Source: Mytilus galloprovincialis (lineage: Eukaryota; Mollusca; Bivalvia; Mytilida; Mytilidae). Taken from it: DNA of 64,000 bases. Numbering within the stretch: position 1 is the stretch's first letter; every line of letters begins with the position of its first letter. The stretch is taken from contig NC_134851.1 in NCBI RefSeq assembly GCF_965363235.1, positions 54,688,833 through 54,752,832 of the forward strand. Direction: 5' to 3'. The notes under the pieces were generated by a model. That model was not told where the DNA came from. It saw only the letters and a program-made list of their open reading frames with translations, and did not search any database. Shown piece by piece: positions 1 through 64,000 of this stretch. The position numbers were made by a program, and so were the translations under genes.

Positions 1-1382
1 CAAATTGTATTACCAATGGTTTAAATGGGGGTTTCCAATTAATCCCTACTAATGTACTATCCTTCCATCGTTGAATCATTCCTCTGACGTTTAAATAAAA
101 AGTCATTATATCAATACGAACACACGTATCTAACTAGATGTGATGAGTTTACTTGCTCTTTCAAGCGCTTTCCTTAGTTTATGTTTGTTACTTTTGTTTT
201 GTCTTAACGTCTCGATTTAGTAGTTTTGAGCATTAGTAAACTACTGTCACCATTGTTTACCCAGTTTATGAATGACTCGATTTTCCAAAAAGTAAGCAAA
301 AAATACATTGTAATAAATACAAAAAATTAAACCGATACGTTACAAATTACATATGATGCGCATTTCTAAACTACACCAGGTGTGCTGAAAGCCGAATATT
401 TGAAAGCCAAAAATGTATAAGATTTAAACAAATTGAAGATCTATCTGACAAAAAAGGACAAAAGCTAAGACAAATGTTACCCTATTGCCTCTTATTCTAA
501 TATGTTCCCGAAAATTCAATAATGTCTTGAATCTCTCTCAAATTAATACCGATAATTCTGTGTTTGATATAAACTGTTTAATCGTCGTTGATAATTGTTG
601 GTAGGATGTTTTTAAGCGGAAAAGACGATAATTATAAATCTGTATTTAAAATGGTACCTAACACTACAGGGGAAAACTCTGTAAAATCAACTAAACGTTT
701 TAATCACGTTGTATTGTTAAGGAAATATTAAGCTTCTTAGTGATCAAAATAAAAAGTGTTTGTCAAACTGCTATTTATCCAACCATTTTTGTTTTATGAG
801 AAAGTGATTGGTTCAATTTTTTTTTAATTGTTTTGAATTTTATCAAAGGGTCAAAGTAAATATATTTGTCAAAATTTTATGAAAATTAAACGTGCAAAAT
901 TAGTTTTAAGTCAAGGTGTTGGGTACCACCTTAATAAAGAAATAAGTTGATAGTTTTAAAATAATACATGAACCACTTTTTAGATAGAGAAGTCATACTT
1001 TGAGAGTTCGATATACGCCTTTCTTTGTTAACTTTATTTACACCGTGTATAAAAAATACTATTTTCGAAATTTAACCTTATCCTGCAAAGCTACTTTCAG
1101 AAAAGGTTATCTCAAGAAAATACAAAAGGTTCAAAATCAAATTATATTCTCATTTTAATTGTTCAGACTTAGAGTAATGAAGAAGAGTACGGATCAACAG
1201 GTTTATGTTCTTTAAATTAATGTAGGCAAATAATGTTTTTTTTATATACAACTTTGTGTAGTTAAAAACGCATTAACATTTAGTAAAAGACTTTACAAAC
1301 ACTATTTAAATGTATTAACTATATATTTGCTTAAAAAACGTACGTATTGATTTTTTTCATATCTATAATTAGATGTGAAATC
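1..1382. other. AT-rich non-coding DNA
   Basis: No open frame of useful length and no splice-bounded exon is visible. About 383-428 is a short stretch similar to 10347-10398 (shared words CCGAATA and AATGTATAAGA), so it is probably a fragment of a dispersed repeat. A minus-strand AATAAA near 1031-1036 could serve the exon that ends at 1383, but it is about 350 bp away. Confidence 0.5.
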
Positions 1383-1992
1383 TTAATAAATTGCCACCAC
1401 AAGAATATAACTTCTTGTTCCATTCCATTTATATGGATTAACAAGTGGGTCTGCAACAACAAGTATAAGTGTATAGTGGCGAAATACTAGGTTGGGATCA
1501 TAGAACACGGGTAGTCCATCGTAAATATCTCGATTGCATCCGGTAAATCGGAGGTTCATATCCCCAACATCTGTTTGAATAATACACCTTGTTTTTTTGT
1601 CATCCATTATCTGCATCCTGATTAAGTTTCCTTGGACAAGAAAGGCTCTAGGTGGTTGAAATGTATTTATGTCAATCATATACGGCTTGTCTTCTGGGAC
1701 TAAGTTAGGAAAAATAGTCCCGAATGATCTGCTAGCAATATTTCCCAAGGCAGCAAACATGCCGTATAGAAACATATTAACCGGACTTATTTCTCCTTGA
1801 ACAGCAATAGGTTGTGATGCAACAACGGTAGGATCCCAAGGATTTAAAAGTTGGAACTGATAGGTATAACCAGGCTGTATGCATCCCATATAATCGTTTG
1901 ACACGTTGATATCAAAAAGATTTAGACCGTCGAATGCTACTATACGAAAGCTACCGTGCCAGTGTGATTTCGCAACTACTAGAAATTTTGCT
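1383..1992 (-). CDS. Terminal exon of an unrecognised gene family (paralogue of 54501-55116)
   Basis: This is a 203-codon minus-strand exon ending in TAA at 1383-1385. Its start is set by a splice acceptor (TTATTTTAG, AG at 1993-1994), leaving one base of a split codon, so the intron is phase 2. The encoded segment starts AKFLVVAKSHWHGSF and ends WNGTRSYILVVAIY. It aligns over its whole length with the exon at 54501-55116: shared VV.KSH..GS, FDG, PG, NP..PT, VQG, R..TLIL.VADP, and GTR.YILV.A.Y at the C-terminus. That conservation, together with the same phase and strand, makes it a real coding exon. I do not recognise the family. The pattern suggests one compact beta-rich domain of about 200 residues with no obvious transmembrane segment. 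Upstream exons must lie at higher coordinates; 12894-12962 is a possible one. Confidence 0.8.
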
Positions 1993-2384
1993 CTAAAATA
2001 AAAAAAATAAATAGACAATTAAAGATGCTTCAAGCGAGTATCTAATATTTTATTAATCTAAAGAACAACAATTTATATAGAAAAGCAGTGATTTACTAAT
2101 ATCTGAATGACATTTAAGTCTTCCCCACAGAGAATTGATATATATATATATAAAAAAAAACATGTATTGTATGGTTGTCACTTGCTTAGACTTGTAGTAT
2201 GATATACTGAATTTTAGTGACTTATAATGCATTATCCAATACGATATATACAAATTGATGGGTTAAATTGCTTACAAATTCAAATACTTGGTGTATTAAA
2301 AATAATATAACTTCTACATATGCTTAAAACACTTGTCTTATTTCCATCTGTTGATTCGCCTTACGTGACAGTTATATTTTCATA

Positions 2385-2540
2385 TTGCGTGTGTGGTCGA
2401 GTGGTTTACATTGCTTTAGTGTACCAAAGGTGTGAGTTTAAATCCCGTTTAGACACAAAATTTTGTCGGCTATAAATCTAAATCGATATATAGATGAAAG
2501 GTGATACACGAGTAAAACACATATTAGATTCATAATTACT
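2385..2540 (+). repeat. tRNA-derived SINE-like sequence
   Basis: A box-A-like TGGTCGAGTGG is followed after about 40 bases by a box-B-like GAGTTTAAATCC, the spacing of an internal RNA polymerase III promoter. The head resembles a Ser/Leu-type tRNA. It does not fold as a clean tRNA and continues into an unrelated AT-rich tail, so it is called a SINE fragment rather than a tRNA gene. Confidence 0.5.
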
Positions 2541-2689
2541 CTTAATATTAGCATAACAATGTTAAATCTGCATTTTTTAAATGTTTGTTTTCAGCCGTGT
2601 ATCACCTTGAGCTGATTGGCCATTATGAAAAAAGTGTGTCATAAATCATATCTGATATTCTTCCTCAGTCATAATAACCTTCCGTCATT

Positions 2690-2890
2690 TACGAACTGAA
2701 CAAAATAACACGACGGGTTCCGTATACAATGCAGGAAATGCTTATCCTTCTGGAGCACCTGGTTTCACTCCCGGTTTTAAGTGGAGTTCGTGTTGTTTCT
2801 TATTTATTATATATGTTGATGTACATGTCATTTGGTTTTGTGAGTCTTTGTTTACTCCTTGGTTTTGGTTGTTATTGTCTTATTGGTGAT
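2690..2890 (+). repeat. 3' tail of a Y-I-x-D reverse-transcriptase element
   Basis: CACGACGGGTTCCGTATAC, then TCTGGAGCACCTGG and GGAGTTCGTGTTG, corresponds piece by piece to the tail at 46128-46210 (ACGACGGTTGCCAC, CCGGAGCACCTGAG, TAGGGTTC). Only non-coding tail remains here. The flanks 1993-2384, 2541-2689 and 2891-3180 hold nothing else I can name. Confidence 0.5.
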
Positions 2891-3893
2891 CTATCTTGGT
2901 GAGACGCACTTGTCAAATAATTATATCTTTGACTGAATCGTACGATCCTTGACGATATATTTTCTTGCTTATCTACAATCAATTCCATCTTCATGAGTGT
3001 TTTCATTTTTGACTTTTGATATTTTGAAACATATTAGTGAGTTGGAAATATTAAATCATATTTAAGTAAATTCAAAACGAAAAATCGGTGAAATAATTAA
3101 TATAACGTCTTGAGTATTTTTTCGGTCTTCTCTAGTTTGTTTTCATATCAGTCAATACTTGAGCTAATTCAACGGTTCGCTGATTTTTACAGAAAATCTA
3201 TATTCAGCTGGTGTCTTTCTTCTATTCCCACTTTTAAAAAATACTATTCCTTCTATTCCCACTTGCAAATAACAGTAGATGTTTTAATAAATAATTTGTT
3301 TTTATAGCAATCAAGGTTAATAAGAATTTCACCTGTATTTTTTTTCAAAGCATAACATATTTGATATACTGTTTAGGTAAAATACCTTATTTATTTGTAA
3401 TATGTTGGGTTTTTTTTCACCAAAGAAATACTTGAAAATATAGCAAAATTATGATAAATAGATAAGAGTTATTTTTTTTTTCTTTCATTTTTTTTTTTAA
3501 TTTTTACCTTCAATATTTGTCTGCTGTACCAATAAATTAGATATAAATAATATTATAACCAAGTATAACTTAAGATGCAGAATAAAAGGATACTCTTAAA
3601 ATATAATTACTTGGACCAATAATCAAATATATGAAATAATAGGTGAAAACTGTTAACTTTACTTTAAAGCATGAGCAATCAGATTTGATGAATTTTAATT
3701 GACTGAGTTATCAAAGCTGAAAAAAATTCAATCAGAATCGATTTTGCAAGCTAAGAACTTAGCTGACAAATACTTACTCAGATGCTAACCCCCAAGCTCT
3801 GTGAGCTCCAATCTTAAAAATTGATATAAATTGTGGTCCTTGTCCAGTTCGCGTTTGACGTACTCGTCATTTGTCATTTTTTGGACAATCATC

Positions 3894-4547
3894 ATGGATA
3901 TCCCTGATGAACTGAATGCTTTGTTAGCGGCCATGAAGTTGACTGGTAAAGAACCTGCCTGGAAGTTCTCGGCAAGTACTGACCAGGTGACGGTACAGTT
4001 GACGTGGACCAAGGCTAAGGAACAAGAGGCACCCTCCTGTAAACCCAAGCCGGCCCTGAAGAGTAAGTCACCATCCACCAGGAGAAGGAACGCCAAGCGT
4101 TACGACCAGGTGATGGCAAACAAAACAGCCGTTGTACCTGCTGCCCCTATCCAACAAACCACCATCACGCAAACCGAGGCAAGAGACAGCGTAGATGGAC
4201 ATGTACTCACACCAACTAAGTACAAAGGGGAACCAGTTGGGGTTGTAGTCAATAGGGATATTGTCACCAGTCCCTACAATTCCAAAAAGGCCTGCCATCG
4301 CCTGGTATTCTACACCTCCACAAATGACAGAGACAAGCGCAGTAGGATCGACTTTGAAGAAGGATTTGTCATCGACGACCCAGACCTACTGCGCACACCA
4401 CCACACACATTGCCCGTCGTAAACGACGACTCCAAAGAGGCAATACAAACAGCCATACTAGCATCACGACCTGATACTCCGTACCAGCAACACCAACGCA
4501 GCGGCAGTAAAATGAAGGCTAAAAGACAAACAGACTCCGGTATTTAA
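3894..4547 (+). CDS. Accessory protein ORF of the MULE-type transposon
   Basis: A 217-codon ORF starts at the ATG at 3894 (MDIPDELNALLAAMK) and ends with TAA at 4545-4547. The open frame extends further 5' but has no ATG there. The product is hydrophilic. Residues 50-75 are lysine/arginine-rich (KPKPALKSKSPSTRRR), and the C-terminus is rich in Ser, Gln and Lys. There is no signal peptide or membrane segment. I recognise no domain. It sits 90 bp upstream of the transposase ORF on the same strand and inside the same terminal repeats, so it is best read as the element's first ORF, possibly a DNA-binding helper. It could also be a captured host gene. Confidence 0.6.
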   Translation: MDIPDELNALLAAMKLTGKEPAWKFSASTDQVTVQLTWTKAKEQEAPSCKPKPALKSKSPSTRRRNAKRYDQVMANKTAVVPAAPIQQTTITQTEARDSVDGHVLTPTKYKGEPVGVVVNRDIVTSPYNSKKACHRLVFYTSTNDRDKRSRIDFEEGFVIDDPDLLRTPPHTLPVVNDDSKEAIQTAILASRPDTPYQQHQRSGSKMKAKRQTDSGI

Positions 4548-4637
4548 AATAGGTAATTCCAGTCCGCAATATCCAGACAGGATAGCCGGACGTGACACAT
4601 TCACATATCATCATCGTCAAGTCATTACTCAGTGACA

Positions 4638-5945
4638 ATGGCTAATGCAGAAATACAAGTAAAGTTTGTTACAAACAGACTTGGGAACCAAAACCTTGCA
4701 CACAGTGGGTTTAAGTTCCAGGCAAAGAACAAAAGGGGCATAAGAACTTACTGGAAGTGTTCAACTGCAAACTGTCCTGCCACCATCAATACTTTGAACC
4801 ACATACCAACCAAAGTCTCAGCAAACCACAACCATGGGTCTGACCACATGCAGCTGAAAGTAGATGATGTCCTCCAGAGAATGAAAGTTCGCTGCACAAA
4901 TGAGCTGACACCAATTCCAACCATCTACGAGGAAGAACTAGTAAAACTCAGAAAAGATGATTGGAACGACGACACACAAGAACTTGTAGATAACATTCCA
5001 ACTTTTCCATCTTGCAAGAATACAATGTACAACAAACGCAAGAAGAACCTTCCAGTTTTACCAAAAACAGTTGATCAAATCTAAGTAGATGGCATTTGGA
5101 CACGTACAACCAAATGTAATCCATGCCTGCTAACAGACGATAACACAGTAGGGCGTATGATTATCTTCAGTACACAAAAGAATCTAACACACTTATCAGC
5201 TGCAGATATCATATATGGGGATGGTACATTTTACACCTGTCCAAGTTTATTCCTCCAACTGTACACTTTTCACGCATTGGTTGACGGAGCAATATACCCA
5301 CTTGTACACAGTTTACTTCATGCCAAGAGTGAACTAGTCTATACAAGGTTCCTGACTCTACTTAAAGATCTTTGCCACCAACGCCAACTACAACGTCAGC
5401 CGAAAACTATCTTCCTGGATTATGAAGTCGCCATCCGAAATGCAGCATACTCTGTATTTCCTGGCATCAACGCAAAAGGCTGTTTCTTCCACTATACACA
5501 CTGCATCTGGAGAAAAGCACAAGAAAGAGGTCTTCAGGTTCCATACAAAAACGACGACGACAATATTCACCAACTAGTACGTCGTGCTCCTATACTTCCA
5601 CTTATACCCTTTACTGAGGTTGAAGATGTTTGGTTTAATGCCCTAACAGGCATAGTCCAGATTGATACCAACACCAACTACACAGCATTTATAGACTATG
5701 TAACAACATACTGGGTTGAACAGAGCAGTCATCTTTGGAACCACTACCTAACACAAGGGCCAAGGACAACAAATCATATAGAGGGATGGCACAGCAAACT
5801 GAGGAAACGTGTCACCCATATACATGCACATCCAAACATCTTTGAACTGATTAAACTTCTGAAACATGAGGAAGCCTTCAACGCCATGACTATGATCCAG
5901 TATGTAGCGTGTGGGAAGAGACCAGCCCCAAAAAGAAGTATGTAG
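4638..5945 (+). pseudogene. MULE transposase with N-terminal FLYWCH-type zinc finger, one in-frame stop
   Basis: From the ATG at 4638 one frame runs to TAG at 5943-5945 (435 codons), broken only by TAA at 5082-5084 (codon 149). Residues 20-75 hold a FLYWCH/WRKY-GCM-type zinc motif: W-K-C, a second Cys six residues on, and N-H-N-H. The MULE transposase core follows the stop. YGDGTF (Asp near 195) supplies the first catalytic aspartate and FLDYEVAIRNA the second. The conserved CFFHYTHCIWRK box and a later N-H-I-E-G-W segment offer the expected downstream acidic residue. The domain order matches animal MULEs. The enzyme would bind the ends and move the element. The stop predicts an inactive or two-part product unless it is read through. 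No frameshift is visible, so inactivation looks recent. Confidence 0.8.
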
Positions 5946-7059
5946 AAATCAAAATCAGATTAGACGAACTTGAGATTAGACACCACAACCAAGAAGTTAC
6001 AACAGTATAGTTTGGTGATGCAGCCTCCCATCTTCTTCACGTAGAATAGATTGATAAACTTTAATAGACTTATATAAAATGATTGTCCAATGTTTATGTT
6101 ACACTGTGTGATTTGATTTAGTACTGTTGTATAATTTGTGTTATATTATGCTTGCTTGAATCCAAAGTTGAATTTGTGTTATAAAAGTAATAAAATAATC
6201 ATACTTATATTTGTTTTAATTTCTTTCTTTGTTTAAAAAAACCACAGAATTCACACAGATACAAAAATGACTTATTACCTGTCCTAATAAAAAAAAAACA
6301 CTGAGCCAATTGACAGTTGATTAAAAAAAATGTTTGTACAATATAATCCTTTGTTTGTACAAGTTTTTCTCCTATTCCCACATGAAATTTTGCATTTTCT
6401 TACCAGATTTATAAAAAGTGGGAATAGAGGGAATGAACAATTCAGCTGATTGTAAAAAAGTCTTTGTGCAATTGAAAACTTTTTGGCAACATACTAATCA
6501 ATCAAAGGTGTATATGATATATCTTGATAAAATCATTTTTACAAATTCTACAAAAGAAATTAATTTGAAGTGTTGACTTCGCCATCGATTATAATGAATA
6601 TAGATGAAAATAAAAACAAACCTGTAATTTGAAACAGACACAAACAATTTAAGTCAAAAATAAAAAGGAAGAAAACTTATTGAAGTCAAATTCCTTCCTG
6701 TCGATGTTTTGGGCACAAAATACAAATACCTTTGAACTCTGATATCCACATTAAAGGGACCATAAATAAAGTTTAATTTCTCAATATAAGTTGACAGTAT
6801 CCATGAATTTAAATAACAAATATTGTTCAAATTAAGGGTTTATTTCGAAAGGGGCAAATCTAAAAGTAAAACAAACCAACCATAAAAAACGAAACGTTAC
6901 ATCTAAAACTGAAAATCAAACAACACAAACCCAAACAAAACTACAGGATGATTTTTTTGTGCTCTGGAAGTGATAGCAGTTCCTACTCAACTTTTAACAC
7001 TGTACAGTTCCTCCAGTAAGTAGAAATAAGCTGCTATCTGTCATATCACAATTATGGAA
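5946..7059. other. 3' part of the MULE and AT-rich spacer
   Basis: A candidate AATAAA at about 6189 could end the transposon transcript. The terminal repeat lies at 6400-6470. From 6470 to 7059 I see only AT-rich DNA with no open frame or repeat that I can name. Confidence 0.4.
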
Positions 7060-7800
7060 AAGAGGACGTGAATTTACGACTAAAAGCGGGACGAAAGACT
7101 CCAGAGGGACAACCAAACTCATAAATCAAAAATAAACTGACAACGCCATGGCTAAAAAAAAAGACAAACAGACAAATGGTCGGGTTGTTATCGCTTTGAC
7201 ACATTCCCCATTTTCTCTCTCAATTTTAAATAATAGTACAGAAGACACAACATAGAAAACTAAAGACTAAGCAATACGAACCCCATTAAAAACTTGGGGT
7301 GATCTCAACTGCTCTGGAACGGTAAGCAGATCCTGATCCACATGTGCCACCCGTCGTGTTGCTAATGTTATTACATATCCGGTAATTAATCTAATTCGGT
7401 AAGTCACATTTGTGAAAGGGAAGGGTATTGTAGTTACGGCATAAAGAACATATCCGATATCGTCTTTGAAACAGTTATTCCTTAACGGTTAAACAACTCG
7501 TGATGGCGTCCGTAAAATTTACGAAAGGGATATTTCTACTTCACCATTTGTAACACTTGGTTTAATAGCTTCCTTGTGAGCAGCAATCCTCTTTCAAGAA
7601 AATCATGATAGGAAATACAAGCCTGGGAATATCGTTTCAATTGGGAGATATGTTCTCCGTATGCAGGCGCTACTGCAATGTTGCTTCATAGAAATGGGAA
7701 GTTCATAATTTGGAAGCTGAAATCATTTCTTTTGTCCTAAAGTTTTGTTTTCAACCGACACTCATTGTCAATTTCTAGACGTAAGTCAAGATATGAAGAA
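7060..7800 (-). pseudogene. Decayed reverse-transcriptase element (Y-I-x-D family, C-terminal end and tail)
   Basis: Reading the minus strand from 7800 gives, through several stops and shifts, fragments matching the better-preserved copy at 45355-46510. The order is [47 protein letters not shown], and KFYGRHHEL. The non-coding tail follows at 7060-7370 and includes CCATGGCGTTGTCAGTTTA and TATGAGTTTGGTTGTCCCTC, both shared with 46260-46460. Only the part after the catalytic core is present. It is non-functional. Confidence 0.7.
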
Positions 7801-8070
7801 ATAAAAATTTCATATCGTTACTAGCACATGGCTTTAATAATGCTATCAAACTTTCGATAGGATGTCTTCAATATAACAATAAAGGACAATTCTTTGATAA
7901 AGATTAATCCTATTTGTTAGCATCTAATCTTTATCAAAGAAATCATGATAGAAAATGCCATAAAATGTTGTATTAGCTCAGAGGAAGAGACCATGCAACC
8001 AAAAAGGTTATTCAATAAAGTAAAACGTAGACAGGATATATAACTTTGCATATAGAAGTAAATTATGTTA

Positions 8071-8282
8071 CAGTGAGTTGACTATGGGTGTTACTGTAAA
8101 ACTTTACCTATAGCTCAACCTGTTTTTAAAATTGACAACACAATAGGGACATTTAAATTGACCAGCTGGTATTGTTAGATTTAAATCTACCGTGATGCTA
8201 CTGGTAAAAAATTTAATTCACCTAACCCAAAGTTTCAGCATGCTTTTTTCCTGAACTTTTTCTTACCTAGCATTATTCTATT
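8071..8282 (+). repeat. Left terminal inverted repeat
   Basis: Begins CAGTGAGTTGACTATGGG and ends at ATTATTCTATT. It pairs with 9855-10066. Divergence starts sharply after 8282. Confidence 0.85.
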
Positions 8283-9854
8283 GAGAGATTTTTATTTTAC
8301 TGTCATTCAAAATATTATGAGTGATCAAGCCAAACATGAATGACTATACCATATGTTATTTTCTTGCAGTTTATTTAAAATTGCATGGCCTAAAATGCAC
8401 TACATTTCATCTGGGAACAGTATATCTAACATATATGTTCCTGATTTCATCTTAATGTTTGCATAGCCACTACTAGCAGTGTTTATACCCTAAATAATCC
8501 AGTCGTAATATTTCACTCACTTTATGAAACATCAAAATCATATTTGAATAAACAATTTCATTTATTTTTTTACACTAATATTTGACATCTCATCCAGAAT
8601 TCCAAAGATTTTAAATAATTCCCAATTTTATTCATTTTTCACTACTTCACTAGTTTTTTTCTAAATCCATAGTATAAATTCTGATTAACTTCCAATGATA
8701 TACATCCTAATTTAAATTTGCAGAATCTATACATAATTCAGAATCTTGTTTTTTTTTTATCATTTCCATTACTATATTCCAAATAGTTATCCTCACTTTA
8801 CAAATATTTTGTAATATTTTATTTATATTTTTACTATATATCACTTGATTTTAAACATTTCATTTCATATCCTATGACAAATTTCCAAATCAAACAAATC
8901 CAGAATTTTATAATAACTATTTCCAATTTCACATTCACTTAAAACATTTGCTCATGTTAGGAATATTTTAGAATATTTAACTTTCATTTTTCACTTTATC
9001 ACTAGATTAGACTTATTAATATCCACTGCATTAATTCAACATTTTATTTCATTTCCAAGATCCCATTTAAATGGTAAATCATCTTAAGTTTGTAATAGAT
9101 CCCAAAATTAATAATGAATGATTTTAAAATCACATTTAAAGCCACAGAAACATGTTGGATGAACTCCCACTATATCTCTTACTTGAATTCCAGTTTTGAA
9201 ATCTTTTAATCTTTAACATAACTAAATCCCATCGTATGAAAATTTGAACACAGCATTTTATGCACAAAAGTCGCACTAATATTATAATAGATTTCAAAGA
9301 AAAAACACAGCAAGGTATACTCTAAAATTATTTTCGAATTTTACATGTACAACATCATATGTAAGCCCCACAAAACAGTTTGAATAAATTATTTCCTCCT
9401 TGGTGTCCTTCATGACAATAAAATCTTGAAAAAAACAACATCACATTTTAAGAAGCAAAATTGCTATAAAAAATCTAAGAAGTGAATTCAAATAAAATAA
9501 ATCCAATATTGTATGCACAATGACACCAAAAGATTTCAAACATTGCAAATAATAATCCAACATGAGAATCTTGAAGGGTCATGTGAACAACATATCCCTC
9601 TGAAAATTTAAACTGTAAACACCTAAACAGCTATTTCTTGTTTCACTGGCAGATGGACAATACTATATATAAGGGTTAGAATTTTAAAGAAGCATTTAGT
9701 ATGTAAAAACAGTTTAAATTTTCAAACATAGTAATACATATTTAATTTAATCTTTTACTGATTTAGAATTTTAGGTAAAAAAATAGCTAAATCATATATA
9801 TCAGGGATTTAAAACAATGAAAACCAAAACTATTTCCTTCCCTATCATTTTTTT

Positions 9855-10066
9855 AATAGAATAATCCTAGGTAAGAAAAAGTTCTGGAAAAAAGCATGCT
9901 GAAACTTTGGGTTAGGTGAATAAAAATCTTTACAGGTAGCATCAAGGTAGATTTAAATCTAACAATACCAACTGGTCAATTTAAATGTCCCTAGTGTGTT
10001 GTCAATTTTAAAAACAGGTTGAGCTATAGGTCAAGTTTTACAGTAACACCTAAAGTCAACTCACAG
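9855..10066 (-). repeat. Right terminal inverted repeat
   Basis: Begins AATAGAATAAT and ends CAACTCACAG before TA. It is the reverse complement of 8071-8282, with about a dozen or more substitutions and small shifts such as GATTATT/GCATTATT. Confidence 0.85.
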
Positions 10067-10894
10067 TATCAAAAAGGATTTTCAGCACAGAAAATTTCAT
10101 ATTAACAAAAAGTAAAATCACAAAAATACTGAAACCAAGAGGAAAATCATTTTGGGAAGTCCATAATCACATGGCAAAATCAAATAACAAAACACATAAA
10201 AAACAATACATATATTTTCTTGCCAATATCGATTTAGTGGCTACTGGGTTGGTAATATATGTAACTATATATAGAAAACGAAAGCAACATGTTAAATAAT
10301 TAATGCGTTCGAACGCTTTTTCTGGATTTACCTTCATCAGAAATGATCAAAGCCGAATAAATGAAAGTTAGGAATGTATAAGACTTGAAACAGTTTTAAT
10401 CTGTTTTGATAGTCAAACGTTCTTCAATAGAATTGTTGTTTTTTCAAGAAATAAACGCAGAATAATCAAAATATGAAAATTGATATGATTTAGTTAATCG
10501 ATGACAAGAAAATCGTCATGGTTTTGATCAAGTTTGTCATGGCTTAGATCTAAATTAATTTATATGTGTTTCAGTACAATATTTATATTTCGTTTAAAAA
10601 TACTTGAAATTAAACAAAGTGGCACAATTAACCAACTGACTAAGAAAAAAAAAGCCATTTTAAATTTGAAGAGTGTGATCGGGATATATTTTTACTAGTT
10701 AACTTTTCGTGACTTGTCTTTGTATGCAAATTGTACCACTACGAGTGTCTTGTAGAAGATTTTGGAATAAATGAGCCGTCATGTAATCCAACATACAAAA
10801 ATACACATTTTTGATTTTTGATCCTTTAAGATTTAGATTCCATTGATATATCCCTCAACTTCCCCCTTATGCATGCCTTATATATGATATAACT
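10067..10894. other. Non-coding spacer with dispersed-repeat fragments
   Basis: 10347-10398 resembles 383-428. GCGTTCGAACGC at about 10306 is a 12-bp palindrome. Otherwise the sequence is AT-rich with nothing that I can support as a gene. Confidence 0.4.
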
Positions 10895-11567
10895 AAAGGC
10901 AACAGTAGTATATCGCTGTTCAAAACTCATAAATCCATGGACAAAAAACAAAATCGGGGTAACAAACTAAAACTGAGGGAAACGCATTAAATATAAGAGA
11001 ACAACGACACAACACTAAAATGTAACACACACAGAAACGGACCAAGCATCAGACAAAATCCCACGAGAATAACAAATATAACATCAAAACCAAATACATG
11101 AATTCGGGTTAGACAAGTACCGTGACACGTCTTATCGCAATGTGAAATTACACTCAAAAATAAGCAAAAACACGACGCAACGTTAAAATGTAACACACAT
11201 AGAAACAAACAATAATATAACAATGGCCATATTCCTGACTTGGTACCGGACATTTTTGAAGGAAAAAATGGTTGGTTGAACCTGGTTTTGTGGCATGCCA
11301 AACCTCGCACTTTAATAGCAATGTTAAATATAACATTGAAATGACAACATAATATTACAGGACTACAATACAAATAAATAGGAGAACGTATTAGACAAAG
11401 AAACACATGATTAATGGATAACAAAAAGCATCAGGTTTAAAATTCAATACGCCAAAAACGCGCCTCGTCCACACAAGACTCACCAGTGACGCCTAGATAT
11501 AAAATATCGAAAGTGAAAAAAAGTACAAAGTTGTACAGCACTGAAGATCAAAAGTTGAAAAAGGTTG
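10895..11567 (+). repeat. Dispersed repeat family 'AAAGGCAACAG', copy A (long copy)
   Basis: Starts AAAGGCAACAGTAGTATA and ends near CAAAAGTTGAAAAAGG. Copies at 42919-43277 (same strand), 47648-48320 (inverted), 56886-56990 and 27170-27232 (partial) share the same order of words: AACTCATAAATCCA, GGGAAACGCATTAAATATAAG, AATAACAAATATAACAT, CTGACTTGGTAC. Its minus strand holds long hydrophobic open stretches that recur with the repeat and are not a gene. The class is unknown. Confidence 0.75.
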
Positions 11568-12893
11568 TGTCAAATAACGTCACTTATAGTCTAATCTACC
11601 AGAATTTATGTAAAATTAAACCTTGTGCGTTTTTAACTTAATATTCTTAAACAAAAATGTATTTAATTTGTATCGTACTGTTATGTCAATAGACGCTGAA
11701 CATTCATTTATCAATATATAATGAGTGTATACGGAGTTAACTCCCCCTTGTGAAATCAACTGGTAATTGCTTTTACCTGATAATCTCGATGAATGGCAAA
11801 ACAAATTTCAAAGTAAAAAAAAAAGCATACAAAACAGCCTTCAGCATATTAAAGGGACAAACATGCAAAAATACACGTAAGTTTTTCAGCAAATACACAT
11901 GTCATATAAAACAATAATAGCATAATTAAAACATAAATCAGCAAAGATAAAATCTAATAAGCCCTTGTTTGAAATTAATCTCATAAGGTTCGAAAAAATG
12001 TATTGCAGAATATTTAAAATGATATGAAATGAAAGCACTAGTAGGACATACTTTAAAATAATAAAATCTTTTTAAATTTCAACTATTCAGCAAAGTGATC
12101 CGAACAGGAGTAAGCGTGTCAATGACGTGTTAAGCTTTCGCTCAGGTTCCAAAACAAGGAAATATGAAATTTACAAAGATTTCACACCGTAAGTTTAGAT
12201 ATAAGATTTATCTTTATTTAAAAATCGAGCAAGTCGATTGTTTGAAACTAGACAAAACTTTTATACGTTTAAGAAAAATCTTACAATAAGATCAGAGGTA
12301 TACGTTGACGAGAGATTGCTTACAAACAACAAAAATAACTAAAAGACTTTTACAATTCAAATGCTTGTCTTCAACAATTGATAATACTAAGATCTAAACC
12401 GAACTGCGTCAAAACAAGTAGAAACTACAAACTTTTCTATTGTAAAAAACATTATGATTTAACATAATAAAACAATGGACAACATTAATGACTTCGAAGA
12501 GACACGTGTTCATATGTTGCTAACTCAATCTTTTTGACTTAGTAAAAATTAATCCAGAAAACTAACAAGAAGAACATGTTTGAATAGTGATTAAGATTAT
12601 AAAACAATGTGACTGCTTTTCCCCAAGGTTTGACTTTTTTCAATTATTATATCTGATTGTTTTGCTCACATATTGCTCTCAATCTAACGGAATGCTATAT
12701 ATGTTTTGACTGTAAAAAATTGAAATCTTTTGCTAGCTATTAAACAGGTTTTATCCACTTTTTTCTACGGGAAATCCCTGTAACAGTTCAGGAATATGAT
12801 AAATGTTTTCCATTTGTTTGATGTGTTTTAGCATTTAATTTTGATTTAGGAATTTCAGTTAAAATATACTAAATTGAATGAAATAATACTTAC
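11568..12893. other. AT-rich non-coding DNA
   Basis: There are no convincing open frames, splice-bounded exons or repeat arrays. 12640-12710 weakly resembles the repeat at 52160-52210 (TTGTTTTG.TCACA, TCTAA.GGAA). Confidence 0.35.
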
Positions 12894-12962
12894 ACGTAAG
12901 TCATTGGTGACAATTGAGAGCCTAGAAACGACATTCTTGAAGGATTGCTTTGATTTGAATAC
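12894..12962 (-). CDS. Possible small internal exon (69 bp)
   Basis: On the minus strand an acceptor (CTGCTTACAG) and an ideal donor (GTAAGTATT) bound 69 bases. They are open in the frame G|TAT TCA AAT ... ACT TAC GT, giving YSNQSNPSRMSFLGSQLSP and then MTY. The exon is phase 2 at both ends. The terminal exon at 1383-1992 also needs a phase-2 partner, and joining the two would give MTYV-AKFLVV. The 10.9-kb gap would be a transposon-filled intron. Support is limited to splice signals and phase. Confidence 0.3.
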
Positions 12963-13990
12963 CTGTAAGCAGACCATTCAAATGCCAATTAAAAAAATAC
13001 CAATTGCAGCATTTTAGACAGTCAAAGCATGGTTACTTTTTATAAGGTTAGGAAACTTAAATCGTTTTCTGTCAACGATTCAACACTCTTAATCAAAAAT
13101 AAAGAAAGAGGCACTAAATCAAAGCCCCATGGCCTTCTGTATTAAATTCTCCAATTTCATACATTTTATAGCTATCTTGTACTAAGTTTAAATAAATTGA
13201 CAGGCAATGTTCCTCATTCTGACTTGTGCTGAAAAATTTGACATGCCTTGCATTGCTGTTAAAGCGCATTGCTTCCCAGAAGTTTGGTAGTACAAGAACA
13301 TCAGGGAAGATGTACCCTCAAAATCAAATGTCATATATATATTTTTTTCATTATAAAAAGGAATCTTTTTTTGAATTACTCGATACAGTATGTTATACTC
13401 ATTGGAATCAAGAGTTGCTGACAATAATATATAAATGTGGAATATCTGTTTCACAGATTACGACCGATAAGTTCAAACTTTTCTGTGTCTATTGAATTTT
13501 CAAGTAATTTTGATTGTTGCATTTACCTGATATCACGTTATGTTTCCTAGCTGGCTTTTACAGTTAAAATCAATAGGTCTTCAGAACGTATAATGGCGGC
13601 TATGAGGAAATAATTAACTATTATTATAAACATGCTACCTTTGTTCTATACTTAAATTTAAGTTTAAAAATCATTCGGTAAAAAACCTCACAGTATTTGA
13701 AATATGAGCTGATATCCTTTCTTTTCTATCATAAAGGAAAACAAGGAACTAAATAATTTACTTATTGATATTGAGGGACAAGTCATATCTAATATGTGTA
13801 TTCTAAAATGCACAAGGATAATATTTACGCTAAAGACTCTTCAATAGTGCTATTCTGGGCAGCAATATTACATTTCTAACTTTAAACCAATTGTTCCAAA
13901 AATAAGATAAACTGCACTTACTATTAACGTCAAAATCATGTTATATTTGGTTTTCTGTTAATAAAAGGAGATACGGGTGTATGGAAATAT
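12963..13990. other. AT-rich non-coding DNA
   Basis: Short overlapping open frames on both strands at 13188-13495 show no recognisable protein and no splice context. Nothing else can be supported up to the palindromic element at 13991. Confidence 0.35.
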
Positions 13991-14035
13991 TACGGAGCCC
14001 TGTTGGTCTCACACAGATTATAAAGTGTCTTTTGA

Positions 14036-14371
14036 AGTCCTGCGCTAAAGATGTGTAAAGTCTAGCGCTGAAGATGTAAGTCTAGCGCTGGAGATGTAAA
14101 GTCCAGCGCTGAAGATGTAAAGGCAAGCGCTGGAGATGTAAAGTCAAGCGCTGGAGATGTAAAGACTAGCCCTAGAGATGTAAAGTCTAGCGCTGGAGAT
14201 GTAAAGTTCAGCGCTGAAGATGTAAAGTCAAGCGCTTGAGATGTAAAGTCTAGCGCTGAAGATGTAAAGTCAAGCGCTGGAGATGTAAAGTCAAGCGCTG
14301 GAGATGTAAAATCAAGCGCTGGAGATGTAAAGTCTGGCGCTGGATATGTAAAGTCAAGCGCTGGAGATGTG
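14036..14371 (+). repeat. 21-bp minisatellite, left arm (about 16 units)
   Basis: Unit AGCGCTGGAGATGTAAAGTC plus one base, with variants such as GCGCTGAAG and GCCCTAGAG. Because 21 is divisible by three, long spurious reading frames (D-F-T-S-P-A-L heptads) appear on the other strand. It is the inverted partner of 18541-19150. Confidence 0.9.
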
Positions 14372-14394
14372 ATGTTAACCAGCATGTATAGATA

Positions 14395-15030
14395 CCAGGC
14401 TCAAGCTAGCAGCCACTCGCTAGCAGCCACTTCGCTAGCAGCCAGTTTTCAGATATGTCTAAAAACCCAAAAGTTGCATAAGATTCAAACGTACTAAAAA
14501 TGTTTTTATTAAATATATAATCACAAAATAGTCTGTTTTAATATATGATTGAGAAGCCAAAGACACTATTCAATGTTTTTTTTTTAAATTTACATGTTAT
14601 TTCCTGTTCATTAATTCAGAGACAATCCGTATACCAAACAGCGTGCTGCACGCATTACATTTTTATCAGTGCTTGTAGAATCGTAAATAGCTATGAGATT
14701 ATTTAAATGAATGCAAAATTGTTGTTACATGGTATCGAGTTTTCCCTAAGAAATTGATTTGTGATATTGTAAGAAGTAGCTTTCCATAGTCTCGGCATCC
14801 TGTCAAGTAGTTCCTAAAATATATCAATAGTTCTGCATTACAAGAATAGAAAATTGCACTCGTGCTTTGCTATTTTTTTATCAGACAAATTTGTTTTGAC
14901 AAAAGATTCTACTTGTGAACAAGCGGATTTCGCTCACATTTGATTATACGAAAGGTTTATTTGTTGTACTTAATGTATGGTGTGCACGGAAAAATAAAAT
15001 TAGCAATTTATAAAAATACCTACCTTAAGA
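14395..15030 (+). repeat. Left arm of the palindrome (unique part)
   Basis: Includes three GCTAGCAGCCA words near 14405-14445. It continues through a stretch matching the reverse complement of 17130-17757, with shared words such as AGCACGAGTGCAATTTT and CACCATACATTAAGTAC. No coding capacity. Confidence 0.75.
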
Positions 15031-15408
15031 CCTATGGTGAAGTTGTCCCACCTGGGCCATTTGGCCCATTGGACCTTAGACCATTACTTATCATTTGCAC
15101 CTAGTGGGTAAAAAAGTATTGCCGTAGGGAATTTTTGACAGACTTTTGAAAATTTGGGGTAGGCATGTTAGACCCTTTAGACCGAAGTTCGGACCTATGG
15201 TGAAGACAAACTATGAGTTGTCCCACCTGGACCTTTTGGCCCATTGTACCCTAGCCCATTACCTACCATTTCCATCTAGTGGCTAAAAAAGTATTGCCGT
15301 AGGGAATTTTTTACACTCTTTTAAAAATGCGGGTAAGGCATTTTTTTCAAATCTAACTTTGGACCCATGGTGAGGACAAACCATGAATTGGGTCCGTGCA
15401 TATCTGCG
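15031..15408 (-). repeat. Two inverted units of the 174-bp satellite
   Basis: One A-type unit and one B-type unit in the orientation opposite to the main array at 15782-17130. Shared words (reverse complement) include GGTAGGCATGTTAGACCC, TTGCCGTAGGGAATTTTT and ACCTATGGTGAAGACAAAC. Confidence 0.8.
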
Positions 15409-15780
15409 TCCATTCGTTTTTCGTTTTGAAATATCAAAAACAAAAAACAAAAAACGAAAGTGTTTTCATTTTTCGTTTTTGATTTCATAAAAACCAAAAT
15501 GAAAAACGAAAGTGTTTTCATTTTTCGTTTTTGATTTCTTAAAAACCAAAACGAAAAACGAAAGTGTTTTCATTTTTCGTTTTTGATTTCTTAAAAATTA
15601 AAATGAAAAACAAAAGTGTTTTCGTTTTTCGTTTGATTTCACAAAACAAAAAACGAAAAACAAAAGTATTTTCATTTTTCAATTTTGATTTTTCAAAAAC
15701 TAAAATCGAAAAATGAAAGTGTTTTCATTTTTCATTTTTGATTTCACAAAATCAAAAAATGAAAAACGAAAGTGTATTTA
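15409..15780. repeat. 52-bp self-complementary tandem repeat at the palindrome centre
   Basis: The word AGTGTTTTC recurs at 15459, 15511 and 15563, so the period is 52 bp, with about seven decaying units. Each unit holds CATTTTTCGTTTTTGATTT followed by AAAACGAAAAACGAAA, so each can form its own hairpin. Confidence 0.85.
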
Positions 15781-15781
15781 T

Positions 15782-17130
15782 GCCTACCCCAAATTTTCAA
15801 AAGTCTGTCAAAAATTCCCTACGGCAATACTATTTTACCCACTAGATGCAAATGATAGGTAATGGTCTAAGGTCCAATGGGCCAAAAGGTCCAGGTGGGA
15901 CAACTCATAGTTTGTCTTCACCATAGGTCCGAACTTAGGTCTAAAGGGTCTAACATGCCTACCCCAAATTTTCAAAAGTCTGTCAAAAATTCCCTACGGC
16001 AATACTTTTTTACCCACTAGGTGCAAATGATAGGTAATGGTCTTAGGTCCGATGGGCCAAAAGGCTTAGGTTGGCAACTCATGGTTTGTCCTCACCATGG
16101 ATCCAAAGTTAGATTTGAAAAAAATGTCTTACCCCAATTTTTAAAAGAGTGTAAAAAATTCCCTACGGCAACACTTTTTTAGCCATTAGGTGGAAATGGT
16201 AGGTAATGGGCTATGTTCCAATGGGCCAAAAGGTCCAGGTGGGACAACTCATAGTTTGTCTTCACCATAGGTCCGAACTTAGGTCTAAAGGGTCTAACAT
16301 GCCTACCCCAAATTTTCAAAAGTCTGTCAAAATTCCCTACGGCAATACTTTTTACCCACTAGGTGCAAATGATAGGTAATGGTCTAAGGTCCAATGGGCC
16401 AAAAGGTCCAGGTGGGACAACTCATGGTTTGTCTTCACCATAGGTCCTAACTTAGGTCTAAAGGGTCTAACATGCCTACCCCAAATTTTCAAAAGTCTGT
16501 CAAAAATTCCCTACGGCAACACTTTTTTACCCACTAGGTGCAAATGATAGGTAATGGTCTTAGGTCCGATGGGCCAAAAGGCTTAGGTTGGCAACTCATG
16601 GTTTGTCCTCACCATGGATCCAAAGTTAGATTTGAAAAAAATGTCTTACCCCAATTTTTAAAAGAGTGTAAAAAATTCCCTACGGCAACACTTTTTTAGC
16701 CATTAGGTGGAAATGGTAGGTAATGGGCTATGTTCCAAATGGCCAAAAGGTCCAGGTGGGACAACTCATAGTTTGTCTTCACCATAGGTCCGAACTTAGG
16801 TCTAAAGGGTCTAACATGCCTACCCCAAATTTTCAAAAGTCTGTCAAAAATTCCCTACGGCAATACTTTTTACCCACTAGGTGCAAATGATAGGTAATGG
16901 TCTAAGGTCCAATGGGGCAAAAGGTCCAGGTGGGACAACTCATGGTTTGTCTTCACCATAGGTCCGAACTTAGGGCTAAAGGGTCTAACATGCCTACCCC
17001 AAATTTTCAAAAGTCTGTCAAAAATTCCCTACGACAATACTTTTTTACCCACTAGGTGCAAATATTAGAATGGTCTAAGGTCCAATGGGCCAAATGGCCC
17101 AGATGGGACAACTTCACCATAGGTCCAAAG
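15782..17130 (+). repeat. 174-bp satellite array with A-A-B higher-order structure
   Basis: Eight units start at about 15782, 15957, 16127, 16301, 16474, 16644, 16818 and 16992. Units 3 and 6 are a distinct B type (TCTTACCCCAATTTTTAAAA, CACCATGGATCCAAAG). The others are A type (GCCTACCCCAAATTTTC, CACCATAGGTCCGAAC). Corresponding units repeat every 517-518 bp, so the array grew as an A-A-B trimer. Confidence 0.9.
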
Positions 17131-17757
17131 GTAGGTTTCTTTTATAAATTGCTAATTTATATTTCCCGTGCACACCATACATTAAGTACAACAAATAAAC
17201 ATTTCGTATAATCAAATGTGAGCGAATTCCGCTTGTTCAGAAGTAGAATCTTTTGTCAAAACAAATTTGTCTTACAAAAAAATAGCAAAGCACGAGTGCA
17301 ATTTTCTATTCTTGTAATGCAAAACTAATGATACTTTTTAGGAACTACTTGAAAGGATGCCGAGTCTATGGAAAGCTATTTCTTACAATATACAAAATTA
17401 ATTTCTAATGGAAAAGTCGATACCATGGAACAACAATTTTGCCAGCATTTAAATAATTGCATAGCTATTTACTATTCCTTATACACTATTAAAAATTGCG
17501 CGCAGCACGCTGTTTGGTATATGGAAAGCGAATACTATTGTCTCTAAATTAATGAACAGGAAATTACATGTAAATTAAAAAAATATATTAAATAGTGTCT
17601 TCGGCTGCTCAATCATATATAAAAACAGATTATTTTGTGATTATTTAATCGATAAAAACATTTAAAGTACGTTTGAATCTTATGCAACTTTTGGGTTTAT
17701 AGACATATCTGAAAACCGGCTGCTAGCGAAGTGGCTGCTAGCGAGTGGCTGCTAGCT
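17130..17757 (-). repeat. Right arm of the palindrome (unique part)
   Basis: Reverse-complement partner of 14395-15030, with modest divergence and small indels. It ends in repeated GGCTGCTAGCGA words mirroring the left arm. Confidence 0.75.
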
Positions 17758-18540
17758 TGAGCTTGGTTGTACAGATTTGCAATCGGGTCATAACATTTTC
17801 AAGATGGCCGCCATTACCATCGAAACAGCAAAAATGTCAAAAAAATCAATATGCTCCAAAGTTAATGAAACTTAACACAAATATTGACTGGTATATGGAG
17901 ATGTCCCATTTGACTTTGGAATTTTCAAAATGGCCGCCGTTACCATGGAAACAGCTAAAATATCAAAAATTCTAACTCTTTCGTTATAAGACCCAAACTG
18001 GATTAAACTTTATGAAAATGTTACCCAGTATGATAAGATGTCAAGACAATATTTGGATAGTCCAAAATGGCCGCCGTTGTTATGGAAACTGGGCAAGTTT
18101 TACATTGACCCTATGGGAAAATGCATAAAATCAGCATTTTATTAAAGAGTATTTCACCAAAGCCAATGAAACAGTACTGATATATAACATCACATGTGGC
18201 AATGAGATGTCTGCTTTTAGAATTTTGGAATTATCTACTGTAACCATGGTTGCAGCAAAAATGTTCAAAATTTCAAAAAAAATTAAAGTCCTGCAAACTG
18301 GATGAAACTTTACAGGAATGGTAACTGACATGTGTAGAGTTGCATTTTGAAGTCGGAATTTCAAAATGGCCACCGTTACTATGGAAACAGCAAAAATGTC
18401 CAAAATTTTAGAATGCTCAAACTTTACAAAAATAATAATTTGTATGTGTAAATAAACTCTTTAACTTTGGAATTTTCAAATGGATGCCGCTCGCCTGGCA
18501 ATGGGGGAACGAGGGTGCCATCCTTTATTGCTAGCAATTA
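17758..18540 (+). repeat. Degenerate repeat with ATGGCCGCCGTTACCATGG core, present only in the right arm
   Basis: AAATGGCCGCCGTTACCATGG-like cores occur near 17804, 17929, 18065, 18230 (degenerate), 18364 and 18476, about 110-165 bp apart and joined by lines such as AACTTTGGAATTTTC. The left arm goes from its GCTAGC words to its 21-bp array in about 30 bp, so this block is an insertion or a lost segment on the other side. Confidence 0.75.
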
Positions 18541-19150
18541 CAAATCTTGACTTTACATCTTCAGCGCTAGACTTTACATCTCCAGCGCTTGACTTTACAT
18601 CTCCAGCGCTTGACTTTACATCTCCAGCGCTTGACTTTACATCTTCAGCGCTAGACTTTACATCTCCAGCGCTAGACTTTACATCTCCAGCGCTTGACTT
18701 TACATCTCCAGCGCTTCACTTTACATCTCCAGCGCTTGACTTTACATATCCAGCGCCAGACTTTACATCTTCAGCGCTTGATTTTACATCTCCAGCGCTT
18801 GACTTAAGATCTCCAGCGTTTGATTCTACATCTCCAGCGCTTGACTTTACATCTTCAGCGCCAGACTTTACATCTCCAGCGCTTGAATTTACATCTTCAG
18901 CGCTAGATTTTACATCTCCAGCGCTTGATTTTACATCTCGAGCGCTAGACTTTACATCTCCAGCGCTAGACTTTGCATATCTCCAGCGCTTGATTTTACA
19001 TGTCCAGCGCTTGACTTTACATCTCCAGCGCTAGACTTTGCATATTTCCAGCGCTAGATTTTACACATCTCCAGCGCTAGACTTTACATCTCCAGCGCTG
19101 GACTTTACCTCTCCAGCGCTAGACTTTACACATCTTCAGCGCAGGACTTT
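18541..19150 (-). repeat. 21-bp minisatellite, right arm (about 28 units)
   Basis: Unit GACTTTACATCTCCAGCGCT plus one base, the reverse complement of the left array. A few units near 18970, 19030 and 19060 carry 3-bp insertions that break the reading frame, again showing that the frame is not under coding selection. Confidence 0.9.
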
Positions 19151-19199
19151 AAAAGACACTTTATAATCTGTGTGAGACCAACAGGGCTTCGTAAAATAT

Positions 19200-20270
19200 A
19201 TATAAGGAATACGTAGGGTGTTTTGTGAAAACAGAAATTGTGGGATTTACGCTACATTCAAGTCCACGCGTATGCATTCATACACAATTTGTTTTAAAAT
19301 AATGTTTACCGGTCGAAAAAACAAGAATTTTTTTATTATGAAAATCGCACTGAAGAGGAGAAACCCTTACAATTTTTAGATTTTTTTAATACTTGTTCTT
19401 TTTGTTTTTAACTTTAAATATGGCTGTAGGGAGTATAATTTTTTCATATCAACCTTTAACAAATTAACTTTTGCGTATTTTCAATGATTGTAAGATTTTA
19501 AAGTCTGTCAAAATTCTACGATAACAATATTTGATTGTCAAGTTTGATTTTTTGGGGAATGGAATGGTTATAAAAGGCGCCTCCGGGTGCAGGAAATTCT
19601 CGCTGCATTGGTGGCCTTCAGCTGCTGTCTGCTTTTTAATTTGGTCGGGTTGTTGTCTCTTTGACATTTTCCCCGTTTCCATTCTCAATTTTATATTTTA
19701 TGTTTTACTTTGTTCTGTATTTTTTTCTCTCTCTCTCATTTACCTGTTTTTTGTCGTTGATGGTATCTTATTTAATTGTTCTTTGGCACATTCTTGATTT
19801 CTCAACGAAACGATTTTCTGTTCCTTAGAATACAATTTAAGTAAATTTGTACGTTAATGTCATGTGATTTTCTCCCGAGTAATTTTTTTAAATTTTGCAT
19901 TTCTCTAAAATATCACAAACAAAATACTTATTGTTTAATGCAAGAGCTATCAAACGCGAGAGAATAAAAATTTCAAATGAAAATCAATAAACCAGTTCAC
20001 ATAAATTAACACATTCCAAAACATTATTATTCTCTTCTTCGGTTATAGGTTGCATTTCTGTAAATATTGACAATGCAATTTCCCAAAGGAACTCCTTTTA
20101 CGGCTAAAACTGTACCACTTTTGATGAAGTTTTGAAAAAATTCTTATCCTAGAATTGAAAGTTCATATGCATCACAATTTTTTTCAAAGGTCAAAATAGT
20201 ATAGGGCTGTGCGACATATTTTCAACGTTTATATGTCCTGAACTTCTCAGAGTTTAAACTAACACTAATT
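19200..20270. other. Non-coding spacer with a dispersed repeat at 19546-19695
   Basis: 19546-19695 contains GGTGGCCTTCAGCTGCTGTC and GTCGGGTTGTTGTCTCTTTG, then CATTCTCAATTTTAT. The last two lines also occur (one inverted) near 7170-7225 and 34019-34092, marking a dispersed family. The rest is AT-rich without recognisable features. Confidence 0.5.
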
Positions 20271-20568
20271 TTCTTAACTACCCCTACCTCGAATGAAAGG
20301 TTACCACAGATTTCAATGTAAACAATATGCACGTGTATATTTACTGGTAACATTCCCAAGTTATGTCTCTGTGAGATGGAACACAGAGAGCATAACTGGG
20401 AACCAGTATGTAAAAAAAATTCTTAACTACCCCTACCTCGAATGAAAGGTTACCACAGATTTCAATGTAAACAATATGCACGTGTATATTTACTGGTAAC
20501 ATTCCCAAGTTACGTCTCTGTGAGATGGAACACAGAGAGCATAACTGGGAACCAGTATGTAAACAAAA
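20271..20568 (+). repeat. 149-bp tandem duplication containing a stem-loop
   Basis: 20271-20419 and 20420-20568 are almost identical; one clear difference is TTATGTC/TTACGTC. Each copy contains CCCAAGTTATGTCTCTGTG followed by CACAGAGAGCATAACTGGG, which pair as a stem of about 19 bp. The near-identity implies a recent duplication. Confidence 0.9.
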
Positions 20569-20655
20569 TTAATTTTCTATGAATATTCAAGATCTCCCCA
20601 AAAGAGGCGTGGTTTGAGAAACAGCTGTATTTACAAAGTGCAACCTAAAATGAGC

Positions 20656-21223
20656 TTATTTCTTTTCAAAACATTGTCTTGACATACATACAACACGGAA
20701 GCGTTTGAGACAATTGTTTTTTAATTTTTCAAAAGACTGTACTGTAAAACGTGATGTTATTTTCTTTATGAAATAATGTCCATTAATTACAGATGTTCCA
20801 TCAGGGAAAGTCGACCCCCACTCATCAGTTTCTTCTCCTGTTAACATAATAATAGCTCCCCGATGCAGCTTTAAGAAGGAAGAGACAATTTTCCTCGTCA
20901 TCACATAAATTGCAAAAATTTGACCGGTATTTATCATAGCAACGAATGTCTCGTCCTCTGAATTGGAATCCTAGCTCTCGCTCTACTTTGACTTCCAACG
21001 AAATGCCAACTAGATCAGTAAACAAACAATGGTCACGCTCAAGGCACCCGCCACAATAGCATGACACGGTTCGAACTAGTACCGTTTGTAGATTTTTTGT
21101 TTCTACTCGATGTATGATCCGTAACCCCTTTATTGGTTTAAACGATTTTCTATTTCTAGGAATTTCTTCTACATATTTAAAAAATCTTCGATTGCACGCA
21201 TATGACCGTGGTGTTGTTAATAA
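20656..21223 (-). pseudogene. Frameshifted relic of an uncharacterised cysteine-rich gene
   Basis: From 21223 down the minus strand, one frame reads through SYACNRRFFKYVEEIP, then KPIKGLRIIHRVETKNLQTV and VRTVSCYCGGCLERDHC to RDIRCYDK near 20935. The second frame takes over there (TGQIFAIYVM) and continues TGEETDEWGSTFPDGTSV to a stop at 20656. The two frames read as one protein of about 180 residues with a single shift. Features are a C-Y-C-x2-C cluster, a second Cys, and an E-T-D-E-W-G...F-P-x-G-T block. I recall proteins of this layout as common, uncharacterised and often multicopy in bivalves, but I cannot assign a function. There is no ATG at the 5' end, so it is 5'-truncated or lacks upstream exons. 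Confidence 0.5.
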
Positions 21224-21630
21224 TTAACAATTCTACAGCCGGACGGATCCGACATTATCCGCGTATAACGGCAATATCTGCTTGATTTTTCAAAAGTCCA
21301 CCAGCGGCATACTGTGGACCTTTCTATGACAACTTTTAAAATAGTTCCTAATTATTTGTTTATATCCAAATTCGGCTACAGATTCTACTTGGGTACCAAT
21401 GCAATGACCTTTAATTGCATTTGTCTTCGTCATTAGAACTTAAATCTTACTAGTGGATAGATTTCTCATTGACAACCACACCACATCTCCTTATTTATAT
21501 ATTTTGACACTAACAGATTATTTCTAGTAGTATTTTTTTGTTCTACTATTAAGTATATGGCGTTAAAGAGCTTGGATTGCGGTTTTTGTTGTATTTAAGT
21601 CTCATTGTTTGGTATGGTGACACAATTATC
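21224..21630. other. Non-coding spacer
   Basis: No open frames or repeats are evident. The relic at 20656-21223 lacks a recognisable upstream exon in this stretch. Confidence 0.35.
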
Positions 21631-21783
21631 AACTATATCGACTTCAATATCGAACACGTCGACCTAACACCTGTCAAGTCAGTATAATTATCTAACAAGT
21701 CAACTTGAAAATATCAGACATGTTGAGTTGAATATTTGACATGCCAACCTGAATATCCAACATGTTGATTTAATGTCCAAAAC
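21631..21783 (+). repeat. Degenerate 21-23-bp tandem repeat
   Basis: Seven units of the type TTGACTTGAATATCCAACATG can be lined up (for example GTTGAGTTGAATATTTGACAT and CCAACCTGAATATCCAACAT). Many substitutions indicate an old array. Confidence 0.6.
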
Positions 21784-22232
21784 TTTCTTCGTCAATATCT
21801 ATGTAAGGCAACATACAGTATCGATGATTTTTATTTGATACATATATAATTTTAAAATATTAATCATAAAACGGAAAAATTTCAACCTATGTTTGGAAAT
21901 ATAAAAAATCCAATTAGCTGAACGTATAACATATCTCCGTATTTGATTGTTTACACATGTGTCAGTGTGTCCGTTTTCGTATACATGCATGCATTTCAAT
22001 ACTTTAATTAATACGAATAATCATTATGTATGATATGCTAGTTGTACTTGAGGCTATAATAATGTTCTCCACTGAAGATATTAATTTTGTTTATTTCATA
22101 TCGGTTGAGAATAAGATGCTCTTATTGGATAAAAAGGGGTCACATGTAATTCATTATTCTTCAGTAATAAATTCCATCGTTCATTAACAGAACAAAACGG
22201 ACCAGAAAACCGGTTGTTAACAAACTTTTGCA

Positions 22233-22353
22233 TGATAATGACCGGTGTGGCGTGGTTTCCGTCTGATAATGACCGTTGGGGCGTGGTTTCCGTCTGATAA
22301 TGACCGTTGGACGTGGTTTCTCTGTTAATGACCGCTGGGGCGTTGTTACTCTG
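22233..22353 (+). repeat. 31-bp tandem repeat, four units
   Basis: Unit TGATAATGACCGTTGGGGCG followed by TGGTTTCCGTC. The first three units are near-identical and the fourth is diverged. The word GATAATGACC also appears in both arms of the foldback at 22626-22811. Confidence 0.85.
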
Positions 22354-22625
22354 TTAAGATAGATGTATCTTTAATAAAACATATTCCTGATTTGAATATT
22401 ATATTTAAGTTGTTGAATTGTTTATTATATGTTTTCGTTAACTATAAAATTAAAGAGAACTTGATTAAGTATTTATATACTGAAAAAATGCACTAAAATG
22501 AATAGTAGTATTAATACGACTGGTCCTTACTCTGTGCCATAGAAATCTTAAAACTACTCGAGTTTGCTTTAGGCATTTAGAATTTATTCGAATTTTCCAA
22601 AACATGGTTTCTCAATGAAATAAAC

Positions 22626-22811
22626 ATAATAGTTCTTGAAAAACTGGTCATTATCGTGATACATGGACTGCCCGTAGGACAGAAGTATTGACTGCGACAG
22701 CGATAATGACCTCGCCTTTGGCTCAGTCATTATCACTATCTTAGTCAATACCACTGTCCTGTGGGCAGTCCATATATCACGATAATGACCAGTTTTTCAA
22801 GAACTATTATA
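22626..22811. mobile_element. Foldback MITE with about 85-bp arms
   Basis: ATAATAGTTCTTGAAAAACT at 22626 pairs with AGTTTTTCAAGAACTATTAT ending at 22810. The pairing continues inward through GGTCATTATCGTGATA, GGACTGCCC and CAGCGATAATGAC to a small loop near CTCGCCTTTGG. No coding capacity. Confidence 0.85.
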
Positions 22812-24956
22812 TAAATATACATGTAGAATTTTGTTGTTGTTGAGTTTCTGTTTCATTAGCTTAACAAAAAATGACATGAAAGAAAAAACATTTGAAAGAA
22901 AAAGTATATTCTGAATTAAGTTTTAGATGTTTTATAACAAAATAAATATGTTTCAAAAACCGCCATAACGAGAAAAAAAAAACCGATGAACGCCAAAAAC
23001 GTCAAAACTTATTTCTAAAGATTTGTAACAACTGTTTTTTAGTATTTAAAAAAAAAATGAAGATGCCATTTTTGTGACATTTTGGTAGACATCCTTTCAA
23101 CGCATCAGTAATCGAAATAAATTGACAAAAATTTAAACGAATGCATACTTCCGTTTCTTTTTTATTTGGAATTTATCATATTGGCTTCATTTCTCCGTTC
23201 CGAAATGCACAATCCCTTTTTTTCCTTCGTTTTCTTTAAAAACCATCGAAATTACTAACGTTAAACGTTAGTTAAAAGTTTTGTGACGGGAGCCCTGTGG
23301 GGACTCATATACATAATTAGATTTTATGTAATGCTAAAAAGGAGACTGCGATATGAATAAATGCAGTTCAGATGTTCCAGTTTAACGGACATGTAGTATT
23401 TTCTGACTAGATAACATACTTTACATATTTTTACTAGGTATTGATAATTTCAAGTAGAGCATGTTTTTTTAAACGTTGTTGTGACAGTGTTTTTCGGGGC
23501 TTTGATTTTGATTATGATGTCGAAGTTCTCATTGAATTCGTTCTTTTAAATTGGGAATCAATGTTTTTAAAGCATTTTCCAAGTTCGTTTTACATAATGA
23601 TAATTGATATAAAGACTTTAATGACAAACAATCTCGCTTTCGATGGATTCTCATCTGTTATGCCGCAAAGAGCTTATATTTTTCCTTTAGTTTCTACAAG
23701 CTGAAATGAATTCTTCCAAGGTCTACTCGATTCGAAAATGGTGTCGATTACGTCATACAAATATGACATCACAAAGCCCTAACGTTCCTCTTCCAAATGG
23801 TATACAATTTTTATATTTTATTTACTTATGGGTATCCGAAATTAGGAGGAACCCTCAAAAACAATATTAGTATGTTACCCGTCTACACGCAAAAACATAT
23901 GATTTGTCTCGTTTGTTTTTGAAAAGCTTATTGACAAAAGTGAATAAAAACTAATAAGCCACCGTAAAAATAATGTTTTAAGTGCTCCGAAGATTTTAAC
24001 ACAAAAAACCAGTTGATCTTCTTTTTTTTTCTTATTTTAAGCCGATTATTGGTCAGAGGTACATGAAATCAGAAAACGTCACCAACACCGAGCGTAACGT
24101 CAGGTAGATATTTGCTTTGTACGTCTGTGATGGTGACATGTATTTTTTTACCAATTGAAACCTCACTTGAACAGTGAAATATTACGAATGACCAACTATC
24201 CTTACAGGACAAAACCGAAACTTTAAAAATCTAAAATCCTAATTACAAAATGTTTTGTAAATACTCATTAGGATACAACTAAATAGGTATAGGACTATAT
24301 TTTTCACCAATGGCATTCATACAACATGTATTATGTGTACAAATAGTCAATTAATCTTTTGATAGTGTAGTAGGAGGTGGTCAAAGGCAAATAACAATTT
24401 CATAATAAATGCCTCCTGGTGCATGTATTGGTTAGTACTTCAATCAGCAGGATCCATTCAATTTATAAAGGCTTGATTTTCAATGCTTAATTAAACAAGT
24501 TTTTGCCAATACAACATGTATTATACCAATATCAAAGGTAAAGTTAAAAACTGCATTTAAGACAGACAGCTAGATACCATAAACATACTATGTATACACA
24601 TGCCAGAGTCTGAGCTTGATTTGCTATATGATATAAAAACTAAACTGACGAAGAAAGGTCATTTATTCAAAATCATAAAATGCAAAAAATACATTTTGCA
24701 AATAAAACATTTGACATAAAAGTTCATATTTAATATGAAATAATAATACACAATAATACGAAATTACATCAACTAATATCATATGACAAAGAATAGCAAA
24801 GGTGGGGAGTAAAATCTGCCCCATAAATAAACATATATACATATCTACTTCAAAAGATAATATTAAGGGAGGTATGTGGGTTGGAATTTTGAACAAATTG
24901 TTTGATAAGAATCACGAGTTAACACATCAAATGCTGATGATAAAATAGTTATCAAA
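22812..24956. other. AT-rich non-coding DNA
   Basis: ACTAACGTTAAACGTTAGT near 23252 is a short palindrome. Open frames at 23441-23704 (+) and 24663-24896 (-) show no recognisable domain or splice context. Nothing else can be supported. Confidence 0.35.
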
Positions 24957-25060
24957 GGTACCAGGATTATAATTTAATACGCCAGACGCGCGTTTCGTCT
25001 ACATAAGACTCATCAGTGACGCTCAGATCAAAATAGTTGTAAAGCCAAAGAAGTACAAAG
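24957..25060 (+). repeat. Dispersed repeat 'GACGCGC...CATCAGTGACGC'
   Basis: ACGCCAGACGCGCGTTTCGT followed by GACTCATCAGTGACGCTCAG and GAAGTACAAAG. Related versions are embedded in 11445-11540, 47700-47790 (inverted) and 55803-55850. It is a short, high-copy mussel-type repeat of unknown class. Confidence 0.65.
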
Positions 25061-27169
25061 TTAAAAGGAAGTTACCACAATGCACTTACACGTGAACTCG
25101 TGCTGACCCGCAAGATCATTGACCAATACGAAAGATGAAATCTAATCATGCATTGGTCATAAGTGAAATTTCTCTGCACGTGAAAACATGCTATCTAATT
25201 TCAACAATTTATCGTTTAATTAAGTAGGACACTCTGACCCTTTGACCAAACTAGAGACATCATACATTTAGAGTATTAATAGCTCACGCTTTTATTTAAG
25301 TCGGTTAGTAATAACCAATTAAAACAGAATTATCTTCTCTGCTGTCTTAAATTATTTTATTCCGCTTAATTTTCAATTAGCAAATAAAATTGGTTATAAT
25401 TCAGCTAAACAATCTTTTCTGAAAAATAACGCTTCTTAAAAAAAGGTCTATATATATAGCTATATACATGCAACTTTATTGATGCACACATTTCATTCAT
25501 GAATATAATCTCTCCTTACCTAATGCCTAAATATTTGATTATTTATTGTTATGAATCCAAAAAAAAACATTATTTTCAATTAGAAAAACAATACTTATAT
25601 TTCTTGAGAAAGTCCTTCACAAATTTATCTGAACTGTAATTTCATGCTTTTCAGTAAAGACCACTAAAGTGTTTGAACACAAACATTTTCGTAAAAGATG
25701 GTTGAGGGCGACTGTTAGATGTAGCAAATTCTATGTGTATCTATACTTATTAATACTATGGATACAAACAGTGAAAAAACCCAGTTTTATTGTGTAAAAT
25801 TAGAAAGGAGAATGTGCATGTGAGAGACCCGAATGGACGTTTTTAAACAGAGATATAGATTTTTGTTTTAAAGAGGACAATATTCCTTGAATTTAATCTT
25901 TCATTTTCTAGTTTAAAACACCAAAACTGCTGACTTTCATACATATTTCTCAATTACTGTGAAATATTTCTAGGAAACCGTAAAAAGTCATCTTATTTCA
26001 GTATGTTCCATATAAGAAATGTCTGTTCACAGTCAGGAATATTACAGTTGCTATTCATTATTTAGATGTGTTCGAGCTTTTGAGTCTGCCATTTAATAAG
26101 GGACTTTACGATTTGAATTTTCCTCGGAGCAGTATTTTTGTGATTTTACTTTTTTCTATATGGCATGGAAAAGTTTACATTGACTACAAAAAAAATTGAT
26201 ATTTCTGGTTTGGGAAACATAAATTGTTTAAAATTGCATATTTTCCTAAACCCTTTTTACAAATGAGTAACAGATATACATGTATGTCTTTATGGCTGAG
26301 CAACCCTTAATTCTGAGCGAATTCAGATTTATAACACCGATACTAGAATCTGATAGGAAGGGTTTTGCTTGAAAAACCAGAGAGTCTACCTATAGACCTG
26401 ATGCATCGATATATCTCTGGAGCCAAAAAATAAGAATTATTACTCACCTTTGGTCAGGAACCAGTGATTTAAACATAACAGAGGGGACACTTATTAGACG
26501 AAGACGCGAAAGTTATAAAACTGTAAAATCCATATAAAGAGAATATGGTGCCGGGATAACATTTGTGGATTATTCCTACTGTCAATCACCAAGTACAAGA
26601 AGTCCAAAGGATATAACCTACATCACTTTCAAGTTACAAAACTGATCCAAAATCTTAACTTATAAATCATGATCATAGACATGATTAAGCCACAGGACAA
26701 AACTATTTTATAGTGCATTTTTTTCCAGGTGTTAATTTCAATTTGAAAAATCCCATCTGCTCTATATAAAATGTTTTTAATATTGAAGTGTTCTACTATT
26801 GGGAAAAATAATTTTAAAATTTTGAAAAGTCTTTAACTAAAAAAACTTGATAATCTATGTTAAGAGGGTTTGACATTTCGTTTGACAGCTTCAATAATAC
26901 TAGTTTTGGACATTTTTTTAACTTGACCAAATCACTTCTCAGCAAGAATGTTCAGCACCCATTTTTTAAAACATGTAATTTCATGCCCTCAATTAATGTT
27001 TCATGCATAAAATATATTGAAATGAATTTGGAAAGTGTAGGGAAAAAATAGCAATAGGAAAGTGAAAATCAATTTTCTCGCGTGAACATAAAGTTAATCG
27101 GCCTAGCTACAGGTTAAATTAATATTCAATCAAAACTGAAAAAAAGACAACAGCGCTGTTCGAAATTCA
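25061..27169. other. AT-rich non-coding DNA
   Basis: I see no exon, array or recognisable element here. An open frame at 26857-27051 is short and featureless. Confidence 0.35.
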
Positions 27170-27232
27170 AAAATCGATTGAGAAAAAAACCAAACGCGGG
27201 TTACAAACTAAAACTGAGGGAAATGCATTTAA
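27170..27232 (+). repeat. Short fragment of the 'AAAGGCAACAG' repeat family
   Basis: AACGCGGGTTACAAACTAAA and ACTGAGGGAAATGCATT correspond to the segment near 10950-10990 of copy A. Confidence 0.5.
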
Positions 27233-27750
27233 AAATCTGTTCGCCCTTCCATAATAATCTGTTTGTTGCATTAACGAGGAAATTATCCTCAGAGATATAC
27301 ACTGTTGTATCTATTTTGAAAAATGAAAACAGGATTTGTAACAATAGTCAAAACATAGTGACTTCTTCGATAGAGTAAATTCAAGGTATGATAAACTATA
27401 TTAAATATTCAATATTTAAGTTTACATTTGTGATTGTACTATTGCCATCAGAGATGACGGCTAACAATTATACTATTTTCAATTTATTATGTTATTTTAA
27501 GTGAACACGAACCATCTACATCTATTTTTTTTATGATACATGACTGATATGCCTAAAACAACATAAGTTTGTATTTGTTTCGAATAGACGGAATTTCTAC
27601 ATTTGTACATGTCCTACGATAAAATAGTACTTCGATTTTATTTTTTAAACTTAAGTGGTTTTGTGCATATAGCAGCACAGATATTGGATGTTATATTGTA
27701 AATATAACTATAGTCATTATTATTCGTTTGTTTAAATCACATATAGAGAA

Positions 27751-28890
27751 TTAGGTCCGCTGTTATTTTTAATATATATAAATGATTTACCACTTCATGT
27801 TAAACAATCCAATATGGATTTATATGCAGATGATTTAACATTGCATTTTCATGATAAAAACATTGAAAAAATAAACAGCACATTGCAAAATGATTTAAAT
27901 GCTATACAATCTTGGTGTAACAATAACAGTATGAAAATCAATGCACAAAAAACTAAGTGTATGAAATTGGGTTCAAAACCAAAACTTAAACAACTATCAG
28001 AATTATGCATTACCGTCAACGAAACATGTATTGAGAATGTCCATTCTTTCAAATTACTTGGAATTGACATTGATGAAAATTTAAGCTGGGAAGATCATGT
28101 TGATCGTGTATGTAAAATAATCTCTTCTAAAGTATCACTTTTATATAAAATTAAAGTATATTTGCCAATACACACAAGGCAACTATTTTATAATGCATAT
28201 ATTCTACCATATATAGACTATTGTAGTTCAGTTTGGGGAAATTTATTACAAAAAGATTCAGATAGAATCATAAAACTTCAAAAAAGAGTAGCAAGAATTA
28301 TACTGGAATGCGATATTTCTATTCCATCTAATTTCATGTTTTCTTCTTTAAAATGGCTATCTTTACCAAAAGAATAAAATACCAACAATCAATTTTAATG
28401 CATAAAATTGTAAATGGGCTAACACCTGATTACTTAGCAATTCTAAATATTGATGATGTGCAACGCCACAACCTACGATCTGTCTCTAATAATGATCTTT
28501 TTGTTCCAAGGCCAAATACAAATTTTTATAAAAAATCTTTTCATTACTCTGCAACCAAAGTATGGAATAATTTACCACTCGAAATAAAAAAATGTCCTAA
28601 TGTGGAATTATTCAAGAAACATAGTTATAATCATTTTCTTGAAAATTATATGCAAGTCAAATAATTTGTTTTTCTCTAACAAAACTATATCAAATATTGT
28701 CATTTATTACCCTTTGTATATTTTAGTGATTGAATTGTTGTATATACTAGTAATATATATTGTAATTTAATGTATCAATGTTAACTGTATGCATGTATTT
28801 TGTTTGAGGGCCTCAATGAAAATTAGAATTTTTCTAATTGAGTTACCCTCTTTAAATAAAGAATTTATTATTATTATTATTATTATAATC
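27751..28890 (+). pseudogene. 5'-truncated non-LTR retrotransposon (LINE), reverse transcriptase C-terminal half with one frameshift
   Basis: The sequence begins inside a reverse transcriptase at LGPLLFLIYINDLP, then MDLYADDLTL (catalytic F/Y-A-D-D), the LGIDIDENLSWEDHV box, and LQKRVARIILECD. At about 28367 one base is missing in an A-rich run, and the protein continues one frame over (RIKYQQSILMHKIVNGL, NLPLEIKKCPN) to a stop at 28662-28664. The 3' UTR ends with a hairpin (AATTAGAATTTTTCTAATT near 28818) and an ATT-type microsatellite tail at 28863-28888, as in CR1/L2-like or related LINEs. The endonuclease and N-terminus are absent. It is a dead-on-arrival copy; the exact clade is not certain. 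Confidence 0.85.
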
Positions 28891-29209
28891 AAATTATATA
28901 ACTGTATCACAAAAATTAGTTTTCATCGAAAAATACAATTAATTTCAATTCACACTACCAAAATAGTTTTTTGTTTATACGCTTAATCATAAAAGTTAAC
29001 AATAAGCTCTTTGGTTGAAGTTAGGGCACTAGTTAACTGCACTGCAAGATGCATTGTAGACCGATATGAACTACAATGTACTTGTGTCGTTTCAGTATCC
29101 GATACATAATAGGGGGCTTTCGAATGTCAAGAAGAGGACTTTAGATGTGCTGTGGTTATAATTTGACTATATGTTGAGCGCACTGACCTAGATCTTTTTT
29201 TATAAAACC
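28891..29209. other. Non-coding spacer
   Basis: Nothing recognised. Confidence 0.3.
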
Positions 29210-29870
29210 CACCGTAGCGGAGAGGGGCTTTGCGTTTTATCCTTGTTTGTCTGTACATTAGTCCGTCCGTCCGTCTATCCGTACACTGCCTCAACTAAAT
29301 ATTATGACACATATACAGAATACTTATTAACACAGAACAGAGATCAAGTTTGAATTTTGGTGGCGTCACTTTAAACAGTTCTAGAGTTATGGAAACAAAT
29401 GGAAACATGCTGAATTTTTTGTTTCCGTTCTCAAAATTACGTTTGCCTCTACCAAATGCTATGAAACCTATACACTCTGCTTATTACCAACAAATACAGA
29501 CTAAGATTGAATTTTGGGGTTGTCACTTTAACTTTTCTGGAGTTATTACTTCATTGTGGACCGAACAAATTGCTGAATTTTTCGTTTCCGTTCTTTAATT
29601 TTAATTTGCCTCAACAAAATGCCTTGACACTTTACACAGGGCTTATTACCACAAAATACAGATCAAGTACAAAATAATATTGGTCGCGTCACTTTAACCG
29701 TTCTAGAGTTATGCTACTTGAAAAAATGAAAAACATGCTGATTTTTTTTTTAACTTTAGTTGCCACAATTAAATGTCTTTAAACTTATACACAATGTTTA
29801 TCACCAAAAAATGCAGATCAAGTTTAAAAATTTGGCTGTCACTTCAATCGTTTTTAAATTCAAGCCCCTG
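29210..29870 (+). repeat. Degenerate tandem repeat of about 150-160 bp, four units
   Basis: Each unit has a GCTTATTACCA-like line, then CAGATCAAGTTTGAATTTTG, then GTCACTTTAAC.GTTCTAGAG with TTATG, then ATGCTGAATTTTT. Unit cores lie near 29340, 29505, 29660 and 29815. A leader with GTCCGTCCGTCCGTC precedes it. Open frames inside it are accidental. Confidence 0.7.
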
Positions 29871-30590
29871 TGATATCTTTCGCCCCTAAGATATAATCAC
29901 GAAAGATAAAATACAAGAGAATGGACAGTTGTTTGAACCTTGCACTCTGGTGGTAGGCTAAAGTGTCTCTCCTTTTATAAAAAAGAAAGCTAAACAAAAT
30001 TACCCTATCGACCAACCGTTCGTCTGTCTGTCTGTCTGTTCATCCGTCAGTTCGGCTAAACAGTTCCCGCACTTTATTTATTCGTGCTTGAAGATATTGA
30101 ATGGATATTTGGTAAAACTTTTAATAGACAAGTTGAAAATCAAGTTCAAATTGTGCAGAGTTATGGTCCTTGGACTTAAAACGTATCACACAAATATTCA
30201 GTTTTCCGCGTTTTTTTCCATCACGCTTGAAAATATTGATTTGAATTTTGTTGCGGTCTAATGATTTTGTTAAGAGTTGTATTCCTTAGACTTAAAGATT
30301 TTTCTTAAATAATCAGTCTTAACTTTTTAATTAGTATGTGTTAACCCATTGAGCTGTTTTCAAATATGCTAACTTTTTTCTTTGTCTTTATGTCTGAATT
30401 CTGTGCTAAAGAGAGAGACGAAAGATGCGAAAGGGACATTCAAATACATCAATCGAAAATAAACTGACCCTTGCGATTTGAACTTACTTGATACTGTTCT
30501 TGTTTTGTTTAGAAGCTCTAGTCTTCAGACTTCTAACTGTCATGGTTATATAGTGAAATATATTCACAAAATTGTAATTTACTTTATTTT
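29871..30590. other. Non-coding DNA with a second leader-type repeat
   Basis: GTCTGTCTGTCTGTCTG at about 30025, followed by CTTGAAGATATTGA and CACGCTTGAAAATATTGA, suggests a further degenerate repeat related to 29210-29870. No gene is seen. Confidence 0.35.
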
Positions 30591-30594
30591 ATGC

Positions 30595-30869
30595 AGATAA
30601 TGAATATCCCAGCTGCTTCTTCTGATATATTGTTAAATGGACCCCCCGGTCAATACATCAGCTTTGGGTCGCTTAGCTGTGATACAGTGATTAGTGCAAT
30701 CGTCATCAAGATTTTAATATTGGCAATTAATTTTTTTGTATACTGTGTTCTATATGATATAATATTAATTCAATGGTGCCATGAAAATTCAATACTAAAA
30801 CCAAATCAGTGTTTGTTACTTGTTGTAGTGAAATATAAATCACGTCGATTCGTAGATTGTGAAATATTT
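30595..30869 (+). CDS. Possible exon (weak)
   Basis: A good acceptor (TTTATTTTATGCAG) opens an ORF beginning MNIPAASSDILLNGPPGQY that runs to a possible donor (TTTTTG|GTAATT) at 30869/30870. The segment VISAIVIKILILAINFF could span a membrane. No homologue is recognised, no partner exon is seen, and the second half is compositionally like intergenic DNA. Confidence 0.2.
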
Positions 30870-30891
30870 TTGGTAATTACATCAAATGATA

Positions 30892-31137
30892 TATCCAAAA
30901 TCCATGTTATACTTTTAACATTTAAAAGTTATAATGATTTAATCCATAAAGTTTAATTATTTTGTATAGAAATTCATCATTGACTTAACGTTTTAAATTG
31001 ATAAAACAGTAAAATTTTAAAAATGAGGTTACAAGGTTCTGAGAAATAAATATTGAAGTTTAGTTAAACTATTGAATAAATAATGGTAATCAAAATCCAT
31101 GTTATACTTTTAACATTTAAAAGTTATAATGATTTAA
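30892..31137 (+). repeat. Two direct copies of a 50-bp segment
   Basis: AAAATCCATGTTATACTTTT followed by AACATTTAAAAGTTATAATG occurs at about 30897-30940 and again at 31091-31135, perfectly conserved over at least 45 bases. Confidence 0.75.
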
Positions 31138-31519
31138 GTAACCACATGATATAAGATTGCTTATACATTATAAAGCATCCACATATTTTTGTTTCATTCA
31201 TTTTATCGATTTAACGGTTTTGATCTCGAATAAAATACAATTCCCAAGGAATGATAGGGATAAGAGAGATACTGGTATACGATACACTGGACAATATTAT
31301 AGGATGCAATATAATGCTTTATCATATATTTAGTACAAAATACAGTTTTGTATATCTAACAAAGTCCAATAAAGGTTCTTTTTCCGGTCTGTATCACCAA
31401 CCCTGTATCGCATACCCCGTATCGCATACCTTGCGTGACGTCATAATTCCAATGACGTCAATGTTTGACTTATGACGTCTAGTTGCTGAATTCCTGGCAA
31501 AGGAAAAAAATTAGTTCCC
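31138..31519. other. Non-coding DNA with CRE-like palindromes
   Basis: TGACGTCA-like sites cluster at about 31435-31480 (GTGACGTCAT, ATGACGTCAA, ATGACGTCTA). The words TGTATCACCA and GTATCGCATACC at 31390-31430 reappear in the hairpin at 33161. No gene is associated, so a regulatory role is not claimed. Confidence 0.35.
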
Positions 31520-31529
31520 ACTAAAAAGG

Positions 31530-31751
31530 GGGTCTCATTGGGGGGTTCCGATCCCGGATCACGCTTACTGTTTTGTCAGATTCCCGTATCCCGCTTACAC
31601 TATGTACGTAAGCAATTCTCATTTTTTTTGTCATTTCCCGGGTCCCGCAAGACCTCATTTCCCGTTTTCACGGCACAATAATTTGACTTTCACGTGTCAC
31701 GCTTACAAAAAATCGGCAATCCCGCGTCACGCTTAGACCCCAATGAGACCC
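31530..31751. mobile_element. 222-bp MITE with 8-bp target duplication
   Basis: Termini GGGTCTCATTGGGG (31530) and CCCCAATGAGACCC (31738-31751) are perfect inverted repeats. ACTAAAAA lies directly outside both ends (31520 and 31752), an 8-bp target duplication as left by hAT- or MULE-type transposases. The interior is unusually GC-rich (repeated CCCG and TCACGCTTA words). There is no ORF. Confidence 0.85.
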
Positions 31752-32082
31752 ACTAAAAAAATGTCCTCTTATTTCAACTAAAATCAATATTTTTCCAAAC
31801 ATTAGCACCCAGTTATTTTACGAGCGATTTTTATATGCAAAGAAGACACAACATTTAAGATGCAAAATATTTGAAGTTTTATAGTTAATTTGGTCATAAT
31901 TTTCGTGAAGTTTGTTTTCATTACAGGTTGAATTAAACACAAATGCAAAATATTACGATTTTAATATGGTTAGAATAGATAGCAAACCTTTCAAGAAATA
32001 TTTTTCTTGCTTTTCACCTTGTCAGAAAACTAAAATGATCATGAATAATTTCATCGGCAAATAAACAATAAAAATTTAAACT

Positions 32083-32905
32083 TTTTTTTACATCTTATGC
32101 TATTTATTTGATAAATATTGGGCTAGATTAAATACTGAAAACATAAACCCATTGCTAAAAGAAAGTTATACATTAAGTAAACACCTTGATTCACAAGGAG
32201 TTTATACTTGGTCCACTTTTATAAAAGATTCAACACAAGAAATGAATATTGATATACAAAAAGTAATGTCCTGTCAAAATATGGAACAAGTTAACAAACT
32301 AAAGACTTGGATTAAGAATATTACAAGTAAATTTTATTCAGAACTACTGGAAAATAAAATTAATAGTTTGAACGAAAATAACAAACTTTTTCTTTACAAA
32401 AATATTAAAGTCAAACAAGACCAAGAATTTTATCTAAAATATCACAATTTTGAAACTAGACGTTTATTTACAAAAATTAGAATTAGTGACCATAATTTGC
32501 TCATTGAGAAGGGCAGATATCTAAAAATACCTCGAGACAATAGAACATGTCCAACTTGTAAAACCTTAGAAGATGAAAATCACTTTCTCCTCCACTGTCA
32601 AATTAATAATGTTTTACGTATAAAACTTTTTAATGACATGGCAATAGATAATCCTATGTTTTCAAATCTATCTGATACTGAAAAACTAGTAGTCCTACTA
32701 AATCCTTCTAATATAAACCAAGTGAAAAAAACAGGTTCCTTTATAAAACAGTCTTTAGAGCTGAGGACAGGGGACTCTTAGTTACTTTTACTTGTATATA
32801 TATAGATATGTGTGTGTTTAACTCAGTTATTTTATTGTTGCTGTTACTTTTGTTTATGTCACAAGTATAATGTTACTTATATGACAAATAAAGATTATTA
32901 TTTGA
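32083..32905 (+). pseudogene. 5'-truncated LINE: C-terminal zinc-binding end of a reverse transcriptase
   Basis: The frame is open from about 32080 (ILCYLFDKYWARLNTENINP) to TAG at 32779-32781, with no ATG at its start, as expected of a 5' truncation. Near residues 150-175 is RISDHNLLIEKGRYLKIP followed by CPTCKTLEDENHFLLHC, a C-x2-C...H-x4-C zinc motif typical of the region after the reverse transcriptase domain in non-LTR elements. The 3' end carries ACAAATAAAGATTATTATTTG. The preserved frame suggests a young insertion. Confidence 0.75.
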
Positions 32906-33160
32906 AATAATAGGACAGTATCGTTAGTGGATGCATTTTATTACTTGGTTTTTAAAGTATATTGAGAATCTAAAAGGTAATAGGGTAGATTATGATGTGA
33001 ATAAAAGGCAAATGAGGAAGTCTATAAAAAAAGACAAGTCAGCTGGAAAAATGCAGGAAAATCATAATGTTCTTTTCTAGCTTATAATTTCGGACGATTT
33101 AGAAAAATGAATATCCCATGAATACGATTCTATTAAAATATAACATCAACAGAAAAATAT

Positions 33161-33267
33161 ATGGCAAAATCCGTATCGCATTCTGTATCACCACTCGACC
33201 AATATCAGCTCTCGGAACTGATATTGGTTTCTCGTGGTGATACATCATGCGATACGGATTTTGCCAT
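33161..33267. mobile_element. 107-bp near-perfect hairpin (foldback MITE)
   Basis: ATGGCAAAATCCGTATCGCA at 33161 pairs with TGCGATACGGATTTTGCCAT ending at 33267. The arms continue through TGTATCACCAC and CCAATATCAG to a loop of about nine bases (CTCTCGGAA). The stem is roughly 48 bp with few mismatches. Confidence 0.9.
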
Positions 33268-34018
33268 GTATTATTCTATATATGTTATACTATACCTTTA
33301 TCTCGCAAAAGATAAACATGAAAATACACAGTATGATAGTGTATAAGAAGCCAGAAGGTCTATTATTTTAATAAGTAAGAGTATATTTGAGGTACATGAA
33401 AAAGGATAAGTGCAGTTTGTCGCTAAGTGTGTATTTTTGCTCTGATTTATCCAAACTTGTATTCCACCTCTTTCGATTGGTAAATTACGATTTTATGTAC
33501 CAAATTTACAAAAAAAAACAAAGATAAAATTATAAAATTGAAAAAGGCATGGAAATGTGTTTGAGAAACAAATACCGGACAAAAGAGCAGAAAAAAAACA
33601 TAAAACATCACAAAATCTTTATATATAGAAGTATTTAGAAATAATCTTCAGAGGTTAAATCATTCTTGAAGATTTAAAAATCATTCGTTTAGGAGTGTTT
33701 TGAATTTCCAAAAAAAAAGATGTTTTTACATAAAATGTTCGTTTCCTCTCTGACCTTCGACACTTTTTCATCTTTAGACTAGAAAATTGTAATGTATTGT
33801 CCATAGTTAAAACCCCCACCTTTATTGCAAATATGAATGAAAAATGTTGGAGACTAAAACAATGATTCCTTAAATCGATCTCTAAATTTACAAATGCAAC
33901 TTGCAATTTTGGGTAATTGTCATTTTGTCAAAAGAAAATATTTCAAAAAGTGCATTCTAACAATATTCTATTTACATCCCCCCCCCCCCCCGATTTGTTC
34001 CTGGTTATTGGTCGTGCA
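33268..34018. other. Non-coding DNA with a poly-C tract
   Basis: A run of about 14 C residues lies near 33979-33992. No gene is recognised. Confidence 0.35.
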
Positions 34019-34092
34019 GTTCTGTAGTGACACTATAAAATTGAGAATTGAAATGGGGAATCTGACAAAGCGACAACAATCCGACCATAGCA
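34019..34092 (-). repeat. Fragment of a dispersed repeat also at 19640-19695
   Basis: Read on the minus strand it gives GGTCGGATTGTTGTCGCTTT, then ATTCCCCATTTCAATTCTC, matching the line at 19640-19695 and 7170-7225. Confidence 0.5.
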
Positions 34093-34119
34093 CTATGAAC
34101 GTTTGCCTTTGTCTACAAA

Positions 34120-35125
34120 TGCAACGTGCTTATCGGCGAAACAAAATGTCACAAATTGATACAACGTTTATTGGAGCCTCTAATCCAACTCTGGCTACCC
34201 CACTTAGAAATATTCAAAAGGATGGCAATGTCAATAAAAAAACACATAAAGGGAATTCAGAGAATAGGCAAAATGTGGAGACTATACTTAGATGCAGAAG
34301 AAGGCAAACTTTAACTACTAGGTAGTTCTTATGAAAAAGATTACCCCCTACTTATAACCCAAACAATATAAACTACAAAATTAACAGTAGAAAAGTCAGA
34401 GTAAAGAATGTGTCTTTAACTGCAAATGATGGCCAGATACCAAGAGAACTAGAGAAGAGAAACATAAAAGTTATCTAATTATACAGTGGCAGATTGAGAA
34501 GGAAAATAACAGACTGCCAGACAGGGGACAGAGTATTTTTTTTTAGAGAAATTAGAGAAATAATTACCCAAAACAATGCAATTCATAAAATACCTAGCTA
34601 GTGTTTCACACTTCAGAAGGATAGATATTAACATTCAATTTATTTGTAGTAAATGCCTCCAGAATGGCCACTTTACAAGTGACTGTCCCAATGAATAGAT
34701 GAGTAAATGCTGCAACAAGTAGGGTCACACATTTATAGAATGTCCCATCTTTTTGAAAGAATGAAGACAAATAAAACAAAAGACCAACAAGAAAATGAAA
34801 ACCTAATTACTGAACGTAATGTCACCACAAGACAAGGAACATAACAAAATGAAGACATAGAAGAAATTACAAATCAAATCAACCAAGAATATGACACAAC
34901 AGATGAAAACACAGACCCTTCTAAAAACAAGTGTAATTTGGGAACAGAACTACAAATGACAAAAAAAGAGCCCAAGAAAATAAAAAATAAAAATAAGAAA
35001 ACATACAAGTAAAAAATGAAAGCCTTTCTCATAGTGTAGACTCAAAAACTTACGATACTGATAAACCGACTAAGAAAAAAATAAGTCTGAAACAAAAGGA
35101 CATTAACAGATTTACTACACTGTTA
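34120..35125 (+). pseudogene. Decayed gag-like ORF1 of a non-LTR retrotransposon with CCHC zinc knuckles
   Basis: Plus-strand fragments in shifting frames read KGIQRIGKMWRLYLDAEEGK (34240-34310), VRVKNVSLTANDGQIPREL (34398-34452), and GRLRRKITDCQTGDRVFF (34490-34543). A perfect zinc knuckle C-SK-C-LQNG-H-FTSD-C (34645 onward) is followed by a second in which the first Cys is Ser (SKCCNK-stop-GHTFIEC). A basic tail, KKKISLKQKDINRF, ends at about 35125. The order (RNA-binding part, then paired knuckles, then charged tail) is that of ORF1 proteins in LINEs of this type. Stops and shifts make it non-functional. It lies downstream of the LINE end at 32905, so the two are separate insertions. Confidence 0.65.
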
Positions 35126-36190
35126 TGATATTGTAATTATTATATCTATTTATGTTGGCCTAATTTCTGTTGTGTGGCCTGATAGTTGTTTACAGAATAG
35201 TCTTATAACTGTGCAGTTTAGAAATCCCTGGAACAATCAAAGATACCGATAGAATAAGTGAAACTTTCCATTTGACTTACATAACGATTCCAGATTGATC
35301 CTAAGAAAAGATGCGTTATTTAAACTTGTACATTTTTCCAGAAACTTCCGTTATAGTTTTCTAGGACTTTCCATTTATAGAATGTTCTAGAGTTTTCCGT
35401 GACAACTATATATATATATATATATATATACAGACACTGAAGTTAAACTTTTAGACTTATACTTAAACATCGATAGAAATTAGTATTCACAGCATTTGAA
35501 TTGACATTTTAATTCTACAAACAACATCATACTGGATTGTGACCTTAGTAGTGAACGTAATATTCAGATTGGATTCCGAGAAGATTTCCGGATACAGATA
35601 AAGACAAAAGATTGCACTCATATTTTGACAGTTAAATTGACAGTAATATTTGTGTAATACTTTTTGTAAACTTTTGGTATAATAAATCATGTTAAATTTT
35701 ATAATTGATTTGTGTCTTTTGTTGGCTACAATTAAAAGCTGATTTCTGGCACCAAATAGAAGGCAAGAAACTTGTATAAAAGAACACCACCAACTCCACC
35801 AGACCAAGATACAGAAAACAAGGATTCAAGAACTTAATTCAAAAATTAAAACATAGCTTTTATCTTAACATAAAAATGAAAAAAAAATAGTGTCACTTTA
35901 CAAAATGTGTATAGTCCTTTTGATTTTGACATGTTTGATGTATCATGTATTTCAAAAGCGGAATATCACAATTGCATTCCATAAATCATACACTAAGTAT
36001 CAACGTAACGGAATTAGGATGAGATATCAATATATCAGATATGAAGTTTAACAGTCACTACATGCTTAGTCAAACATAACCATAATATATTATATGTTAC
36101 ACAAAAATAGGGGATTGTACATGTACATGTACATTATAGCTACAGGTGAACAAGAAACGCACATATTTTTTCTTTCAGCCTGATTATCAA
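35126..36190. other. Non-coding DNA with an AT microsatellite
   Basis: A TA run of about 22 bases lies at 35408-35430. The remainder is AT-rich without a supported gene. Confidence 0.35.
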
Positions 36191-36214
36191 TTTATAGACT
36201 TGTTTGGTTTATTA

Positions 36215-36480
36215 GTGACGACATCAAAAGTTCAACGTAGGATAGAATAATTAATTCACATAGTTTTTTCACTGACCCTCCTACCCACTGCCCCCCCCCC
36301 CCCCCTCCCGTCTTAACTTTATTTGGGAAAAATTGATTTACCAATAGGGATATATGTAAAAATCGATTTGAGATATACAAAACTTGCAGTATTTTAACCT
36401 CTCCCCCCCCCCCCCCCCAACCTCAAAACTATTTGATTTAAGTTTTTTATTCTTCATCGATCTTTTGATGTCGTCCCTAA
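36215..36480. repeat. Poly-C tracts inside an inverted pair of CATCAAAAG words
   Basis: Runs of 16 or more C lie at about 36292-36304 and 36402-36418. GACGACATCAAAAG at 36217 is inverted as CTTTTGATGTCGTCC at 36461, and that line recurs at 37117. This may be a degenerate foldback element. Confidence 0.4.
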
Positions 36481-36756
36481 CTTATCAAGAATTTATAAAG
36501 TAAGACATGTTTGAATGGATGCTATGATTATATTTACCTGTTGCTAACTTTGTATTTACATCTCATATTCTGTTGTGCTGTTTTCCTGTTGGTATGGCAT
36601 TGATGTTTTTACAACTTTGGTTGACACATAAAACTTTCAAGACAGCAGCTAGGCCACATGTTGTTACATTTAAACAATTTTATAAAGAGAGTGGAAGACT
36701 ACATTGTTTGCACGCAGCGAGATGATCTGCCAATACCCCAAGTTCTACAACGTTAC

Positions 36757-36977
36757 CTTCTTCCATTTCTCCAACTATCGTCTGATGTTATGTTTACATT
36801 GTTTTCATCTACGACTTCCTCTTGTATACAATTTGACAAGTCTGGTTGTTTATATGAAGATGAGGGATATGAAGTTGTATATGCATGATCTAGTAGTACT
36901 GTGCGAGCCGTTTGTCTGATGTTCTGACCGTTTCTAATTGACTCGATTTTCTGTTTCTGTTTACAAGACAGAAATCC
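36757..36977 (-). CDS. Possible internal exon (weak)
   Basis: Minus-strand acceptor TTTGGACAG and donor AAGAAG|GTAACG bound 221 bases open in one frame (phase 0 in, phase 2 out). The product is a hydrophilic stretch of about 73 residues: GFLSCKQKQKIESIRN, then TTSYPSSSYKQPDLSN, then EEVVDENNVNITSDDSW. The style resembles a cytoplasmic tail, and the GC content exceeds the flanks. No partner exons or family are recognised, and a plus-strand frame overlaps it, so this is tentative. Confidence 0.25.
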
Positions 36978-37512
36978 CTGTCCAAACCTTCCCATTGAAT
37001 AAAAATCTTATAAAAATAGCAACGATGTATATTAAAAGTAAATTAGATATAAAAGTTTGACGTAAATTGGTTAAAAAATGTTCAAATATACTGGTAAACG
37101 ATGTGTTCACGGGTCTTTTGATGTCGTCCACAATTGCCGGAATTAGGCGAAATGCCGCGTAAATATTATTGTCGTATATTCTGGATTATTTTGACATCTA
37201 AAATTGTTTTAAAATCAAACTTTCACTAAAAATAAGGTAAGATATAATATCTGATAACTTTGAGTAAAATACATTTTATTAAATTTAATGAAACATAAAA
37301 AGTATATTACGGCATTCATTCTCAACTACGGTGCGCAAACTGTGTCAAAATAGTGAGTAGCGAACATCCTTAAGATGTTAGGATTGATTACACGAGCACT
37401 TCTGTATTTTATCAACACATTTTCTTTTCAGAAAAGCAACTCAAAAATATTTACAGAAATGGGTTATCCCATAACTATTTTTAGTAACAAATCTAACATT
37501 AATAACAACAAG
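36978..37512. other. Non-coding DNA
   Basis: Apart from the third TCTTTTGATGTCGTCC word at 37116 nothing is recognised. Confidence 0.3.
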
Positions 37513-37724
37513 TACTGTGGATTCATTTATTTTCGTGGGTATCAATTTTAGTAGATTGCTGAACACTTGTATATTCGTGGATATTTGACTTCGTGGTTTT
37601 GCCAATCTCTGCATATAAAGCCTATTGAAAACATGTTAACCATTGACCATTTGAATTCGTGATTCACCTGTACCCCGAATCCCACGAAAAGTGGTATCCA
37701 ACGAATAATAATTAATCCACATTA
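37513..37724. mobile_element. MITE with CTGTGGATTCATT termini
   Basis: TACTGTGGATTCATTTATTT and TCGTGGGTATCA at the left are inverted at the right as GGTATCCAACGAATAATAAT and TAATCCACAT, next to TA. TA flanks suggest Tc1/mariner-type mobilisation. I know this terminus as a frequent molluscan repeat. Confidence 0.7.
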
Positions 37725-38480
37725 TAAGGTTATTAAATCGCAACAAAAAGTAAATGAAAAAAAAACGGTAATACTTATATTATCTGTTCGGACAATTACC
37801 TACTATCTAATCTGGTCTAATAAAATCAAAAATCAACTAAAGTAATTAAAGTATTATTTATTTATATATATATACATAAGATTTCATCTTAATTTGACAC
37901 GATGATACTGTTTGTAGAAAGATTTGTTCATATGCATAAACAAAAGTTATTTAACACGGTAATGAAACCGTGTAGTAAACGAAATACTTTCTGTTATAAA
38001 ACTTGTTGTATTACTATAACACAATGTGCCATTTAATAGTTGATATGTAACAGCTTTAAACCACTAAAAGCTAAAAATAAATCACAATGTGAGTAATTCA
38101 ATGGATTGTACATTAAATATTGATAAGGGATGTTTGTAAATTTATTAATTTCACTTAACATTTATGAAATTACAGTATTTTTTATATGCATCAGTATGTT
38201 TTCATTTTGCCTGGAGAATTCAAATCAATAATGGATTTTTTAACAGAGAGAACATGTAATTTTTTTTTATTGTATTGTTTAGGATTGTGCAAATGTTATG
38301 TTTGTTAAAATCCCAAACAAAATAGAATCTGTTATGCAAGAACAGACAGATAAAATAAGGAAAATTTGTTTGCGTGACTTTGAATATCAGTTTGTTGTCA
38401 ATAGATATACATCAGTTTAAACAAATGCATACCGATATTTTGATTAAAAGGGTTTTATATTTAATTTTGGCTTGATCAAT
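37725..38480. other. Non-coding DNA upstream of the PAN-EGF-CUB gene
   Basis: AT-rich with no open frame or repeat that I can name. Confidence 0.3.
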
Positions 38481-38519
38481 TCTAAAAGTAATGGAAATGG
38501 TGTAGGAGTATTAAGTTTA

Positions 38520-38755
38520 AACTCCAGAAACAACCAATAAAATCAAAGCGATATCTACTGCGCAATATTGTATCAAGTTTAACTTCAAAATGAACAGGCG
38601 ATAGAAAAAACCAACAAAATCAAGAAACCAAAGCGATAACTACGGCGCAATAGTGTATCAAGGTTAAGTTCAAAAAGAACTGGCGATAGAAACAACCAAT
38701 TAAATCTCGACGCAAAAGTGCACAGCTACAGCGCAGTGATACAATTATAACCACC
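38520..38755 (+). repeat. Degenerate repeat of about 100 bp, two and a half units
   Basis: The line AAACAACCAATAAAATCAA... AGCGATATCTACTGCGCAAT followed by GTATCAAGTTTAACTTCAAA recurs about 100 bp later with substitutions, and a third partial unit ends near 38745 (CTACAGCGCAGTGATAC). It lies immediately upstream of the promoter region at 38761. Confidence 0.65.
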
Positions 38756-38760
38756 AAGAA

Positions 38761-38860
38761 AACCATATATAACTAACATCACACGAATAAGCATATATTA
38801 TCCCACGTGAGATAATTTCATATAATAATCTTAACTAAAGGCACCGAATTGAGGGCTACA
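38761..38860 (+). promoter_or_regulatory. Putative promoter and 5' leader of the PAN-EGF-CUB gene
   Basis: A TATA-like TATATAAC at 38766-38773 and a perfect E-box CACGTG at 38804-38809 lie 95 and 57 bases before the ATG at 38861. If the TATA box is used, the transcript starts near 38797 with a leader of about 65 bases. The call rests on motif position only. Confidence 0.35.
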
Positions 38861-39166
38861 ATGTTGGTACACTTTCCTGAATTTTTCATTTTAATGTCGG
38901 TTTTTAAAATTATTGAGGGAATTTCACTTAACGTTACTGGTTCTTCGTTTACCAAAAACAAATATAGTGATTCGCATGTAATCTTGGCCTTAGATAAAGT
39001 TGGTCCATTGATGTGCGTATGGGATTGCTTTGTGTACAAGGGGTGCAATGCTGTGAATTATAACAGAATTCGTTTAGATTGTGAATTACTGCATGTTTCT
39101 TTTCCTGGAGACAATATAACTGATATGGAAGGATCATTCTATACAGATATTGTTGGCTGGAAAATG
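38861..39166 (+). CDS. Exon 1: signal peptide and PAN/apple-like domain
   Basis: The ATG at 38861 is the first in the frame. Residues 1-22 ([20 protein letters not shown]) form a signal peptide. Cys 52, 56, 62 and 74 sit in [18 protein letters not shown] and LDCELL, the core of a PAN/apple domain (C-x3-C-x5-C...C). N-V-T at 24-26 and N-I-T at 85-87 are N-glycosylation sites. The donor ATG|GTAAGT at 39166/39167 is ideal and leaves phase 0. Confidence 0.8.
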
Positions 39167-42100
39167 GTAAGTTGGTGTCATTTGAGATTTGTGTTTTTTC
39201 TATGTTATAAATTATCAATCAGTATATCAGACACAAATACTTTGACACATAATTCAGTATGTATGGTGAGTATGGTTGTCAAACGTACACTTGATAGATA
39301 AATATTATATCAAAGTTCTAAATTTTGTAAAAAAACAAACATACGAGGAAAAAAATAATATTTTCAAATCCATATAAAAAAACTTCTTTCAAATTACCAA
39401 TCGACACAGTCTCAAATATATCGATATCCATGATTTTGAATTTTACCAGACATAGCTGCTTTTATGCTTTTAAACTCCTTATATATCAGGATAGGAGCAA
39501 AATCAGCAATAACCACTTCCTTTTGAGATATTGTAACAAAAACTTACTTGTAAGCAACAGCCATTATTAAAAGATGTTTTTCTTACATAATTGTCTTATT
39601 AAATCGTATACTACCCAGAAATTGAATATATAATTTAGGAAGGCGTAACCTCATAATTGTTTTGATCCAATATATGTGTGAAATTGCCGTGTCAATTCTT
39701 TTGGCGTCAGTTATTGTGATATTACAGATGATATTATCAACCATACCAACTTGTTTGAACTCGCAACATAAAAACAGCATGTAAGAAGCACGTTCGTGCA
39801 AATTTCATAATGTAGACAATATTTTGTATATTTATAGGATAAAGACCAATGCACTCCAAACCCATGTGAAGTTGGTACAAAATGCATTTCCGCCGTGTAC
39901 ACTAATCATATTTGCATATCATTTGGTAAGTAAATTCATTCCATGAAAAAGGAATCTCAAAATTACTTTAATTTTGCAACTTTCTTTCATAAGTGTATGT
40001 TTGCGCTATATTAAACATCTTTTATGGTACGTTCTTCTTTGGTTTAAGATACATAGCCATGTTTTTATAAATTTGTTCACTAAATCAAAATGTCTGCCTT
40101 TCTGGCGTGTAGTATAGGTCCACCTCAAAATACAAAAGATAAACATTTTCCTATAAGTATCGAAATAGTTCTATCATGCCAACTTTATGTTCATTTTAAC
40201 ATGAAAAGGTATTATATTTGTCAACATTTAACAATTCGCATAATACGCTCTGTATTAAGATAATGAGGAGAAATTCTCTATTCCCGATTTCAAGGTCAAA
40301 ATCTGTTCCCGATATAAAATTATTTAGTTAGAAAATAATTTATTTTGTGACATTTAATAGACCAATGGCGTAAAATCTACTTTAAAATCTAAAATCGAAA
40401 CAGTTAGATAAAATTGTCATATCATTTATATATTTTTGCAAAAAAAATATTTCAAATAGTTTCAAATAAACCAGATACAATGTAGGAAAGATCAACTTCG
40501 TTTTCTTCGAACATTTTTATTCTAAAAACATATTTATAGATTACAAATTAAAGTAAAAACCGAAGTGAAGTAAAAGACATCAGGTTTAATTCCGAATCCA
40601 TGATTTGTTTTAGTTGAAATTGGACATTTCTGCAGTGATCGTTTTTATATTGCACTGTTATTAGATATTTATAAAAAGAAATGTAGTATGATTGTCAATG
40701 AGACAACTTTCCACAAGAGACCAAATTACACAGAAATAAGAAAATTTCGGCTACCGTGCGGCCTTCAACAATGAGCAAAGTCAGTTATAAAAGGCCCTGT
40801 GATGGCATTTTAAAATTATTTCAAACGAGACAACTATCGGCGTAATTTATGTACAAAAAATGAACGAAAAACAAATATGTAACGCATAAAAAAATGTGTC
40901 CGTTTTCATGAATACATAGGTACTTTATTTGGCCTTTGTAACATTTTTTCGAACGTCACTGGTGAATCTATTGATGAGTTTATTTCCACACATGTCTTCT
41001 ATGATTCTTTTTGGAATATGAAACTTAAAACAAACATTCAATAGACAGATAAATCTTTTTATATTTAAGATGCACCTTGTGACGTTCACCCTTGTCTGAA
41101 TAATGGTGTTTGTAGAAACATGGTCAATAGTTACAGATGTATTTGTCCAAATGGTTATCATGGCGATCGTTGTGAAAGTAAGTAGCTTAAATGCCAATAA
41201 GAAACATTTGATGGATGAGGTCGCATAATCACATAACATTGTCCACATATCTAAGGAAGTAGTATAAATCGAGTGTCACTGATGAGTATTTTGTACATTT
41301 ATTTCAGTATGTGTCTGGCGTACAAATTGTTGAATTAAATTTTTTAATCGTAAAACTGTTGCTTTTATATAACAATTTTTGTTCATCAAATCGAAATGAC
41401 TGCCGTTTTGGTGTGTGTCCCCTGTGAAGTACAAAACTTCAAAATTTTTCCTATAAGTTTCAAAATATTTATATCTTGTTAAGCTCTATGCAATTTGTCA
41501 ATTTAAGACTTCGTTTCTGTTAATATTCAGATATTGTCAAACATAATGCATACCCATATTAAAATGATAAAACAGCATGACATGCAAGAATTATTTATTA
41601 ATTAAGTGAAGGGGATGTTGACACTCATTGAAACATGGCCAATAGTTACAGATGTATTTGTACAAATGGTTACAACGAAGATCATTGTGACAGAAAGTAC
41701 TTCTAGATATTGTTGTAGCTTAAATGGAAGAGGTCGCATTATCACAATGTCTATATAACTAAGGAACTACATATCGAGCGTCTTGTAAATAAAACACATG
41801 TCTGGCGTACATTTCAAGTCTGGTATCTAAGATACTTTTTTTCTTACTATGACAGTATAATGAATTCACGATGTATTATAGATACACCTTGTGACGTTAA
41901 TCTCTGTCTTAATAATGGTGAATGCAGAAATATAACTAGTGATTACATATGTAATTGTCCAGAAGGTTACGATGGCGATAATTGTGAATGTAAGTATTTC
42001 TAGCTTATCGTTCAGCTTGAAGATCATGCTATTCCCTAATTTATTGTATGGTACCCATATTTGTCTCTTCCTAAACGTTTATAATATTTGAACAGCAGTA

Positions 42101-45100
42101 CATGTAAACTACTGTCGCCTAAATTTATTTATAATATTTGTTATTTAGCCATGAAAGCAATATATTACTACATGTTAAAATGACAAGACGAGGAATTTGT
42201 TGACAAAACTCGCATTATCTCAAAATAAAATATAATCATCTCATATGTTTATAATCTCTTAGTGGTTCAACTTATGTTTCAGTTATGTTGTTTTACATTT
42301 TAAAGGCAAATTATGCTTTTAAACTACAAATTTTAATATTAAGAAAATCAATGAAACATTTGACCTTGCAAAAAATGTTGTGCTTGCTGAACTTTTATAC
42401 GATTTCTTTTCACAGCACCTTTTAATTTTTGTACTTTGTATGGTGTATTTGTTGATTCGTTGTAAAATTGTACAATAGAAAAACCAAGGATATGAGGTAT
42501 CAATCAATTGAAAAACAATTATAGAATAACTAATCGAAGAATTCAAATAGAGAAAAATATTCAACGAGTGACCGAACAACACATTAATTTAAGAATGCGC
42601 GTAGCGCATGAGTTAATTATAAGTGTTGTTCGGTCACGAGTTGAATATTTTTCGATATTTGAATTCTTTAATTAGTTATTCTTTTTATTATATTGGCAAA
42701 TGGCTTTTTTTAAAGAAATTAATGTAAAACATGTAAGGAACTATATTTTTTTTCTACGCATTTACAGTTTGTTTTGATCCGCCGTTATCGACTTCTTGAC
42801 AACGCCTATTGTTGTATGACGTCAGAGAGTGAAATAACCACGTTTATTTCACATGTGAAATTATCGGGTTTTTTTAACTGGGAAATCTATGTAATTCATT
42901 GCAACCAATGTAATACATAAAGGCAACAGTAGTATACCGCTGTTCAAAACTCATAAATCCAGGGACAAAAAAAAAAATCGGGGTAACAAACTAAAACCGA
43001 GGGAAACGCATTAAATATAAGAGGAGAACAACGACATAACACCGAAACGTAACACACACAGAAACGGACCAACCATCAGACAAAACACCACGAGAATAAC
43101 AAATATAACATGAAAACCAAATACATGAATTAGGGATAGACAAGTACCGTGCCACGTCTGATCTCAATATCTCAAAAATAAGAGAAAACACAAACGACTC
43201 AACGTTAAAATGCAACACACACAGAAACGAACAATAATATAACAATGGCCATCTTCCTGACTTGGTACAGGACACTTAATAAATCAGTTTATGCACTGCA
43301 AAAACACACAAAAAACAGAGGAACATGTTCTTGAGAGGACTTTTTTAAAGTTTAGAGTGTAGTTTACGACATATACGATATAGAGATATATGTTAATTTA
43401 GTTTAAACAATACTTTATTCAAATAAATTGAATTGGATTGGGCAATAGGCATAGCTTATGTAAACCCTCTCCACAATATAGAGATATATATAGATATAGC
43501 TTGATTGTTAGTTTTAAAAAGCATTCGAGGAGGACGTTGGGAAACCCTTACAAACAGACAGATATTTTTAATTCTAATGAATCGATTCACAGAAAAACAA
43601 AACAGATATATAATTCGAAAAAGAATAATGCGGACAAAACCCTTGGCAACCATGATATAATTAGCATTAATAGAATAACATGAACTTTAATATTTGCAAT
43701 AACTGATTTACAAATTTGCTTATAACTTAATGTGTATGTTTCTAACTTTTCGTCAAATTTAGGAAATCATTTTATTAAAATGATTAAGGCAACAGTTATT
43801 ACATGTTCTATAATAATAATAATTCTCCCGAATAAAGGGATGAAATGTACTCTTGTAATATTAAACATATTTTTTAGGGAATAACAGACTCTTTACAGAG
43901 TCATCGGACATACTTAGTTCTCCGAACTACCCTGGCAATTATACAAATAACCTAAAGTACAAATATTTTATTGGAGTGCAAGTTGGACAAAGAATCACCC
44001 TGACATTTTCGAGAATTGTTACGGAAAAATGCTGTGATTCATTCAGGTGAGAAAAATGCATCAACTGAAATAAATACAAAATGTCTGAATCTTATCAGTA
44101 TAACAGATATATTATCTATATTTTTTCACGATTTCATTTTAATCATGATTAAAAAGTCTTAAGAAAAAAGAGGAAAATTCCACACAGGGAGGTGGGCCTC
44201 AGCTGGCCCCTTACTAAATCTATGAATTATGTCTGTTTGAATGTCAAACTTAACTCCAAAACATATAAATGAACTTAAATTAAAAAAAAACAATATACAA
44301 GACTAACAAAAGCCATAGGCTCCCGTCTTAAAACAGGCGCAAAATTGCGGCGGGGTTAAACATGTTTCGTGAGATCTCATCCTTTCCCCTATTCCTCTAG
44401 ACAATTTAGAATAAAGAAACACAAAACAATACGCACAGTTAAACTAATTAAGACAATTTGTTTTATTTGTTTATCTTCCTTTTTATAATTTAATTTGTGT
44501 ACAATTTTCCACTACAATAAACTTTAGTTTAACTCAATAACATATATGTCTAAATTCCATTGAAGGACAATAACAACAGAGGGAATCAAATTTAAACCAA
44601 AAAAAAAAAAAACCAGACCTTCATCATTGTCACACCCTCTAACAAACCCTTCACTTAAAAAATTGTTTCCCCGTTACATTTTTTGTATGATGGCGCTTTC
44701 CCCACACGATTAATGTATATATGTACATATGCAATACATCAGAATACATTGTATAGTACAATTGTAAATGATATATTTGTCCTGGTAAAACAAGTCTGGG
44801 CGGATAAATATTTTCAGTATAAAAAGTCCATGGTTACAGAAGCTACTAGTAGATTTAGTCCGATGTCCCCAGACTAATTTCCTAGGACACATGACCTATG
44901 AAATCCTACAAAAAGTTCAATTACATATACACAATGGAAATTTAAATGTTATGTTTTAATATTGTTAAAGAAGAGTGGGGTAGTAAATTTTTTAAAATAA
45001 AATTCATGTCCCAGACTAATTTCCCTAGGAAATCATGTCCATGTCATTAATATTCTAGGTAAAAATAGCCATGCCCTTAATTGTAAAAAGTTAATTTAAC

Positions 45101-48100
45101 AGTCATGCTTAAATAACCTGTGTATCAATATTTTAGTTGAATTTATGTCCCTGATTTATTTTCTAAGGACATCATATGGTTATAACCTACATGTCCTTAA
45201 AATAATGAAACTTTCCAATTTTAAAGAAGAAAATTTGTCTTTTTTCATTTTAAATAATTGTTATGATAATAAAAACTAATCATGCCTATAGAAAAACAAG
45301 TCTTTGAACAACTTTTCCTAGGAAAATAAGTGCCACACATATTTTTAACAGATTATCGGCATTCCGATGGAAACGCATTGTGCACCTCTTCTTGCCGACT
45401 TGTTTCTTTATTATCATGAGGCTGAATTCATATAGAAACTTTTAAGGAAGAAAGATAAGAAGTTAGCAATATTTTTTAACTCTACTTGTTTCTTTATTAT
45501 TATGAGGCTGACTTCATATAGAAACTTTTAAGGAAGAAAGATAAGAAGTTAGCAATATCCTTTAACTCTACTTTTTACTATATAGATGATGTTCTTTCAC
45601 TAAATAATTCAAAATTTGGTGACTATGTCGAACGTATCTATCCCATTGAACTAGAGATAAAGGATACACCAGATACAGTTAAGTCGGCCTCATATCTTCA
45701 CTTACGTCTAGAAAATGACAAGGAGGGTCGATTGAAAATAAAACTTTACGACAAAAGAGATGATTTCAGCTTTCCAATTGTGAACTTTCCATTTTTAAGT
45801 AGCAACATTTCAGCCGCACCTGCATACGGTGTATATATCTCTCAATTGATACGATATTCCCGTGCTTGCATTTCCTATCATGATTTTCTTGATAGAAGGT
45901 TGTTTCTTACAAGGAAGCTATTGAATGAAGAGTTCCAAATGGTTAAGTTGAAATCATCTCTTCGTAAATTTTACGGACGCCATCACGAGTTGGTTGACCG
46001 TTATGGAATAACCGTTTCCCAAATGATATCGGATATGTTTCTTACGTCGTAACCACAATCCCCTTCCCTTTCATGAATGTGACCTACTGAATAAGACTAT
46101 TTACCGGATTTGTTATCTCATAAACAACACGACGGTTGCCACTTTTGGAGCAGGATCTGATAACCCTTCCGGAGCACCTGAGATCACCTCTAGTTTTTTG
46201 GTAGGGTTCCTATTGTTTTTTCTTTAGTTTTCTTTGTTGTGTCATGTGTACTATTATTTTTTTGGCCATGGCGTTGTCAGTTTTTTTTTCGATTTATGAG
46301 TTTGATTGTCCCTCTGGTATCTTTCGTCCCTCTTTTGTGGCATGTTTACTATTGTTTGTTTGTTTGTCCTTTTCATTTTTAGCCATGGCGTTGTCAGTTT
46401 ATTTTCGATTTATGAGTTTGACTGTCACTCTTGTATCTTTCGTCCGTATTGCCTTAGCTATGGATTTTTGTCCTAGAACTGATATTCCTAGTAAAATCAT
46501 GGACATGGACTTGATTAACTAGGGTGAAAGTCTGATAGACAATGTTTACTATTGGACTGGCCAATACAGCTGATCTGGAATCTTTTCTTAAATGACTTTT
46601 ATTCTTCATTTGAACTGAGCAACTTACCAAAATGTACCATGAAGTTGAATAAGATATAGAAATTTATATCTTTTTATCTAAACTCGTCATTTAGCATTCA
46701 CGATGGATTTTTTGTAACATTGTCAGCCTTCTGATTTCTCGTCTAGTTACTTGATAATATGCTATAATAAATAATTCTATCTAGCAAATCTAAATTACTT
46801 AGGAATCAGACAGATTAACTGTTCTTGCTCTAGAATCATCTGCGTTCCAATGATTGATCAACGGAAATGAAGCAGTAAAAATAATCGGAAGTCGTACTCG
46901 AATAGGCTGAGAAATATTTCCGTTTCAAAACGTTCAAAATTAGTGAACATCATTTAAACTATTTTATGATATGAAGGTTATACATATGAAAACAAATGTA
47001 ATTTATGCATAACGATACTTCCAAAGCTAACTGTAATCTTATCTTAGGCGTTAGGAAATTGAAACCGGAAGTGAACGTTCCGTATTAGCTCATGGGTCAA
47101 TACAGGGAGCAATACGTCATTTTCCATATTGACCCCGTAATTTATCCGTGTGGCATAACGTTTGCCTTTTCACCATCGTATGTGACGTCATTTTTTTTAA
47201 TTGCGTTGACGCCTGGATTAGTTCGGGTGTGTCTATGCTGCATCATGTATTCGGGTTTAGTTTTCTGTAATAAGTTAATACTTCAGTTTCATTATGAATA
47301 TATCTTTCACATTCATTTGTTAAAATTTACTGTTTGCAATAGCATGAATCGTTCTATATAAAAGTGTTCTTATCCCGGGCATAAAAACAATGCCGTATTT
47401 GGCAAAACCTTTTCAACTTTTGATCTTCAGTGCTGTACAACTTTGTACTTTTTTTCAATTTCGATCTTTTATATCTGGGCATTATGTATTCGGGTTTAGT
47501 TTTCTGTAATTAGTTAATACTTCAGTTTCATTATCATGATTATGTATATCTCTTTCATATTCATTTGATAAAATTTACTGTTTGCAATAGCATGAATTGT
47601 TCTATATAATAAGAATGTTCTTATCCCGGGCATACAAACAATGCCGTATTTGGCAAAACCTTTTCAACTTTTGATCTTCAGTGCTGTACAACTTTGTACT
47701 TTTTTCACTTTCGATCTTTTATATCTGGGCGTCACTATTGAGTCTTGTGTGGACAAGACGCGTTTTTTGGCGTATTGAATTTTAAACTTGATGCTTTTGT
47801 TGTCTATTAATCATGCTTTTCTTTGTCTATTATGGTCTCCTTTTTGTTTGTATTGTAGTCCTGTAATATTATGTTGTCATTTCAATGTTATATTTAACTT
47901 TGCCATTAAAGTGCGAGGTTTGGCATGCCATAAAACCAGGTTCAACCCACCACTTTTATTCCCCTTTAAAAGTGTCCTGTACCAAGTCAGGAAGATGGCC
48001 ATTGTTATAATATTGTTCGTTTCTGTGTGTGTTGCATTTTAACGTTGAGTCGTTTGTGTTTTCTCTTATTTTTTAGATAAGACGTGGCACGGTACTTATC

Positions 48101-48805
48101 TATCCCAAATTCTTGTATTTGGTTTTGATGTTATATTTGTTATTCTCGTGGTGTTTTGTCTGTTGCTTGGTCCGTTTCTGTGTGTGTTGCGTTTCGGTGT
48201 TGTGTCGTTGTTCTCCTCTTATATTTAATGCGTTTCCCTCGGTTTTAGTTTGTTACCCCGATTTTGTTTTTTGTCCATGGATTTATGAGTTTTGAACAGC
48301 GGTATACTACTGTTGCCTTTATTTATCCGAATTAGGGCTGATTTACTCAAAACATTTAATTATATACGTTATCAACGGTGCATAATAATTGGAGTATCCG
48401 CCTGAGGCAAAATTATAATTTCACCTGATTCCTTGGCATTATGGAAAATTGACAAAAAAACGACACCCTTAGTTTGGTTAAAATTTCGAGTTTCATCACA
48501 TATTATTTTATCATAAATTTGAAGTAGTTTGTAACTGATTTGTGTGTGTTTTAATATAACTTTTGTTCGAAGGTTCTTTAATGCCAATATGTCATTTAAC
48601 TTATCTATTATTTTTCTTTTATTTGTTAATAATTCAGGTCTTTGAAGGATCAACGATTTCAGATTCACCGCTACTGAAGCTTTCTGGTTCCAGTAGTAGT
48701 AGCAGTATAGTGCGGTCAACTGGAAATAACATGCTTGTGTTGTTTACATCTGATGGCAGTGTTACTGGCAATGGATTCTATGCCACATATTATTCTCATT
48801 CATGA
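38861..48805 (+). CDS. Secreted PAN/apple - EGF - CUB protein, six exons
   Basis: Six plus-strand exons (38861-39166, 39838-39925, 41070-41177, 41882-41989, 43878-44046, 48638-48805) encode about 315 residues: signal peptide, PAN/apple-like domain, a four-cysteine EGF remnant, two six-cysteine EGF modules and a C-terminal CUB domain. The first five exons join in phase (0,1,1,1) with GT-AG sites. The chain is extracellular and, from its modules, probably binds carbohydrate or protein partners in adhesion, byssal or immune settings; this is inference from domain type. Introns 4 and 5 hold foldback elements, repeat copies and a reverse-transcriptase relic. Exon 5 ends two bases into a codon but exon 6 opens in phase 0, so the CUB halves do not join in frame at these sites. 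The gene may carry a one-base loss, or an unseen exon or boundary. Confidence 0.75.
39838..39925 (+). CDS. Exon 2: degenerate EGF-like module
   Basis: Acceptor TTTATAG, start in phase 0. [18 protein letters not shown] ... HICISF carries the first four EGF-type cysteines but lacks the usual C-x-C...C ending. The donor G|GTAAGT leaves phase 1, matching exon 3. Confidence 0.75.
40655..40905 (-). repeat. Dispersed repeat 'GTCTCATTGG / GAAGGCC' (SINE-like), in intron 2
   Basis: Minus-strand words TGCTCATTGTTGAAGGCC, GTCTCTTGTGGAAAGTTGTC and TCATTGACAATCATAC are shared with 57480-57650, 52500-52700, 49640-49745, 61915-61970 and 62745-62870. Confidence 0.75.
41070..41177 (+). CDS. Exon 3: EGF module
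   Basis: A 108-bp phase 1-1 exon reading [18 protein letters not shown] ... [13 protein letters not shown] with all six cysteines in canonical spacing. Acceptor ATATTTAAG, donor AAA|GTAAGT. Confidence 0.9.
41630..41695 (+). pseudogene. Dead partial copy of EGF exon 3
   Basis: AACATGGCCAATAGTTACAG followed by TGTATTTGTACAAATGG repeats the second half of exon 3 ([20 protein letters not shown]). The first half and the acceptor are gone, and the donor is AAAGTAC rather than GTAAGT. It lies in intron 3. Confidence 0.85.
41882..41989 (+). CDS. Exon 4: EGF module
   Basis: A 108-bp phase 1-1 exon, [18 protein letters not shown] ... [13 protein letters not shown], six cysteines. Acceptor TATTATAG, donor AAT|GTAAGT. 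It is the same length as exon 3 and close in sequence, so the two arose by duplication. Confidence 0.9.
42523..42682. mobile_element. 160-bp foldback MITE in intron 4
   Basis: AGAATAACTAATCGAAGAAT at 42523 is inverted as ATTCTTTAATTAGTTATTCT ending at 42682. The stem continues through AAATATTCAACGAGTGACCG to a palindromic GC-rich centre, ATGCGCGTAGCGCAT. It has the same design as 51819-51975. Confidence 0.9.
42919..43277 (+). repeat. 'AAAGGCAACAG' repeat family, copy B
   Basis: Same orientation as copy A, truncated at CTGACTTGGTACAGGACACT. Located in intron 4. Confidence 0.8.
43878..44046 (+). CDS. Exon 5: N-terminal half of a CUB domain
   Basis: Acceptor ATTTTTTAG. It reads [18 protein letters not shown] ... 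[19 protein letters not shown], the S-P-N-Y-P-x-x-Y hallmark of CUB. The usual first cysteine of CUB is missing. Donor TTCAG|GTGAGA leaves two bases of a codon (phase 2). Confidence 0.85.
44160..44420. repeat. Probable dispersed repeat in intron 5
   Basis: GGCGGGGTTAAACATGTTTC is partly inverted at 57338 (AACACGTTTAACCCCGCC). The other lines (AGGTGGGCCTCAGCTGGCCC) have no second copy here. Class unknown. Confidence 0.4.
44860..45300 (+). repeat. Degenerate repeat of about 145 bp, three units
   Basis: Lines of the type ATGTCCCAGACTAATTTCCT with AGGACATCATG recur near 44862, 45007 and 45148, with variable AT-rich linkers. Confidence 0.5.
45355..46510 (+). pseudogene. 5'-truncated Y-I-D-D reverse-transcriptase element with tail
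   Basis: Starts at [20 protein letters not shown] (reverse transcriptase motif with P-M-G-x-N-C-A-P decayed to P-M-E-T-H). Then comes an 86-bp internal tandem duplication (copies from 45399 and 45485, out of frame). After it are the catalytic [11 protein letters not shown] and IYPIELEI, then [35 protein letters not shown] and [18 protein letters not shown]. The frame stops at 46050-46052. A non-coding tail to about 46510 includes two copies of a CCATGGCGTTGTCAGTTT line. I think it is a Penelope-like or related retroelement, but cannot settle the class. It sits in intron 5 of the PAN-EGF-CUB gene. Confidence 0.8.
46511..47243. other. Non-coding intron sequence
   Basis: No exon with CUB-like or other recognisable coding content is visible in this part of intron 5. 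Confidence 0.35.
47245..47730 (+). repeat. 239-bp tandem duplication
   Basis: ATGTATTCGGGTTTAGTTTT starts at 47245 and again at 47484. Both units run through ATCCCGGGCATA, ATGCCGTATTTGGCAAAACC and TGATCTTCAGTGCTGTACAA to ATATCTGGGC. They differ by a few substitutions and small indels. The second unit runs into repeat copy C. Confidence 0.9.
47648..48320 (-). repeat. 'AAAGGCAACAG' repeat family, copy C (inverted)
   Basis: Ends on the plus strand with GGTATACTACTGTTGCCTTT at 48301-48320, the complement of the start of copy A, and contains all of its lines in reverse order. It is as long as copy A and lies in intron 5. Confidence 0.85.
48638..48805 (+). CDS. Exon 6: C-terminal half of the CUB domain and stop
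   Basis: Acceptor TTAATAATTCAG. It reads [18 protein letters not shown] ... [16 protein letters not shown], then [12 protein letters not shown] and TGA at 48803-48805. This is the expected second half of a CUB domain (V-F-x-G, P-L-L, S-G, F-x-S-D-G-S-V, G-F-x-A-x-Y). It begins on a codon boundary, so it does not match the phase-2 end of exon 5. Confidence 0.85.
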   Translation, partial: VFEGSTISDSPLLKLSGSSSSSSIVRSTGNNMLVLFTSDGSVTGNGFYATYYSHS

Positions 48806-49084
48806 CGTAAGATTCATCTTAACATCACAGTGTTAACAGTTTAAAGATGTTCACTCATCTTGTTTATTGAATTTTTGTGAATATTATATTCCAAATTCTT
48901 TGGTTTTATCCATGTAGTGCTTCATAAAATATTTTGCATTATAACCATTACTTCTTTTTATAACGTTTTTTCATGTAGTTTTAACAGCCATATTTGATTA
49001 ATTGATTGATTGATTGTTTTGTACATGTAAATCCACTTTCAGCACTTTTGCGTTATTTCGTGGTTATAATTTTTTATTGGTGGA
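48806..49084. other. 3' flank of the PAN-EGF-CUB gene
   Basis: No canonical AATAAA is obvious in the first 280 bases after the stop. AATAAA near 49905 is the first clear one I see. Confidence 0.3.
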
Positions 49085-49252
49085 TAAAGCAGGAGTGGCC
49101 AAGTAGAGCCACCTTCAGCGGGGAAATCGACAATAATAGTCGATAAAGATTAGAGTCAAACTTATATGACGGATTTGAACTCAAAACCTCAGTATTGACA
49201 GTATACAAATACAATAGTTCGACTATTAGACCAATCGGCCACCTAGGTCCCA
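49085..49252 (-). repeat. tRNA-derived SINE-like sequence
   Basis: On the minus strand GGTGGCCGATTGGTCTAATA carries a box A (TGGTCTAATAG, 49223-49233). AGTTCAAATCC (49171-49181) is a box B about 40 bases on. The head resembles a Ser/Leu tRNA, and the tail to 49085 is unrelated. It is a stronger tRNA likeness than 2385-2540, but the arms do not pair as in a working tRNA. Confidence 0.6.
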
Positions 49253-49639
49253 TCATGTTTTAAAATCTTATAAAGTCCTTTTTTTGACAGAAAAAATGTG
49301 TCAAATGAATGATAAATATATAAAAAATTATGGGATAATTATTTCAAGCCTAATTATCAGTTGACATATAGATGTTGATATACAGTATTAAATCTTTGAC
49401 TAGTGTCGATACAAACCGACATCCTTGAATCGTCACAGGTTGGAAAGATTTCGTCTTTCGTTTATGACGTGTTGTGTTGGTCAAACACACATCCCTTCTT
49501 TTTATTAAGACTTCGTCTTTCAAACGAATACATACGTGTGGAATGTTTCTAAATAACATTTTTTATACTGTTTGTTTCCTCAAATTTTCAAATTTGCCAT
49601 TCAAGGACTTGTTATAGATAAAGGAGCAGTATGGGCTTT

Positions 49640-49745
49640 GATCATTACTGAAGGCCGTAAAATGGTCTATAGTTGTTTTTTTCTGTGTCATTTTGGACTC
49701 ATGTGAAGAGTTGTATTATTCTTATTTTCATATTTGTTGTGTTTT
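49640..49745 (+). repeat. Fragment of the 'GAAGGCC...GTCTCATTGG' repeat
   Basis: GGGCTTTGATCATTACTGAA and GGCCGTAAAATGGTCTATAG, then TCTGTGTCATTTTGGACTC, match 57540-57610. Confidence 0.65.
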
Positions 49746-50790
49746 AAGATATTACAGGCACTGCTGTCAAAAAAGATAGTAGAAAAAACCAAATTACAAC
49801 TGTTTATGATATATAGGAATCATATGGTAATAAACAAATTTTGAAATACGAAACATGTTCATTTTTGTTTCGATACAGCTGCAATATAATACTTATGTAC
49901 AATAAATCTTAAAATGTTGAAATCATTTTATCCATTTTAATCTTTTTTCAGGTTAAAGAAAAATATGTTAGGAATTACATGTAAATGTTGTACTACAAAT
50001 GTACTTGAGGAAAAGTCAAAGTCAAGAAAAACTAAGCAAGAAATGTATATTAATTGTCGTATCGGCTTTATAAGACAAGAAAACAATAAATGAATATAGA
50101 TTATTGCTCTTCTTTAGAACAAAATGTTTAATTTTATGATTATTCGAAATTATCAGAATAAAGTATGGCGTTAATGGAGAGAAAACATCAACCTCTTATG
50201 CATTAAATACATAACTCTTTAATTGCTGCAAAACTCTTTATACTTATATACAGATTGTGAAGGAAAATTGATTTGAGAATTATTAGTTTTCAGAAACTAT
50301 ATCTTTTTTATGTTGATATTAAACACGTTTTTGGAAATAAAATTTTGCAGCTATATACTGTATATATGTTTATTAAAACTAAAAAAGAATTGCATACATA
50401 AGAAGGTTTAAAAACTCATCCATTTTAATTCCTACAGGAATCAACCTTATACAAATGCACGTTTGCATGTACAAGGATTAAACTTTAATTGATTTTGGAA
50501 CATTCACATACGTATTAAAGAATTAAATTTTGTCAGGTTCTTATGTCAACTCAATGTTCAAACAGTTGCAGATTTGCAACAAGATTGCTTCAACCGCAAT
50601 GGTTTAACAGACGATGAATTGATATTCATTTGGGTAAGGTTCATTTCTATCCGACGCAGCTCATATAAAAGCTTGTTACTTTTAGTTTGGTCCGTATTTT
50701 GATGAGCAGATTGAATATCAACCCATACATTTTAACATCGAGTTCTGTGTGTTTTACTGATCAATAACCAAACAAAGAAAGAAAGCGGGT
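49746..50790. other. AT-rich non-coding DNA
   Basis: No feature is recognised. Confidence 0.3.
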
Positions 50791-51242
50791 TAAACATGAA
50801 AAAACAAGAATGTGTCCAAAGTACACTGATGCTCCACTCGCATTATCATTTTCCATGTTCAATGGACCGTGAAATTGGGTAAAAATCTAATTTGGCCTTA
50901 AAAGTAAATTGCTCAACCAAAAGGGAACATGTGTACAAAGTTTCAAGTTGATTGGACTTTAACTTCATTGAAAACTACCTTGACCAAAAACTTTAACCTG
51001 AAACTATCAATTTTAATTTCTATGTTCAGTGGACCATGAAAATGGGGTCAAAAGATTAATTTTGTTTTAAAATAAGAAAGATCATATCATAAGGAACATG
51101 TGTACTAAGTTTCAAGTTGATTGGACTTTAGCTTCTTCAAAAACTACCTTGACCAAAAACTTAAATGGGACGCACAGACGGAAGGACGCACAGACCAGAA
51201 AACATAATGCCCCTCTACTATCGTAGGTGGGGCATAAAAACG
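50791..51242 (+). repeat. Dispersed repeat with internal 170-bp duplication and terminal hairpin
   Basis: GGAACATGTGTACAAAGTTT, CAAGTTGATTGGACTTTA and AACTACCTTGACCAAAAACT occur twice (about 50926 and 51097). The 3' end GCCCCTCTACTATCGTAGGT then GGGGC folds as a short hairpin before ATAAAAA. I know this as a frequent bivalve repeat. The terminal hairpin could fit a Helitron-like end, but no CTRR end is clear. Confidence 0.65.
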
Positions 51243-51654
51243 GTTTTTGTTCCTTCTTGATATTGAGAATTCGAATCATCGTTTCGTTTGTTTCTATTTT
51301 GTAGCATCCTAATAGAATAGCAGATTATAGTTTGTTTTATAAAAGCTCAATTGAAAACTATTTACATTTACTCTCTAGTCCTTTTTTGGTAATATCAATA
51401 TTGCGCGGATTGGTACGCATATATCCTGCAATTGTGTTATTGTACTATGGGCATTTCTTGTATTCTTGTCTTTCATTTATACGTTGATGCTTTATCTATA
51501 TGCTATTTTGGTTTTCTGTGTTGACAATATTAGTACTTCGGTACTGTCATGAACATACTGATTTTTTTTTTTGTGTTATTGCAATCAGCTGTTTCAAAAT
51601 GATAGAAATTATTATAAATTAAGGAATGTATCTCCTTCATGCAAAGTTCTGATT

Positions 51655-51818
51655 CCTTTCACGGATTTGGCTATACTTTTTGGACCTTTTGGATTATAGC
51701 TCTTCCTCTTTTATATACGCTTTGAATTACAAATATTTTGGCCACGAGCATCACTTAAGAGACAGGTATTGTCGAAATGCGCATCTGGTGCAGGAAAATA
51801 GGTACCGTTAATGTTATT
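51655..51818 (+). repeat. Dispersed repeat 'GGCCACGAGCATCACT'
   Basis: CACGAGCATCACTTAAGAGA, TTGTCGAAATGCGCATCTGG and GGTACCGTTAATGTTATT form a block known to me from mussel sequences. Its end abuts the foldback at 51819. Confidence 0.55.
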
Positions 51819-51975
51819 TAAGGAATGACTGTAATATTTTTTTCTGTCTAAGAAGATATAATGTAAAGAATTTGTGGCACACTGAATAACGCGAGTAGCG
51901 GGTTATTTAACAGTGTGCACCACATTTTTAATGTTTTTTTCGAATAGACAGAAAAAATATTACAATCATTTCTTA
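51819..51975. mobile_element. 157-bp foldback MITE
   Basis: TAAGGAATGACTGTAATATT at 51819 pairs with AATATTACAATCATTTCTTA ending at 51975. The stem runs through TTTTTTTCTGTCT and GTGGCACACTG to the centre AACGCGAGTAGCGGGTT. Confidence 0.85.
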
Positions 51976-52123
51976 TAATTCAATTCTAAATTCCATTTTA
52001 AACCGTAGAAAACCATGAAAAAAAACGGTGATGACGTCACGGTCACATGACTAAATTATGTCTATGGGCTGATAACAAAATAACGTCAGCCAATCAGAAG
52101 ACGCATCCAAAATTAAATTATAA

Positions 52124-52499
52124 ACTGCTGTGCACTTATTATTGACATATTTACCAGTATGTCTGTTTGTTTTGTTCACACATTCTTGTCAATCTAATGG
52201 AAATATATGCGACTGTACTACAAGTGAGTGGTTTAGCTAGTTATGACATCAGGTTTAATCACCATTTTCTTCATAAGGAAATGCCGGTATCAAGTCAGGA
52301 GCATACCAGTTGTTTCCCTTTGTTTAATGGTTTGATCTTTTGATTTTGCCATTTAATATATCACGTGTTTTTGATACACAATACAAAAAAAAAAAAAAAA
52401 TTCCTATTATATCTTCGTTCACAATAGGATTGACCACTTAAATTACTTTTATTGAAGGACTTACTTACAACTTTTCACCAAGTGCGATACTATCAATAT
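52124..52499 (+). repeat. Direct repeat, copy 1 (about 375 bp)
   Basis: Begins AACTGCTGTGCACTTATTAT and ends AGTGCGATACTATCAAT. It matches 53224-53596 at about 93% by eye, with a shorter poly-A/C stretch. Confidence 0.85.
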
Positions 52500-52700
52500 A
52501 AAAAAGATGATATGAAATGTTGCTAATGAAACAAGAGACGAACATGACACAGAAATTAACAACTATAGGTCACCGTACGGCCTTCAACTATGAGCAGAGT
52601 CCATACTTCAAAGTCAGCTATAAAAAGTCCCGAAATGATAATATAAAACAATTCAAACGAGAAAACTTACGGTCTTATTTATATAAAAAACGAAAAACTG
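52500..52700 (-). repeat. Copy of the 'GAAGGCC...GTCTCATTGG' repeat
   Basis: Minus-strand words GACTCTGCTCATAGTTGAAG, GCCGTACGGTGACCTATAG and TTTCTGTGTCATGTTC match 57535-57605. 52700-53160 holds nothing further. Confidence 0.65.
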
Positions 52701-53159
52701 GGTCCTGATTTAGTAAACAATTACAACAATGACGAAACAGGGTCCATCCATTTTGATAAGACCTATTTCATACGTTAAATGCACAGAACTACAAATGTTA
52801 AGGTGCTCATAGTGACTAGTCATGCAATTTTTGTGTTGATTTTTTTCTTGTCGTACTTTTCTTTCCGTATAATGTACATAAAGTAAAGTATAATTAAACA
52901 ATTTCGAGGCACGATTCACTCAATTCACAATTTTTAGGTGATTTTTATATTCCTTTTCAATTAATTTAGAACCGTAATAGAACATATTACATTGAACAAC
53001 AATCGAACATAGTAGCATGTGTATGTAATAAAATAAACTCATTGGTGGACATCGTTCAAGGGTCTCTCGAGTTAAACCCCGGTCTCGTTGAGGTTTCGAA
53101 CAAAGGTACAGGGGTTTAACTCTCAAATAGTTCAAGTAAAACACGATTGTTGAAACACG

Positions 53160-53218
53160 AGTAAGTTAAGTTAACTCAATAGGTTTTAGTGAACTCAGCC
53201 AGTGATATACATTGTTGA
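53160..53218 (+). repeat. 60-bp direct repeat (second copy 53801-53861)
   Basis: AGTAAGTTAAGTTAACTCAA then GCCAGTGATATACATTGTTG recurs at 53801-53861 with two or three changes. Confidence 0.8.
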
Positions 53219-53223
53219 AGTAT

Positions 53224-53596
53224 TAACTGCTGTGCATTTATTATTGACATATTTACCAGTATGTATGTTTGTTTTGTTCACACATTCTTGTCAAAATAAT
53301 GGAAATATATGCGACTGTACTACAAGTGAGAGGTTTAGCTAGTTATGACATCAGGTTTAATCACCATTTTCTTCGTAAGGAAATGCCTGTATCAAGTCAG
53401 GAGCATGCCAGTTGTTTCCCATTTGTTTTATGGTTTGAGCTTTTGATTTTGCCATTTAATATATCACGTGTTTTTGATACACAATACAAAAAAAAACCCC
53501 CAGTAATTCCCATTATATCTTCGTTTACAATAGGATCGACCTAGAAAATGACCTTTATTGAAGTACTTACTTACAACTTTTCACAGAGTGCGATAC
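53224..53596 (+). repeat. Direct repeat, copy 2 (about 373 bp)
   Basis: Second copy of 52124-52499. A third decayed piece lies at 53610-53720 (CACCATTTTCAACATAAGAA, ACCAAGTCAGGTGAATG). Confidence 0.85.
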
Positions 53597-53861
53597 TATC
53601 AATTCGTTAATAAATCCATTACTTCATCCACCATTTTCAACATAAGAAAATATCTGTACCAAGTCAGGTGAATGTCAGTTAGTATCCGTTCGTTTCATGT
53701 GATTGAGGTTTTGCCATATGATTAGACAATTTCTATTTGAATCTTTCTCAGAGTTTAATTTTTAATTTTTGTTTTACTTTTCCTTGATTCAAATAAAAAA
53801 GTAAGTTAAGTTATCTCAATAGGTTTTAGTGAACTTAGCCAGTGATATACATTGTTGAAGT

Positions 53862-54386
53862 TTCTTGAATATTAACAGTCACCAGTTCTGATTATAGAAA
53901 TATCAAATGTTCTTTATATTTGTGGTTCTACTTTTTGCTATACGACTCTCTATGAAGCGCACGGACTTGAATGAAGATTAATTTAAAATTTCATTCCTAA
54001 GAGCGTCCGAATAATATTGAAGGCATACCACCACCACATTATTGACTATTTTGTCGGCCAGAACAAATAAAACACAAACTACTTTGAAAGATTTTGAATT
54101 ATATATCTTATTCTGAAAATAGGCGTCTTGTGTACTCTTTGATATGTAAGCCAAACTGAAATGAATGTGCATCCCTCTTGGCCAAGCGTTTTGTAGTTAA
54201 ATAAAAGACAGTAGAAATCAAATTGAATATCAAAATTTGAAAAAAAATTGATAAAAAAACGACAACTGAGGTTCTATTCTGATGTTAAATATGTTCAGAA
54301 ATGGACACGGATTTTTTTTATTAATGTTTAAATCATGACTACAAAAGCACGCAGAAATCTAGCTATAGTATTCATGTGTAGCAGTT
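53862..54386. other. Non-coding DNA 3' of the minus-strand exon
   Basis: Nothing is recognised beyond the poly(A) signal at 54387. Confidence 0.3.
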
Positions 54387-54392
54387 TTTATT
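54387..54392 (-). terminator. Candidate poly(A) signal AATAAA
   Basis: AATAAA on the minus strand, 108 bases after the stop codon of the exon at 54501-55116, a normal distance for 3'-end formation. Confidence 0.5.
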
Positions 54393-54500
54393 AATGATTA
54401 TTTTTGTATGAATTGTCTCGTACCTTCATAAAAACAATTCGTAAACTGGTGTGTTATTTTACACCTTTGAAACTGAAAATGATGTTCGAATATATGAAAA

Positions 54501-55116
54501 TTAGTTCCTGTAAACTGCTGCCACGAGAATGTAATTTCTTGTTCCAGGCCATTTACTATATGTACCAGTGAATGGATCTGCCACAATCAATATGAGTGTA
54601 TAGCGGTATACCAATAAGTTAGGCATGAAGTTTAAGGGTAGTGTATCGTAACTGTCGAAATGTGTTCCCGTATATCGCATATCATATTGCAAACCACCAG
54701 AAATAATTACACATCGTGTTGTGTTGTCTGGCATTGTCAATCTCTTTATCATGTCTCCTCTGACTAACAAAGCTTGTGGTTGTTGAGGTGCATATCCGAC
54801 GTCAATATACGCTTCTCCTGGAATACACGAAAACATATCACTGAATGCCGCCGCACTTGCAAAATTCATTAATGTACTGAACATTTGAGTCGGATCAGTT
54901 CCAAGTTGTTGTGGTTGTCCTTGTACAGAGACTGTGTATGCTGCAATGGCAGTTGGATTCAAAGGATTGACGAGTTCGAAATCATAGAAGAATCCAGGTG
55001 TAATGATATCCCTATCATCAGTTGGCAGACTTATATTAATTAGCTTTTGACCATCAAATCCTACTATATGATAGCTCCCGTTATGATGCGACTTCGAAAC
55101 CACAAAATAAGTTCCC
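54501..55116 (-). CDS. Terminal exon of an unrecognised gene family (paralogue of 1383-1992)
   Basis: A 205-codon minus-strand exon begins after the acceptor TAATATTTCAG (AG at 55117-55118) with one base of a split codon (phase 2) and ends with TAA at 54501-54503. It reads GTYFVVSKSHHNGSYHIV, then GQKLINISLPTDDRDI, FELVNPLNPTAIAAYTVS, ALLVRGDMIKRLTMPDNT and YTLILIVADPFTGTYSKW, ending PGTRNYILVAAVYRN. Alignment with 1383-1992 is end to end, and intron position and phase are the same, so the two genes descend from one. No known domain is recognised. It has hydrophobic strands but no membrane helix or cysteine pattern. Upstream exons are not identified. A 39-bp palindrome sits 24 bases upstream of the acceptor. 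Confidence 0.8.
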
Positions 55117-55139
55117 CTGAAATATTAAAATGATAATAA

Positions 55140-55178
55140 CAAGGATTTGTATAGTAAGTCTTACTATACAAATCCTTG
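55140..55178. repeat. Perfect 39-bp palindrome in the intron next to the acceptor
   Basis: CAAGGATTTGTATAGTAAG (55140-55158), one base, then its exact complement (55160-55178). ATAATAA directly flanks both sides, a possible target duplication. Confidence 0.9.
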
Positions 55179-55802
55179 ATAATAATATAACTAAATAACT
55201 ACGCTGTTTGATTGATTTGTACCGATGCTATACATACATATCGCGTTAAGTCTACTTTCATGCACAAAGACAATTTATAACGCCAAATAGACTTAGATGG
55301 ACATTAAGAATATGTATGGGAATTTACATGAGTAAGCTTCTTTTATACACGTTGTATACTCAGAACGTATGTTGCCGATTCAATTGACGGTAACGCTTGC
55401 TTACCGATAACGATAACAAATGCTTTTAGATTTTTGTTGACACAGGTGCAAGAGATATGAGATACGAGTAAGGTTGGACAATTTTCCAAGCGCGTTGTAT
55501 GTGTTGTTCTGTCTTGTATCTCACAAAACACCACAGTTATTTTGTTGATATATATATTATGCATGTCATTATGAAAGTGTTTAATCATGTCGTACCACAA
55601 CCGCAAACCCGAACACGATTGAACACAAGAATGTTGCATGCATTTCTTTTGTATGAAGCTGTTTAAAACATTTAAATTAAGCCAGTTTTCAAATCATGTA
55701 TTTGCCTTCCTTTCATTATTACAATACTAGAAATCACAAAAAAAACGCTGTCTTTCAGATTGTTTCAACCGTCGTTCTTGGAAATAAACTCACCATAGAT
55801 AC
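55179..55802. other. Non-coding DNA, possible intron
   Basis: A 98-codon minus-strand open frame at 55343-55639 contains a good donor (TTATCG|GTAAGC near 55400). It would leave phase 1, not the phase 2 needed by the exon at 54501-55116, so I do not call it an exon. Confidence 0.35.
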
Positions 55803-56110
55803 CAGGATTGAGATTTTATATTCGCGCTAGACGCGCTTTTAGTCTAAAAGTTAAAATGGCCAAAACAGTATGTATATATGAAACAACAACCTACGATCTA
55901 CTATCTGGTTTTGGTTTTTAATATAGAGAATAATAAAAAAAAAGAATAGAGAAATATAGGCAACAAAACTGTCATAATTGTGACATGGTACATGCATTTT
56001 CTTTTGTAGAAAATGGTGGATTAAACCTGGTTTTATCTTAGGGTTTTATAGCTAGCTAAACCTCTCACTTGTATGACAGTCGCAAAAGATCCATTAAATT
56101 GACAACGATG
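55803..56110. repeat. Dispersed-repeat fragments
   Basis: 55803-55850 resembles the 'GACGCGC' family (CGCGCTAGACGCGCTTTTAG). 56020-56110 resembles the inverse of 52230-52310 (GGATTAAACCTGG, AGCTAGCTAAACCTCTCACTTG). Confidence 0.5.
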
Positions 56111-56299
56111 TGAGATCAAAACAAACAGGCATAATAGGTAAAAATGTCAAACATAGGAATACAGTTGTTGACATTGTGTAATAACCTTATCCACGTTTTT
56201 AATTTTAACAAACGTTATCTATGTATTACTGTTAAATTATTAAGCCCGGGATTACGTTACCACAAATTACTTTAAACCCATACTTAATTCTTCCATAGA

Positions 56300-56620
56300 A
56301 ATAAAGATTTGGTTTTAAAATTTTGTTGTTCCTGTAGAAAACGTATTTTAAACGGGATAACACATCCTCATTTCTACGGAGATGTCGTTTACTGTAAATT
56401 AATGAATGATCATGGTAAACTTATTGATCCTTTAAAAAAACTTATTCTTAAAAGTTACCAATTCAACACTAGTACCGTAAATATATCTTTGAATATTGTT
56501 TTTATTGGTTTTAAGGATTACTTTGGTGAGGTTTTGGCATTCGTACATGTGTCAAATTTTCAGACTCCTTATTATGTTTCCATACAAAATAAGGTAAAAT
56601 ATTTTGCCTCATAACACCCC
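56300..56620 (+). pseudogene. Possible retroelement protein relic
   Basis: CRKRILNGITHPHFYGDVVY, then LIDPLKKLILKSYQF, runs in one frame to a stop at 56612-56614. H-P-x-F-Y-G-D is a block I associate with a segment of reverse-transcriptase elements in bivalves. No ATG and no splice context; a host exon is not excluded. Confidence 0.3.
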
Positions 56621-56885
56621 CTGTGTTTGGTATACAAGATTCAATAGCTCATAAAAGGTCATTTACAAAAAATATAGCAGATTGTTGATTTTCTTTCTTT
56701 TGATTTGAGACCCAAATAATACCAATGCAAATATAAGGTTAAAGTCCGAGTCATCCTTTTCCCGCCATATTTTAAATATCAAATAACTAAAAAAGGAGCT
56801 CCATGACCTATCAACATTTTAACATCCTTGATATCGATTTTTATTATCAGTAAATTTAAAGAAACTAAATATTATTGTCATATAT

Positions 56886-56990
56886 AAAGGCAACAGTAGT
56901 ATACCGAGGTTCAAAACTTATATATCGATAGAAAAAAAATCCGGGTCGCAAACCAAAACCGAGGCAAACGCATTAAATATAAGAGAATGA
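56886..56990 (+). repeat. 'AAAGGCAACAG' repeat family, copy D (5' end only)
   Basis: AAAGGCAACAGTAGTATACC to GCATTAAATATAAGAGAA, matching the first 100 bases of copies A and B. Confidence 0.75.
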
Positions 56991-57289
56991 CATATACATA
57001 TTCATGGATCTACAATTTGTCGATACATTATCTTGGCTTAGCACAAGGTCATATTTTTCTCTGACTGCTTATGACGTCCATTGGATGTTGGATGTGAACG
57101 GATTGATAATTTAGTCTTAGATGCATGATTTTGTTATCAGTTGTTAGTGACTTTGAACTAGCAGTCAGTAACTGCGAGTAGTCTCAGATCTGTACTGCAC
57201 GTCCACTCTGTGTTTTTGTTTGATGTATTTTTACTTGTATTCATCTGATGAGTTTGGCCTTTAAAAAAAAAAAAAAATCATTATCAGTT

Positions 57290-57660
57290 CTTATATTGTA
57301 CAGTTCCATCACTGTCCCAAGTTAGGGAAGTGTTAGGATCCTGCGAACACGTTTAACCCCGCCCCATTCTGTATGTATGTGCCTGTCCTAAGTCAGGAGC
57401 CTGTAATTTAATGGTTGCCGTTTGTTTCTGTGTTACATATAAGTTTTCGTTCATGTTTTGTACATTTATTAGGCCGTTAGTTTTCTCATTTGAATTGTTT
57501 TACATTTGTCATTTCGGGGCCTTTTATAGCTGACTATGCGGTATGGGCTATGCTCATTGCTGAAGGCCAAACGATGACCTTAAGTTGTCAATGTTTGTGT
57601 CATTTGGTCTCTTGTGTAAAGTTGTCTCATTGGTAATCATATCACAAATAAAAAAATACT
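57290..57660 (+). repeat. Dispersed repeat 'GAAGGCC...GTCTCATTGG', longest copy
   Basis: Runs from CCATCACTGTCCCAAGTTAG through TTCGGGGCCTTTTATAGCTG, TGCTCATTGCTGAAGGCC and GTCTCTTGTGTAAAGTTGTC to TCATTGGTAATCATATCAC. It is the reference for the copies at 40655, 49640, 52500, 61915 and 62745. It may be a SINE or the tail of a larger element. Confidence 0.75.
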
Positions 57661-57689
57661 TTAACACGTTATTAAGATGATAAACAACA

Positions 57690-59740
57690 TCAGTCCCCAG
57701 AGGCTATACTTCAAGACCATCATATATTATTTTTGAAGTTGATACGGAATATTTTTTCACATAGCCTTGGTACCTTCGGATGAACTTTTTAAAGAAAAAG
57801 GAAGAGCAGTTCTTTGACATATTCCTAGATCATCAACTTTCTGCTCAGACACTGGTGGCATTTTGCAAAGTTTGAGTATCAGCTGCAAGCTCTTGAATAC
57901 CGAATAAGTAGGGAGCTTTATAACCTTTATGCAAGTGAAGTTGGTATATTGCTACTAATTAGACAAGAGGAAATTGATGATTTTAAAATTAAAATTGTCT
58001 CGTTTGTGATAGATTCTGGTACTGGGATGATCGCACATGTCACATTCGAGGTATATGTATAAAAAATAAAGAGGAGGAAGCCGTGTCTGTTGTTTCTTTA
58101 ATTTCTACTTTCGAGGATATATTAAGGGAAACCACTCAGAAAAGTTTGGATTATTAATGGAAAGATCGTCTTCAATATAGCTGAATGTAAAATTGAATGA
58201 TCTGGCTTCTTTGATCTTATTGTTTATGAAAATTGTCTGGAAGGAACTCCGACTCATATGAAAATAAGAGGTCGGCAAGAAGAGGCGCACAGTTTGTCCC
58301 CCCCCCAAAAAAAACCCCCAAATATGTTGTGAATAAGAATCTCCAGCAAACTGATCACTTGTTCCTCGGTTAAGCATGTTTTACCTTTTTGTTCACTTTA
58401 ATAAAATTTACCGTATAGCATATCAAAGTTATCAATTTATAGCGTATATGTTACCCTTTTAATGTAGAAAAGCGTTGCGAATTATTTCTTTTAGACGTTT
58501 TTTTTCAATTTCACATGGTGAATGGTGGTATACAGGTTTGAAAATTCAAAAGTTTTGATAGAACTAATTTCAGAAAAAGAACGAGATCTTTAAATTATCC
58601 AGCAGTTCTTTAGATTTTTTTTAGAATTCACATATGGTCACTACCACTACACGAGTAAACAGTTTCACAGTATTTCTGAAGACCCTACGATAGATTTTGT
58701 GTCAATGTAATTTGTTAAAACATGCAGATGAGCTGGAAATGTACCGTTGTATGTATGGAATTTTGTGAAGCTTAGGTATCCAATATAAACAAGGTAAGTC
58801 CTCCAATTTTCTTTTTAAATGATATGTTTTTGTATGTGAAATTACATGAGTGTTCTTTTATTTTTAATTCTTTTACAAGACACTCATAGTAGTCCGATTT
58901 ACATACAAAGACAATATTATTTGAAGCTTTGTCCGTAGAAACAACAACATACTTATAATGAAGAGATGATAGATACTTCACAGCCTCTTATGTCGATTAT
59001 TCACACAGATTTTCAATTTATGAAAGCGACTTTTTATCAAAGACCTGATTGTTTTGACCCATTCTGACAAAGTGTCAAGTTCTGCTTCTTCTCTATTATA
59101 CCATGCTATGGCGAAGTAATTAATGGAATCCATAATGTTTTTTAAGTTATAGTTCCAATTGATGTGAGGGGGTTCTCTTGACTTACGAGCATGAGATATC
59201 TCTTTTCGGAGATGTTCATGTTGAATTAAGTTTAGATCTCCATTAATAACATGGCCAGAGGGGCTGTAAATATAAGGAGAGTGGAAACAGTTAAATGTCA
59301 AAGAAATTTGTATGTATCGTTTTAAATCATGAATTTGCAATGCCTGTTTAAAGTTAAATACTTTTGGTACAAATGTTTTGGGGTATTACTGTAGGATACA
59401 GTAGAAGTAAACTGATTTTGAAAATAAAGTAATGTTTTCATAATTATCAATTCCTTTATTGGTAAACTGGACTGAAAGGAATTTCCTCTTTTCCCTAAGT
59501 AAAGGTTCAGATCTTACTGGTTTAAAAAGACGAAAAAAGGCTACACCAGAAATTATACTGGCAAGTCTGTATATTGGAGAAAATGTATTTATCCATCTTT
59601 TGTCAAGTGCATATTTTATCAAAGATTTAAGAAAATTAACAGGGAGTGAAAAAAATAGGATAGTTCTAATGTAATGTAACATTACTAGCTGATGATGAAT
59701 ATGTGAGAGAAGACCAACAAAGGTCCTAGGGGGCGACACT
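57690..59740 (-). pseudogene. Decayed but nearly full-length Y-I-x-D reverse-transcriptase element
   Basis: Minus-strand blocks lie in order. FRLFKPVRSEPLLREKRKFL and VQFTNKGID (59460-59600) come first, then FVPKVFNFKQALQ (59340-59380) and YIYSPSGHVINGDLNLI with ELDTLSEWVKTIRSLI (58978-59340). SSLHYKYVVVSTDKASNN and IVFVCKSDYYECLVKEL follow (58772-58981). The reverse transcriptase palm is at 58105-58240 (FNFTFSYIEDDLSINNPNF), with its Y-I-D-D changed to Y-I-E-D. Then KRDNFNF.IINFP (57960-58010) and the decayed IRYSRACS end at 57700-57900. Frameshifts, stops and a deletion between 58400 and 58770 rule out activity. It belongs to the same superfamily as 45355-46510 and 7060-7800, but is a distinct lineage. 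Confidence 0.7.
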
Positions 59741-60619
59741 AGTAGCCAGATTTAAGTCTGAAACGGTCATTTTGGTCTGATCAAGTGTTAATCGACCGAC
59801 TTAATTTATTGCTAGGAAAAAACGTTAAGACCTGTTTAGACACTCAGACTCTGTTCAGATATACCATGTTTAGTCAGATCAGTCGTGTCAAGATAAACAA
59901 GACAGATTCTTCTAGCATTCAAATAAGACTTGATTAGATAACGTTCAGATCAAATAAGACCAAAGGTAAAAAAAACCTGTTTAGTTGCTGTAAGATCGTG
60001 TTCAGTCGTGTTAAGATTTTAAATATTTTGAATTAAACGGGCGACACTTAATCTGTTTTTGTATCAGGGGTTACTCCCCCTTTCTGAATTAAATTTTCAT
60101 AGCTTGGATTTTATTCTTTTGTTGTCTTTTATATGAAACGCCGGAACTATCTTATAGTGTAAATATGTAATGTGTTTTGTCGCTTTGCCTTCACGTCCTG
60201 TCATTTCTTCTTTATGTTATGTGCAGATGCCTTTATTTCCTGACACGGCATCTCTGTGTTATGTCAAATTAGTAATTTGTTTGGTCAAATAATTGTATGA
60301 TATGTCATTGCTAAACTTTGTTGTGTAAAATATGCATTATATTATGCTGTAACTACTTTATATTTTGTGAATACTTCGAAACTTTATGATCAACCACCTT
60401 TACATTCTCTCATATTTTATCTATGTTGTGTCTATTCTTCTTTTACCTAAGTCAGTTAATTATTGCGTCCTGTCTCAAGTGTTATTGTTATGTCAAAGGT
60501 TCTAAACGTTTTGCTTTGGTACACCTTTGTTCTATGTAAATCTCTTGATATTATAGTCTTTTGGCGTTATGTTGTGTTTATACATATTTTTTTATGTATC
60601 TCTAGTGAAAAATACAACA
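59741..60619. other. Non-coding DNA
   Basis: 60180-60560 contains scattered TTATGT and TGTCAAA words that may be eroded relatives of the 22-bp array that follows. No gene is recognised. Confidence 0.35.
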
Positions 60620-60639
60620 CATCATGGTAAAGTTCCTAA

Positions 60640-61040
60640 AAAAATTGATACTCTCTGTGAGCATTCATTACGTCATGTGCAAATGCCTTTTACATTATGT
60701 GCAAACAACTAATACGTTTTGTGTAAACCTCGTTTACCTTATGTGCAAACATCGTTCACCATATGTGGTGCAAACATCGTTTACCTTATGTGCAAACACC
60801 TATTACGTTATGTGCAAATACCTATTAAGTTATGTATAAAAACTACATCATTATGTGCAAACACTATTACGTTATGTGCAAATACCGCTTACATTATGTG
60901 CGAACACCATGTAAGTTATGTGCAAATGCCTATTACAGTATGTCCAAACATCTATTACGTTATGTGTAAACACCTATTACGTTATGTCCAAACACCTATT
61001 ACGTTATGTCCAAACACCTATTACGTTCTGGTAAACGCGT
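60640..61040 (+). repeat. 22-bp minisatellite (about 17 units)
   Basis: Unit TTATGTGCAAACACCTATTA plus CG, with TGTCC variants in the last units. The 3' units are the most uniform. Open frames across it are by-products of the repeat. Confidence 0.9.
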
Positions 61041-61244
61041 TTTTGACACATATTAAAACAAAACGCATCAATGATATGCATTATGAAAATGAATAAAATT
61101 AAAAGTTTGACCTTTCTATCAAACTGTGGATTTTTATAATTATATTGATTGTTGTAAAAATGCTATATACCTACAATGTATCTAGTTTTATGTGAAATTA
61201 TTTTGCTCTACTTTAAGAGTGTGCGTTATGCATTCATGCTTTGA

Positions 61245-61829
61245 AAAGGAGTAGGTCCGGAAAGGACCGATTTTGGCCTCAAATTTCAGGTTCATCTGAC
61301 AAAAGATTTTGACCACTTTTTAAACACTTAAGTGTCTATTTTATTTGAATTAATTAGTTTATGTGAAAGATTTTAACAGATTTAGTCATTAGAAACGATC
61401 CGATTCAAGCTAAAATATGAAAAATCTACCTAATATGCCGAAAAATGTCACTTTTCAGATGGTTTTTGGTCAAAAATGAAAGTGGCCGCATCCGTGTTCA
61501 TCCTCAACCTTTATATATGTTATGTATTATCATACAATACAACTTACATTTCAATATTAAGGATGAACACGAATGCGGCCACTTTCGTTTTACACGAAAA
61601 CCGTCTAAAATTTAACTAAAATGCTAGAATTATGAGGATTTCAGTAATTTAGCATGACTTAATGGTGCTCGTACCGGACATATGTGCATTGTATTGTCAA
61701 AAACAGCCCATATTTATGTAGCAGAAGCATTCTACTGTCCAATAAATAACTAAAGGTTTACATTTTAACAATTTTGTGAAACTGCTATATTTTGGGGCCA
61801 AAAAGGGGTCTTACTGAACTTACTCCTTT
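61245..61829. mobile_element. 585-bp MITE-like element with inverted inner and outer repeats
   Basis: Outer ends AAAGGAGTAGGTCC (61245 onward) and GAACTTACTCCTTT (to 61829) are imperfect inverted repeats. A strong inner pair is AAAGTGGCCGCATCCGTGTT with CATCCT (61480) against AGGATGAACACGAATGCGGC with CACTTTCG (61558). There is no ORF. I know this sequence type as frequent in bivalves. Confidence 0.75.
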
Positions 61830-61914
61830 GTTCACTTTACTTGTTGAATTTTTAACAAATATACAGACACGACTCTAGTTTCCAAGAGGTGCAACCGAAA
61901 GGAACAATACGATA

Positions 61915-61970
61915 TAAAAAGTAAGATGTGGTACGAATGCCAATGTGACAACTCTTCACAAGAGACCAGG
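61915..61970 (-). repeat. Fragment of the 'GTCTCATTGG' repeat
   Basis: ATGCCAATGTGACAACTCTT and CACAAGAGACCAGG match the end of the family in inverted orientation. 61971-62744 shows nothing further. Confidence 0.6.
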
Positions 61971-62744
61971 ATGATTTGATATTACTCTCCCAGTAGGGTT
62001 TTCATCTAGCGAGAAACGTGTACTATATTAATGCTACAAATATAATGATGTCTCCCACGATTCATGTAGCAGCTAAAGAATCATACAAAATGTTAAAGAT
62101 TTTATTTTCGTTCATTTCCTTTAACAGTGGTGAATATTATTCTGAATAACCTTCCTAAGACTTATTATTTGCTCCGTCCCTGACAAGGCGTGTTGAGACG
62201 GGTTTGTGTCCTGAAAAGGGGTGTTCAGGTGACCCGCCCCTCTTATCTGACAATTTTGTTTTAAACTAACAGGGATGTTGGAAAAATTTGATCAAACAGG
62301 TAGAAGTGTGTAACAAAAAGCTGCATTTTCTCTAAAACAAAGTTGTTTTTTTTTCATATTAAAAACTGCCTTATCCTGTAATCCACAAAAATGACGCATA
62401 CACATATTTCTTCTGAATGAAAGGGTTATCAGCCTTATTTCACCTTCACTGGCCATACTCGAAATTAAATCCCGCAACTTGAAACTCCAGAGAATGACTT
62501 TAATTTATCCGTATTTGGTCCGGTAACTTTTCGAACCGTGTCATCAAGAACGATACAAAAAAAATATATATTCTAGTAAATTGTTATTGTTTTCTTCTAT
62601 TATTTCTTCTATTATTATTATTAAGTGATGTGCATATCGTTTCTTTTGTTGTCTATAAGAATAAATAAATAATTTTGTTGCTAAAATGGTAATCATAACA
62701 TAATTTTCCCTTTGAAATTCAGAAAATAACTGACTATCTATAAC

Positions 62745-62870
62745 AAAGATGTTGTATAAATGCCAATGAGACAATTCTCCACGAGAGACCAAATGACAAA
62801 GAAATAAATAACAGTAGATCCCCTTATGGCCTTAAACAAAAATAACCATACCGCATAGTCAGCTAATCTA
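62745..62870 (-). repeat. Copy of the 'GAAGGCC...GTCTCATTGG' repeat
   Basis: ATGCCAATGAGACAATTCTC, CACGAGAGACCAAATGACAA and CCTTATGGCC.TAAAC follow the family order in inverted orientation. Confidence 0.7.
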
Positions 62871-64000
62871 TTTAATTTTTTTACTCCATTTAATTTGTTC
62901 ACCAGTTTTAAAAAAAATGGTTACAGTTAAGTAATTCGCTATTAGCTAGTTATTGTATACAAATAACAGGTAAACAACATTTTTTTTTGCTTTGTTTGTA
63001 CATAAATTTTCCTGCTACCCGCTTCCATGTTGATCAATCGGTAATATGGATATTTCTTTCTTGGTAATAGTTCATTTTGGGTTTTCTTCGAGTCCGCGTT
63101 TCAATAATTGTAAAAATCAGAGACAATGGTTAAGATTTAAACAACTTATGCTCAAATACTAGGTGTAAATTGTAAACAATATATGTACATTGTCAGAAAT
63201 ATAAAATGTATTAGTTCTCGCTCCGAAACAGGAGAAAATTCGACAAGCCTCGCTTTTCGTCCTGTTTCTAAAGCTCGTACAAATAAATTTCACGTTTACT
63301 GACAAAGTACATTTTTAACCGATACATATTCCACAGTTGTTGATATGAATTTATCTTTTTGTTCAATATTTCAACGAATATCGTCGTATAAATTAGAAAC
63401 ATCAACTTATTTTCCGAACGGAGAGTCATAAATTCAATAAACATTATTGCGGGATATACGGTATAAACGGTTTGCTTCGATGCGTTTAGTTATGAATGCG
63501 AATGGTTCGATAAATATAGCTAATTACACAATTAATCCAAATGTTCATAAAAGGGATTTGCTGCACATCATTATTCTGAGAAATCTTATTTAAAAAATTC
63601 ATACAAATATATATGTTATCATTCTAAAATAGTTACCGTTAAATACTGCCATTTTTAGATATATCGGTCACCTTTTTCTCGGCTACTGTTAAAGCGAGAC
63701 GTTTTTTTTATTAGTAGCTAGCGATGCATGAAGTTCATATGATTCAATCAAAATTATCCTTAAAGTACGGAAACAATCTTGAATTGACGCAATCTTGTTC
63801 GCCTTGAAATCGACGTAACATATTTAGTCAAAATTCTTTTAAAAAAATCACCTATATAACGAAAAGAAAACTGTGATAGACTTTAACACGAAAGGGAAGG
63901 CTTACATTCTTCTGTAACTTTCCTACTACTGATTATAAATTAAGAAAATTCACTTGTCATGTTTTGTATTGTTGGAATATCGGAGTTCTCAAAATGAATC
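62871..64000. other. AT-rich non-coding DNA
   Basis: No gene, repeat array or element is recognised to the end of the window. Confidence 0.35.

What the first reader, a model, noticed from the sequence alone, without database searches (positions are those of the whole stretch)
13991..19193. A 5.2-kb palindromic element built from inverted satellite arrays
Matching ends, a 21-bp minisatellite in each arm, 640 bp of matched unique arm, satellite units in both orientations and a hairpin-forming 52-bp repeat at the pivot are arranged as one mirror-image structure with a possible AAATAT duplication at its edges. I know of no element class with all these parts. It could extrude as a giant cruciform or foldback.
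Basis: partly seen in the sequence, partly recalled or inferred. Interest (0 to 1): 0.85.

Follow-up and report, generated by a model that had tools for sequence, protein, structure and literature searches.

The report
Nested foldback transposons in animal genome
The 5.2-kb mirror-image structure is a jumping gene with repeat-filled arms (a foldback member of the IS3EU superfamily) that has a second, unrelated foldback element inserted inside it; the design is a known one, but I found no description of it in this superfamily.

Summary
It is mobile DNA, but not one element of an unknown class. OUTER (13991-19193): a non-autonomous foldback. Its 23-bp end core occurs 112 times in the 1.38-Gb genome (reversed control 0); 12 of 17 pairs examined have exact 6-bp target duplications (0 of 272 cross pairs). 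Copies with the same end and 21-bp array carry an integrase-type transposase (Pfam rva_4). TACGG-type ends plus 6-bp duplications match the published IS3EU signature. INNER (14394-17767; the 640-bp arms, inverted 174-bp arrays, 52-bp pivot): a second foldback family, elsewhere mostly 13.5-32 kb long, with exact 9-bp duplications in 4 of 4 copies read (8 of 9 bases in the window). A 769-bp fragment of a high-copy repeat fills the rest. Four sister IS3EU families carry arrays of about 21-bp period with different, often palindromic, units; I read these as transposase-binding platforms. That is inferred: the dyad is significant in 3 of 5 families, and unrelated minisatellites in my sample also cluster at 21-23 bp. 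Foldbacks are known; an IS3EU foldback was not found in the papers searched.

The parts
13985..13990 (+). left 6-bp target duplication AAATAT of the outer element
   Evidence: identical to 19194-19199; family rule 12 of 17 exact
13991..14042 (+). outer element, left terminal inverted repeat (TACGGAGCCCTGTTGG...)
   Evidence: 50 of 52 match to the right end; 112 genome matches of its core
14054..14370 (+). outer element, left 21-bp array, 15.1 copies
   Evidence: same array in all family A loci fetched
14385..14393 (+). left 9-bp target duplication TGTATAGAT of the inner element
   Evidence: 8 of 9 against 17768-17776; exact in 4 of 4 other copies read
14394..15017 (+). inner element, left long inverted repeat (starts ACCAGGCTCAAG)
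   Evidence: 559 of 618 match to the right arm; inverted pairs elsewhere
15041..15390 (-). inner element, left 174-bp satellite units, about two
15413..15775 (.). inner element, 52-bp quasi-palindromic array at the pivot, 7 copies
15780..17113 (+). inner element, right 174-bp satellite array, 7.7 copies
17138..17767 (-). inner element, right long inverted repeat (ends GAGCTTGGT)
17768..17776 (+). right 9-bp target duplication TGTACAGAT of the inner element
17777..18545 (+). fragment of a high-copy dispersed repeat, middle of the outer element
   Evidence: 3081 first-look candidates, 40 scored
18546..19151 (-). outer element, right 21-bp array, 28.5 copies
19142..19193 (-). outer element, right terminal inverted repeat (reads TACGAAGCCCTG inwards)
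19194..19199 (+). right 6-bp target duplication AAATAT of the outer element

Best explanation
Two foldback DNA transposons of different kinds, one inside the other. The outer one (13991-19193, about 1.8 kb before it was invaded) is a non-autonomous foldback of the IS3EU/GingerRoot superfamily: a roughly 50-bp inverted end and a 21-bp tandem array in each arm, around a middle made of a dispersed-repeat fragment. Most likely it is moved in trans by the integrase-type transposase of relatives that have the same end and array plus the gene, and that makes 6-bp duplications next to TACGG. The 21-bp arrays most likely serve as repeated binding sites for that transposase, as described for Galileo. 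A second foldback (14394-17767, 9-bp duplication) inserted into it later; it is a short relative of elements of mostly 13.5-32 kb with inverted 174-bp satellite arrays. Shown: ends, copies, both duplications, nesting, and the association of end plus array with the transposase gene. Inferred: trans-mobilisation, the function of the arrays, the class of the inner element (MULE/Rehavkus-like by duplication length only).
For: 112 end matches, control 0. 6-bp duplications exact in 12 of 17 family A pairs, 0 of 272 cross pairs, and in 9 of 10 family B pairs. End + 21-bp array + rva_4 transposase in L051 and L050; D134, D193 and E229 invariant in four families. IS3EU described with 6-bp duplications and TAYGG..CCRTA ends (PMC12730594 passages) and TA..TA ends (PMC10045372 passages). 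Inner family: 9-bp duplications exact in 4 of 4, inverted pairs and arrays elsewhere. Galileo repeats contain transposase sites (PMC4079207 passage).
Against: No intact autonomous family A copy with both ends was shown: no right end lies within the 5.7 kb read at the C6 copy, and the C13 copy has mismatched flanks (2 of 6) and two inverted gene pieces; two of the three close genes have in-frame stops. 5 of 17 family A pairs lack an exact duplication. The window's right end reads TACGA, not TACGG. No reference IS3EU protein was compared. Array function untested; unit dyad not significant in family A (P 0.13) or D (0.14). Inner duplication in the window is 8 of 9, and no transposase was found for the inner family.
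Confidence: 0.85

Rival explanations
1. One single palindromic element of a new class, in which the inner arms and the 174-bp arrays belong to the same mobile unit as the 21-bp arrays.
For: All parts are roughly symmetric about one pivot.
Against: The inner arms occur elsewhere as ends of their own element with 9-bp duplications. No family A locus among L002-L058 holds inner-arm, 174-bp or 52-bp matches. A 9-bp near-duplication borders the inner part in the window.
Confidence: 0.03
2. The 21-bp arrays are passive slippage minisatellites with no role in transposition; their period is a general habit of this genome.
For: Of seven background arrays (5 or more copies, period 10-100) outside the IS3EU arrays in the fetched DNA, five have periods of 21-23 bp; two of the seven share one unit sequence. 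Dyads not significant in families A and D.
Against: Arrays sit next to the ends in all five families with a located end at 48% or more identity, inverted at both ends in A and B. Palindrome shared by B and G although the spacers differ; dyads significant in B, C and G.
Confidence: 0.4
3. The arrays encode a repeat protein or an N-terminal extension of the transposase.
For: 21 is a multiple of three; long open frames cross the arrays, and in family B the frame runs on into the transposase.
Against: Spacings of 22, 23, 30 and 32 bp in A (right arm), B, C and D break the frame; in L051 the array frame stops before the transposase.
Confidence: 0.03
4. The palindrome is an assembly or read artefact.
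For: Inverted repeats are prone to such errors (general knowledge); no reads could be checked.
Against: 90% arm identity, unequal arrays, one-sided block, and two independent duplications.
Confidence: 0.02

Closest known systems
IS3EU / GingerRoot superfamily (PMC12730594, PMC10045372; passages)
   Same: 6-bp duplications, TACGG..CCGTA-type ends, integrase-type DDE transposase
   Different: long 21-bp arrays in each arm and foldback derivatives; no such arrays are mentioned in the passages read
Foldback elements: Tetris, FB, Galileo, sea urchin foldback (PMC4079207, passages)
   Same: long inverted arms with a flanking end, tandem-repeat outer domain and variable middle; non-autonomous; repeats of Galileo hold transposase sites
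   Different: other superfamilies (Mutator, P) and other duplication lengths (Tetris 8-10 bp); here 6 bp
Rehavkus / MULE (PMC6446971, passages), for the inner element only
   Same: 9-bp duplication, long inverted repeats, tandem repeats near the ends
   Different: arrays at both ends, arms above 600 bp, copies mostly 13.5-32 kb; transposase unknown
Dada (PMC3706591, passages)
   Same: 6-7 bp duplications
   Different: Dada-U6 and Dada-U1 lack terminal inverted repeats and Dada sits in small RNA genes; here inverted ends and varied targets

Membership tests
IS3EU (outer element) | 6-bp target duplication | tested here: met
   window exact; 12 of 17 family A pairs, 9 of 10 family B pairs
IS3EU (outer element) | ends TAYGG..CCRTA, inverted repeat over 30 bp | tested here: met
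   left TACGG, right TACGA in the window, TACGG in most copies; 50 of 52 bp
IS3EU (outer element) | integrase-type DDE transposase in autonomous relatives | tested here: met
   rva_4 PF24764, E 1.2e-26; D, D, E invariant in four families
IS3EU (outer element) | transposase groups with reference IS3EU/GingerRoot proteins in a tree | not testable with these tools
   no reference sequences held
Foldback elements (structural class) | long inverted arms with internal tandem repeats and a variable middle | tested here: met
MULE / Rehavkus (inner element) | 8-11 bp (Rehavkus 9 bp) target duplication | tested here: met
   9 bp exact in 4 of 4; window 8 of 9
MULE / Rehavkus (inner element) | MULE transposase or PHD-type transposase inside full-length copies | tested here: inconclusive
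   none of 140 listed MULE-domain hits (150 of 324 candidates scored) lies in 14 inner-family intervals; PHD not searched; interiors not read
Dada | insertion in small RNA genes, no terminal inverted repeats (U6 and U1 types) | tested here: not met
   inverted ends present; duplication sequences differ from copy to copy; no Rfam match in the window

The most novel reading that the evidence does not exclude
A clade of IS3EU transposons in this animal carries, next to the ends, arrays of dyad-symmetric units with a period of about two helical turns. The unit sequence is replaced between families while spacing and dyad are kept, because the arrays are helically phased landing platforms that co-evolve with the DNA-binding part of the transposase; foldback elements and part of the genome's minisatellites are by-products of that turnover.
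Probability: 0.3. Interest if true: 0.72.

Novelty: new variant of a known kind. Interest (0 to 1): 0.5.

Why it matters
How foldback elements get their tandem-repeat arms is an old question, and the passages read place foldbacks mainly in the Mutator and P superfamilies. An IS3EU case with gene-bearing relatives and several sister families with different arrays gives a comparative set in which the binding-platform idea can be tested directly. The nesting shows how satellite-like DNA of different origin can be stacked into one apparent palindrome, a trap for annotation.

Tried and rejected
Scans of IMG/VR for the end, the 21-bp unit, the 174-bp unit and the motif of the 769-bp block gave 0 matches each. 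Rfam gave nothing. The MULE transposase at 3.8-5.9 kb of the window was considered as partner of the outer element; the end core occurs only at the element itself and the inverted repeats listed near the MULE do not resemble it by eye, so it was dropped. A first duplication script was mis-anchored and gave 0 of 17; it was redone with a fixed anchor. The transposase model was poor (mean pLDDT 52.7; residues 1-110 better and helical); the fold comparison listed mainly S15-type ribosomal three-helix bundles and one phage small terminase for residues 1-52: inconclusive. The Protein Data Bank by sequence gave nothing up to E 0.1. The helical-phasing idea was weakened by my own control. Array-level dyad counts are not independent tests, since tandem copies repeat one unit. 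Five further upstream pieces (L098-L102) showed no array and no end that I could trust, and tell nothing.

Paper searches. One search lists 36 held papers with the word IS3EU; I saw passages of four of them and only the listing of the other 32. Repbase and most subscription papers were not searched. Sea urchin and FB details beyond the passages are not used.

Full report
OBSERVATION. The structure is there at the stated coordinates. The inverted ends start at 13991 (TACGGAGCCC) and 19193 (TACGAAGCCC read inwards), match at 50 of 52 bases, and are flanked by AAATAT on both sides. The 21-bp, 174-bp and 52-bp arrays are as described. The inner arms match at 559 of 618 aligned bases. The end core occurs only at these two places in the window.

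THE OUTER ELEMENT. The genome of the window is held (G000, 1.385 Gb, 331 contigs). The 23-bp end core has 112 matches with up to two mismatches, 56 on each strand, and none for the reversed control; only the first places are listed. I had letters for 17 pairs with both ends; several other listed pairs were not examined. Of the 17, 12 have exact 6-bp direct repeats, two match at 5 of 6, and three are worse (4, 2 and 1 of 6); 0 of 272 mismatched pairings are exact. So AAATAT is a target duplication. In each of L002-L058 the end is followed by the 21-bp array; matches to the inner arm, the 174-bp or the 52-bp repeat were found in L001 alone, which is the window's own locus, and the 769-bp block was found in none of L001-L058 (L001 does not reach it) at E 1e-6.

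ITS TRANSPOSASE. L051 (C6) and L050 (C13) hold the same end, the same 21-bp array (52 and 43 copies), then an open frame that matches Pfam rva_4, an integrase core (E 1.2e-26 and 4.2e-25). The genome has 139 matches (136 of 260 candidates scored), of which three are close (90-100%); two of those three have in-frame stops. No family A copy with an intact gene and both ends plus a matching duplication was shown. Aligned with three other families, D134, D193 and E229 are invariant. IS3EU elements are described with 6-bp duplications, inverted repeats over 30 bp and TAYGG..CCRTA ends (PMC12730594, passages), and as always having TA..TA ends (PMC10045372, passages). On these features the outer element files under IS3EU; a tree against reference proteins was not possible.

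SISTER FAMILIES. Family B (transposase 55% identical) ends TACGGAGCCCCGCTAGGGACATGC and has a 21-bp array with the palindrome TTGTGCGCACAA; three large copies of about 14-17 kb have inverted arrays at both ends, and 9 of 10 pairs examined (3 large, 7 small) have exact 6-bp duplications. Family C (50%) ends TACGGAAGCCGATAAGG, with units ATGTCGTAATAACGACATAAT. Family D (48%) ends TACGGAAGCCGTAAGGGG, with units spaced 21, 23, 30 and 32 bp under a relaxed core. Family G (54%) ends TACGGAAGCCCTGGAG, with units at 21 bp that include CTTGTGCGCACAAG. Duplications of C, D and G were not examined. Two more distant loci (36-38%), with presumed ends found by a pattern with one mismatch, have no array. So arrays occur in 5 of 5 families at 48% or more whose end I located and 0 of 2 below; loci without a located end are left out.

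HOW IT PROBABLY WORKS. The simplest account is cut-and-paste in trans by a family A transposase, with the arrays as repeated binding sites. Galileo's internal repeats contain transposase sites (PMC4079207 passage citing Marzo et al.). For it: the position of the arrays; dyads in families B, C and G (P 0.0018, 0.0014 and 0.001 against shuffled consensus units); and the palindrome shared by B and G although the spacers differ. Against it: no significant dyad in A (0.13) or D (0.14), and the period is shared by unrelated minisatellites: of seven background arrays with five or more copies in the fetched DNA and the window, five have periods of 21-23 bp, two of the seven sharing one unit sequence. 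I hold array binding at about 0.55, helical phasing lower.

THE INNER ELEMENT. The 'unique arm' (14430-15015) has 503 first-look candidates, of which 40 were scored, at 86-100%. I paired 14 neighbouring + and - hits: 12 span 13.5-32.4 kb, one 54 kb (perhaps not one element) and one 1.75 kb. Where arrays are listed, 174-bp units follow the arms in opposite orientation at the two ends (for example C1:21.34-21.36 Mb). Ends read for four large copies show exact 9-bp duplications in 4 of 4. In the window the boundaries fall at 14394 and 17767 with TGTATAGAT/TGTACAGAT. In two copies the left arm is nearer to the window's left arm than their right arm is (96 against 88%, 92 against 87%), in others the arms do not differ in this way; so the arm difference may be partly inherited and cannot date the insertion. 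A 9-bp duplication and long arms suggest MULE or Rehavkus (PMC6446971, passages), but none of 140 listed MULE-domain hits lies in the 14 intervals, and the interiors were not read.

THE THIRD PART. 17777-18545 is a fragment of a repeat with 3081 first-look candidates, 40 scored; apart from the window itself the long matches are at about 78-90%. Taking away the inner element and one 9-bp duplication leaves an outer element of 1820 bp, within the 1.1-5.6 kb of the siblings read, the rearranged 9.3-kb L050 left out.

VERDICT. Real, mobile and nested. Foldback transposons are a known class; the placement of this one in IS3EU and the sister-array pattern were not found in the papers that I could search.

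Noticed in passing
G000, rows at 35-41% identity, e.g. C3:9676396+/9689986-, C1:105984092+/105997506-, C11:27453376+/27466837-, C10:3152803+/3166224-: Many distant rva_4 transposase genes come in convergent pairs about 13-14 kb apart, as if large palindromic elements held a gene in each arm.
   Followed up: partly
L044 (C9:85126092-85130915): A family A copy with TSD CGTTTC also has an internal third end that carries the same 27-base flank as the right end, in inverted orientation: a sign of foldback-type rearrangement.
   Followed up: partly
L010, L011, L021, L026, L033: Five family A ends share one flank (CTAGAGGCTCTAAAG), so this copy seems nested in a larger repeat that was then copied.
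   Followed up: no
window 3825-5945: A MULE transposase with FLYWCH and MULE domains in adjacent frames; similar inverted repeats near 3246-3264 and 6416-6434 may be its ends.
   Followed up: partly
window 60667-61027; L015 2838-3009; L028 2138-2264; L104 565-689: Other minisatellites of 22-23 bp period outside the IS3EU arrays; a period near 21-23 bp may be common in this genome.
   Followed up: partly
window 45522-46052 and L051 4612-5163: Similar open frames ([23 protein letters not shown]) at two loci, no Pfam match for the window one; probably part of another mobile element.
   Followed up: no
PMC8268682, table passage: The oyster satellitome lists a 21-bp satellite (CgiSat43) and two satellites annotated as IS3EU; the 21-bp one could be checked for TACGG ends.
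   Followed up: no
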